From assembly GCA_019232935.1 (NCBI GenBank), contig JAFAMZ010000383.1, positions 1-38,633 on the forward strand: a stretch of 38,633 nucleotides of DNA, given 5' to 3'. Shown here piece by piece: positions 1 to 38,633 of this stretch (its first letter is position 1; every line of letters begins with the position of its first letter). Source of the stretch: Silvibacterium sp. (GTDB taxonomy: Bacteria > Acidobacteriota > Terriglobia > Terriglobales > Acidobacteriaceae). Under the pieces are notes generated by a model. That model made no database searches, had not been told where the DNA came from, and worked only from the letters and a program-made list of their open reading frames with translations. The position numbers were made by a program, and so were the translations under genes.

Positions 1-232
1 TCCCCGGCGCTTGCGGCTTGTTGTTGCCGCTGACACCGTCGTGATCCACGCCGGAAACTCCTCCGGTAAGCGCCCCGCACCAGACAGCTGTACAGAGGTC
101 CCCGATGATTGTCCTTTCACACCTATCATCGTCCAGCCGCAACCTTATTGGTTGTTGTTGCTGACTGCTCTCGCATCTGCTCCCCGCGTTTCATTGTTCA
201 ACTGAACACAGAGATTCATCAGGAGTGCAGTC

Positions 233-3200
233 ATGCATCGCTTCCGCGTTTCCAGAGGCCTGTTCCTACTCTTTCTGATCGAAATCGTTGCCTTCTGCCC
301 GACGTTCGCCGGCGCCCAAATGGTGGGCGGCACAATATCCGGAACCGTTATCGATCCCTCGGGTACTCCCCTCAATCAGGCGAAAGTTGTCATCCGGAAT
401 GAGGAGACCGCCACGGAACGCAACCTCACCACGGCCGCTGACGGCACATTCTCCGCTCCTTCAATTGCCGTCGGGGTCTATTCCGTTTCCGTCGAAAAGG
501 ACGGCTTCGCTCCGCTCAAGCGCACCGGCATAACGGTCGCTGTCGCGCAGCACGTGCAATTGCGGCTTCCTTTAACTGTGGGTGCTGTGCAGCAAATCGT
601 AACGGTCGTGGATACACCTGCGGCTGTCGACGCGTCCACACTGCAAACTTCGGGACTGATAACCGAACGTCAGGTTAAGGATCTGCCCCTGAACGGGCGC
701 AGCTTCGACCAGCTTCTCGAGCTCAATCCGGCATCTGTGAGTTACACAACCCAGCGGCAGGGGGCAGTCGGCACCTCCAACTCTTCAGTCGGCAACATGT
801 TTTCCATCTCGGGACGGCGTCCTCAGGACAATCTTTTCCTCCTCAACGGAATCGAGTACACCGGCGCGTCGCTGATCAACGTGACTCCCGGAGGAACCAG
901 CGGCCAGTTGCTTGGTGTGGAGGCCGTTCGCGAATTCAACGCGGTCAGCGATACCTACGGCGCCAACTATGGGAAACGCACGGGCGCGCAGATATCGATC
1001 ATTACGGCTTCCGGCAACAACGATCTGCATGGGTCGGCTTACGAATTCTTCCGCAACAGCGCTCTTGATGCGCGCAACTACTTCGACCAGTCCCACATCC
1101 CGCCTTTTCAGCGTAACGACTTCGGTCTTGCGCTCGGCGGCCCTGTGCGTCGCGATGAAGTCTTCGCTTTCGGAAACTATGAAGGCTATCGCCAACACCT
1201 TGGTCTAAGTGCTGTAACGTTTGTTCCAGATGCGGCCTCACGCGCCGCCACGGTGCCAAGTGTTCAGCCATTGCTGGCCCTATGGCCCGAGGGTACGGTC
1301 GACCTCGGCCAGGGCATCGCGGTCGCCTATTCTAATCCGCCGCAGCATGTGCGTGAGGACTTCGGTACGACCCGCGTCGACGCGAATCTCACGTCCAACG
1401 ACCTGCTCTTTGGCGTATATACGATCGACGACAGCGACGCGACAACTCCGACCGCCAATCCGTATTCCGCCATTTATGAGCAGCTTCGCGAGCAGGTGGC
1501 TAGCGTGCAGGAGCAGCACGTCTTTTCGCCACGCCTGCTCAACACCTTCCGCTTCGGATATTCGCGCGCCAGCTTCTTCTTCGACGGCATCGTTCCCAGC
1601 TCCGTCCCCGGCTGGGTCGCGGGCGCTCCCGTCGGCTCTATCGTGATTTCAGGAAGTACCGCGTCAAATGGCGCATCGCAGATTACTCTGGCCGGCGCCA
1701 ACACGGGCAGCAATAACGCGACCACGCGCAATCTCTTCACCGTCGACGACCACATCTACTGGACACGGGGGCGCCACCAGGTCGAGGCCGGCATCTGGCT
1801 GCAGCGGCTGCAGTCTAATGACTTTCTCGCGCAGAACCAGTATGGACAAGCCTCATTCTCGACGCTCAGCGCATTCGAACAGGGCATCGTCTCGAAGTAC
1901 ACCATTGTCCCCGGCCCCACCGAACTCGGCTGGCGTTCACTGTTCGCGGCCGCCTTCATCGAAGATGCCTGGAAGGTTACACCCCGACTCGAACTTCGCG
2001 CTGGCATTCGCACAGAATCGTCTACCGGATGGAATGAGGCGCAGGGCCGCGCCTCCAACTACGGATTCACAAACGGCGTAATCAACACGAGTCCGACCGT
2101 AGGCTCATCGGCTCTCTTCGATAATCGCGCAAAATTCATGCCCGAGCCGCGAGTGGCGATTGCGTGGGACGTTGCAGGCACAGGCAAAACCGCGGTCAAG
2201 GCCAGCTTTGGCCTGCACCGCGCCATTCTCGATACGCTGGACTACCGCCTCGACCAGACCGCGCCCTTTAACACTACGCTCTCTTACAGCAATACCACGG
2301 TGAGCAAGCTGCCGGAGCTCTCAACCAGCTCCGCGACAGGCGGACTCGTCTCTCCCAGCAATGTCCAGCCGGACATTCAGACGCCCACTGTTCTCACGTG
2401 GACACTTCGTGTTGAGCAGCAGATCGCTCCGCGCACCTCGCTGACCGTGGGCTACGTGGGATCTCACGGCTATCACCAGATCCTCTCCGAAGACCAGAAC
2501 ACGCCGCCCTGGGTCGTTTGCCCCGCAGCTGAATGCCCCGGTTCGCTTCCGGCGGGGACGATCTATTACACAACTACGAAGCTCGCCAATCCCAAGGTTG
2601 CCAACACGACATCGTGGGTTTCGCAAGGCGTCAGCAACTACAACGCACTTGAAGTCGATGTCCGCCGCCAGTATGGCAACGGCCTGCAACTGCGCGGCGT
2701 ATATACATGGTCGAAGAATCTCGACGACGGCTCGGCCTGGAACACCAGCGTCTCAGCAAACACGCCCGCCTATGTTTCTTTCCCCGGCAATCCGAAAGTA
2801 GACTACGCACTCGCTGCCACCAACATCAGCCAGGCCGCGGCGATCAATGGCACGTGGGAGCTACCGCTCGGGCAAGGCCACGCACTGTTCGGCAATGTCT
2901 CATCGATCGGCCAGCAGTTCGCAGTAGGGTGGACCCTCAGCGGGATCGCGACCATCCAGAGCGGATTCCCCTTCTCGCCGCAACTGGGGTACAACCCTAG
3001 CGGCAACGGAGACACCCGCAATCCCGTCCGCCCCTCGATTACTCCAAACTTTCGCGGGCCGCTCTATCTGAGGAAAGCATCCCAGTGGTTCAACCCTGAG
3101 GCGTTCACCGCGCCTTACCCCGGAACCCTGGGAAATGCCGGCCGCGACTCCCTCACTGGCCCGGGCCTTGCGGACCTTGACCTTTCCATAGGAAAAACAA

Positions 3201-3418
3201 CCACCGTTCATGAGCGTCTGAGGGCCCAGTTCCGCGCCGAATACTTCAACATTCTCAACCGCGCCAATTTCACGACGCCGAATGCCGTAGTTCTCAGCAG
3301 CGGCCCCACCCCCTCAAAACCATCCGCCGCGGCGGCGATATCTCCGACGGCGGGAGTCATCACTGCAACCGCGACCACCTCGAGGCAGCTACAGCTTGGC
3401 CTTAAGTTTCTTTTCTGA
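233..3418 (+). CDS. TonB-dependent receptor, Oar-like, with N-terminal carboxypeptidase-regulatory-like domain
   Basis: 1061 aa ORF; signal peptide, then GGTISGTVIDPSGTPLNQAKVVIRNEETATERNLTTAADGTFSAP (CarboxypepD_reg-like), plug-like region VKDLPLNGRSFDQLLELNPAS, C-terminal beta-barrel ending in LGLKFLF. Confidence 0.9.
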   Translation: MHRFRVSRGLFLLFLIEIVAFCPTFAGAQMVGGTISGTVIDPSGTPLNQAKVVIRNEETATERNLTTAADGTFSAPSIAVGVYSVSVEKDGFAPLKRTGITVAVAQHVQLRLPLTVGAVQQIVTVVDTPAAVDASTLQTSGLITERQVKDLPLNGRSFDQLLELNPASVSYTTQRQGAVGTSNSSVGNMFSISGRRPQDNLFLLNGIEYTGASLINVTPGGTSGQLLGVEAVREFNAVSDTYGANYGKRTGAQISIITASGNNDLHGSAYEFFRNSALDARNYFDQSHIPPFQRNDFGLALGGPVRRDEVFAFGNYEGYRQHLGLSAVTFVPDAASRAATVPSVQPLLALWPEGTVDLGQGIAVAYSNPPQHVREDFGTTRVDANLTSNDLLFGVYTIDDSDATTPTANPYSAIYEQLREQVASVQEQHVFSPRLLNTFRFGYSRASFFFDGIVPSSVPGWVAGAPVGSIVISGSTASNGASQITLAGANTGSNNATTRNLFTVDDHIYWTRGRHQVEAGIWLQRLQSNDFLAQNQYGQASFSTLSAFEQGIVSKYTIVPGPTELGWRSLFAAAFIEDAWKVTPRLELRAGIRTESSTGWNEAQGRASNYGFTNGVINTSPTVGSSALFDNRAKFMPEPRVAIAWDVAGTGKTAVKASFGLHRAILDTLDYRLDQTAPFNTTLSYSNTTVSKLPELSTSSATGGLVSPSNVQPDIQTPTVLTWTLRVEQQIAPRTSLTVGYVGSHGYHQILSEDQNTPPWVVCPAAECPGSLPAGTIYYTTTKLANPKVANTTSWVSQGVSNYNALEVDVRRQYGNGLQLRGVYTWSKNLDDGSAWNTSVSANTPAYVSFPGNPKVDYALAATNISQAAAINGTWELPLGQGHALFGNVSSIGQQFAVGWTLSGIATIQSGFPFSPQLGYNPSGNGDTRNPVRPSITPNFRGPLYLRKASQWFNPEAFTAPYPGTLGNAGRDSLTGPGLADLDLSIGKTTTVHERLRAQFRAEYFNILNRANFTTPNAVVLSSGPTPSKPSAAAAISPTAGVITATATTSRQLQLGLKFLF

Positions 3419-3634
3419 GCCATGAATCCTCTGTATCCGCTTTGATATCATATGGGCCAGAGATGATTGGGGCTTCTCAAACCCGCTTCTGTTGTCGCCT
3501 GTCGAGCACTTCCGACGGGTGTATGCAGTAGTCTCTGATCCTTATTAATCCGATCCAGAAGACACACCCGCAGCTGATCCGCCGGGTTTGTGTCGTTCCA
3601 ATTCCGGCTTTCAGCACTCAGCACGAGGTCCTGT

Positions 3635-4606
3635 ATGCCGGTTCCCGAAGACGAGTCCGAATCACTATCATTGAACACCAACCCGGCTTTTCCGCCGCGC
3701 CTCAGTCAACCTCGCCTCGACCACCTGCGATTGCTTGAGGCCGAAAGCATCCACATCATCCGCGAAGTGGCGTCGGAGTTCGAGCGGCCCGTGATGCTCT
3801 ATTCCATCGGCAAAGACTCCTCGGTTATGCTGCGCCTCGCGCAAAAGGCCTTCTATCCCGGACCAATTCCCTTCCCGCTGCTACACATCGACACCGGGTT
3901 CAAATTCCGCGAGATGCTCACCTTCCGCGATGCAATGGCCCGATCCATCGGGGCGGAACTGCTGGTTTGGCGCAACGAGTCCGCCATTGCTGCCGGAACG
4001 AATCCCATAGTTCTCGATACTAAACGCTGCTGCGCGCTGCTCAAGACGCAGGCGCTGCTGGACGCGCTCCGCCACTACAAGGTCGACGCTGCCTTCGGCG
4101 GCGCGCGCCGCGATGAAGAGAAGTCCCGATCCAAGGAGCGCATCTACTCCTTTCGCGATGAAGCCGGCCAGTGGGACCCGAAGAACCAGCGCCCCGAGCT
4201 CTGGAACCTATATAACGCCCGCATTCATCCGGGCGAGAGTATCCGTGTATTCCCGCTATCCAACTGGACCGAAATCGATGTCTGGCAGTACATCCATGAG
4301 GAAAAGATTCCCGTCGTCGATCTCTACTTCGCCAAAGAGCGACCAATGTACGTCCGCGGCGACGCGCTGCTTCCGATCGAACAGGAGTTCGTCGCGATCC
4401 CGGGGGAAAAGCCTCAGCTAGTCAAATCGCGCCTGCGCTCTCTCGGATGCAGCCCCTGCACTGGAGCGATCCGCTCCGACGCCGAGACCATCCCCGAAAT
4501 CATCGGCGAGCTGCTGTCGTTCCGTTCCTCAGAACGCGCGAATCGTGTGATCGATCACGACCAGGAAGGCTCCATGGAGATCAAGAAGCGGGAGGGCTAC
4601 TTCTAA
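3635..4606 (+). CDS. cysD: sulfate adenylyltransferase subunit CysD
   Basis: [49 protein letters not shown] and C-terminal [30 protein letters not shown] track begins at an upstream GTG (3590), ATG 3635 with GAGG upstream preferred. Confidence 0.93.
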
Positions 4607-6271
4607 ATGTCCGCTGCAACCCTGCCGGGCTTTTCGATCTACGAGTTCCTCCGCGAGGAACGCGAAAAGGACCTGCTGCGCTTCTCTACGGCCGGCAGCG
4701 TGGATGACGGAAAATCGACGCTCATTGGCCGCCTGCTCTACGATACGCAGTCCGTTTACGACGACCAGGTGCGATCGATCGAGGGCAAAGGAACCACGGC
4801 TCCGGGCCAGCTCGATTTCGCTCTTCTCACCGATGGCCTGCGAGCCGAGCGCGAACAGGGCATCACCATCGACGTCGCCTATCGCTATTTCTCGACAGCA
4901 CGGCGCAAGTTCATCATTGCCGACACACCGGGTCACGAGCAGTACACGCGCAATATGGCAACCGGTGCATCAACGGCGGACGCTGCCGTAATCCTGATCG
5001 ACGCGACCAAGGGCATTCTCGGGCAATCGTGCCGGCACGCCTACATCGCAACGCTGCTGCGGGTGCGACACCTTCTAGTCGCGGTAAACAAGATGGACCT
5101 GGCCGGCTACAACGAAGCCGTCTTCCGCAGCGTTGAGCGCGATTTCGCCACCGCTCTCGACCGCATCGCCGAAGACTCAGGAACTTCAGTGGAGGCAGCG
5201 TTCGTTCCGATAAGCGCCCTGATCGGCGATAACGTTGTTGTCCGCTCCGGCGGGATGCCGTGGTATGACGGCCCGACGCTGTTAGATCTGCTAGAGTCGC
5301 TGCCGGCATCGGGGGGAACTCGCGCCGCATCCTTCCGCTTTCCCGTGCAGCGCGTGCTGCGCCCCCATCCTAACTTTCGCGGCTTCGCCGGGCAGGTCGC
5401 CTCCGGAAGCGTCCGCCCTGGCGACACAGTGAGAATAGCTTCTTCGCACCGCACCGCTACCGTCGAACGTATCGTTACCTGGGATGGCGATCTCGCCGAA
5501 GCATATGCGCCGCTCTCGGTGACGCTGGTGCTCGATCGTGAACTCGATATCAGCCGCGGCGACCTCATCGCCTCCGATGATGACCCCCCAACGCTGTCGA
5601 AATCGTTAAGAGCCGCGCTTGTCTGGATGGATCAGCTTCCGCTCGACCTCGATCGCCGCTACTTGCTCAAACACACCACACGCACCGTGCCGGCATTCGT
5701 CACGTCGGTTGAACACCGCGTGAACATCTCCACTCTGACCCACGAGCCCGCCGAAACGCTGGAGATGAACAGTATCGGAGTGGTGAATCTCTCGCTGTTG
5801 CAGCCCATCGCTGTCGACCTCTATAGCGAGAATCACTCAACAGGCTCGTTTATCCTCATCGACCCGATCACAAACGGAACCATTGCGGCGGGAATGATCA
5901 CAGCGACATGGGATCACGCCGCGAAATCGCCAGGAACCGTTACCGGCGAAGAAAGGTTCGCCCGCTTCGGCCATCGGGGCGGGGTCCTCGAACTCACTGG
6001 GCCGCCGGCACTCATTGATCTGGCCGAGCGCTCACTGTTCGAGCGCGGTGCGATCACCGTGCGACTCGGAGAGGACGCGTCCGGTCTGGTGCAGCCAATC
6101 GTGGACGCTGGCCTCATCGCCCTGGTCGTCAGAACCATCGAAGCAGCCGCGCTAACGGCGCGATTGGGAGACCACACCGTCACAGCAGTCTCCGCCGATC
6201 TCAACGAAGCTCTGCATCGCCTGCTCACCGAATGCGGAATTTTCATTTTAGGAAAGGTGGATCATCCATGA
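4607..6271 (+). CDS. cysN: sulfate adenylyltransferase GTPase subunit CysN with degenerate C-terminal APS-kinase-like tail
   Basis: LLRFSTAGSVDDGKSTLIGRLLYDTQS, DTPGHEQYTRNMATGAS, NKMDLAGY GTPase motifs; starts directly after the cysD stop. Confidence 0.93.
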   Translation: MSAATLPGFSIYEFLREEREKDLLRFSTAGSVDDGKSTLIGRLLYDTQSVYDDQVRSIEGKGTTAPGQLDFALLTDGLRAEREQGITIDVAYRYFSTARRKFIIADTPGHEQYTRNMATGASTADAAVILIDATKGILGQSCRHAYIATLLRVRHLLVAVNKMDLAGYNEAVFRSVERDFATALDRIAEDSGTSVEAAFVPISALIGDNVVVRSGGMPWYDGPTLLDLLESLPASGGTRAASFRFPVQRVLRPHPNFRGFAGQVASGSVRPGDTVRIASSHRTATVERIVTWDGDLAEAYAPLSVTLVLDRELDISRGDLIASDDDPPTLSKSLRAALVWMDQLPLDLDRRYLLKHTTRTVPAFVTSVEHRVNISTLTHEPAETLEMNSIGVVNLSLLQPIAVDLYSENHSTGSFILIDPITNGTIAAGMITATWDHAAKSPGTVTGEERFARFGHRGGVLELTGPPALIDLAERSLFERGAITVRLGEDASGLVQPIVDAGLIALVVRTIEAAALTARLGDHTVTAVSADLNEALHRLLTECGIFILGKVDHP

Positions 6272-6969
6272 CGGTCGCTGCCATTCACAACGAAGTCGGG
6301 ACAAAGCTGAACCAACTCCGCTCGTTGCTTGCCGAAGTACTTCCCGGCAGGGACGAAGTTTGTCTTACGTGCAGTTTCCAGGCAGAAGACGTTCTGCTCA
6401 CAAAGCTCGCCATTGAACTTGATCCCGGCCTGCCGATTCTCTTTCTCGATACCGGCTACCACTTCGCCCAAACCTACGCCTACCGCGACCAGATCGCCAG
6501 CGAGTGGCAACTGAACCTGGTGAACCTGCTGCCCGATAAGACAGTCGCTGAGCAGGAGTCCGAATACGGACTCCTGTATCAGACTTCACCCGACCTCTGC
6601 TGCAAGCTGCGCAAAGTCGAACCGCTCTTTAAAGCCGTTGCCAATTACCGGGTCTGGCTTACCGGCCTGCGCCGCGAGCAAGCGAGGAGCCGCACAGCCC
6701 TCGAAGAATCCGCCCTCTTCACTCTTCCTGGCGGCAAACAGGTGCTCAAGCTCGCTCCGCTGGCGGGGTGGACCACCCGCGATGTCTGGTACGCCTGCGA
6801 GCACCTCGTTATACCTCTGCTGCCGCTCTACGCGCGCGGATACACCTCGATCGGTTGCGAGCCCTGCACGTCGCTCCCGCCCGACCCCAATGATCCGCGT
6901 TCGGGGCGTTGGGCCGGACGCAAAGTTGAGTGCGGCATTCACATCGAGGAAGCGGCTAAGCAGCCCTGA
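6268..6969 (+). CDS. cysH: phosphoadenylyl/adenylyl-sulfate reductase, APS-type (4Fe-4S cysteine motifs)
   Basis: CC (DLCCKLRKVEP) plus CxxC (SIGCEPCTS) plus ECGIH; ATG overlaps the cysN stop (ATGA); ORF track starts 36 nt upstream at 6232. Confidence 0.88.
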   Translation: MTVAAIHNEVGTKLNQLRSLLAEVLPGRDEVCLTCSFQAEDVLLTKLAIELDPGLPILFLDTGYHFAQTYAYRDQIASEWQLNLVNLLPDKTVAEQESEYGLLYQTSPDLCCKLRKVEPLFKAVANYRVWLTGLRREQARSRTALEESALFTLPGGKQVLKLAPLAGWTTRDVWYACEHLVIPLLPLYARGYTSIGCEPCTSLPPDPNDPRSGRWAGRKVECGIHIEEAAKQP

Positions 6970-6980
6970 GGGACTTGCCC

Positions 6981-7787
6981 ATGCAGTACATGATCGGGTT
7001 CTTGATCGCGCTCTTCATCGCGCTCACCGGAGTCGGAGCGGGCACCGTGACCGTACCTGTGCTCGTTCTCTTCCTCGGTGTGCCCGCCCCTGTCGCGGTG
7101 GGCATCGGACTTACCTTCTCGGCCGCTGTGAAACTGATTCTCGTTCCCGCGCAGGTGATTCGCGGCAACATTTCCTGGCGGACGCTGGGTTACATGCTCA
7201 TGGGCGGCGTGCCCGGAGTCCTCATCGGCTCGCTCTTCCTCAAGCACCTTGTAACTGTTGGATCGCAAAATCTGCTCAACGCGCTTCTCGGAGCCATTCT
7301 CGTCGGCACCGCGGCCTGGCAGCTCGTCTATTCGTTCCGTCCCATAAAGCAGAACCGCGATGCCCGAGATCGCAGCCACTTCCTGCCCTGGCTCATGCTT
7401 CCCGTCGGAGCCGAAGTGGGTTTCTCCTCTGCGGGAGCGGGAGCGCTAGGCAGCGCCGCTTTGCTCAGCCTGACCTCGCTGGTTCCCGCTCAGGTTGTCG
7501 GCACCGATATTGCTTTCGGGTTTATCCTTTCCTTGATCGGCACCGGAGCCCACTGGTTCTCCCGAAATCCAGACTCGTCGCTCCTGCTCCATCTAATCGC
7601 GGGGGGAGCTGTCGGCGCTCTGAGCGGCGTGATGCTCAGCACACGTATTCCGCGCCGGCCGCTGCGGCTTGCGCTCTGGATATGGCTGCTTATTCTGGGC
7701 GGACAATTTCTGCTGAACAGCTATGAGAGCGCGGCGCTTCCGCCTCGCCCGATCACCGGCCAGATCAGCAGGACACACTTCAATTGA
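6981..7787 (+). CDS. sulfite exporter TauE/SafE family membrane protein
   Basis: IGFLIALFIALTGVGAGTVTVPVLVLFLGVPAPVAVGIGLTFSAAVKL; multiple TM segments; adjacent to cysH. Confidence 0.85.
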   Translation: MQYMIGFLIALFIALTGVGAGTVTVPVLVLFLGVPAPVAVGIGLTFSAAVKLILVPAQVIRGNISWRTLGYMLMGGVPGVLIGSLFLKHLVTVGSQNLLNALLGAILVGTAAWQLVYSFRPIKQNRDARDRSHFLPWLMLPVGAEVGFSSAGAGALGSAALLSLTSLVPAQVVGTDIAFGFILSLIGTGAHWFSRNPDSSLLLHLIAGGAVGALSGVMLSTRIPRRPLRLALWIWLLILGGQFLLNSYESAALPPRPITGQISRTHFN

Positions 7788-7789
7788 TT

Positions 7790-8146
7790 TTAAGCCTCTA
7801 CAATCTCAAGCTGATCGCCGCACTCAATCTGGCACGCATCAATTTGGCCCGCAGGCAATTCGAGCACGCTCTTGATCTTAAGACTCAGACTGGTCATCCG
7901 AAACGGACGCAATCGTCGCCATACCTTCACAACGCGCATAGCCTTGTCCAGCCCGACCACATCGATGGAGAACAACATTCCCATCGTGTGAACACCCGAC
8001 GACGGACGAATCAGCAGTCCGCATCCGGGCTCCAGCCCTGTTCTTCCGAGAAGGCCGAACAATCGCGTCAGGAATGTATCAGCAGGTACGATTCTGGTCC
8101 CGATCGTTACAGCCTTCCCGGCATTTCTAAGTGTTAATTGTTTCAT
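7790..8146 (-). CDS. DUF192 family protein
   Basis: MKQLTLRNAGKAVTIGTRIVPADTFLTRLFGLLGRTGLEPGCGLLIRPSSGVHTMGMLFSIDVVGLDKAMRVV; start moved from 8218 to the internal ATG at 8146. Confidence 0.82.
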   Translation of the reverse strand: MKQLTLRNAGKAVTIGTRIVPADTFLTRLFGLLGRTGLEPGCGLLIRPSSGVHTMGMLFSIDVVGLDKAMRVVKVWRRLRPFRMTSLSLKIKSVLELPAGQIDACQIECGDQLEIVEA

Positions 8147-8159
8147 TTTCGCCACCGGT

Positions 8160-8243
8160 TCAGTTCGAAGGATGAACCAGCACCTGGTGGACAAGTGCCG
8201 CCACCGCGCCAGCAACAATGACTACCAACATCGTTTCGGTCAC
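8160..8243 (-). CDS. small hydrophobic ORF, 27 aa: (M/V)TETMLVVIVAGAVAALVHQVLVHPSN
   Basis: GTG start with AGGAGG about 7 nt upstream; hydrophobic core; stop lies 13 nt before the DUF192 ATG; not in the ORF track because of its length. Confidence 0.5.
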   Translation of the reverse strand: MTETMLVVIVAGAVAALVHQVLVHPSN

Positions 8244-8288
8244 TGCTTTTCCTCCTTCACAGCTCAAATCAACACTTCGACCCCGAAC

Positions 8289-8381
8289 TCAGGCGGTCTT
8301 CTTGCGGCGATATACGATGATGCCTGCGGCCAGGACAGCCAACGCAGCGGCTACAATGCGAACAATAATGGTCGCTTCCAT
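8289..8381 (-). CDS. small single-TM ORF, 30 aa: MEATIIVRIVAAALAVLAAGIIVYRRKKTA (paralog of 8445..8540)
   Basis: ATG preceded by GCCGGGAAAGGAGACTAAAAA; acidic N-terminus, hydrophobic core, RRKK tail; paralogous to the neighbouring sORF. Confidence 0.72.
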   Translation of the reverse strand: MEATIIVRIVAAALAVLAAGIIVYRRKKTA

Positions 8382-8444
8382 TTTTTAGTCTCCTTTCCCG
8401 GCATGGCCGAAACTTTCCCCGGAATTCCTGTCAAAAAAACCTGC

Positions 8445-8540
8445 TTATGTGGTCTTCTTGCTTCTGCGGAAGGCAATCACGGCTACTGCAAGCACTGCCA
8501 GCGCGCCCGCGACAATTCGAACGATCGTTGTCGGTTCCAT
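8445..8540 (-). CDS. small single-TM ORF, 31 aa: MEPTTIVRIVAGALAVLAVAVIAFRRSKKTT (paralog of 8289..8381)
   Basis: ATG preceded by GCCGGAAAGGAGAACGGAA; 21 identical residues over 30 aligned positions with the 8289..8381 ORF. Confidence 0.72.
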   Translation of the reverse strand: MEPTTIVRIVAGALAVLAVAVIAFRRSKKTT

Positions 8541-8606
8541 TTCCGTTCTCCTTTCCGGCACGCGCTCAGTTGCGTACCATCTTTCCGCTACTTCGCTGGT
8601 TTTCCG

Positions 8607-9500
8607 TCACTGTCCCAACGTCTGCATCAACGACAGAACCGCCGGACCGATCAGCACAATGAAAATACAAGGGAAGATAAACAACACCAGCGGAAATAAA
8701 ATCTTGATCTTTGTCTTGGCGGCAGCTTCTTCCGCGCGCTGCCGCCTCTTCGTGCGAATCTCCTCCGCGAAGCGGCTCAGTGCGCGCACAATCGGAGTGC
8801 CGAAACGATCTGTCTGAGTAAGCATCGTCACCAGTGACGAGAACTCCTGCAGCTTGGTCCGATCCGCAAGGCCTTGCCATGCATCGAGCCGGGGCTTGCC
8901 TGCTCGCTGCTCCAGGTTGATCTGCATGAATTCTTCGTGCAGATCGGGATGGCTCACCTTGATCTCCTGCCCGATCCGCAGCAGCGCCTGGTCGAGTCCG
9001 AGGCCGGCTTCTACGCAAATCACCAGCAGATCGATCGCGTCGGGAATGCTCTTCTGAATCCGCTTTTGCCGCCGCTTCACGATGCGAGTGAGCCAAATAT
9101 CCGGAATCAGATAGCCGAGACCCCCGAAAACCAGGCACCACATGAAGGTGCTGCCCGGGATAAAGCTGCCGCCTGCGATACCAGCCAAGGGCACTAGAAC
9201 GCGGGCCGTCAGATAGACATCCTTCGTGTTCGAGCCACGCAGGCCAGCCGAAAGCATCTTCGCTTTCAGCTTGTCGTCTCCCGAGAAGCCGATCCGGGAA
9301 TGGAAGGCGCGTGCCAAATTGAGAACTTTTTCCCGCAAAAGCTCCTTGTCGCTGATCGTTCTCAGGTCCGGCCTCTCGCTTTTCACAATGTCGAGCATCC
9401 GTCTCTCGTGGCGAGCGGGCCGGAGGAACAGGGGAGCGCAGAGCAACGCGACCATGGAGGCCACCATTACTCCGATCGCAATGTAGAAAATCAAATCCAT
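8607..9500 (-). CDS. tadC: Tad secretion inner-membrane protein TadC
   Basis: 297 aa; KRRQKRIQKSIPDAIDLLVICVEAGLGLDQALLRIGQEI (T2SF/GspF-like TadC motif); downstream of tadB. Confidence 0.9.
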   Translation of the reverse strand: MDLIFYIAIGVMVASMVALLCAPLFLRPARHERRMLDIVKSERPDLRTISDKELLREKVLNLARAFHSRIGFSGDDKLKAKMLSAGLRGSNTKDVYLTARVLVPLAGIAGGSFIPGSTFMWCLVFGGLGYLIPDIWLTRIVKRRQKRIQKSIPDAIDLLVICVEAGLGLDQALLRIGQEIKVSHPDLHEEFMQINLEQRAGKPRLDAWQGLADRTKLQEFSSLVTMLTQTDRFGTPIVRALSRFAEEIRTKRRQRAEEAAAKTKIKILFPLVLFIFPCIFIVLIGPAVLSLMQTLGQ

Positions 9501-9523
9501 ATCGACCCGCCGTCACAACTGCT

Positions 9524-10507
9524 CTAGACATCCACTCCGTTTACGATCTGCCGGATGATCAGCCCACCGAGCACGATCAGCCCGAGCCCCACATAGCAAA
9601 GCTTGCGCCCGAACGGATCGGTGAGCAGAATTTTGGAATATCCCGGATCGATGATGTTCAGGATCCCCATTAACCCAATCGGCATGAGGCTCAAGATCCA
9701 TCCGGTCAGCCTCCCCTGGGCTGTCTGAACTTTGATTTCACCCTGGATTCGCTGTCTCTCCCGGATCAAGAAAACCGTCCGGTCCATCACCTCGACCAGG
9801 TTGCCGCCCGTCTCCCGCTGCACCAGGATCGCCGTAATCAGTACTCGCAGGTCCGGCGATGGTACGCGCTCCAGCAATTGCAAAAGCGCCTCGCGCAATG
9901 GCAATCCAAAGTTCTGCTGCCGGAACACCTCGGCAAACTCCTTTCCTGTCGCTGGAGGAGCTGAGTCGCCGGCCATCTCGATTGCGCCCGAAATCGCGTG
10001 TCCCGCGCGGAGCGCGCGAGCCATCATATCGATCGCCTCAGGCAGATCCTTGTTGAATGCCTTCAGTCTCCGCGATCGGGCCCAGGCAATCCTGATCCAG
10101 GGCAAGCTTGCCATTACACAAGCCGCGATTATTTCCACCGAAGGCTCGGGGTAGACGATCGATGCAGTCAGCAGCCCGATCACTCCCATCGCCGCCGACT
10201 GGACCAGCACGGCAGATGCGTTGCTATTGACGCCGGATTGCATGACAAACCGTTGCAAGTTTTTCCAGAGCGGATACTTCTGGAACGAGGTATCGAGCCA
10301 GCCGAAACGGTCTGAAGAACTCGCACGCAACAGGCTTGTCGCGTCCATATCCATGCCATCGATGCGTGCAGTTCCGGCCTGAATCACAGCTATTCTCTGT
10401 TCCACGCGCTTGGCATCGCGGCTGGGACTGGCAGCCAGCATCATCACGCCGAAGGTCACGGCCAGAATCGCGATAAATCCTGAAATCAGCATCATCATCG
10501 CAGTCAC
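9524..10507 (-). CDS. tadB: Tad secretion inner-membrane protein TadB
   Basis: [32 protein letters not shown] and [47 protein letters not shown] overlap with tadA. Confidence 0.92.
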
Positions 10508-11886
10508 ACTTCCATGGAATGGTCCATCAATCCCGCAGGCACCGGCACCCCTGCAGCCTTAAGCCGCTCAGTGAATTTCGGCATGATGCCTGTGGAGCGA
10601 AATCTGCCCTTTACCTTCCCGTTAGGTCCCAGGCCTTCTTTCTCGAAAACGAAGAGGTCCTGCATGCTGATCACATCGCTGTAGCTGCCGGTCAGCTCGG
10701 TGATATGCGTGATGCGGCGAGAGCCGTCGCTCATTCGGGCCGCCTGCACAATAAGGTGGATCGCCGAGGAAATCTGCAGGCGAATCGCCTTGTCCGGCAG
10801 GCGGATGTCGCCCATCATGCACATTGTTTCCAGACGCGCGAGTCCATCGCGCGGTGTATTGGCGTGAATCGTAGTAAGCGACCCGTCGTGGCCCGTGTTC
10901 ATCGCCTGCAGCATGTCCAGCGCCTCTTCGCCGCGCACCTCGCCGAGCACGATCCGGTCCGGCCGCATACGCAAAGCATTGATCACCAGCTCGCGCTGCC
11001 GTATCGCCCCTTTTCCCTCCACGTTCGGAGGCCGGGTCTCGAGCCGCACAACGTGTTCCTGCTGCAACTTCAATTCGGCTGAGTCTTCGATTGTGACAAT
11101 GCGCTCTTTTTCCGAAATGAAGCTTGAAAGCATATTGAGAAGCGTGGTTTTGCCGGCGCCCGTGCCGCCTGCGATCACGATATTGAGCCGGGCCTGGACT
11201 GCTGCGCGCAGGGTCTCAAGCATTGGCTGGCTCAACGCCTTATAGTGGATGAGATTGTCTGCCGAGAGAGGAGACGACCCGAATCGACGAATGGAAAGAA
11301 TGGGCCCATCGATTGCCAGCGGCCCGATGATCGCATTCACGCGCGATCCATCCTTCAGACGCGCGTCTACCATGGGCGTCGATTCGTCCACGCGGCGCCC
11401 CACCGCGGAAACGATCTTGTCGATAATCTGCAGCAGGTGGCGATTGTCCTTAAAAGTGACACTGGTGCGATGCAGAACGCCCTTGCGCTCCACATAGACG
11501 TGACTGTATGTGTTCACCAGAATGTCGCTGATCGTTTCATCCTTCAGCAGAGGTTCCAGCGGCCCAAGGCCGAAGAGCTCATCCATCACTTCATTGGCCA
11601 CTCGATCGCGCTCGCCGGAGCTCAGCGGGACGCTCTGTTCGCCGATGATCTGCTGAATGAGAGAAAGCAATTGTTGCTGCCCGGTGCGCGTTTCCTGCGC
11701 CTCGCTGAGCTTCTCGAGATCCAGCCGCCGGATCAGCTCCTGGTGCACAGCGGATTTCAACTCCTGCTGCTGTTTTTCCTCGAGCGGCCTCGTGGGCCGG
11801 TTGCCGTTGCGCAGGCTCGAGCCGTTCTGCCGCAAAGCTGCAGACTCTGGCCGCGCAGAGGCGATGTCAATGCCGGTATCAGCCAT
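10504..11886 (-). CDS. tadA: Tad pilus assembly ATPase TadA/CpaF
   Basis: 460 aa; Walker [87 protein letters not shown]. Confidence 0.96.
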
Positions 11887-11910
11887 GGAAATATCCCCTC
11901 ATTCTCTTCT

Positions 11911-13134
11911 CTATCCCCACAGCGAAAACTTCTTACGCCCATTTTTGGGGGCATGGGTTCCGTTAGTTCCAGCCAGAGTCCCTGCCCACTTCGATAGTTG
12001 CTCGATGAAGTCGGTCTTCTTCTCCGCCGAAACCGGCTCACCAAGATTGATCGCCTTCTGGCACTCCGAATAATTGTTGGAGATTCTGGTCTGCACGGGC
12101 ACGCGGATGGCCTTTTCGATTTGCTCGATTCCGATGGCTCCGGTCGAAGAGTACCGGTTGATGACAATGTGCAGCTTGGTCGTGGCCTGCTCGTTGCGGC
12201 TCAGGTTATCGATATAACGGGAAAGGTCGCGTACCGCTCCGATCTCCGGTGTAGCTACGAGGCAGATCTCGTCCGAGCTATCCATGACGGCAAGGTTGAC
12301 TTCGGTCAGATTTGTCTCGCAATCCAAGATGAGGTAGTCGTATTCGCCGCGAAGAAAATCAATTGTCCGCTCGAGGGCGTCGGGATCGATGCTGCGGTTG
12401 GGGTCGTGCAATTCGGGCGAAGACAGCACCTCCAGCCCGCTCGAGTGCCTGGCGATGAACCCCCGAAGAAGTTCGGAATCCAGCCGGTTCACATTACGAA
12501 TCAGCTCGTGAAAGTGATAGCGGTTCCCATCGAGTCCCAGGTACAGGCATACATGCCCGAACTCCGCGTGATTGTCGATGAGCAGCACCTTCTTTTGCAG
12601 CCGTGTGAGGGTGTGGGCGAAGTTCACGGCGATTGTTGTGGTTCCCACTCCTCCTTTACATCCGAAGAACGACAACACTTTGCCGGCGCTGCGGTTGTGG
12701 CCCATGGTGGCCAGCCAGTGCGTGTTCTGCCGTTCGAGCATTTCCGCAAGTTGCGTCTCGTCGAGCGGGTTCCGGAGCACTTCGTTGCATCCAGCTCGCA
12801 TGGCCTTCAACAGCAGATCGCTGTCATGCCGAGAGGACAGGGCTGCGACAAAGGTCTTGCCGTGAAAGAGCTGCTTAAGGAAGGTCGCCGATTCCTCGGC
12901 AGCCTGGGGGTCACGATCGAAGTCAACTACGGCCAGGACCGCGTTTGCCTTCTTCGCTTCCAGCGAAATGGCCGGACGCCGAACAGCCGAGATATATTCG
13001 GTCATGCTCTCGTGTGAAGTGTTCCAGTGCCGGCGTTGGGTCGCTTGCTCCAGCTTTTCAGTCGAATCCTGGTCGACACACACGGTCAGCACGGAGATGT
13101 CAAGCGAAGGGGTATTCCGATGTGCGCGCCTCAT
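11911..13134 (-). CDS. tadZ: TadZ/CpaE-like MinD-family ATPase
   Basis: KVLSFFGCKGGVGTTTIAVNFAHTLTRLQKKVLLIDNHAEFG deviant Walker A; receiver-like N-terminus; ATGA overlap with the upstream secretin. Confidence 0.9.
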   Translation of the reverse strand: MRRAHRNTPSLDISVLTVCVDQDSTEKLEQATQRRHWNTSHESMTEYISAVRRPAISLEAKKANAVLAVVDFDRDPQAAEESATFLKQLFHGKTFVAALSSRHDSDLLLKAMRAGCNEVLRNPLDETQLAEMLERQNTHWLATMGHNRSAGKVLSFFGCKGGVGTTTIAVNFAHTLTRLQKKVLLIDNHAEFGHVCLYLGLDGNRYHFHELIRNVNRLDSELLRGFIARHSSGLEVLSSPELHDPNRSIDPDALERTIDFLRGEYDYLILDCETNLTEVNLAVMDSSDEICLVATPEIGAVRDLSRYIDNLSRNEQATTKLHIVINRYSSTGAIGIEQIEKAIRVPVQTRISNNYSECQKAINLGEPVSAEKKTDFIEQLSKWAGTLAGTNGTHAPKNGRKKFSLWG

Positions 13135-14594
13135 TTCTGCACCGTGCCTTCTGGGGTCTGGCCGGCAGCCGGCGCGGGAGCAGGTGTCTTCGGCACCATG
13201 CCCTTATCGAACTTGGAATCCGAAATCTGCGGAATTGGTAAATTGGGCTCAACCGGCGTGGGAAGGTTCTCAGTCAACGGATCTACCAGCGTGGGGGTGA
13301 CGATTACGGCGAGTTCCGTCACCGATTTCTTACCGTCCTTCGACTTGAATAGATTTCCGAGAACCGGAACATCGCCAATGCCGGGTATCTTCGAGAGCTG
13401 ATCCGTTGTCCGGCTGTCCAGCAGACCGGAGATGATGAAACTCTGGTCGGTCTTCAGTTCCACTTGAGTTTCGGCCCGACGAGTCGATATTGCCGGGACG
13501 GTATATCCGGAGAGACTCACGGCGTTGGTGTAGTCCAAAGCGCTTACCTCAGGGGCTACTTTTAGTTGAATCGTGCCATCAGCCAGGACGGTCGGGGTGA
13601 AGTCGAGTCTTACTCCATAAGGCCGGAACTGAATGGTCACTGAGGTTCCGCCATTGCTGCCCTGCACGATTGGATAGGGGAATTCACCGCCAGCCAGGAA
13701 CGACGCCTTCTCGCCGTTCATCGCTGTAATTGTCGGCTCGGCGAGGATCTGCAGGATCTGTTTGTCCTGAAGCGCCTGAATGGCGGTTCCGATGCCGAGA
13801 TCGTGGTTGTAATAGAACAGATTCAGAAGGCTGCTGAGCGAAAGCAGAGAGCTGAGGGCGCCTCCGCCCGAACCACCCGAACCGCCAGAGGACCCGCCGG
13901 ATGAACCACCGCTCGAAGGAGCTGCGGTGATCGAAGAGAACTGACCGGTGGTCGAGTTGAAGGTGTTCTTTCCTGTGCCGAAAAAGTTGAATCCAAGATC
14001 CTGCGCCCGGGAGCGGTCGATCTCCACGATGCGAACTTTGAGCCTAACCTGCCGCGCATGCTGAGGAGCAACAAGAATGGAATTCGCAACACTCTTTGAG
14101 AACAATCCGGCCAGCTTTACCGCCGCCTCGGCCGCTTCAGGACTGGAAACCATTCCGGCAAGTGCGACCTCTTCTTCGTGACCCTCCGCCCGGATATTTT
14201 CATACGGCAAAGCGTCCTTCAGGGCTTTGCTCAGTTGCCCGACATCGATATCGGAGCTAATGAGGTAAACCTGCGATTGGCCGAGTTCGTCCCACAGGAT
14301 TACAGTGCTGATGCCGGGCCCCTTCGCAGTAATGACGATCTGATTGGGACTGGCAGTGAAGGAATCCAGAACGGCAGGATTGCTGACGTAGACGCGGCGC
14401 ATCCGGCTCGGCGTGTTGATGAACATCGAGCGGCCCACAACCAGGTGTGTCATCGTATCCATCACCTGCGTGCCAGGTATGTCGGGCGTAACTGCCGAAC
14501 CCGGACCATCGGCGCCGATCGCTGGTGAAGCGAGCAGGAATGCCCCCAGCAGCACCGAAATCGCGTTCCAAATTGTGCCTTTGCGAATTCTCAT
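13131..14594 (-). CDS. cpaC: Tad secretin CpaC/RcpA
   Basis: BON/N0-type N-terminus (LVVGRSMFINTPSRMRRVYVSNPAVLDSFTASPNQIVITAKGPGISTVILWDELGQSQVY) and secretin domain (AEPTITAMNGEKASFLAGGEFPYPI, QSFIISGLLDSRTTDQLSKIPGIGDVPVLGNLF). Confidence 0.94.
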   Translation of the reverse strand: MRIRKGTIWNAISVLLGAFLLASPAIGADGPGSAVTPDIPGTQVMDTMTHLVVGRSMFINTPSRMRRVYVSNPAVLDSFTASPNQIVITAKGPGISTVILWDELGQSQVYLISSDIDVGQLSKALKDALPYENIRAEGHEEEVALAGMVSSPEAAEAAVKLAGLFSKSVANSILVAPQHARQVRLKVRIVEIDRSRAQDLGFNFFGTGKNTFNSTTGQFSSITAAPSSGGSSGGSSGGSGGSGGGALSSLLSLSSLLNLFYYNHDLGIGTAIQALQDKQILQILAEPTITAMNGEKASFLAGGEFPYPIVQGSNGGTSVTIQFRPYGVRLDFTPTVLADGTIQLKVAPEVSALDYTNAVSLSGYTVPAISTRRAETQVELKTDQSFIISGLLDSRTTDQLSKIPGIGDVPVLGNLFKSKDGKKSVTELAVIVTPTLVDPLTENLPTPVEPNLPIPQISDSKFDKGMVPKTPAPAPAAGQTPEGTVQK

Positions 14595-14602
14595 GCCGCG
14601 CC

Positions 14603-15418
14603 TCAGTTAAATGTCTCCGTTGTTGACTTGGTGCCCATCAGGGTTTCAACCACCCAGGCCTTGTCGGTCGTCTTCACTTTCTTAGCTGGAGGTGCAGCCA
14701 CCGTTATGGGCTTCTGGGCCGGAAGATCCGCGAGTTGTCCAAGAGCGACCGGCTTGGCTCCTGCCTGCTCGTGATCGCCTCCGTTGCGGAGCACGAAGTG
14801 AATGCTCCCCTGGGCGCTCGCCAGCACTGCCTTTTCCGCGTCCTCTGGGGAAAGCAGGAGCGTGACTACATCCACGCTCGATGGCTTACCAGTCGGATCG
14901 GGCTGCACCTGGTGCCCGGCAGCCAATATCTCTGCGTCCTGCAACACCGTTGCTGTCACTGGATCCGGATGTACTCCATCCCGGTAAGTCACCAGCACAT
15001 CTACATGCGTTCCCGGCATCAGAAATCCGGCCACACCAACCACTTCATCGGAACGAAGCGCGATTCCACGCATACCGCTTGGGATCTTTCCGGTGAGCCC
15101 TATACCGGATCCAGGAGCCGCAAGATGGCGGTCGAGAATCGGTTCGCCTGCACCCAGTGGGTAAAGAACCGCGCGCCCGACTACGTCCTCCACTCTGTTA
15201 AAAGCACCGGCGAGGGGCATCGATTTCGGCCATTCCACCAGCGCAACATCCTCGCGTTTCAGGGTCGCTCCCGGATCCACCGGTCGCACGGCAGCTACAT
15301 AGGTGTTCGGCGCCTGCGCGGCAGTCCGGCTGCGAGCCATTTTCCGGCTCAGCCAGAAAGTGAAAAGACCGGAGATGACCAGGGCCACAACAAGAGCGAG
15401 TGTCAGACGGCGCGCCAT
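14603..15418 (-). CDS. cpaB: Flp pilus assembly protein CpaB/RcpC
   Basis: TM anchor, SAF-like domain RPVDPGATLKREDVALVEWPKS, PLGAGEPILDRHLA, GMRGIALRSDEVVGVAGFLMPGTHVDVLVTYRD. Confidence 0.9.
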   Translation of the reverse strand: MARRLTLALVVALVISGLFTFWLSRKMARSRTAAQAPNTYVAAVRPVDPGATLKREDVALVEWPKSMPLAGAFNRVEDVVGRAVLYPLGAGEPILDRHLAAPGSGIGLTGKIPSGMRGIALRSDEVVGVAGFLMPGTHVDVLVTYRDGVHPDPVTATVLQDAEILAAGHQVQPDPTGKPSSVDVVTLLLSPEDAEKAVLASAQGSIHFVLRNGGDHEQAGAKPVALGQLADLPAQKPITVAAPPAKKVKTTDKAWVVETLMGTKSTTETFN

Positions 15419-15425
15419 TGGGTAC

Positions 15426-15968
15426 CTACCTCTGCACCGCAGCCAGACACAGTGCCAGCGCGCAGCCGGTCGCAATGGGCACGGCATACGGCAGGCGCAA
15501 AGTCTGCGAATTTGAAATGTTCAGTGAGGGATGCGGCGTAAGCCCCTCGATCCGATGATGAACAACCAGCGCTCCTACATTCAGGAGCGTCTCTTTCGCC
15601 CGTCCGCGCCACAGGGCCATAACGATGGCCATTACACCACCGGCCAGCGCAGTTGAAACCAGCAGATTGCCGACGTGCGGCAGTCCTGCCAGGCAGCCGG
15701 CAGCCGTCATCAGCTTCACATCGCCGGCCCCCATTCCGCCGGCGAGCCAGAAAATCAGGAAGATGCCGAAACAGATCAGCCCTGCTAAAGCTGCTGTACC
15801 CAGCTGGGCCCATCCGCCAAGCACCAGATGCATCATCAATCCACAGCAGATCCCCGGGAGTGTCAGGAAATTGGGTACCCGGCGGCTGCGTATGTCGAAG
15901 GCCGCGCCTGCGAAAGCGCAGACACACGAAGCGGCCGGGTAGATCAACTCGTTAACTGGATTCACCAT
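15426..15968 (-). CDS. tadV: prepilin peptidase TadV/CpaA
   Basis: AFDIRSRRVPNFLTLPG and GGMGAGDVKLMTAAG (type IV prepilin peptidase active-site GxGD). Confidence 0.9.
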   Translation of the reverse strand: MVNPVNELIYPAASCVCAFAGAAFDIRSRRVPNFLTLPGICCGLMMHLVLGGWAQLGTAALAGLICFGIFLIFWLAGGMGAGDVKLMTAAGCLAGLPHVGNLLVSTALAGGVMAIVMALWRGRAKETLLNVGALVVHHRIEGLTPHPSLNISNSQTLRLPYAVPIATGCALALCLAAVQR

Positions 15969-16159
15969 TTCGAGATTCCCCAAAGCAAATCGCTCCGAAT
16001 GTTGTGGAGCGAAAAACATCAATCTGGCACGTAACTCTTTTTCGACTGCCAGGTGGTGGTTTACGTCGTGAAGAGCTTTTTTACTGCGTTCTGGCCGGCT
16101 CTTTCATCGCCGCGGTTTTTGCTCAACGCATGCTGTCCGCGAGGAGCGTGGAACGACTG

Positions 16160-16333
16160 CTATACACCGTTGGTGAAATTGTTAGTGACACTGTAGTATG
16201 CGTTCACGACCGGGTTGGCAATGCCTCCGATGGCTGCGATACACCCGAAACCGATAGCCGCAGTCACCAGCGCGTACTCAATCATGTCCTGACCGCACTC
16301 ATCTTCGAACAGCCGTTTCGTCAGGTGCATCAT
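16160..16333 (-). CDS. Flp family type IVb pilin (second copy)
   Basis: MMHLTKRLFEDECGQDMIEYALVTAAIGFGCIAAIGGIANPVVNAYYSVTNNFTNGV; G/xxxxEY prepilin motif. Confidence 0.88.
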   Translation of the reverse strand: MMHLTKRLFEDECGQDMIEYALVTAAIGFGCIAAIGGIANPVVNAYYSVTNNFTNGV

Positions 16334-16553
16334 TTCACTGCTCCCGATTGCTTGCGCCTTGCTCCAGGGCTTGATTGCAACTACCAGCTGCCCTGTTTTC
16401 TCCCGCAATTTGCTCATCGCGATTACCCCCGGAATGAGCCGAACTGATTCCGACCCGAGTGACCTTCCTGAATCTGGCCGGAAGCTGAAGGTGATAGCGT
16501 AGGGCGGCCCCTTGCCTGCGAACTGCCCCAGTGTCCTCTCCCGAAGCGCCCGG

Positions 16554-16730
16554 TTAGACGTTGTTCGAGAACTGGTTGCCGACGTTGTTGAAGCCGTTGC
16601 CGATCGAGTTCGCAAGGCTCTTCATCGCCGCCAGTGCTCCCAGAGCGATCACTGCCGCCACCAGAGCGTACTCAATCAGGTCCTGACCCGACTCGTCCTT
16701 CAGAAGGTTCTTGATCAATTGCTTCGCCAT
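16554..16730 (-). CDS. flp: Flp family type IVb pilin (first copy)
   Basis: MAKQLIKNLLKDESGQDLIEYALVAAVIALGALAAMKSLANSIGNGFNNVGNQFSNNV; AAAGGAG RBS. Confidence 0.93.
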   Translation of the reverse strand: MAKQLIKNLLKDESGQDLIEYALVAAVIALGALAAMKSLANSIGNGFNNVGNQFSNNV

Positions 16731-16945
16731 GTTCGTTCTCCTTTGAGTTTTCATAACTGCATTCACAGCCTCACCGAAGTAATGCGTGATTGCCGTTCAT
16801 GAGTACCAACTATCGACACGAACAAACAAAACGACAATCACCCAATTGTGTTACTTACGATTACATTTCTCTTGATCTATAGTTCGGTCGGTAACTGAAA
16901 ATCGCTACGAGTGTGTTGAAACAGTACACCTTTCAATGATTTTAG

Positions 16946-16959
16946 GTAACTTGAGTTAC
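16946..16959. promoter_or_regulatory. Inverted repeat GTAACT-TG-AGTTAC in the divergent Tad intergenic region (candidate operator)
   Basis: Perfect 6-bp arms with 2-nt spacer; GGTAACT occurs again at 16891-16897 in the same AT-richer spacer. Confidence 0.35.
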
Positions 16960-17042
16960 TTTTCCCCCAGTGACTCAACAGCCGATGCCGATAAACAGCA
17001 AGTAACACGCTTGGGACGGCACGGAATGGGGAAACACATAGA

Positions 17043-18581
17043 ATGCAACCAGGCAATCCTTCATCGTCAGCCAATCAAATCGCGAGAGCCTTGCTCCTCG
17101 CCATGCTGTGCGCCGCTCCAGCTCTTATTTGCTTCCGAACTGGAGCCGCGGCCTGCGTCGGCGATCCCGATCTCGGATGGCATCTCCGCACCGGCGAGTG
17201 GATCCTGCAGCACCATGCCGTACCGCGAGCCGATATCTACTCACGCTTCGGAGCGGGTAAGCCGTGGCAGGCCTACAGCTGGCTTTTCGAAGTACTCCTA
17301 ACCAGGCTTTATCAGTGGTTCCGATTCGATGGCGTCATGGTCTACATGGGCATCATGCTGTCCGCCATTGCAGCCGCACTCTTCCGCCTGACCAGTCGCC
17401 TGCAGCCCGACTTCACCAGGAGCACGCTGCTCACGATGGCGATTTTGACCGCACTCTCGCGCCTCTACACGCCACGCCCCTGGCTGTTCACGATTCTGTT
17501 TTTCATCCTCGAGATCGATATCCTCATGCACGCGCGCCGCACCGGAGAATCCCGCCGCCTGCTCTGGCTGCCGCCGCTCTTTGCGCTCTGGGCCAACATA
17601 CACATCCAGTTCATCGATGGGCTCATGGTGCTCGGCCTAGCGGCATGCGAGCCAGTTCTCGCGCGGTGGTGGAAGCCCTCCCTCAGCCGCCTTTCTGCGC
17701 GCAGCCTCTGGATAGCATTGCCGGCATGCATCGCTGCAGCCTGCGTGAACCCTTACGGCGCCGGCATTTACAAAGTTGCGCATGCTCTGGCCGCGCAACC
17801 CGGCGTATTGAACACGATCAGCGAAATGCATGCGCTTCCCTTCCGCTCGATGATGGATTTCCTGCTGCTCTTTCTCGCTATGGCAGCGGTTGCTGTCATG
17901 TTCAGGTTCCATCGCCTCTTCCCATTTGAGACCCTTATGCTGGCCATGGCGTTGTGGCTCTCATTCCGGTCCCAGCGGGATATCTGGTTCCTCGCCATCG
18001 TAGCCGCCGTCATTCTCGCCGAGGGCCTGCCCATTCGATCCAGCTCGCAGCAATCCGGACGAGAGTCGCTTTGGACAGTGCCATTAAGCTTTGCTGCCAC
18101 TGCACTCCTCGTCCTCGTCAGCGCTTTTGCAACTCAGATCAGAAACGACCGGCTCGAAGGCAAGCTCGCCGAAGAGATGCCGCTCAAGGCCGTACAGGTC
18201 GTTCGAGAACACCAGTATTCCGGCGCGCTCTACAACACCTACGGATGGGGCGGCTTTCTAATCTGGAACCTGCGCGAGCCGGTCAGTATCGACGGACGCG
18301 CTGCTTTCTACGGCGATGAAAGAATCGATCGCTCGATGAAGACCTGGAACGGCGGCCCCGATTGGGCCTCTGATCCCGATCTCAAGTCCGCGGGTCTGGT
18401 CATCGCGCCGGTGGACGCCGCGCTCACACAATTGCTGCGCATGGATTCCCGCTTCGAGCTTGCCTACCAGGACAAGGTCGCTGCAGTTTTTGTCGCACGC
18501 AGCCAGCAGCAGAAAAATTCATCCAGTGTGGCCACCCTCAGTCCCGCCGGCAAAGCTCATGATCCGGAGAAAAGACTGTGA
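17043..18581 (+). CDS. polytopic membrane protein, GT-C-like glycosyltransferase candidate, in the Tad locus
   Basis: 512 aa, many TM segments; GDPDLGWHLRTGEWILQHHAVPRADIYSRFGAGKPWQAYSWLFEVL near the N-terminus, GALYNTYGWGGFLIWNLREPVSIDGRAAFYGDERIDR soluble segment. Confidence 0.75.
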   Translation: MQPGNPSSSANQIARALLLAMLCAAPALICFRTGAAACVGDPDLGWHLRTGEWILQHHAVPRADIYSRFGAGKPWQAYSWLFEVLLTRLYQWFRFDGVMVYMGIMLSAIAAALFRLTSRLQPDFTRSTLLTMAILTALSRLYTPRPWLFTILFFILEIDILMHARRTGESRRLLWLPPLFALWANIHIQFIDGLMVLGLAACEPVLARWWKPSLSRLSARSLWIALPACIAAACVNPYGAGIYKVAHALAAQPGVLNTISEMHALPFRSMMDFLLLFLAMAAVAVMFRFHRLFPFETLMLAMALWLSFRSQRDIWFLAIVAAVILAEGLPIRSSSQQSGRESLWTVPLSFAATALLVLVSAFATQIRNDRLEGKLAEEMPLKAVQVVREHQYSGALYNTYGWGGFLIWNLREPVSIDGRAAFYGDERIDRSMKTWNGGPDWASDPDLKSAGLVIAPVDAALTQLLRMDSRFELAYQDKVAAVFVARSQQQKNSSSVATLSPAGKAHDPEKRL

Positions 18582-19885
18582 TGAGGACAGTGGCACGTTT
18601 TAGAAATGTTCTGCAGGATGAGAGCGGCCAGGCTCTGGTTCTTGCCGGCGTGGGGATGGTTGTGATCGTTGGTTTCCTCGCGCTCGCCATCGACGTTGGG
18701 CAGTTGCGTTATGCGCAGACCAAGCTGCAGAATGCCGCGGATGCGGCAGCTATGGCCGCCGCAATCGAAATCTCTTATTGCGGCAACACCCATGCCTGCA
18801 CCGCCATGCAGACGGCGGCACAGAAAGCGCTGGCCGAGAACGGCTTCTCGGGCAGCACTGTGTATACCAACTGCGGCACTCCTGGAACCGGCTTGACCAT
18901 CGGTGTGAATCAGGGCCCCTGCGCTCTCGGCTCGACATCGAGCGACCCGCATTACGGGAGCTCCCAGTTTGCGGAAGTCGTTGTCACCTACTCGCAGCCA
19001 ACCTATTTTGCCAGAACTCTCGGCGTCAGTTCGGTCAAGATAAAGGTGCGAGCGGAAGCGGGTCTGGCAAACTCGACGAATTGTCTCTTCGTTTCCACCA
19101 ACAACACCAGCACCAGCGCAAACAATGCGCTGCTTGTGAATGGCTCTGCCTCAATTGCAGCGTCCTGCGGCATTATCGACGACGCGGGCGGCAGTTCGGC
19201 CGCCATTTTCAATGGCAACGACACAATCAATTCCGCCGGGCTGTATATTCACGGCGGTGACATAAACAACGGCAATAACACGATCAGCCCCTCGCCGACC
19301 ACCAACGCGTTAGCTGTGGCGGATCCCCTCAGCTACCTGACTGCGCCGACTGCCGGAAGCTGCACGTATACCAACGAGGTCATCAATGGCGGCAGCGGAA
19401 CGGTAACGCTGAATCCGGGCACTTACTGCGGCGGCCTGATCATCAATGGCAACGTGACCGTCAGCTTCACGTCCGGAACCTACATCATGCAGGGAAACAT
19501 GATTGTCAACGGCGGGGACACCATCTCCGGAACAGGGCTGACGTTTTATTTCAGTTCCGGCAGCCTGACCATGAACGGATCGAGCGACGCGAATCTGGTA
19601 GCCCCGACAAGCGGAACCTATGCGGGCATCCTCATCTATCAGGACTCAAGTGACAGTTCGGGGATCATTCTCAATGGCGACTCGAATTCCGTGTGGCAGG
19701 GGACACTCTATGCGCCTGCAGCCAACCTGACCCTCAACGGCGGCGGGAACCTCGCAGCCTATACGATCCTCGACACGGAAAGCCTTACCGTAAACGGCGG
19801 GGTCAATTTCACCATGGGATCCAATTACTCATCGCTTTCAGGAGGTTCGCCCGTGAAAAGCGGGGCAGCCGTTTTAGTGGAGTAG
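18578..19885 (+). CDS. Tad-domain (TadG-like) membrane-anchored protein with repetitive beta-helix-like C-terminus
   Basis: LQDESGQALVLAGVGMVVIVGFLALAIDVGQLRYAQTKLQNAADAAAMAAA N-terminus, then repeated xxxNGxxx turns; start overlaps the upstream stop (GTGATG). Confidence 0.85.
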   Translation: MMRTVARFRNVLQDESGQALVLAGVGMVVIVGFLALAIDVGQLRYAQTKLQNAADAAAMAAAIEISYCGNTHACTAMQTAAQKALAENGFSGSTVYTNCGTPGTGLTIGVNQGPCALGSTSSDPHYGSSQFAEVVVTYSQPTYFARTLGVSSVKIKVRAEAGLANSTNCLFVSTNNTSTSANNALLVNGSASIAASCGIIDDAGGSSAAIFNGNDTINSAGLYIHGGDINNGNNTISPSPTTNALAVADPLSYLTAPTAGSCTYTNEVINGGSGTVTLNPGTYCGGLIINGNVTVSFTSGTYIMQGNMIVNGGDTISGTGLTFYFSSGSLTMNGSSDANLVAPTSGTYAGILIYQDSSDSSGIILNGDSNSVWQGTLYAPAANLTLNGGGNLAAYTILDTESLTVNGGVNFTMGSNYSSLSGGSPVKSGAAVLVE

Positions 19886-19888
19886 CTT

Positions 19889-20350
19889 ATGAAATTACGA
19901 TTACTATTGCGATTCTTTCGACTTCGCATCCTCAGATGTGAACAGGGCGCCAGCCTGGTGGAAATAGGACTGGTGCTCCCCATTTTGCTTTTCATCGTGA
20001 TGGCCACTGTGGACTTTGCACGCGGATATTATTTCGCCAACGAAGTAGCCGGCGGCGCCCGCGCAGGAGCCATTTACGGCACAACCAATCCCAGTGATAC
20101 GACTGGGATCACGAACGCCGTGAAGTACGATGCTCCGGATGTCACCGACGTCAACGTTTCTTCTTCATGGGGCTGCGAATGCTCGGATGGAACCAGCGCA
20201 TCAACCAGTTGCAGCGCGGCTCCGACCTGTTCAGCCAACGTCGTCTATTACGTCAAAGTGACAGCTACGGCAAGCTATACCACCATTCTCCCGTGGACGG
20301 GTATTCCCTCCTCCCTCAGCCTGTCCAGCACAAGCGAAATGCGTTATTGA
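19889..20350 (+). CDS. tadE: TadE-like pseudopilin
   Basis: CEQGASLVEIGLVLPILLFIVMATVDFARGYYFANEVAGGARAGA. Confidence 0.88.
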   Translation: MKLRLLLRFFRLRILRCEQGASLVEIGLVLPILLFIVMATVDFARGYYFANEVAGGARAGAIYGTTNPSDTTGITNAVKYDAPDVTDVNVSSSWGCECSDGTSASTSCSAAPTCSANVVYYVKVTATASYTTILPWTGIPSSLSLSSTSEMRY

Positions 20351-20358
20351 GGTCACCG

Positions 20359-20859
20359 ATGAGAAGATATACGCGAAAACTGCGACGCATTTTTCAGGAG
20401 GATGCCGGCGACGCCAAGCTTGAATTTGCCATGTCGGCGATGACCCTGCTGATGGCTATTTTTGGCGCAATGGATTTTGCCCGGGCGGGTTATGTCTTTC
20501 ATTTTGTTTCTTATGCTGCGCAGCAGGGAACGCGCTATGCCATGGTCCGCGGTGCAAGCTGGGGAACTTCATGCGCTTCGGCATCCAGCAATGGCTGCAC
20601 CGCGAGCAGCTCAAATGTGCAAAGCTATGTCCAGGGGCTCGCGGGCCCGCTCATCACATCGAGCAGCATCACAGTCACGACCACATGGCCTGGCACCAAT
20701 GTAGGTGGGTCCACCGCGGGCTGTAGCACGACAAATACGGCAGGGTGCCTTGTCAAGGTGAAGGTGAGCTATCCATTTTCTTTCCCCATGTCTTTATCAT
20801 TCCTGCCGAGCATAACCAAGACGTTCACGGGAACTTCGGAAGCAGTGATTCAGTGGTAA
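20359..20859 (+). CDS. TadE/TadF-like pseudopilin
   Basis: RRIFQEDAGDAKLEFAMSAMTLLMAIFGAMDFARAGYVFHFVSYAAQQGTRYA; ATG at 20359 preferred over ORF-track start 20167, which overlaps tadE. Confidence 0.85.
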   Translation: MRRYTRKLRRIFQEDAGDAKLEFAMSAMTLLMAIFGAMDFARAGYVFHFVSYAAQQGTRYAMVRGASWGTSCASASSNGCTASSSNVQSYVQGLAGPLITSSSITVTTTWPGTNVGGSTAGCSTTNTAGCLVKVKVSYPFSFPMSLSFLPSITKTFTGTSEAVIQW

Positions 20860-21030
20860 AAATGAAACCCCGAGTGTGCTCAGAGGCGTTTCTGCAGATC
20901 CACGCCCCCCAATTGATAGGGAGCTGTGGAACAAGCATCACCGTGCACTGAGCACACCGATCCAATGCACCCGTTGCCTTTCCCTACAGCAAAAATTCGA
21001 AAACCTGCCGTCTTTTGTTACGCTCAAACC

Positions 21031-21747
21031 ATGCTCAATGGTTCGCCCAGATTCGCGCCCGGCCAGACGCTTCTCATTGACGCCGACGACACTCTCTGGG
21101 AAAACAATATCTATTTCGAGCGTGCCATTGCGGCTTTCATCTCCTGGCTCGATCACCACGAGTACTCTCGCGACGAGGTCCGCCAGATACTCAATGAGGT
21201 GGAACGCGAAAACACGCGCCTGCATGGTTATGGAGTCGCCAGCTTCCGGCGCGCTCTCGTGACGTGTTTCGAGCGCCTCTCCGCCGAGCCTGTCACAGCC
21301 GACCGCCATGATCGCATCGTAAGCTTCGCCAATTGCATTATCGAGCAGGAGATCGAATTGTTGCCCGGTGTGCGGGAAACCCTGCCAGTGCTCGCCAGCC
21401 GCCATCGGCTCATTCTTATGACCAAGGGAAATCCCGAAGAGCAATCGCAGAAACTCGCTCGCTCGAGGCTCGGCGAATACTTTACCGCCGTCGAGATACC
21501 TCACGAGAAGAATCCCGAGGCATATCAAAGCGTATGCTCCCGTTACTCACTCGCGTGCGAAACCACCTGGATGATCGGCAACAGCCCTCGCTCCGACATC
21601 AACCCCGCGCTCGCCGCCGGACTGCACGCCGTCTACATCCATCACCCAAACACATGGGTGCTCGAGCACGAGAGCATCGACACAGCGCCGCCGGGTCGCC
21701 ACCTCCTCGAGATCGAAAGCTTCGCCCACCTCGACCTTCATTTCTAG
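21031..21747 (+). CDS. HAD family hydrolase
   Basis: TLLIDADDTLWENNIYFERAIAAF, RLILMTKGNPEEQSQKL, TTWMIGNSPRSDINPALAAGLHAVYI. Confidence 0.85.
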   Translation: MLNGSPRFAPGQTLLIDADDTLWENNIYFERAIAAFISWLDHHEYSRDEVRQILNEVERENTRLHGYGVASFRRALVTCFERLSAEPVTADRHDRIVSFANCIIEQEIELLPGVRETLPVLASRHRLILMTKGNPEEQSQKLARSRLGEYFTAVEIPHEKNPEAYQSVCSRYSLACETTWMIGNSPRSDINPALAAGLHAVYIHHPNTWVLEHESIDTAPPGRHLLEIESFAHLDLHF

Positions 21748-21937
21748 AGGATAGAAACCGAGGCTCCACATTCGAACGAAGTCCCCAGGCCGGCGCGCCC
21801 TTCTTCTGGAGGTCTGAGTTCCCGATCGCTGACTCGACAGCCCTGCTCCGTGTGCCGCTATTGCAATAAATTTCAGCTATTTGCAACCCGGTGACTCCTT
21901 CTCCGTCTCTGAACTTTACCGCGATATTCTGGCTGCG

Positions 21938-23029
21938 ATGCCTGAAATGCGTGTCGTCATCGCCGGGGGAGGCACAGGCGGCCACATCATTCCCGCTCTC
22001 GCCATTGCCAATGAGCTGCGGGCAGCGTTCGGCACGAACATTCTGTTCGTCGGCACACCGCGCGGCCTCGAGTCCCGCCTCATCCCGCCTGCTGGATACG
22101 AACTCTCTCTCATCAAAGTCGGCCAGCTCAAGAATGTCTCGCTCCTCACTCGCGCCCGGACGCTGGTCGACCTGCCTCTCAGCATCATTCGCTGCCGCGC
22201 ACTTCTAAGCCGCTTCCGTCCCCATGTTGTGATCGGCGTCGGCGGATACGCATCCGGCCCCGCAATGGCGGCGGCCATTCTCGACCACATTCCTACTCTG
22301 GCCTTCGAGCCTAACGCGTATCCCGGCCTCGCTAATCGCCTCGTTGGAAAATACGTCGGAGCCGCGGCCGTCAATTTTCCCGCGGCGGCGAAATATTTCC
22401 GCAACGCCCAGGTCACCGGCATTCCCGTCCGCGAGGAATTCTTTCGCCTGCCTCCTCGCCAGCGCGACGCACCTCCGCATCTGCTCGTCTTCGGAGGCAG
22501 TCAGGGAGCCCGCATCCTCAACACGCTCCTGCCGCAAATCGCTTCTCCGCTGCTCGCCATGGTTCCGGGCCTGACTATCCTGCATCAGGCAGGTGCGCGC
22601 CACGCAAAGGAGGCACTTGCGGCATATATGGCCTGCGGAGCGCCATCCAGCCGCTGGCAGGTCTACGATTTTCTCGATGACATGCCTCGCCGCTTCGCTT
22701 CAGCTGATCTGGTGCTTTCACGCAGCGGAGCCAGCACCGTCGCAGAACTTGCCGCGGCAGGCAAGCCTTCGCTGCTGGTTCCGTTCCCACAAGCCGCCGA
22801 CGATCATCAGCGCAAGAATGCCGAAGCCCTCGTGGATGCCGGGGCCGCGCGCATGCTCGTTGAAGCAGAAGCGACCAAAGATAGCCTCCTCGCCACACTC
22901 GTCGCACTACTCAATGACCGCGCTGCTCTTGATGCGATGTCCACGCGCGCGAGAACTCTCGCCCACCCGGATGCGGTTCGCAGCATTATGGAAATGGTGC
23001 TGACGCTGAAGCAGAATGGTGTGAAATAG
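21938..23029 (+). CDS. murG: UDP-N-acetylglucosamine transferase MurG
   Basis: MRVVIAGGGTGGHIIPALAIANEL, VGVGGYASGPAMAAAIL, LVFGGSQGARILN, LSRSGASTVAELAAAGKPSLLVPFPQAADDHQRKNA. Confidence 0.94.
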   Translation: MPEMRVVIAGGGTGGHIIPALAIANELRAAFGTNILFVGTPRGLESRLIPPAGYELSLIKVGQLKNVSLLTRARTLVDLPLSIIRCRALLSRFRPHVVIGVGGYASGPAMAAAILDHIPTLAFEPNAYPGLANRLVGKYVGAAAVNFPAAAKYFRNAQVTGIPVREEFFRLPPRQRDAPPHLLVFGGSQGARILNTLLPQIASPLLAMVPGLTILHQAGARHAKEALAAYMACGAPSSRWQVYDFLDDMPRRFASADLVLSRSGASTVAELAAAGKPSLLVPFPQAADDHQRKNAEALVDAGAARMLVEAEATKDSLLATLVALLNDRAALDAMSTRARTLAHPDAVRSIMEMVLTLKQNGVK

Positions 23030-23044
23030 ATGACCTTCAATCAA

Positions 23045-23077
23045 AAAGCAAAAAGGCCCGCTCAGAAGAGCAGACCT
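23045..23077 (-). terminator. Rho-independent-like terminator for the minus-strand Gly/Tyr-rich gene
   Basis: Minus strand AGGTCTGCTC-TTCT-GAGCGGGCCT followed by TTTTGCTTTTTG; lies between convergent murG and the 23097 ORF. Confidence 0.7.
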
Positions 23078-23096
23078 CGTGTTTTGAGTTAAGCCA

Positions 23097-23705
23097 TTAG
23101 CGGTGACCGCCACCACTGTGGAACCCTCCACCACCGTGGAATCCTCCACCCATCCCTCCGCCGTGGAATCCTCCGGCAGACCCGCCATGGAATCCGCCGT
23201 ACCCGGGTGTACCGTGAAACCCACTGTACCCGCCGGTGCCGTGGAAGCCATTTCCTGAATGGGTGGATCCAGGTCCGACGTAGCCGCCGCGGTTGACATA
23301 CCCGTTGTATCCATATCCGCTGCGATAGCCACTGGTTCCCGCATATCCGTGATAGCCGTAACCACCGTGGTATCCGCCGTAGCCCCCCCGGTACCCATAC
23401 GAGCCGGCATGTCCCCAACCCCAGCCGTGTCCATACCATCCGCGGTACCAGGGACCGGCGCCGATGAAGACTCCGCCAATGAACCAACTCGGACCGTAGT
23501 ACCCGGATGGGGCGCACGCGTAAGGATAATAAGGATAGTAGCCCCACTCGCAATCCGGGGGGGCCGCCACATACGCCGGCGCCGGATACTCAACCGCCGG
23601 CCCGATACCGATGCCCACAGCTACTTGTGCGTTTGCATGCGAAGGCATCAGCGCCAGGGGAACGGCCAGCAGTACAACCAACATGAACGAGCGCAGGATG
23701 CGCAT
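23097..23705 (-). CDS. secreted Gly/Tyr/His-rich low-complexity protein
   Basis: Signal peptide MRILRSFMLVVLLAVPLALMPSHANA then GYGGYHGGYGYHGY... GGFHGGGMGGGFHGGGGFHSGGGHR; GGGAGG RBS before the ATG at 23705. Confidence 0.75.
   Translation of the reverse strand: MRILRSFMLVVLLAVPLALMPSHANAQVAVGIGIGPAVEYPAPAYVAAPPDCEWGYYPYYPYACAPSGYYGPSWFIGGVFIGAGPWYRGWYGHGWGWGHAGSYGYRGGYGGYHGGYGYHGYAGTSGYRSGYGYNGYVNRGGYVGPGSTHSGNGFHGTGGYSGFHGTPGYGGFHGGSAGGFHGGGMGGGFHGGGGFHSGGGHR
23100..23420 (-). repeat. Short degenerate tandem repeats encoding GGFHG/GYxGY units
   Basis: Repeated ccaccgtggaatcctcc-type units visible on the plus strand. Confidence 0.65.
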
Positions 23706-23870
23706 TTTCCAAAACCTCCCAATCACCTGATCGGCAGGTTGACCCTGCCTCCAGACCCCGTGATTTGAGCTCGCACTTCGGGTGTCTTAAAGCCTACTTC
23801 TATTAACAGAAGATGTGCGAAAAAGTTGTGAGATTCAGGACCCCGAATGAGGTTCCATAACGCTGAAAAT

Positions 23871-24509
23871 TCAGGGCTTTTGAGGCACACTCGCGGACTC
23901 GATCTGGAACGAGCAGTAGACGAACTGTTGAGGCGTTCCTCTCGGCGTCAAGTGCAATTCCTCTCTGCTCTCCACCAGCGTAAACGAGCACCCCAATTCG
24001 CTCTGAAGCGATTCGGAGTTGTAACGGACAACCGGCAGGCCGCTGCACCGGGAGGGGGCCTCCGGCCCGAAGGTGGCGATGATCGCGTGCCCGCCGGGCC
24101 GAACGCAGGAGAGCAGGCTGCAGATGTAGGCTGCACGATCTTCAGCCTCGACCAGGAAATGAAATACCGCACGATCGTGCCAGACATCGATTGAATGCCG
24201 GCGAAAAGAGAGCGCGGTCACATCGCCTGCGATCCAGCAGACCCGCTCGGCGGCCGCTCCGAGACGCTTCTTTGCTTCTTCCAGAGCGTTCGTTGAAATA
24301 TCCAGCACGGCTACTCTCTGATAACCGGCCAGAATGAGGTCATCGACGAGCGTCGCCTCGCCACCCCCAACGTCGAGAATTGCAGAAGCGGGCCCAATTG
24401 CGGCTTGCCTGATGAGATCGAGCGAAATCTCCAGATGCGGCCGATACCAGCTCACCGCCTCGGGCGCTCTGCTGCGATAGACCTCTTCCCAGTGATCCCT
24501 TGCATTCAT
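23871..24509 (-). CDS. class I SAM-dependent methyltransferase
   Basis: ASAILDVGGGEATLVDDLILAGYQRVAVLDISTNALEEAKKRLG, VCWIAGDVTALSF, CVRPGGHAIIATFGPEAP. Confidence 0.87.
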   Translation of the reverse strand: MNARDHWEEVYRSRAPEAVSWYRPHLEISLDLIRQAAIGPASAILDVGGGEATLVDDLILAGYQRVAVLDISTNALEEAKKRLGAAAERVCWIAGDVTALSFRRHSIDVWHDRAVFHFLVEAEDRAAYICSLLSCVRPGGHAIIATFGPEAPSRCSGLPVVRYNSESLQSELGCSFTLVESREELHLTPRGTPQQFVYCSFQIESASVPQKP

Positions 24510-24564
24510 TTTCTATAGCCTGGATTTCAGAATTCCACTGAAAGTCTACTCGCTAGAAAACACG

Positions 24565-24623
24565 GCACCCGGATGCGGGCACATCCGGGTGCGAGGAAGA
24601 GCGGCGCCGGGGAGACGCCGCTC
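24565..24623 (-). terminator. Two adjacent perfect hairpins downstream of the Tyr/Asp/Arg-rich gene
   Basis: GCACCCGGATG-CGGGCA-CATCCGGGTGC (11 bp, 24565-24592) and GAGCGGCG-N9-CGCCGCTC (8 bp, 24599-24623); minus strand continues GTGTTTTCTAG. Confidence 0.55.
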
Positions 24624-24649
24624 GCGCAACTGATCGGTGGCCTGAATCG

Positions 24650-25018
24650 CTATCGGCGTCCGTGTTCCCAGCCGCGATGATCGTAATCGCGGTCGCGATC
24701 ATAGTCGTGCCTGTCGTAGTCGCGACCATAGTAGCGGTCATCCCAATCGCGATGATAGGAGTGCTCGTCCCAGTTGCGAACGTAATAGCGGTCGCGATGC
24801 ACCCAGCGTCCCGGAACCCAGACGTTTCCTGTGTAGTATCCGCCCGTCCAGTAGAAATCCGGACCGGGGCACGCGGGAACGTAACCGCCATAGTAGCTAT
24901 AGTCCTGCGGTGCAATCTGAATCGCGATGCCAACCTGTGCCTGCGCCTTTGCAGATCCTGCAACAGCTGCAACTGCCACGATGCCAGTAAATGCGAGAGT
25001 ACGAAGAACATTTTTCAT
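24650..25018 (-). CDS. secreted Tyr/Asp/Arg/His-rich small protein
   Basis: MKNVLRTLAFTGIVAVAAVAGSAKAQAQ signal peptide; GNVWVPGRWVHRDRYYVRNWDEHSYHRDWDDRYYGRDYDRHDYDRDRDYDHRGWEHGRR; AAAGGAG RBS. Confidence 0.75.
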   Translation of the reverse strand: MKNVLRTLAFTGIVAVAAVAGSAKAQAQVGIAIQIAPQDYSYYGGYVPACPGPDFYWTGGYYTGNVWVPGRWVHRDRYYVRNWDEHSYHRDWDDRYYGRDYDRHDYDRDRDYDHRGWEHGRR

Positions 25019-25193
25019 CTGAGCTCCTTTCGAGCGCGGCTTCAAATCTCTACGATTTACCGCGTCTGCCGTCTATCGAACCGCTCTGCCTGTGTGAACG
25101 AGAGCCGGGAACAATTGTTGCGGAGCTGTCGAGGAGTTTATTTCCGTGCAAGTGCGCAACTTTTGGGTGCATCGCGCATTGGTATGGCCTCAC

Positions 25194-26837
25194 CTATTTC
25201 TTGCCGCAGCCTGGGGCCTTGCCTGACGGCGGCCACAACTCGCTGAAGATCTGCACGGTAGTATCGGGAAAGTCCTTTGGGGTAATCGTGTCCCCGAAGT
25301 CCATGTATGGGACCTCGCCGTTCGATCCGATTCTTGTCCACTCCGAGCTCATCATCAGACGCGGATCACCTGTTCGCGCAAAGTGCACCCACATGGTTAC
25401 CATCTGATCGGAGAGCTTGCGGTCTGCTTCCGTAAAGTCGTCGGGAGCGTTCAGCGTGTGTCCGAAGACGTAGGCGATCTCTGCCGAGTGATACGAACCG
25501 AGGCCCAGCCGTTCAGCACGCGGGCTCACTCGGCTGAATCTGTACAGATACCCATGCGTCGCGCGTGCAACTGAGAATGTGCCATAAAGGAACAGTGAAT
25601 CAGATAACAACCGGTCTGCTGCTGCATGAAGCTGTTCGGGTGCGGGAGACGGAGGCGCATACCTGGTGAGAACCTGCTTCCCGCAGGGCGCGAACGCCTG
25701 CTCCACCCACCCATTGAGGCTGTCTGCATTTGCCGGATGATAATGCGTCAGGAACAGATTTCCTTCATTCGTGTTCGTACCCGCCATCACGGGGATATGG
25801 ATGAAGCGGCCCTCGGCGTAGAGCCTGGCAAGCTGATCGGAGATAACATACCCATCCGCAAACGGCGTCCACGCCAGGTGCACGCTGTTGGGATCGTCCA
25901 GCGGCGTCGCTGCCCGAAGCCGCGTCCTGCCCGTGCCGCCCGGCCCGAACAGCTTCTTCGAAGCCGAGTAGGACTGCTCCATGACGGCATCGGCAGAGAG
26001 CGCCCGCAGGTCTGCGATGTGCGGCCCAACCGCCAGTCCTACCGCCTCCATATTGGTGATGCCGCGATAGTCGCGCTTCAGTTCAGGTTCAGGAGTCATC
26101 AGCAGCCCGGGGCTCTCGAGGATCGCCTTGTCAAAGAGTCCCCTGGCCAGAGGCGAGGCCATCAGGTACGCAATACTCGAAGCGCCGGCCGATTCGCCGA
26201 ATACCGTCACATTACGCGGATCGCCCCCGAACGCGGCGATATTTTCCCGCAGCCAGCGAAGCGCGGCGATCTGGTCGAGGAGGGCGTAGTTCCCTGAGGT
26301 GTGATTCGGGGATTCGGCAGTCAGCTCCGGATGCGCCATGTAGCCGAAGACACCCATTCTGTAATTGATCGTCACCAGCACCACGCCTCGCATGGCCAAA
26401 CGCGTGCCGTCGAAGCTGGCCTGAGAGCCTGCACCTGAAACAAACGACCCGCCATGTATCCACACCATCACGGGCGCCGCCTGCGCAGTCTTGATCGACG
26501 GAGTCCAGACATTCAGATACAGGCAGTCCTCACTCATATCTGAGCGAGAAATGCTCATGAGACGCGACTCCGGCTGCATGCATACCGGCCCGAACTTCGT
26601 CGCGTCCCTCACTCCTGTCCACGCCTCCGCGGGCCGCGGTTCCCGCCAGCGAAGGTCCCCCACCGGAGGCGCGGCATAAGGAACTCCCTTGAATGCGAAC
26701 GGTCCCATGCCGGTCGCCGCGCCCTCCAGTTCACCCTGCGCGACGCGTACGTGCGCCGGCGAAATCTGCGCGTCTTGTGCAACTGCGAAGAGAGCGGTGC
26801 AGAACAGAAAAATCAGAGCGGGAAATCGCAGTTGCAT
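25194..26837 (-). CDS. carboxylesterase/lipase family protein (type B)
   Basis: EDCLYLNVWTPSIKTAQAAPVMVWIHGGSFVSGAGSQ, nucleophile elbow VTVFGESAGASSIAYLMASPLARGLFDKAI; signal peptide at the internal Met 26837. Confidence 0.9.
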   Translation of the reverse strand: MQLRFPALIFLFCTALFAVAQDAQISPAHVRVAQGELEGAATGMGPFAFKGVPYAAPPVGDLRWREPRPAEAWTGVRDATKFGPVCMQPESRLMSISRSDMSEDCLYLNVWTPSIKTAQAAPVMVWIHGGSFVSGAGSQASFDGTRLAMRGVVLVTINYRMGVFGYMAHPELTAESPNHTSGNYALLDQIAALRWLRENIAAFGGDPRNVTVFGESAGASSIAYLMASPLARGLFDKAILESPGLLMTPEPELKRDYRGITNMEAVGLAVGPHIADLRALSADAVMEQSYSASKKLFGPGGTGRTRLRAATPLDDPNSVHLAWTPFADGYVISDQLARLYAEGRFIHIPVMAGTNTNEGNLFLTHYHPANADSLNGWVEQAFAPCGKQVLTRYAPPSPAPEQLHAAADRLLSDSLFLYGTFSVARATHGYLYRFSRVSPRAERLGLGSYHSAEIAYVFGHTLNAPDDFTEADRKLSDQMVTMWVHFARTGDPRLMMSSEWTRIGSNGEVPYMDFGDTITPKDFPDTTVQIFSELWPPSGKAPGCGKK

Positions 26838-26909
26838 CGGAAACTCCCAGGAAAGACGCTGATAGAGTAACTTATGCGGTAGTCCCACGGCGTCGCAGTT
26901 TGAACTTTC

Positions 26910-28295
26910 ATGTTTCTCAAACCACAGCGTGTTCATTTCATCGGGATCGGCGGCATCGGAATGAGCGGCATTGCCGAGATCCTGCTCAATCTAGGCAACG
27001 CCGTCAGCGGTTCCGATCTGCGTAATACATTCATCACTGAGCGGCTCGCCTCGCTGGGAGCCACCATCTTCGAGGGGCACGCAGCAGCGAACGTTATTGG
27101 CGCGGGAGTCGTCGTTACGAGTTCCGCGGTGAGCGAGCGCAATCCCGAGGTCATCGAGGCGCACCGCCGCAAAATTCCCGTCATCCCCCGAGCCGAGATG
27201 CTTGCCGAGTTGATGCGTCTCAAATATGGCATTGCCGTTGCCGGTATGCACGGCAAGACGACAACCACCTCCATGATCGCCACCATCCTCGCCGCCGGAG
27301 GCCTCGATCCCACCGTGGTAGTCGGCGGGCGAGTGGATGCCATGGGCTCGAACGCCCGACTCGGCAAGTCTCAGTACCTCGTCGCCGAGGCTGATGAGAG
27401 CGACCGCTCTTTCCTGAAGCTGTCGCCCATTCTCTCGGTGGTCACCAACCTCGATCGCGAGCACATGGATTGCTACCGCGACATGGCCGACGTCGAGTCC
27501 GCCTTCATCGAATTCATGGATCGGGTTCCGTTTTACGGGGCCTGCGTCGCCTGCCTCGACAATCCTCAACTCGCCGCCATACTGCCGCGCGTCCGCCGCA
27601 AAGTCTTCACTTACGGCACGGAGACCCACGCAGATTTCGTGCTCCGCATGTTGCCCGCGGCAGACGGCGTCTACTCGCGCTTTGAGATAGCCACCTGCGA
27701 CGGCTGCGTCCTCGGCCCCTTCGAACTGCACGTCCCCGGTGCGCACAATGTCCTCAACGCCACCGCAGCCATCGCCATCGCTGCTCAGCTCGAGATCAGG
27801 ACTGGCCACATCGCGGAGGGCCTCCAAAACTTCCGCGGAGTCGACCGTCGCTTCCAGCTCAAAGGTTGTGTCCATGGCATCGCTGTGGTGGACGATTACG
27901 GCCATCACCCTACGGAGATTCGCGCCACTCTGCGCGCTGCGCGCGACTGTAACTACAGCCGCATTCACGTCATCTTTCAGCCGCACCGCTACACCCGCAC
28001 CCGCGACCTCTTCGAGGAATTCCTAACCGCCTTCGACGATGCGACCACGGTCGAGATCCTCGACATCTACGCTGCAAGTGAAGATCCCATCAATGGCATC
28101 ACCTCACAGGCTCTTGTCGCTGCGATGCGCCACTCCGGCGTGGAATACGCTTCATCCGCGGACCAGGCTGTCGGGCGCGTAGTCGAACGCGCTGGGCCCA
28201 ACGACGTGATCCTGACCCTGGGCGCCGGGAGCGTATCGCAAATTGCGCCTCGCGTCGTGGAGAGGCTCGGAGCCCTTCACACGAATCCTGTATGA
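26910..28295 (+). CDS. murC: UDP-N-acetylmuramate--L-alanine ligase MurC
   Basis: MFLKPQRVHFIGIGGIGMSGIAEILLNLG, YGIAVAGMHGKTTTTSMIATIL, VVDDYGHHPTEIRATLRAAR. Confidence 0.96.
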   Translation: MFLKPQRVHFIGIGGIGMSGIAEILLNLGNAVSGSDLRNTFITERLASLGATIFEGHAAANVIGAGVVVTSSAVSERNPEVIEAHRRKIPVIPRAEMLAELMRLKYGIAVAGMHGKTTTTSMIATILAAGGLDPTVVVGGRVDAMGSNARLGKSQYLVAEADESDRSFLKLSPILSVVTNLDREHMDCYRDMADVESAFIEFMDRVPFYGACVACLDNPQLAAILPRVRRKVFTYGTETHADFVLRMLPAADGVYSRFEIATCDGCVLGPFELHVPGAHNVLNATAAIAIAAQLEIRTGHIAEGLQNFRGVDRRFQLKGCVHGIAVVDDYGHHPTEIRATLRAARDCNYSRIHVIFQPHRYTRTRDLFEEFLTAFDDATTVEILDIYAASEDPINGITSQALVAAMRHSGVEYASSADQAVGRVVERAGPNDVILTLGAGSVSQIAPRVVERLGALHTNPV

Positions 28296-28317
28296 CATCG
28301 GGCAGTTTTTGTGTACG

Positions 28318-28812
28318 ATGACTGCTGCCATGCAAGCCCGGTCCTTCGTCTCCCTCAGCCTGGCCCTGCTCCTGGCTGCTGCCTCTGCCGATGCGGAAAA
28401 ACTCAAGGGATTCTACAGCGGCAGCGGAGGCCTCAGCGAGGATGTCCATCGGGTTGTCATGGTGCAGTTCGCCGAAGACGGCACCGTGCTCGTTCAGCAG
28501 AATTGGATCAACCGCGAACCGCAGGTCTGGCACGCTCACTGGACCCAGCAAGGCAAAAAGGTCACCATCACCTTTGATCCAACGAAGCAATTTCCCAGAC
28601 TTGCTCCGCTCGTCATGAATATCAAGCATGGCACGCTGGTTCCCGAGACATGGGACAGCGCCGCTCTCGGCCCGCTCGGCCCTCCCACTCTCGCTCCGTT
28701 CGGCGGGAAGAATGTCCTCAAGCATAGCGTCGCCTCCTGCGTAAGCCTCGCCAATAATGACCCAAGTCTGCGCGATTGCACGCAGTGGGAAACGCGAGTC
28801 CCCATCAATTGA
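28318..28812 (+). CDS. conserved secreted hypothetical protein
   Basis: Signal peptide MTAAMQARSFVSLSLALLLAAASADA; no confident family assignment. Confidence 0.65.
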   Translation: MTAAMQARSFVSLSLALLLAAASADAEKLKGFYSGSGGLSEDVHRVVMVQFAEDGTVLVQQNWINREPQVWHAHWTQQGKKVTITFDPTKQFPRLAPLVMNIKHGTLVPETWDSAALGPLGPPTLAPFGGKNVLKHSVASCVSLANNDPSLRDCTQWETRVPIN

Positions 28813-28836
28813 CCTTGAACCCTTCAGGAGTCGACC

Positions 28837-30807
28837 ATGAAGCGCAGAACGTTCCTATCGCTTTCCGCCGGCGCCGCTGCCTACAACCTTGCCAAACCCA
28901 TTGCCCATGCCGAGGCCCCTACCTCGGGCATCATGTCGCCCGTCCTCACCAGGGCCTATGACAACAGCCGCTCGGGAACGACGCTGAACGAGACGATCCT
29001 CACTCAGGACAATGTCAGTACCAAGGGGATCCGCAAATACTTCTCCCTCTACATGGAGGGAGACGCCCGGGGAGCCGAGTCCCAGACTCTGATCCTGCCG
29101 AAAGTACCCGTCTGCGACGGCACCACCCGCGATGTAGCGGTCGTTTCCAGCATGAACAACCTCGTCTGGTGCTACGACGCCAACAACTCAGACATCCTCT
29201 GGGTCACCAAGCTTGGCGTACCCGTCAAAGGCAGCAGCGCCATCGACATGCATAACATCAACGATCACTGGGGCGTCTTATCCACCGGTGTACTCGATCC
29301 CGATACGCGCCGCTGGTACGGCGTCGCCTGGACGTCGCCCGATGAAGATCCCAAAAAAGGCACTCATCACATACACGTACTTAACCTCCGCGATGGCACT
29401 CACGCCCACGAACCCCTGGCTCTCACCTCCGAGGAATACGCCCCTGGGCATGGCCTGCCTGTGCAGAAGTACGGCAGCACCATGCGCAAGCAGCGCTCGG
29501 GCCTCCTCATGACCGAAGTCAACGGCACGAAGACCATCTTCTTCGCCTCCGGTTCCGTCCTCGAAACGACGAATGGAGCTGCGGGCTGGATTTTCGCCTA
29601 CGATGTGGCCTCGCACCGCATCTCCGCCGCGCTGGCCATGAGCGGAGGCTACGGCGCCGGCATTTGGATGGCCGGTTCCGGCCTGTGCGCCGACAAAGAA
29701 GGTTACGTCTACGGGATGACCGGGAATGGCAGCTTTGATGCTGTCTCCGACTGGGGCGAGACCGTCTTCAAGGTAAAGTACACGCCGCCCGAAGGCGAAA
29801 AGCGCGGCTCCCTCGCGGTGGTTGACTGGTGGACCCCATACACCGATGCCGGCCGGATCGGCGAAGACCCGACGCAATCGGCGCCCAGCGCCTTCAGGGC
29901 CGGGAGGCTCACACCGAAGGTATCCGGCGTCAGCGCTCCTTCGGCCGCGCATACGGGTATGCCCGTGAACAGCGGTATGGACCGTAACCTCGTCAACGCC
30001 CCGACGGTTGGCAAAGTGACCAGCACCAAACCCAACGAGAAGGAAGTAAGCGAAGGCTTCGCAGACGAGGATCTCGGCTCGGCCGGCCTCTCGCTTATTC
30101 CCGAATACGGCATCGCCCTGGCCTGCGGCAAAGACGGCATAGCGTATGAGGTCAACATCCACAACATGGGCAAGACCAAGCCCGCTGACTTTGCCAACAC
30201 CGCCTCCAACTACGCCAAGCTTCTGCAACCGCCAGTGTGGTACACGTACACGCCGGATCCGAACATCGATAACACTCCGCAGGACTCCAGCACCCTCGAC
30301 TTCATCTATGACAACAAAACCCGCCACATGCATTCGACCTCAGTCCAGTACAAGAGCCCGGCTCATGGTCTTATGCTCTTCTGCTGGGGGGAAAACTCAC
30401 GCCTCCGCGCCTGGTCGATGACTCCAAAGGGCGTGCTGAAACTGCTCGCGGAGAGCGCCGAAACCGCCTCGGCCAAATCCGCCAAGCCCGGCGGAGGAAT
30501 GTCAGGAGGTTTTATGAGCCTCTCGGCCAATGCCGAGAAACCCGGCACGGCGCTCCTCTGGGCGATCATTCCTTACGGGGACGCCAACTCGGAAATCACT
30601 CCGGGACGCCTCGTCTGCTACGACCCGGAAAATTTTGTTCCCGGCCCATACGGCGGAGGCAGTCAGATCAAGGTTCTATGGGATTGCGAACCGTGGAACC
30701 TCACCTTTTCCGATCCCAAGTTCAACGTCCCCGTCGTGAGCGGAGGCAAAATCTTCGTGCCGACTTATGACGGCCGAGTTGACGTCTACGGTCTGGCCGG
30801 CAGCTAG
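28837..30807 (+). CDS. secreted beta-propeller/PQQ-like repeat protein with twin-arginine-like leader
   Basis: MKRRTFLSLSAGAAAYNLAKPIAHA; repeated blade-like strands (VVSSMNNLVWCYDANNSDILWVTKLG; GWIFAYDVASHRISAAL; GKIFVPTYDGRVDVYGLA). Confidence 0.7.
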   Translation: MKRRTFLSLSAGAAAYNLAKPIAHAEAPTSGIMSPVLTRAYDNSRSGTTLNETILTQDNVSTKGIRKYFSLYMEGDARGAESQTLILPKVPVCDGTTRDVAVVSSMNNLVWCYDANNSDILWVTKLGVPVKGSSAIDMHNINDHWGVLSTGVLDPDTRRWYGVAWTSPDEDPKKGTHHIHVLNLRDGTHAHEPLALTSEEYAPGHGLPVQKYGSTMRKQRSGLLMTEVNGTKTIFFASGSVLETTNGAAGWIFAYDVASHRISAALAMSGGYGAGIWMAGSGLCADKEGYVYGMTGNGSFDAVSDWGETVFKVKYTPPEGEKRGSLAVVDWWTPYTDAGRIGEDPTQSAPSAFRAGRLTPKVSGVSAPSAAHTGMPVNSGMDRNLVNAPTVGKVTSTKPNEKEVSEGFADEDLGSAGLSLIPEYGIALACGKDGIAYEVNIHNMGKTKPADFANTASNYAKLLQPPVWYTYTPDPNIDNTPQDSSTLDFIYDNKTRHMHSTSVQYKSPAHGLMLFCWGENSRLRAWSMTPKGVLKLLAESAETASAKSAKPGGGMSGGFMSLSANAEKPGTALLWAIIPYGDANSEITPGRLVCYDPENFVPGPYGGGSQIKVLWDCEPWNLTFSDPKFNVPVVSGGKIFVPTYDGRVDVYGLAGS

Positions 30808-30817
30808 TAGTGGCGGC

Positions 30818-30842
30818 GGACCCCTCAGCTACTGAGGCGTCC
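30818..30842 (+). terminator. Candidate hairpin terminator without a T tract
   Basis: GGAC-C-CCTCAG-CTA-CTGAGG-C-GTCC right after the stop at 30807. Confidence 0.4.
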
Positions 30843-30881
30843 ACCGGTCCGACAAGATAATCTGTCTGCTAAGGAGGCAAC

Positions 30882-31283
30882 ATGAGCAGCTCTCTGGAAG
30901 CATCTGCCGACAAGGCTGGAATCACCGCAGTCCGCAATGCGTGGCGCGACGCCGTGGCTGCGGGAGACGCCGCACGGCTGGCCGACTTGATGGCCTACGA
31001 CGTCGTTGCTGTGCACGCCGATGGACGGGGCACACGGGGCCAGGATGACGTAAAGAAGTTCCTGCTGAATTCCTTTGACCGCTTCGACATATCGGGAACC
31101 ATCAGGTCATCGGATATCGTCACTCACGGCATGTGGGCGGTGGAGATCGATCAGGTTGACCTCAAGAGATCCCAGTTCGGCAGTGGAGCCTCCACGGATA
31201 CTTCGCTCCAGGCTGTCTTTGTCTTCGCACGGCAACTCGACGACTCCTGGAAGGTCGCCCGCATCATCGAGCTGCCGGACTGA
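30882..31283 (+). CDS. SnoaL-like/DUF4440 family protein
   Basis: VRNAWRDAVAAGDAARLADLMAYDVVAVHADGRGTRGQDDVKKFLL; AAGGAGG RBS. Confidence 0.8.
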   Translation: MSSSLEASADKAGITAVRNAWRDAVAAGDAARLADLMAYDVVAVHADGRGTRGQDDVKKFLLNSFDRFDISGTIRSSDIVTHGMWAVEIDQVDLKRSQFGSGASTDTSLQAVFVFARQLDDSWKVARIIELPD

Positions 31284-31307
31284 TCGTCGATGAGCAGATC
31301 CACGCGC

Positions 31308-32882
31308 TCAGTGCTTGTTCACCATATCCATGACGTCGCTGCGCAGTTGCATCCGGCTGCCTTCGCGCGTGTAGAACATGTGACCTCCGCGATATTCGTG
31401 CACCGAGACGCGACTCGAGTCGCTACCCATTTGCGGCATCTGGTTTACCGTCAGGATCGAACCCATGAATGGGCAGGAGAGATCGTTCCAGCCATGCGCA
31501 ATCACTACTCGCATCTTCGGATCGGCGGCCACAGCCTGGCGCAGGTCCTCGACTGATCCTTTACGTAGCTCCTCACTGTGGAAATCCCACAACCGGTTTA
31601 CCTCATACGAGAGCGCGTTGTACCGGGCATCCACCTTCCAGCCGACCGTGCGGACGTCGAAGTCCACCATGGCTGTGGTCATGGGGGCAATGAGCGTCTC
31701 GAGTAGTGGATCGCCGAAGCGCTGCTCCGCCGAATACGGGAACGGATCGTATGACGTCACGTTCGAGTCGTAGACCGACCCTATCTTGCCTTCCTCGCGG
31801 TGTACCTCGCGCAGGTAAGCGCCAATTTCCAACCGCCCTCCCGCATATTTCACAAACTGTGGATCGAGCCCGGTGAGCGCGGTAACTTGCTTGATGATGC
31901 GCTGCGTGGCCTCAGGATCCGTGCGGCCTTTGAACAGGTCGGTGGCATACTCGCCGAAGGTGTAGGAGATGACCTGTTGCATTGCCTCGGGCGTCAACTT
32001 GTTCTGGCGCTCCAGATGAGCTGCGGTGATCGAGGGCAGCGTGACCATCCAGGGAATGGGCGAGACATCGCCGTTCTGCTCGATGGTGGGATTGAGGTAT
32101 GGCGAGACAAGAACCACTCCGTTCATCGCTACGCCGAGCTGCGTCTGAAGATAGTGGGTGATGCGCGGCCCACGAAACCCGCCGTAACTTTCACCTACCA
32201 GATACTTGCGTGAGCCGAGGCGGTTGTTCTTGACCAGCCAGTCATAAATCACGCGGGAAAGATACTCGATGTCGGGAACCGTGCTGTAGAACAGCTTCTT
32301 CGCCTCTGCTTCCGGCACCTCGGCACGGCTGAATCCGGTCCCGATGGGATCGATGAAGACCAGGTCGGTAAAGTCGAGCCACGTTCCGGGATTATCGACC
32401 AGTCTCGCCGGATCCGAGGGACTGTCCCCTTCATTCCCCGCCCCTTCCAGGTGTTTCGGCCCGATAGCTCCGAAGTTCAGATAAACCGAGGCGGCGCCGG
32501 GGCCGCCGTTAAAGGCGAAGGTAACGGGGCGGTCCGGCACATCGACGGTGTATGCCGTGAAAACGACCTGACCGGCCTCCTTGCCATCTTTGTCTCGCGT
32601 GGCCAGCGTACCCACGGTAACCGTATAGCGCAGCGCTTTTCCGTTTAACTGTATGCCCTGCTCAACGTGAGCGTCGGGCGGCAGTGGCGGCTGGGCTTTC
32701 TCCTTATCCGATTTGTCGGATTTCTCTGACTTCTCAGCGCCCGCCACGGCAGCTTTTTCCGGTGGCTTGTTGCTGTCCGCCGTTTGAGCGCAGGCCGGAC
32801 GGCTCGCAAACGCGGCTGCGCAGCAGACTGCGACTATAAGCGCAGTGAGGCTGGCAGAATTTCTCGGACCGTGCAGTTTCAT
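31308..32882 (-). CDS. S10 family serine carboxypeptidase-like peptidase
   Basis: VTFAFNGGPGAASVYLNFGAIGPKHL, KYLVGESYGGFRGPRITHYLQ, VIAHGWNDLSCPF, EYRGGHMFYTR; signal peptide after the Met at 32882. Confidence 0.88.
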   Translation of the reverse strand: MKLHGPRNSASLTALIVAVCCAAAFASRPACAQTADSNKPPEKAAVAGAEKSEKSDKSDKEKAQPPLPPDAHVEQGIQLNGKALRYTVTVGTLATRDKDGKEAGQVVFTAYTVDVPDRPVTFAFNGGPGAASVYLNFGAIGPKHLEGAGNEGDSPSDPARLVDNPGTWLDFTDLVFIDPIGTGFSRAEVPEAEAKKLFYSTVPDIEYLSRVIYDWLVKNNRLGSRKYLVGESYGGFRGPRITHYLQTQLGVAMNGVVLVSPYLNPTIEQNGDVSPIPWMVTLPSITAAHLERQNKLTPEAMQQVISYTFGEYATDLFKGRTDPEATQRIIKQVTALTGLDPQFVKYAGGRLEIGAYLREVHREEGKIGSVYDSNVTSYDPFPYSAEQRFGDPLLETLIAPMTTAMVDFDVRTVGWKVDARYNALSYEVNRLWDFHSEELRKGSVEDLRQAVAADPKMRVVIAHGWNDLSCPFMGSILTVNQMPQMGSDSSRVSVHEYRGGHMFYTREGSRMQLRSDVMDMVNKH

Positions 32883-33024
32883 GTGGATACCATACACGGA
32901 CTTCAGATACGGAGCCGCTGGAAAACACCGGGTTCGCTCATGCTCCGTGACCCGGCAAATCGATCATGACGATGCTGCATCGTGCGGCGCTGCTTCGCGA
33001 TCTATCTTTGTGAGGATTGCCATA

Positions 33025-34017
33025 ATGTCGAAAGGAAACGAGAAGGCATCCGGGCCGCCCGCCCGAAAGTCGGCGCACCCACCATCGCAAGCTGAGACCC
33101 ACCGCATGGCATCCGTCTGCGACGCGGTCATAAAAAAGGCCAGACATCTTGCCAAGGAATGCCGCATTAGCCATGGCGCGGGGTTCCGCCTGAAGGACCA
33201 TGACCCTGCGGAAACCATGGGCTTCGAATCCGAAGATCACCCGCTCGCTCGCGAGGCTCTCGAGTCCGGTGTCGAGATTCTTTCACAACTGCAGGACAAG
33301 CTTTACGCCCAGGACAAATGGGCCGTCCTGCTGATATTTCAAGGCATGGACGCGGCAGGAAAAGATGGAGTCGTGAAGCATGTCATGTCGGGTGTGAATC
33401 CCGCCGGCTGCCAGGTCTACTCCTTTAAGGAGCCATCCGCAGAGGACCTGGATCACGACTTTCTCTGGCGATGCATCAAGTGTCTACCCAACCGGGGACA
33501 TATCGGAATCTTCAACCGCAGCTATTACGAGGAGGTCCTGGTGGTCCGCGTGCATCCCCACCTGCTCGCGGCAGAGAAAGTCCCCTCGTCGCTGGTAACA
33601 AAAAATATCTGGACGGAGCGCTTCGAAGATATCTGCAACATGGAGCGTTACCTTTATCGCAACGGCATTGTGACTGCCAAGTTCTTCCTGAACCTTTCCA
33701 GAGACGAGCAGAAACGGCGTTTTCTCGAGCGAGTCGACAATCCCGACAAGAACTGGAAATTCTCCATTGCCGATGTCACCGAGCGAGAGTACTGGGACGA
33801 CTATCATAAAGCGTTCGAGGAGATGATCCGCAATACGGCCACCAGGGAGAGCCCTTGGTACGTTATCCCTGCCGACAATAAGTGGTTCGCCCGGATAGTT
33901 GTGTCCGCGGCTGTTATCCACACGCTCGACCGGCTTGATCTCTCCTACCCAAAGGTCGACAAGGAAAAGTTCGCGGAGATTAAGAAGGCCCGGGCTGCCC
34001 TGCTGAATTCCCGGTGA
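33025..34017 (+). CDS. ppk2: polyphosphate kinase 2 (PPK2) family protein
   Basis: KWAVLLIFQGMDAAGKDGVVKHVMSGVNPAGCQVYSFKEPSAEDLDHDFLWRCIKCLPNRGHIGIFNRSYYEEVLVVRVHP. Confidence 0.93.
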   Translation: MSKGNEKASGPPARKSAHPPSQAETHRMASVCDAVIKKARHLAKECRISHGAGFRLKDHDPAETMGFESEDHPLAREALESGVEILSQLQDKLYAQDKWAVLLIFQGMDAAGKDGVVKHVMSGVNPAGCQVYSFKEPSAEDLDHDFLWRCIKCLPNRGHIGIFNRSYYEEVLVVRVHPHLLAAEKVPSSLVTKNIWTERFEDICNMERYLYRNGIVTAKFFLNLSRDEQKRRFLERVDNPDKNWKFSIADVTEREYWDDYHKAFEEMIRNTATRESPWYVIPADNKWFARIVVSAAVIHTLDRLDLSYPKVDKEKFAEIKKARAALLNSR

Positions 34018-34076
34018 CGGTTCGCCATCACTTTGGTATGGGAAGCTGATATCGCAGGCCAGGATTGCTGCGTCTG

Positions 34077-34799
34077 ATGGATATTGCGATGACGGTGCAT
34101 ATTACGATGACGGTGCAGAAGACTTCGGTTCTCGTCCTGGCAATGGCTGCGCTGCCGATTTGTCTGGCTCAACAACCGGCGGTCACGCCGGAACCTCCTC
34201 AGGTTACGTTTGCCACCAAAGACGCAACCCCTCTTCGTGCCGTGCTCGAGATTGGACTGCAAAGCCGTCAGCCTACCGGCATCATTTTTGGTGAGAATCC
34301 GCAGAAGCTCTGCGAAACGCATAGCGCGTTCGATATTCATACCGAACAGGTTCGAGACGCGCTGGACAAAGCCACAGTTGACACAGGCTATTTCATAAGA
34401 GACGAAGACGGAGTTCTCGTACTCGTCCCACCTGACCTGATGGCGTGGCAGCAGACCTCACTGGATTATCGGTACGAGTCATTCCCCCAGGAGGAGCCCG
34501 TACCGATGTCGTCTCTCGCCGCTCGATTGACCGGTTGGATGTGGGCGGCGGCAAATCCGATGCAGGGCTACGGCGGGTCGATCCCGGGTTCGCTCGATGA
34601 CGAAAAGATTCAGCTGGGCACTATCAGAGATGAATCCACAGAACAGATTGCGAACCGAATTGTCAAACTTGGCTCGAAGGGCGTTTGGATGCTCAAACCC
34701 AACAAGCCCGACCCAAAAGGCCCTGTTGACGAGCAGATTCAAATTTACTCCTACCACGACAGCGCGACATTTCTGGGCAGCATTGGCTGCAATCCCTGA
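34077..34799 (+). CDS. hypothetical secreted protein
   Basis: Signal-peptide-like MTVQKTSVLVLAMAALPICLAQ; start ambiguous between ATGs 34077, 34089 and 34107. Confidence 0.65.
   Translation: MDIAMTVHITMTVQKTSVLVLAMAALPICLAQQPAVTPEPPQVTFATKDATPLRAVLEIGLQSRQPTGIIFGENPQKLCETHSAFDIHTEQVRDALDKATVDTGYFIRDEDGVLVLVPPDLMAWQQTSLDYRYESFPQEEPVPMSSLAARLTGWMWAAANPMQGYGGSIPGSLDDEKIQLGTIRDESTEQIANRIVKLGSKGVWMLKPNKPDPKGPVDEQIQIYSYHDSATFLGSIGCNP
34081..34116. repeat. Tandem 2 x 18-bp direct repeat in the start-codon region
   Basis: ATATTGCGATGACGGTGC followed directly by ATATTACGATGACGGTGC (1 mismatch). Confidence 0.9.
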
Positions 34800-34994
34800 A
34801 CGGCTCCATCCCAGGGCTTTCAGGATACTCTCCGACCGATAAAGAAGGTGCTGGGTGAAAGTCCTCTGCGGCAACATCGTCCGCACGGCAGTAGTAGGTA
34901 AGATGCTTGTAGCGATGATGAAGCTCGGCCGGCAAGCCGGCAGCGGCGCGGAACTCTAGCTTTTCTAATCTAAATCGTTACTTTCCTGGCTTCT

Positions 34995-36239
34995 ATGCTT
35001 AAGCGTTGGAGAAATCGGATATTTCTGTTCCTGGCCGTGCTCGGCCCCGGGTTTATCACGGCCAATGTAGATAACGATCCCAACGGCATCTTTACCTATT
35101 CTCAGGCGGGCGCTCAGTTCGGATACGACCTGCTCTGGACCATGATCCCCATTACACTGGCGTTGATCATCGTCCAGGAGATGTGTGCGCGCATGGGCGT
35201 GGTCACCGGCAAAGGCCTCAGTGATCTGATCCGCGAAGAATTCGGCCTGCGAATCACGGTGATCGTCCTGCTTCTGCTGGTGCTGGTCAATTTCGGCAAT
35301 GTCATCGGTGAGTTTTCCGGCATAGCCGAAAGTCTCCAGCTTTTCCAGGTAAGCAAATACATCTCGGTGCCGATATGCTCCGTGCTGGTGTGGCTGCTGG
35401 TGGTTCGAGGAGACTATAAGAGCGTCGAAAAAGTCTTCCTGGTCGCGTCAGTCTTCTACATCGCCTACATTGCCGCCGGAGTTCTGTCGCAGCCCGCCTG
35501 GCGGACGGCCCTGATCGCGACTGTGAAGCTGCCCGCCCGGTCCAACTGGAAGCACCACGATTACCTGTTTCTCGTAATGAGCGTCATCGGGACGACAATT
35601 GCCCCATGGATGCAGTTCTACCTGCAATCTTCGATCGTCGAAAAGGGCGTGAGCGTCAGGAAATACCCGGCGACACGCCTGGACGTCATCGTCGGATCTA
35701 TCTTTACTGACGTTGTGGCGTGGTTCATCATCGTGGCCTGCGCAGCTACTCTCTGGGTGCATGGCCTCGGCGCCATCCGGGATGCCTCAGACGCGGCACA
35801 GGCCATGAAGCCGCTTGCCGGCCCTTACGCTTTCCTGCTCTTCGCGTTCGGACTCTTCAATGCATCGTTCTTCGCCGCGTCCGTTCTGCCCCTATCAACC
35901 GCCTACGTGGTCTGCGAGGGTCTGGGACTAGAGTCCGGGGTGGACAAACGCTTTCGCGAAGCGCCTTTCTTCTACTGGCTTTACACCATCCTGATCGCGG
36001 GCGGCGCTGCCGTCGTCATGATCCCCAACTTTCCGCTGGTGAAATGGTCCATCACATCCCAGGCCCTGAACGGAATCCTGCTTCCAATTGTGATTATCCT
36101 CATGCTGTTGCTGATTAATCGCCGGGACCTGATGGGAGATCACGTGAATTCGCGGTGGTTCAACTTTGCCGCGTGGCTCACGGCGGCAATCGTGATCGTC
36201 CTCTCGGTGATGCTGATGGTGCAGCAGTTCAGGGGATAG
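34995..36239 (+). CDS. Nramp family (divergent) divalent metal transporter
   Basis: LGPGFITANVDNDPNGIFTYSQAGAQFGYDLLWTMIPITLALIIVQEMCARMGVVTGKGLSDLIREEFG; multiple TM segments. Confidence 0.87.
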   Translation: MLKRWRNRIFLFLAVLGPGFITANVDNDPNGIFTYSQAGAQFGYDLLWTMIPITLALIIVQEMCARMGVVTGKGLSDLIREEFGLRITVIVLLLLVLVNFGNVIGEFSGIAESLQLFQVSKYISVPICSVLVWLLVVRGDYKSVEKVFLVASVFYIAYIAAGVLSQPAWRTALIATVKLPARSNWKHHDYLFLVMSVIGTTIAPWMQFYLQSSIVEKGVSVRKYPATRLDVIVGSIFTDVVAWFIIVACAATLWVHGLGAIRDASDAAQAMKPLAGPYAFLLFAFGLFNASFFAASVLPLSTAYVVCEGLGLESGVDKRFREAPFFYWLYTILIAGGAAVVMIPNFPLVKWSITSQALNGILLPIVIILMLLLINRRDLMGDHVNSRWFNFAAWLTAAIVIVLSVMLMVQQFRG

Positions 36240-36252
36240 CTTCTATCCCCTG
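36230..36252. terminator. Perfect hairpin at the junction of convergent genes, candidate bidirectional terminator
   Basis: CAGGGGATAG-CTT-CTATCCCCTG; 10-bp stem overlapping the transporter stop (36237-36239) and abutting the M24 peptidase stop (36253). Confidence 0.65.
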
Positions 36253-37434
36253 CTAGATTCGCACCAGCTCCTGCTGCACCCGTCCTGAAACAACTGCGCG
36301 CTCAGCCGAGGTAATCATATTCAGTTCGCTGCGAATCCCGAATTCGTCGAGGTAGATTCCGGGCTCGACTGAAAAGCATGTGTTCGGCAGAATCAGCCGC
36401 TCGTCGTGCGTCTCCAGATTATCGAGGTTTGCGCCGTTGCCATGCAGCGTATTGCTGATATTGTGTCCGGTACGATGAGTGAAATACTTGGCGAAACCGG
36501 CGTCGCGAATCACTTCGCGCGCAGCATCGTCAGCTTGCCACCCGGCAATCGGCTGCCCCCGGTAGAACGCATCCTTCACCGCCTTTACCGCCGCGTCACG
36601 AGCGTTTCGCACCGTTTCAAAAACCTGCTGCTCTTTCATCGAAGGCTCGCGGCCGGCCACGCCTATCCAGGTGATGTCGTAATAACAGGTTCCCGGCCGA
36701 TTCTTGCGGCCCCAAATATCGATAAGCACGAAGTCCCCGTTCCTGATCTCCTTCGCGCCGGACTCAGTCGGCTCGTAGTGCGAGTCCGCGCTGTTTTCGT
36801 TCACCGAAACATTCGGCCCGTTCTCCCACACCAGGTCGGCCCGATGCATCGCCTCCTGCAGCCAGCGCACCATATCGTACTCGTTCACCGGTATCGGAAC
36901 TCCATTTGCGGGGCGCAGGCGCATCCCGATCTCGCGGAATCCTTCCGCCAGAATTTCGTCGATTGCTTTCTGCGCCTCGTAATGGCTCGCGATCTGCTCT
37001 GCCGTCATCACCGCTTCGAAGCGGCTGACCAAATCCGCGGAGCTGACGATCGATTTGCCCATCTCCCGGAGGACGTCCATCGTCCCAGCATCGACCAGCG
37101 AGACATACATGATTGCGTTTCGGGGCGAATACTGCATCGCAATCTTTTCGTATGGAGCGAGCATGGCATCGAGCCCCGTCTCCAGTTCCTGCCAGGACGA
37201 GTAAACGCCCTTCGACCCGCGCAGGGAGTCCAGCCGTCCGGATTCAATCCGATGCACAAGCTTGCGCGGCTCTCCATACGCAGGAATCGCGTAGTACCAG
37301 CGGCGCGTCACATGTGCATTTGCGGGAAGCCCGAGAATGGAATACGCAATGGGGTCGCGGTGGTGATGATCGTAGAAGAGCCATGCGTCGAGTTCCTGCT
37401 CGCGGAGGACCTCCTGAATCGCTTCGATCTTCAT
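36253..37434 (-). CDS. M24 family Xaa-Pro-type metallopeptidase
   Basis: NGDFVLIDIWGRKNRPGTCYYDITWIG, YFTHRTGHNISNTLHGNGANLDN, CFSVEPGIYLDEFGIRSELNMI. Confidence 0.9.
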   Translation of the reverse strand: MKIEAIQEVLREQELDAWLFYDHHHRDPIAYSILGLPANAHVTRRWYYAIPAYGEPRKLVHRIESGRLDSLRGSKGVYSSWQELETGLDAMLAPYEKIAMQYSPRNAIMYVSLVDAGTMDVLREMGKSIVSSADLVSRFEAVMTAEQIASHYEAQKAIDEILAEGFREIGMRLRPANGVPIPVNEYDMVRWLQEAMHRADLVWENGPNVSVNENSADSHYEPTESGAKEIRNGDFVLIDIWGRKNRPGTCYYDITWIGVAGREPSMKEQQVFETVRNARDAAVKAVKDAFYRGQPIAGWQADDAAREVIRDAGFAKYFTHRTGHNISNTLHGNGANLDNLETHDERLILPNTCFSVEPGIYLDEFGIRSELNMITSAERAVVSGRVQQELVRI

Positions 37435-37503
37435 AGAAGAAGCTCCTCAAAGCAATCCAGTCTACCCGAGCCTCGTAAACGCTGGCTAAATGCGGAAAAC
37501 CTT

Positions 37504-38136
37504 CTATTTCCTTGCGTGTGTCTGCGCTGTCTCGGCTGTTACCTGGTCCAGCATCGTATACAGCTTGTTATAGTCGGTTACTTCCACATAGGGAGGGGCG
37601 CCGCCGCTGCGGTCCGTCACGATCCACACAGTTGGCGTCTGATGCACGCCGAGCCGGTCGCCCAGCGCCTGATCGGCCTTCACGTCGGCGGCGAGCTTTC
37701 CCTGGGGATCCATCACGAAAGGAAGCTGTATCCCATGCTGCTGCGCGAATTTCTGCGTAAACGACTGCAAGTCGTCTTTGGTCTCGATGCTCATCTGGTT
37801 GGCGAAGACCGCGTCGCGGTAATCATTGCCCAGACCCTTCTTCTGGGTGTCGAACCAGCGAGCATTCACCGCAGCTTGGAAGCTCCAAATGTGTCCGACC
37901 TTCTCTCCCAGTGGGAAATCGTGCCGCACTAGCGGAATTTTATACTTCGCCGACGCATCCTTCAGGGTTGGGTTCTGCCGCGCGCACATCGGACACTCGA
38001 GATCGGCAAACTCGATCAGCGCCACATGAGTTCCTGGGGGTGGCTTCAGAGCGGACATGTCGTGCTGGGCCTGGCTCAATGGCACTCCCAGCGCCAGAAA
38101 AATTCCACCAAGATAAAGCAGTGCGTTGCGTAGCAT
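37504..38136 (-). CDS. DsbA-like thioredoxin-fold protein
   Basis: Signal peptide; VALIEFADLECPMCARQNPTLKDAS (CPMC active site); HQTPTVWIVTDR cis-Pro-like region. Confidence 0.88.
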   Translation of the reverse strand: MLRNALLYLGGIFLALGVPLSQAQHDMSALKPPPGTHVALIEFADLECPMCARQNPTLKDASAKYKIPLVRHDFPLGEKVGHIWSFQAAVNARWFDTQKKGLGNDYRDAVFANQMSIETKDDLQSFTQKFAQQHGIQLPFVMDPQGKLAADVKADQALGDRLGVHQTPTVWIVTDRSGGAPPYVEVTDYNKLYTMLDQVTAETAQTHARK

Positions 38137-38240
38137 AGGACTAATTCGATTCTATCGCGATTCAATACAATCGACGTAAGCTGGCCGTGAGTGTCACCCC
38201 CCGGAGAGCCGGTAGAAAAAAAGGAGAAGAAGCCCGCTTC

Positions 38241-38633
38241 ATGCGCTATCTGATTGCGTTTCTTGCACTGGCCGGCATCATTGTCTCCAGCCTGGCCCTG
38301 CGCGTCCACTACTCCAACGATGTGCAGCCCTGCGATATCAACGCGCACTGGGATTGCGGCATCGTGAACCACAGCCGTTTTGCGGAGATCCACCACATCC
38401 CCGTCGCTGCGATCGGAGTCGCCGGTTATCTCGTCCTCGGCATCGTCTCGCTGGCCCGCCGGCGCGCTCTGACCTTGATCGGCGCGCTCATTGGCCTCGG
38501 CTTCTCGCTTCATTTAACCGACATCGAGGCACATAAGCTTGAAGTCTATTGTCTTTACTGCGTCATCTCTCAGGGCATCATCGCCCTCATAACTCTCTGT
38601 TCGATCGTTTGGCTCATCCTCCGGCCAAAGAAA
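38241..38633 (+). CDS. vitamin K epoxide reductase (VKOR) family protein, partial at window end
   Basis: MRYLIAFLALAGIIVSSLALRVHYSNDVQPCDINAHWDCGIVNHSRFAEIHHIPVAAIGVAGYLVLG...VYCLYCVISQG; no stop before the window end; AAGGAGAAG RBS. Confidence 0.87.
   Translation, partial: MRYLIAFLALAGIIVSSLALRVHYSNDVQPCDINAHWDCGIVNHSRFAEIHHIPVAAIGVAGYLVLGIVSLARRRALTLIGALIGLGFSLHLTDIEAHKLEVYCLYCVISQGIIALITLCSIVWLILRPKK

Follow-up and report, generated by a model that had tools for sequence, protein, structure and literature searches.

Genes at the locus

The window, which is the whole stretch of DNA analysed here (38,633 nucleotides), is an entire contig of a Silvibacterium assembly (3.9 Mb, 75% complete) and carries a Tad pilus operon on its minus strand. 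The core genes known from other type IVc (Tad/Flp) pilus systems, namely Caulobacter cpa, Aggregatibacter tad and Pseudomonas rcp/tad (flp, cpaA/tadV, cpaB/rcpC, cpaC/rcpA, cpaE/tadZ, tadA, tadB and tadC) are also found here. At the upstream end of the operon are genes for two Flp-like pilins and a CpaA-like peptidase (named from their translations), the pilin genes being ~8 kb upstream of three small open reading frames (ORFs), called mpA, mpB and mpC, that follow tadC. The features are listed below from upstream to downstream.

14603..15487, minus strand: rcpC/cpaB (PF16976, PF08666)
13131-14594, minus strand: secretin rcpA/cpaC (PF00263 with PF13629)
11911-13134, minus strand: cpaE/tadZ-like ATPase (PF13614)
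10504..11886, minus strand: tadA/cpaF ATPase (PF00437, E 1e-59)
9524..10507, minus strand: tadB, T2SSF platform protein (PF00482, E 1.1e-17)
8607..9500, minus strand: tadC, T2SSF platform protein (PF00482, E 2.6e-20), the constant upstream neighbour of mpA
8541..8560, minus strand: ribosome-binding region of mpA, TGCCGGAAAGGAGAACGGAA (anti-SD energy -8.7 kcal/mol)
8445..8540, minus strand: mpA, predicted 31-aa single-span membrane microprotein MEPTTIVRIVAGALAVLAVAVIAFRRSKKTT (profile E 1.5e-13; helix predicted at residues 4-30)
8382..8401, minus strand: ribosome-binding region of mpB, CCGGGAAAGGAGACTAAAAA (anti-SD energy -8.7 kcal/mol)
8289..8381, minus strand: mpB, 30-aa paralog of mpA, MEATIIVRIVAAALAVLAAGIIVYRRKKTA (profile E 2e-12)
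8160..8243, minus strand: mpC, 27-aa hydrophobic microprotein VTETMLVVIVAGAVAALVHQVLVHPSN with a GTG start (Shine–Dalgarno (SD) sequence and conservation in the relative L032)
7790..8146, minus strand: DUF192 (COG1430) gene (PF02643, E 1.2e-15), the usual downstream neighbour of the tadC–microprotein block

Spacings are short throughout: 66 nt from the tadC stop to mpA, 63 nt from mpA to mpB, 45 nt from mpB to mpC and 13 nt from the end of mpC to the DUF192 start. A sequence-only reading of this DNA had described mpA and mpB, and the translations at 8540..8445 and 8381..8289 (minus strand) match its peptides letter for letter. Its 21 identities over 30 positions are recovered with a one-residue gap at the S of RRSKK (19 without the gap), and the SD regions it reported, TGCCGGAAAGGAGA and TGCCGGGAAAGGAGA, are present in the sequence. 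The two microproteins it placed after tadC are both real, but the set comprises three, the mpC ORF having been missed. Common gene callers use a 90-nt floor; mpA (96 nt) and mpB (93 nt) lie just above it, so that its description of them as too short for normal gene callers may be overstated, and mpC (84 nt) lies under the floor.

When mpA was used as a query against the 3.9 Mb assembly, mpB was recovered at E 1e-5 with no further match. mpC lacks R8 and the basic tail of mpA and mpB, and is possibly a diverged third paralog of them; it was found only in this genome and in one genome of the same genus, Silvibacterium sp. CP_BE_RX_22 (L032), which is also the closest named relative (TadC 89% identical). 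Beside the Tad operon, but on the other strand (18578-19885, plus strand), the window also encodes a TadG-like protein whose N-terminus includes a pilin-like segment, VLQDESGQALVLAGVGMVVIVGFLALAIDVGQ.

Sequence, predicted structure and topology

Members of the mpA/mpB family are mostly 29-32 aa long, with the consensus MDxTTxIRxVAGVLAVxVLxxIIxRRKK and a hydrophobic core at residues 9-24; AlphaFold2 predicts a single helix spanning residues 4-30. Residues 1-8 have a net charge of ~0 (0.0) and those from position 24 onward one of +4.3, and the C-terminal end is the more positive in 99% of members. Given this asymmetry and the positive-inside rule, the predicted orientation is N-out, C-in; the RR(K)K tail would face the cytoplasm, and the N-terminus, which is short and acidic, the periplasm. 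R25 never varies among members, and R8, L14 and R26 hardly do. Conservation follows helical periodicity at 100 degrees (p 0.009 for residues 8-26 and 0.019 for residues 9-24) and defines a face formed by R8, A11, A/F15, V18/L19, L22 and R26. A conserved face of this kind, on what is predicted to be an isolated helix, suggests that another membrane protein is its partner.

Coding evidence and predicted translation

The coding status of such short ORFs was assessed by comparison with L032 and with the family as a whole. For mpA, mpB and mpC taken together, pS is 0.455 and pN 0.099 (omega 0.15, Fisher p 1.4e-9). Taken singly, the values are dS 0.92 and dN 0.05 for mpB, dS 0.50 and dN 0.06 for mpC, and dS 0.72 and dN 0.22 for mpA, whose dN/dS (0.31) is moderate. 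The ORFs are 74-84% identical to those of L032 and contain a single in-frame gap, versus 62% identity and 28 gap columns in the spacers; the sole ORF indel, 3 nt long, lies in mpC. In an alignment of 140 unique ORFs of the family, base entropy is 1.10 at the first codon position, 0.74 at the second and 1.73 at the third. An SD core is present within 20 nt of the start in 105/109 family ORFs, and the mean anti-SD energy of the microprotein ORFs (-8.8 kcal/mol) compares with -6.3 for tadC, -5.4 for DUF192 and -2.9 for random background sites. The SD of mpC, GAAGGAGG, has an energy of -11.7, the strongest among the genes scored.

The substitution pattern indicates that mpA, mpB and mpC are under protein-level purifying selection and, since low omega, codon-position entropy, gap pattern and SD strength concur, the microproteins are very likely translated. 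Comparison with relatives thus bears out what the sequence-only reading had argued from the two copies of a single genome: omega is far under 1 (~0.15 for the three genes against L032), the frames are undisturbed, and an ORF is present at the same position in relatives (matches in 120 of the 298 genomes of the order, almost all beside tadC). That the ORFs are chance frames or remnants rather than genes would be in keeping with their very small size and with translation being predicted from sequence alone, but it is hard to reconcile with purifying selection and with the conservation of both SD and position in >100 genomes, and its probability is judged to be close to nil.

An overlapping antisense gene was also considered as the source of conservation and rejected, the plus-strand frame being open for 185 codons in the window and for at most 92 in L032.

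Distribution and linkage to tadC

The order was searched with a single sequence first and then with a profile (A1), in 298 genomes at a cut-off of E < 1e-3. A match was obtained in 120 genomes, and TadC is present in 119 of them versus 64 of the 178 negative genomes (Fisher p 2.6e-34). In other words, 114 genomes have neither TadC nor microprotein, 64 have TadC without microprotein, and in the sole positive genome without TadC (G173) the copies are right where a contig begins. By coordinates, 102 of the 150 listed matches are downstream of tadC on the same strand, at a distance of 36-1444 nt (median 82). Inspection of the DNA at the remaining loci placed 44/50 matches directly downstream of a tadC. 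The six exceptions are at contig ends (L099, and L106 twice) or in other contexts, namely L097 (a second Tad locus, where it follows a cpaE-like gene), L103 (a divergent copy beside cpaA/cpaB, then DUF192) and L100 (after ftsK); the genes at these loci were named from their translations.

Linkage extends beyond the order. In the class Terriglobia, 143/299 genomes match, and in the other families of the class the microprotein lies 27-175 nt after tadC in 35/40 loci, many of which have no DUF192. Outside the class, nine genomes of the phylum sample match at E < 1e-3; at eight loci inspected, the microprotein follows tadC in seven (L219, L221-L226). No microprotein was found in any of the 23 Bacillota and Sericytochromatia genomes with a TadC relative. 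The family is therefore tied to Tad loci, as the sequence-only reading had supposed from operon position, and to tadC specifically, as genome counts and the TadC tree both indicate. It is old and spread over several classes of the phylum rather than a local curiosity.

Since the microprotein follows tadC even where DUF192 is absent, tadC is its constant partner. This bears on the notion that the ORFs are leader peptides controlling the downstream DUF192 gene, with a product of no importance in itself. The ORFs do lie upstream of DUF192 and would be translated just before it, mpC ending 13 nt from its start. However, the ORF persists after tadC in loci without DUF192 (many of L196-L217), and on this ground the notion was rejected; the distance to DUF192 also varies widely, and it is the amino-acid sequence, beyond mere translation, that is kept over great distances. 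A leader function is thus considered very improbable.

Three further observations concern these loci. Variants at L197, L201, L202, L207, L221 and L222 have a hydrophobic N-terminal extension (e.g. MNLALWLLQAAPEAAPDNTNTIRIVAGVLALV...) before the same core, with a C-terminal DW(S/N) motif, and adjoin strongly diverged TadC proteins. At L039 (CAJCHN010000150.1), in an assembly titled Rhodanobacteraceae, the TadC, microprotein and DUF192 group inside Acidobacteriaceae, and the assembly is probably mislabelled or contaminated. DUF192 (COG1430) directly follows tadC in the window and at L045, L047, L052, L065 and L066, in Acidobacteriota and also in Bacillota and Sericytochromatia; its link with Tad pili is conserved and seems not to have been discussed.

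Inheritance, copy number and a negative clade

On a TadC tree of 174 rows, microprotein presence is explained by 4 changes versus 46.4 for shuffled labels, and none of 500 shuffles gave a value as low; the tree is a quick one with some long branches, which makes the exact change count soft and the clustering firm. One TadC clade of 30 rows is without microprotein, and in it tadC is mostly followed by DUF192 after ~60-134 nt, a gap with little or no room for a microprotein ORF. A search of these gaps for a diverged small transmembrane ORF with an SD gave none in nearly all loci; at L164 the gap holds an unrelated 27-aa ORF. The idea that negative genomes carry the microprotein fused to TadC was rejected, since TadC tails have about the same length and the same end point in positive and negative loci. 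One locus scored negative (L227, genome G040) nonetheless has a diverged copy ~1.6 kb downstream. At least one large Tad clade thus does without the microprotein.

Copy number varies, with one match in 63 of the 120 positive genomes and two to five in the other 57. Recurrent duplication is indicated by several tandem pairs whose two copies, in one and the same genome, are near-identical or very similar (L119, L023, L112 and L074). Unlike these pairs, mpA and mpB each pair with their own L032 ortholog.

Tad-independent relatives

In genomes of Bryobacterales type, close relatives with longer acidic tails (..DDF/..EEF) occur away from Tad genes. Paralogs of ~37-40 aa ending in ..EDDF are repeatedly found directly upstream of a SET-domain gene, often after mdh (malate dehydrogenase), at L183, L195, L245, L247, L249, L252, L254 and L256 (neighbours named from translations), and a second set with ..DDEEF tails occurs in other contexts (L204, L242, L243 and L255). 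At L100 (~1997-2090, plus strand), a Tad-type microprotein, MDQTTIIRIVAGVLVIVILIVLIQRRRTRTK, immediately follows ftsK; a tadC-linked copy is present in this genome as well. Because of the Bryobacterales-type paralogs and this L100 copy, the helix family is not exclusively a Tad one. The helix is part of a wider family of putatively N-out microproteins, whose Tad-linked branch is the commonest in the data examined.

These relatives favour a view of the microprotein as a general membrane one, acting in stress or homeostasis or like a type I toxin, and co-transcribed with tad by chance. Type I toxins and stress microproteins are of similar size, with a single helix and a basic tail, and undergo tandem duplication. 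Yet within the order the microprotein is essentially restricted to genomes with Tad and to the position that follows tadC, and its presence follows the TadC tree. Between 7700 and 8800, on both strands, a search covering known RNAs and promoters of the sigma-70 type gave no Rfam toxin–antitoxin RNA match and no sigma-70-like promoter; as the SDs are strong and this search gave neither an Rfam family nor a promoter-like site in antisense, a silenced toxin seems a poor fit. A general function of this sort is considered quite unlikely.

Known systems and family databases

For the window peptides, nothing in Pfam or NCBIfam scored above its curated cut-off. Other family members match generic helix-plus-basic-tail models weakly (best E 0.001-0.003), and the microprotein family is outside the curated families of both databases. 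An LPXTG or GlyGly-CTERM sorting tail was rejected: mpB scores 16.6 bits against Gram_pos_anchor (cut-off 20) and mpA 14.1 against GG_III-CTERM (cut-off 22). Such tails resemble the microprotein in having a hydrophobic helix followed by RR/RK, but the microprotein has neither a parent protein nor a sorting motif. In the open papers that made up most of the literature searched (Tad combined with small proteins, Acidobacteria or DUF192), a microprotein in Tad loci was not found, and the available text of two accounts of known Tad systems does not mention one after tadC (PMC11300603, PMC12307814).

Flp pilins are the obvious comparison within the machine. Like the microprotein, they are small, have one hydrophobic helix, lie in tad loci and can fill the same slot; unlike them, the microprotein has no prepilin leader or cleavage site and no E5, and it has a basic C-terminal tail. 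The possibility that it is itself a pilin was therefore rejected: none of the family sequences read has a leader with a G/A end that runs into a mature helix with E5, and there is no Pfam Flp match. A role on the pilin side of the Tad machine, whereby it escorts, stores or retains Flp prepilin or pilin, or assists the prepilin peptidase, was also considered. At the Terriglobus-type loci L043, L136 and L137, an Flp pilin gene occupies the exact tadC–DUF192 slot of the microprotein, at L103 the microprotein gene adjoins cpaA/cpaB instead of tadC, and an abundant pilin would suit a helix partner of high copy number and high translation. In the window, however, the Flp pilin genes are those ~8 kb upstream, and the constant neighbour is tadC. 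This role is the best of the rival explanations, but is still regarded as unlikely. The tadC–DUF192 gap of the same three loci (L043, L136 and L137) also contains a 28-aa transmembrane ORF (MAHIFGLDAIWLLVVPCVVTIVGLHCHQ or a near copy).

A parallel is offered by small membrane subunits. CydX, AcrZ, KdpF and CcmD have, like the microprotein, <60 aa and one hydrophobic helix. KdpF and CcmD are single-helix subunits thought to bind a large membrane partner. CydX and AcrZ are likewise thought to act by binding such a partner (PMC4325964, PMC7267776). With CydX, AcrZ and KdpF the microprotein shares not only size and helix number but also genetic association with a large membrane protein, since it is in the same operon as tadC and co-inherited with it. 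It differs from all four in having no sequence relation to them (CcmD models match only at E 0.02-0.07), in that its candidate partner is a pilus platform, for which no subunit of this kind turned up in the papers searched, and in being known from sequence alone.

A putative subunit of the Tad platform

mpA, mpB and mpC are real genes that had been overlooked, and they are probably working parts of the Tad pilus machine. TadA, TadB and TadC form an inner-membrane assembly complex (PMC12307814, PMC11300603), in which TadB/TadC is the platform driven by TadA/CpaF and the coupling to pilins is an open question (PMC11300603). With tadC as the constant neighbour, DUF192 as an optional one and inheritance that follows TadC, the likeliest role is that of a small platform subunit. 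That mpA and mpB serve the TadB/TadC platform of the inner membrane as small accessory subunits is given a probability of about one half; operon position in itself argues for co-expression more than for binding.

Under this proposal, the conserved face of mpA and mpB (R8, A11, A/F15, L19, L22 and R26) would pack on the transmembrane helices of the platform, and the basic tail would be located where TadA/CpaF docks, so that the pilus motor might be stabilized or tuned. Both proteins would be made in more copies than TadC, a need suggested by strong ribosome-binding sites and repeated tandem duplication. mpC, whose tail is altered, would be a third microprotein of this operon and specific to the lineage.

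A longer history may also be sketched, to which slightly less than even odds are assigned. The 30-aa helix would be an ancestral subunit of the Tad platform in Acidobacteriota, present from early in the history of the phylum and passed on together with TadC. Some genomes would have raised it to as many as five copies and one large clade would have dropped it, and outside Tad it would have found a new use upstream of SET-domain genes, within a wider family of N-out microproteins. A conserved small protein that tracks TadC through a bacterial class and is absent from one clade allows a comparison set up by nature and gives compact access to the platform. It also represents a clean family, amenable to testing, among the membrane microproteins of bacteria, most of which are unannotated.
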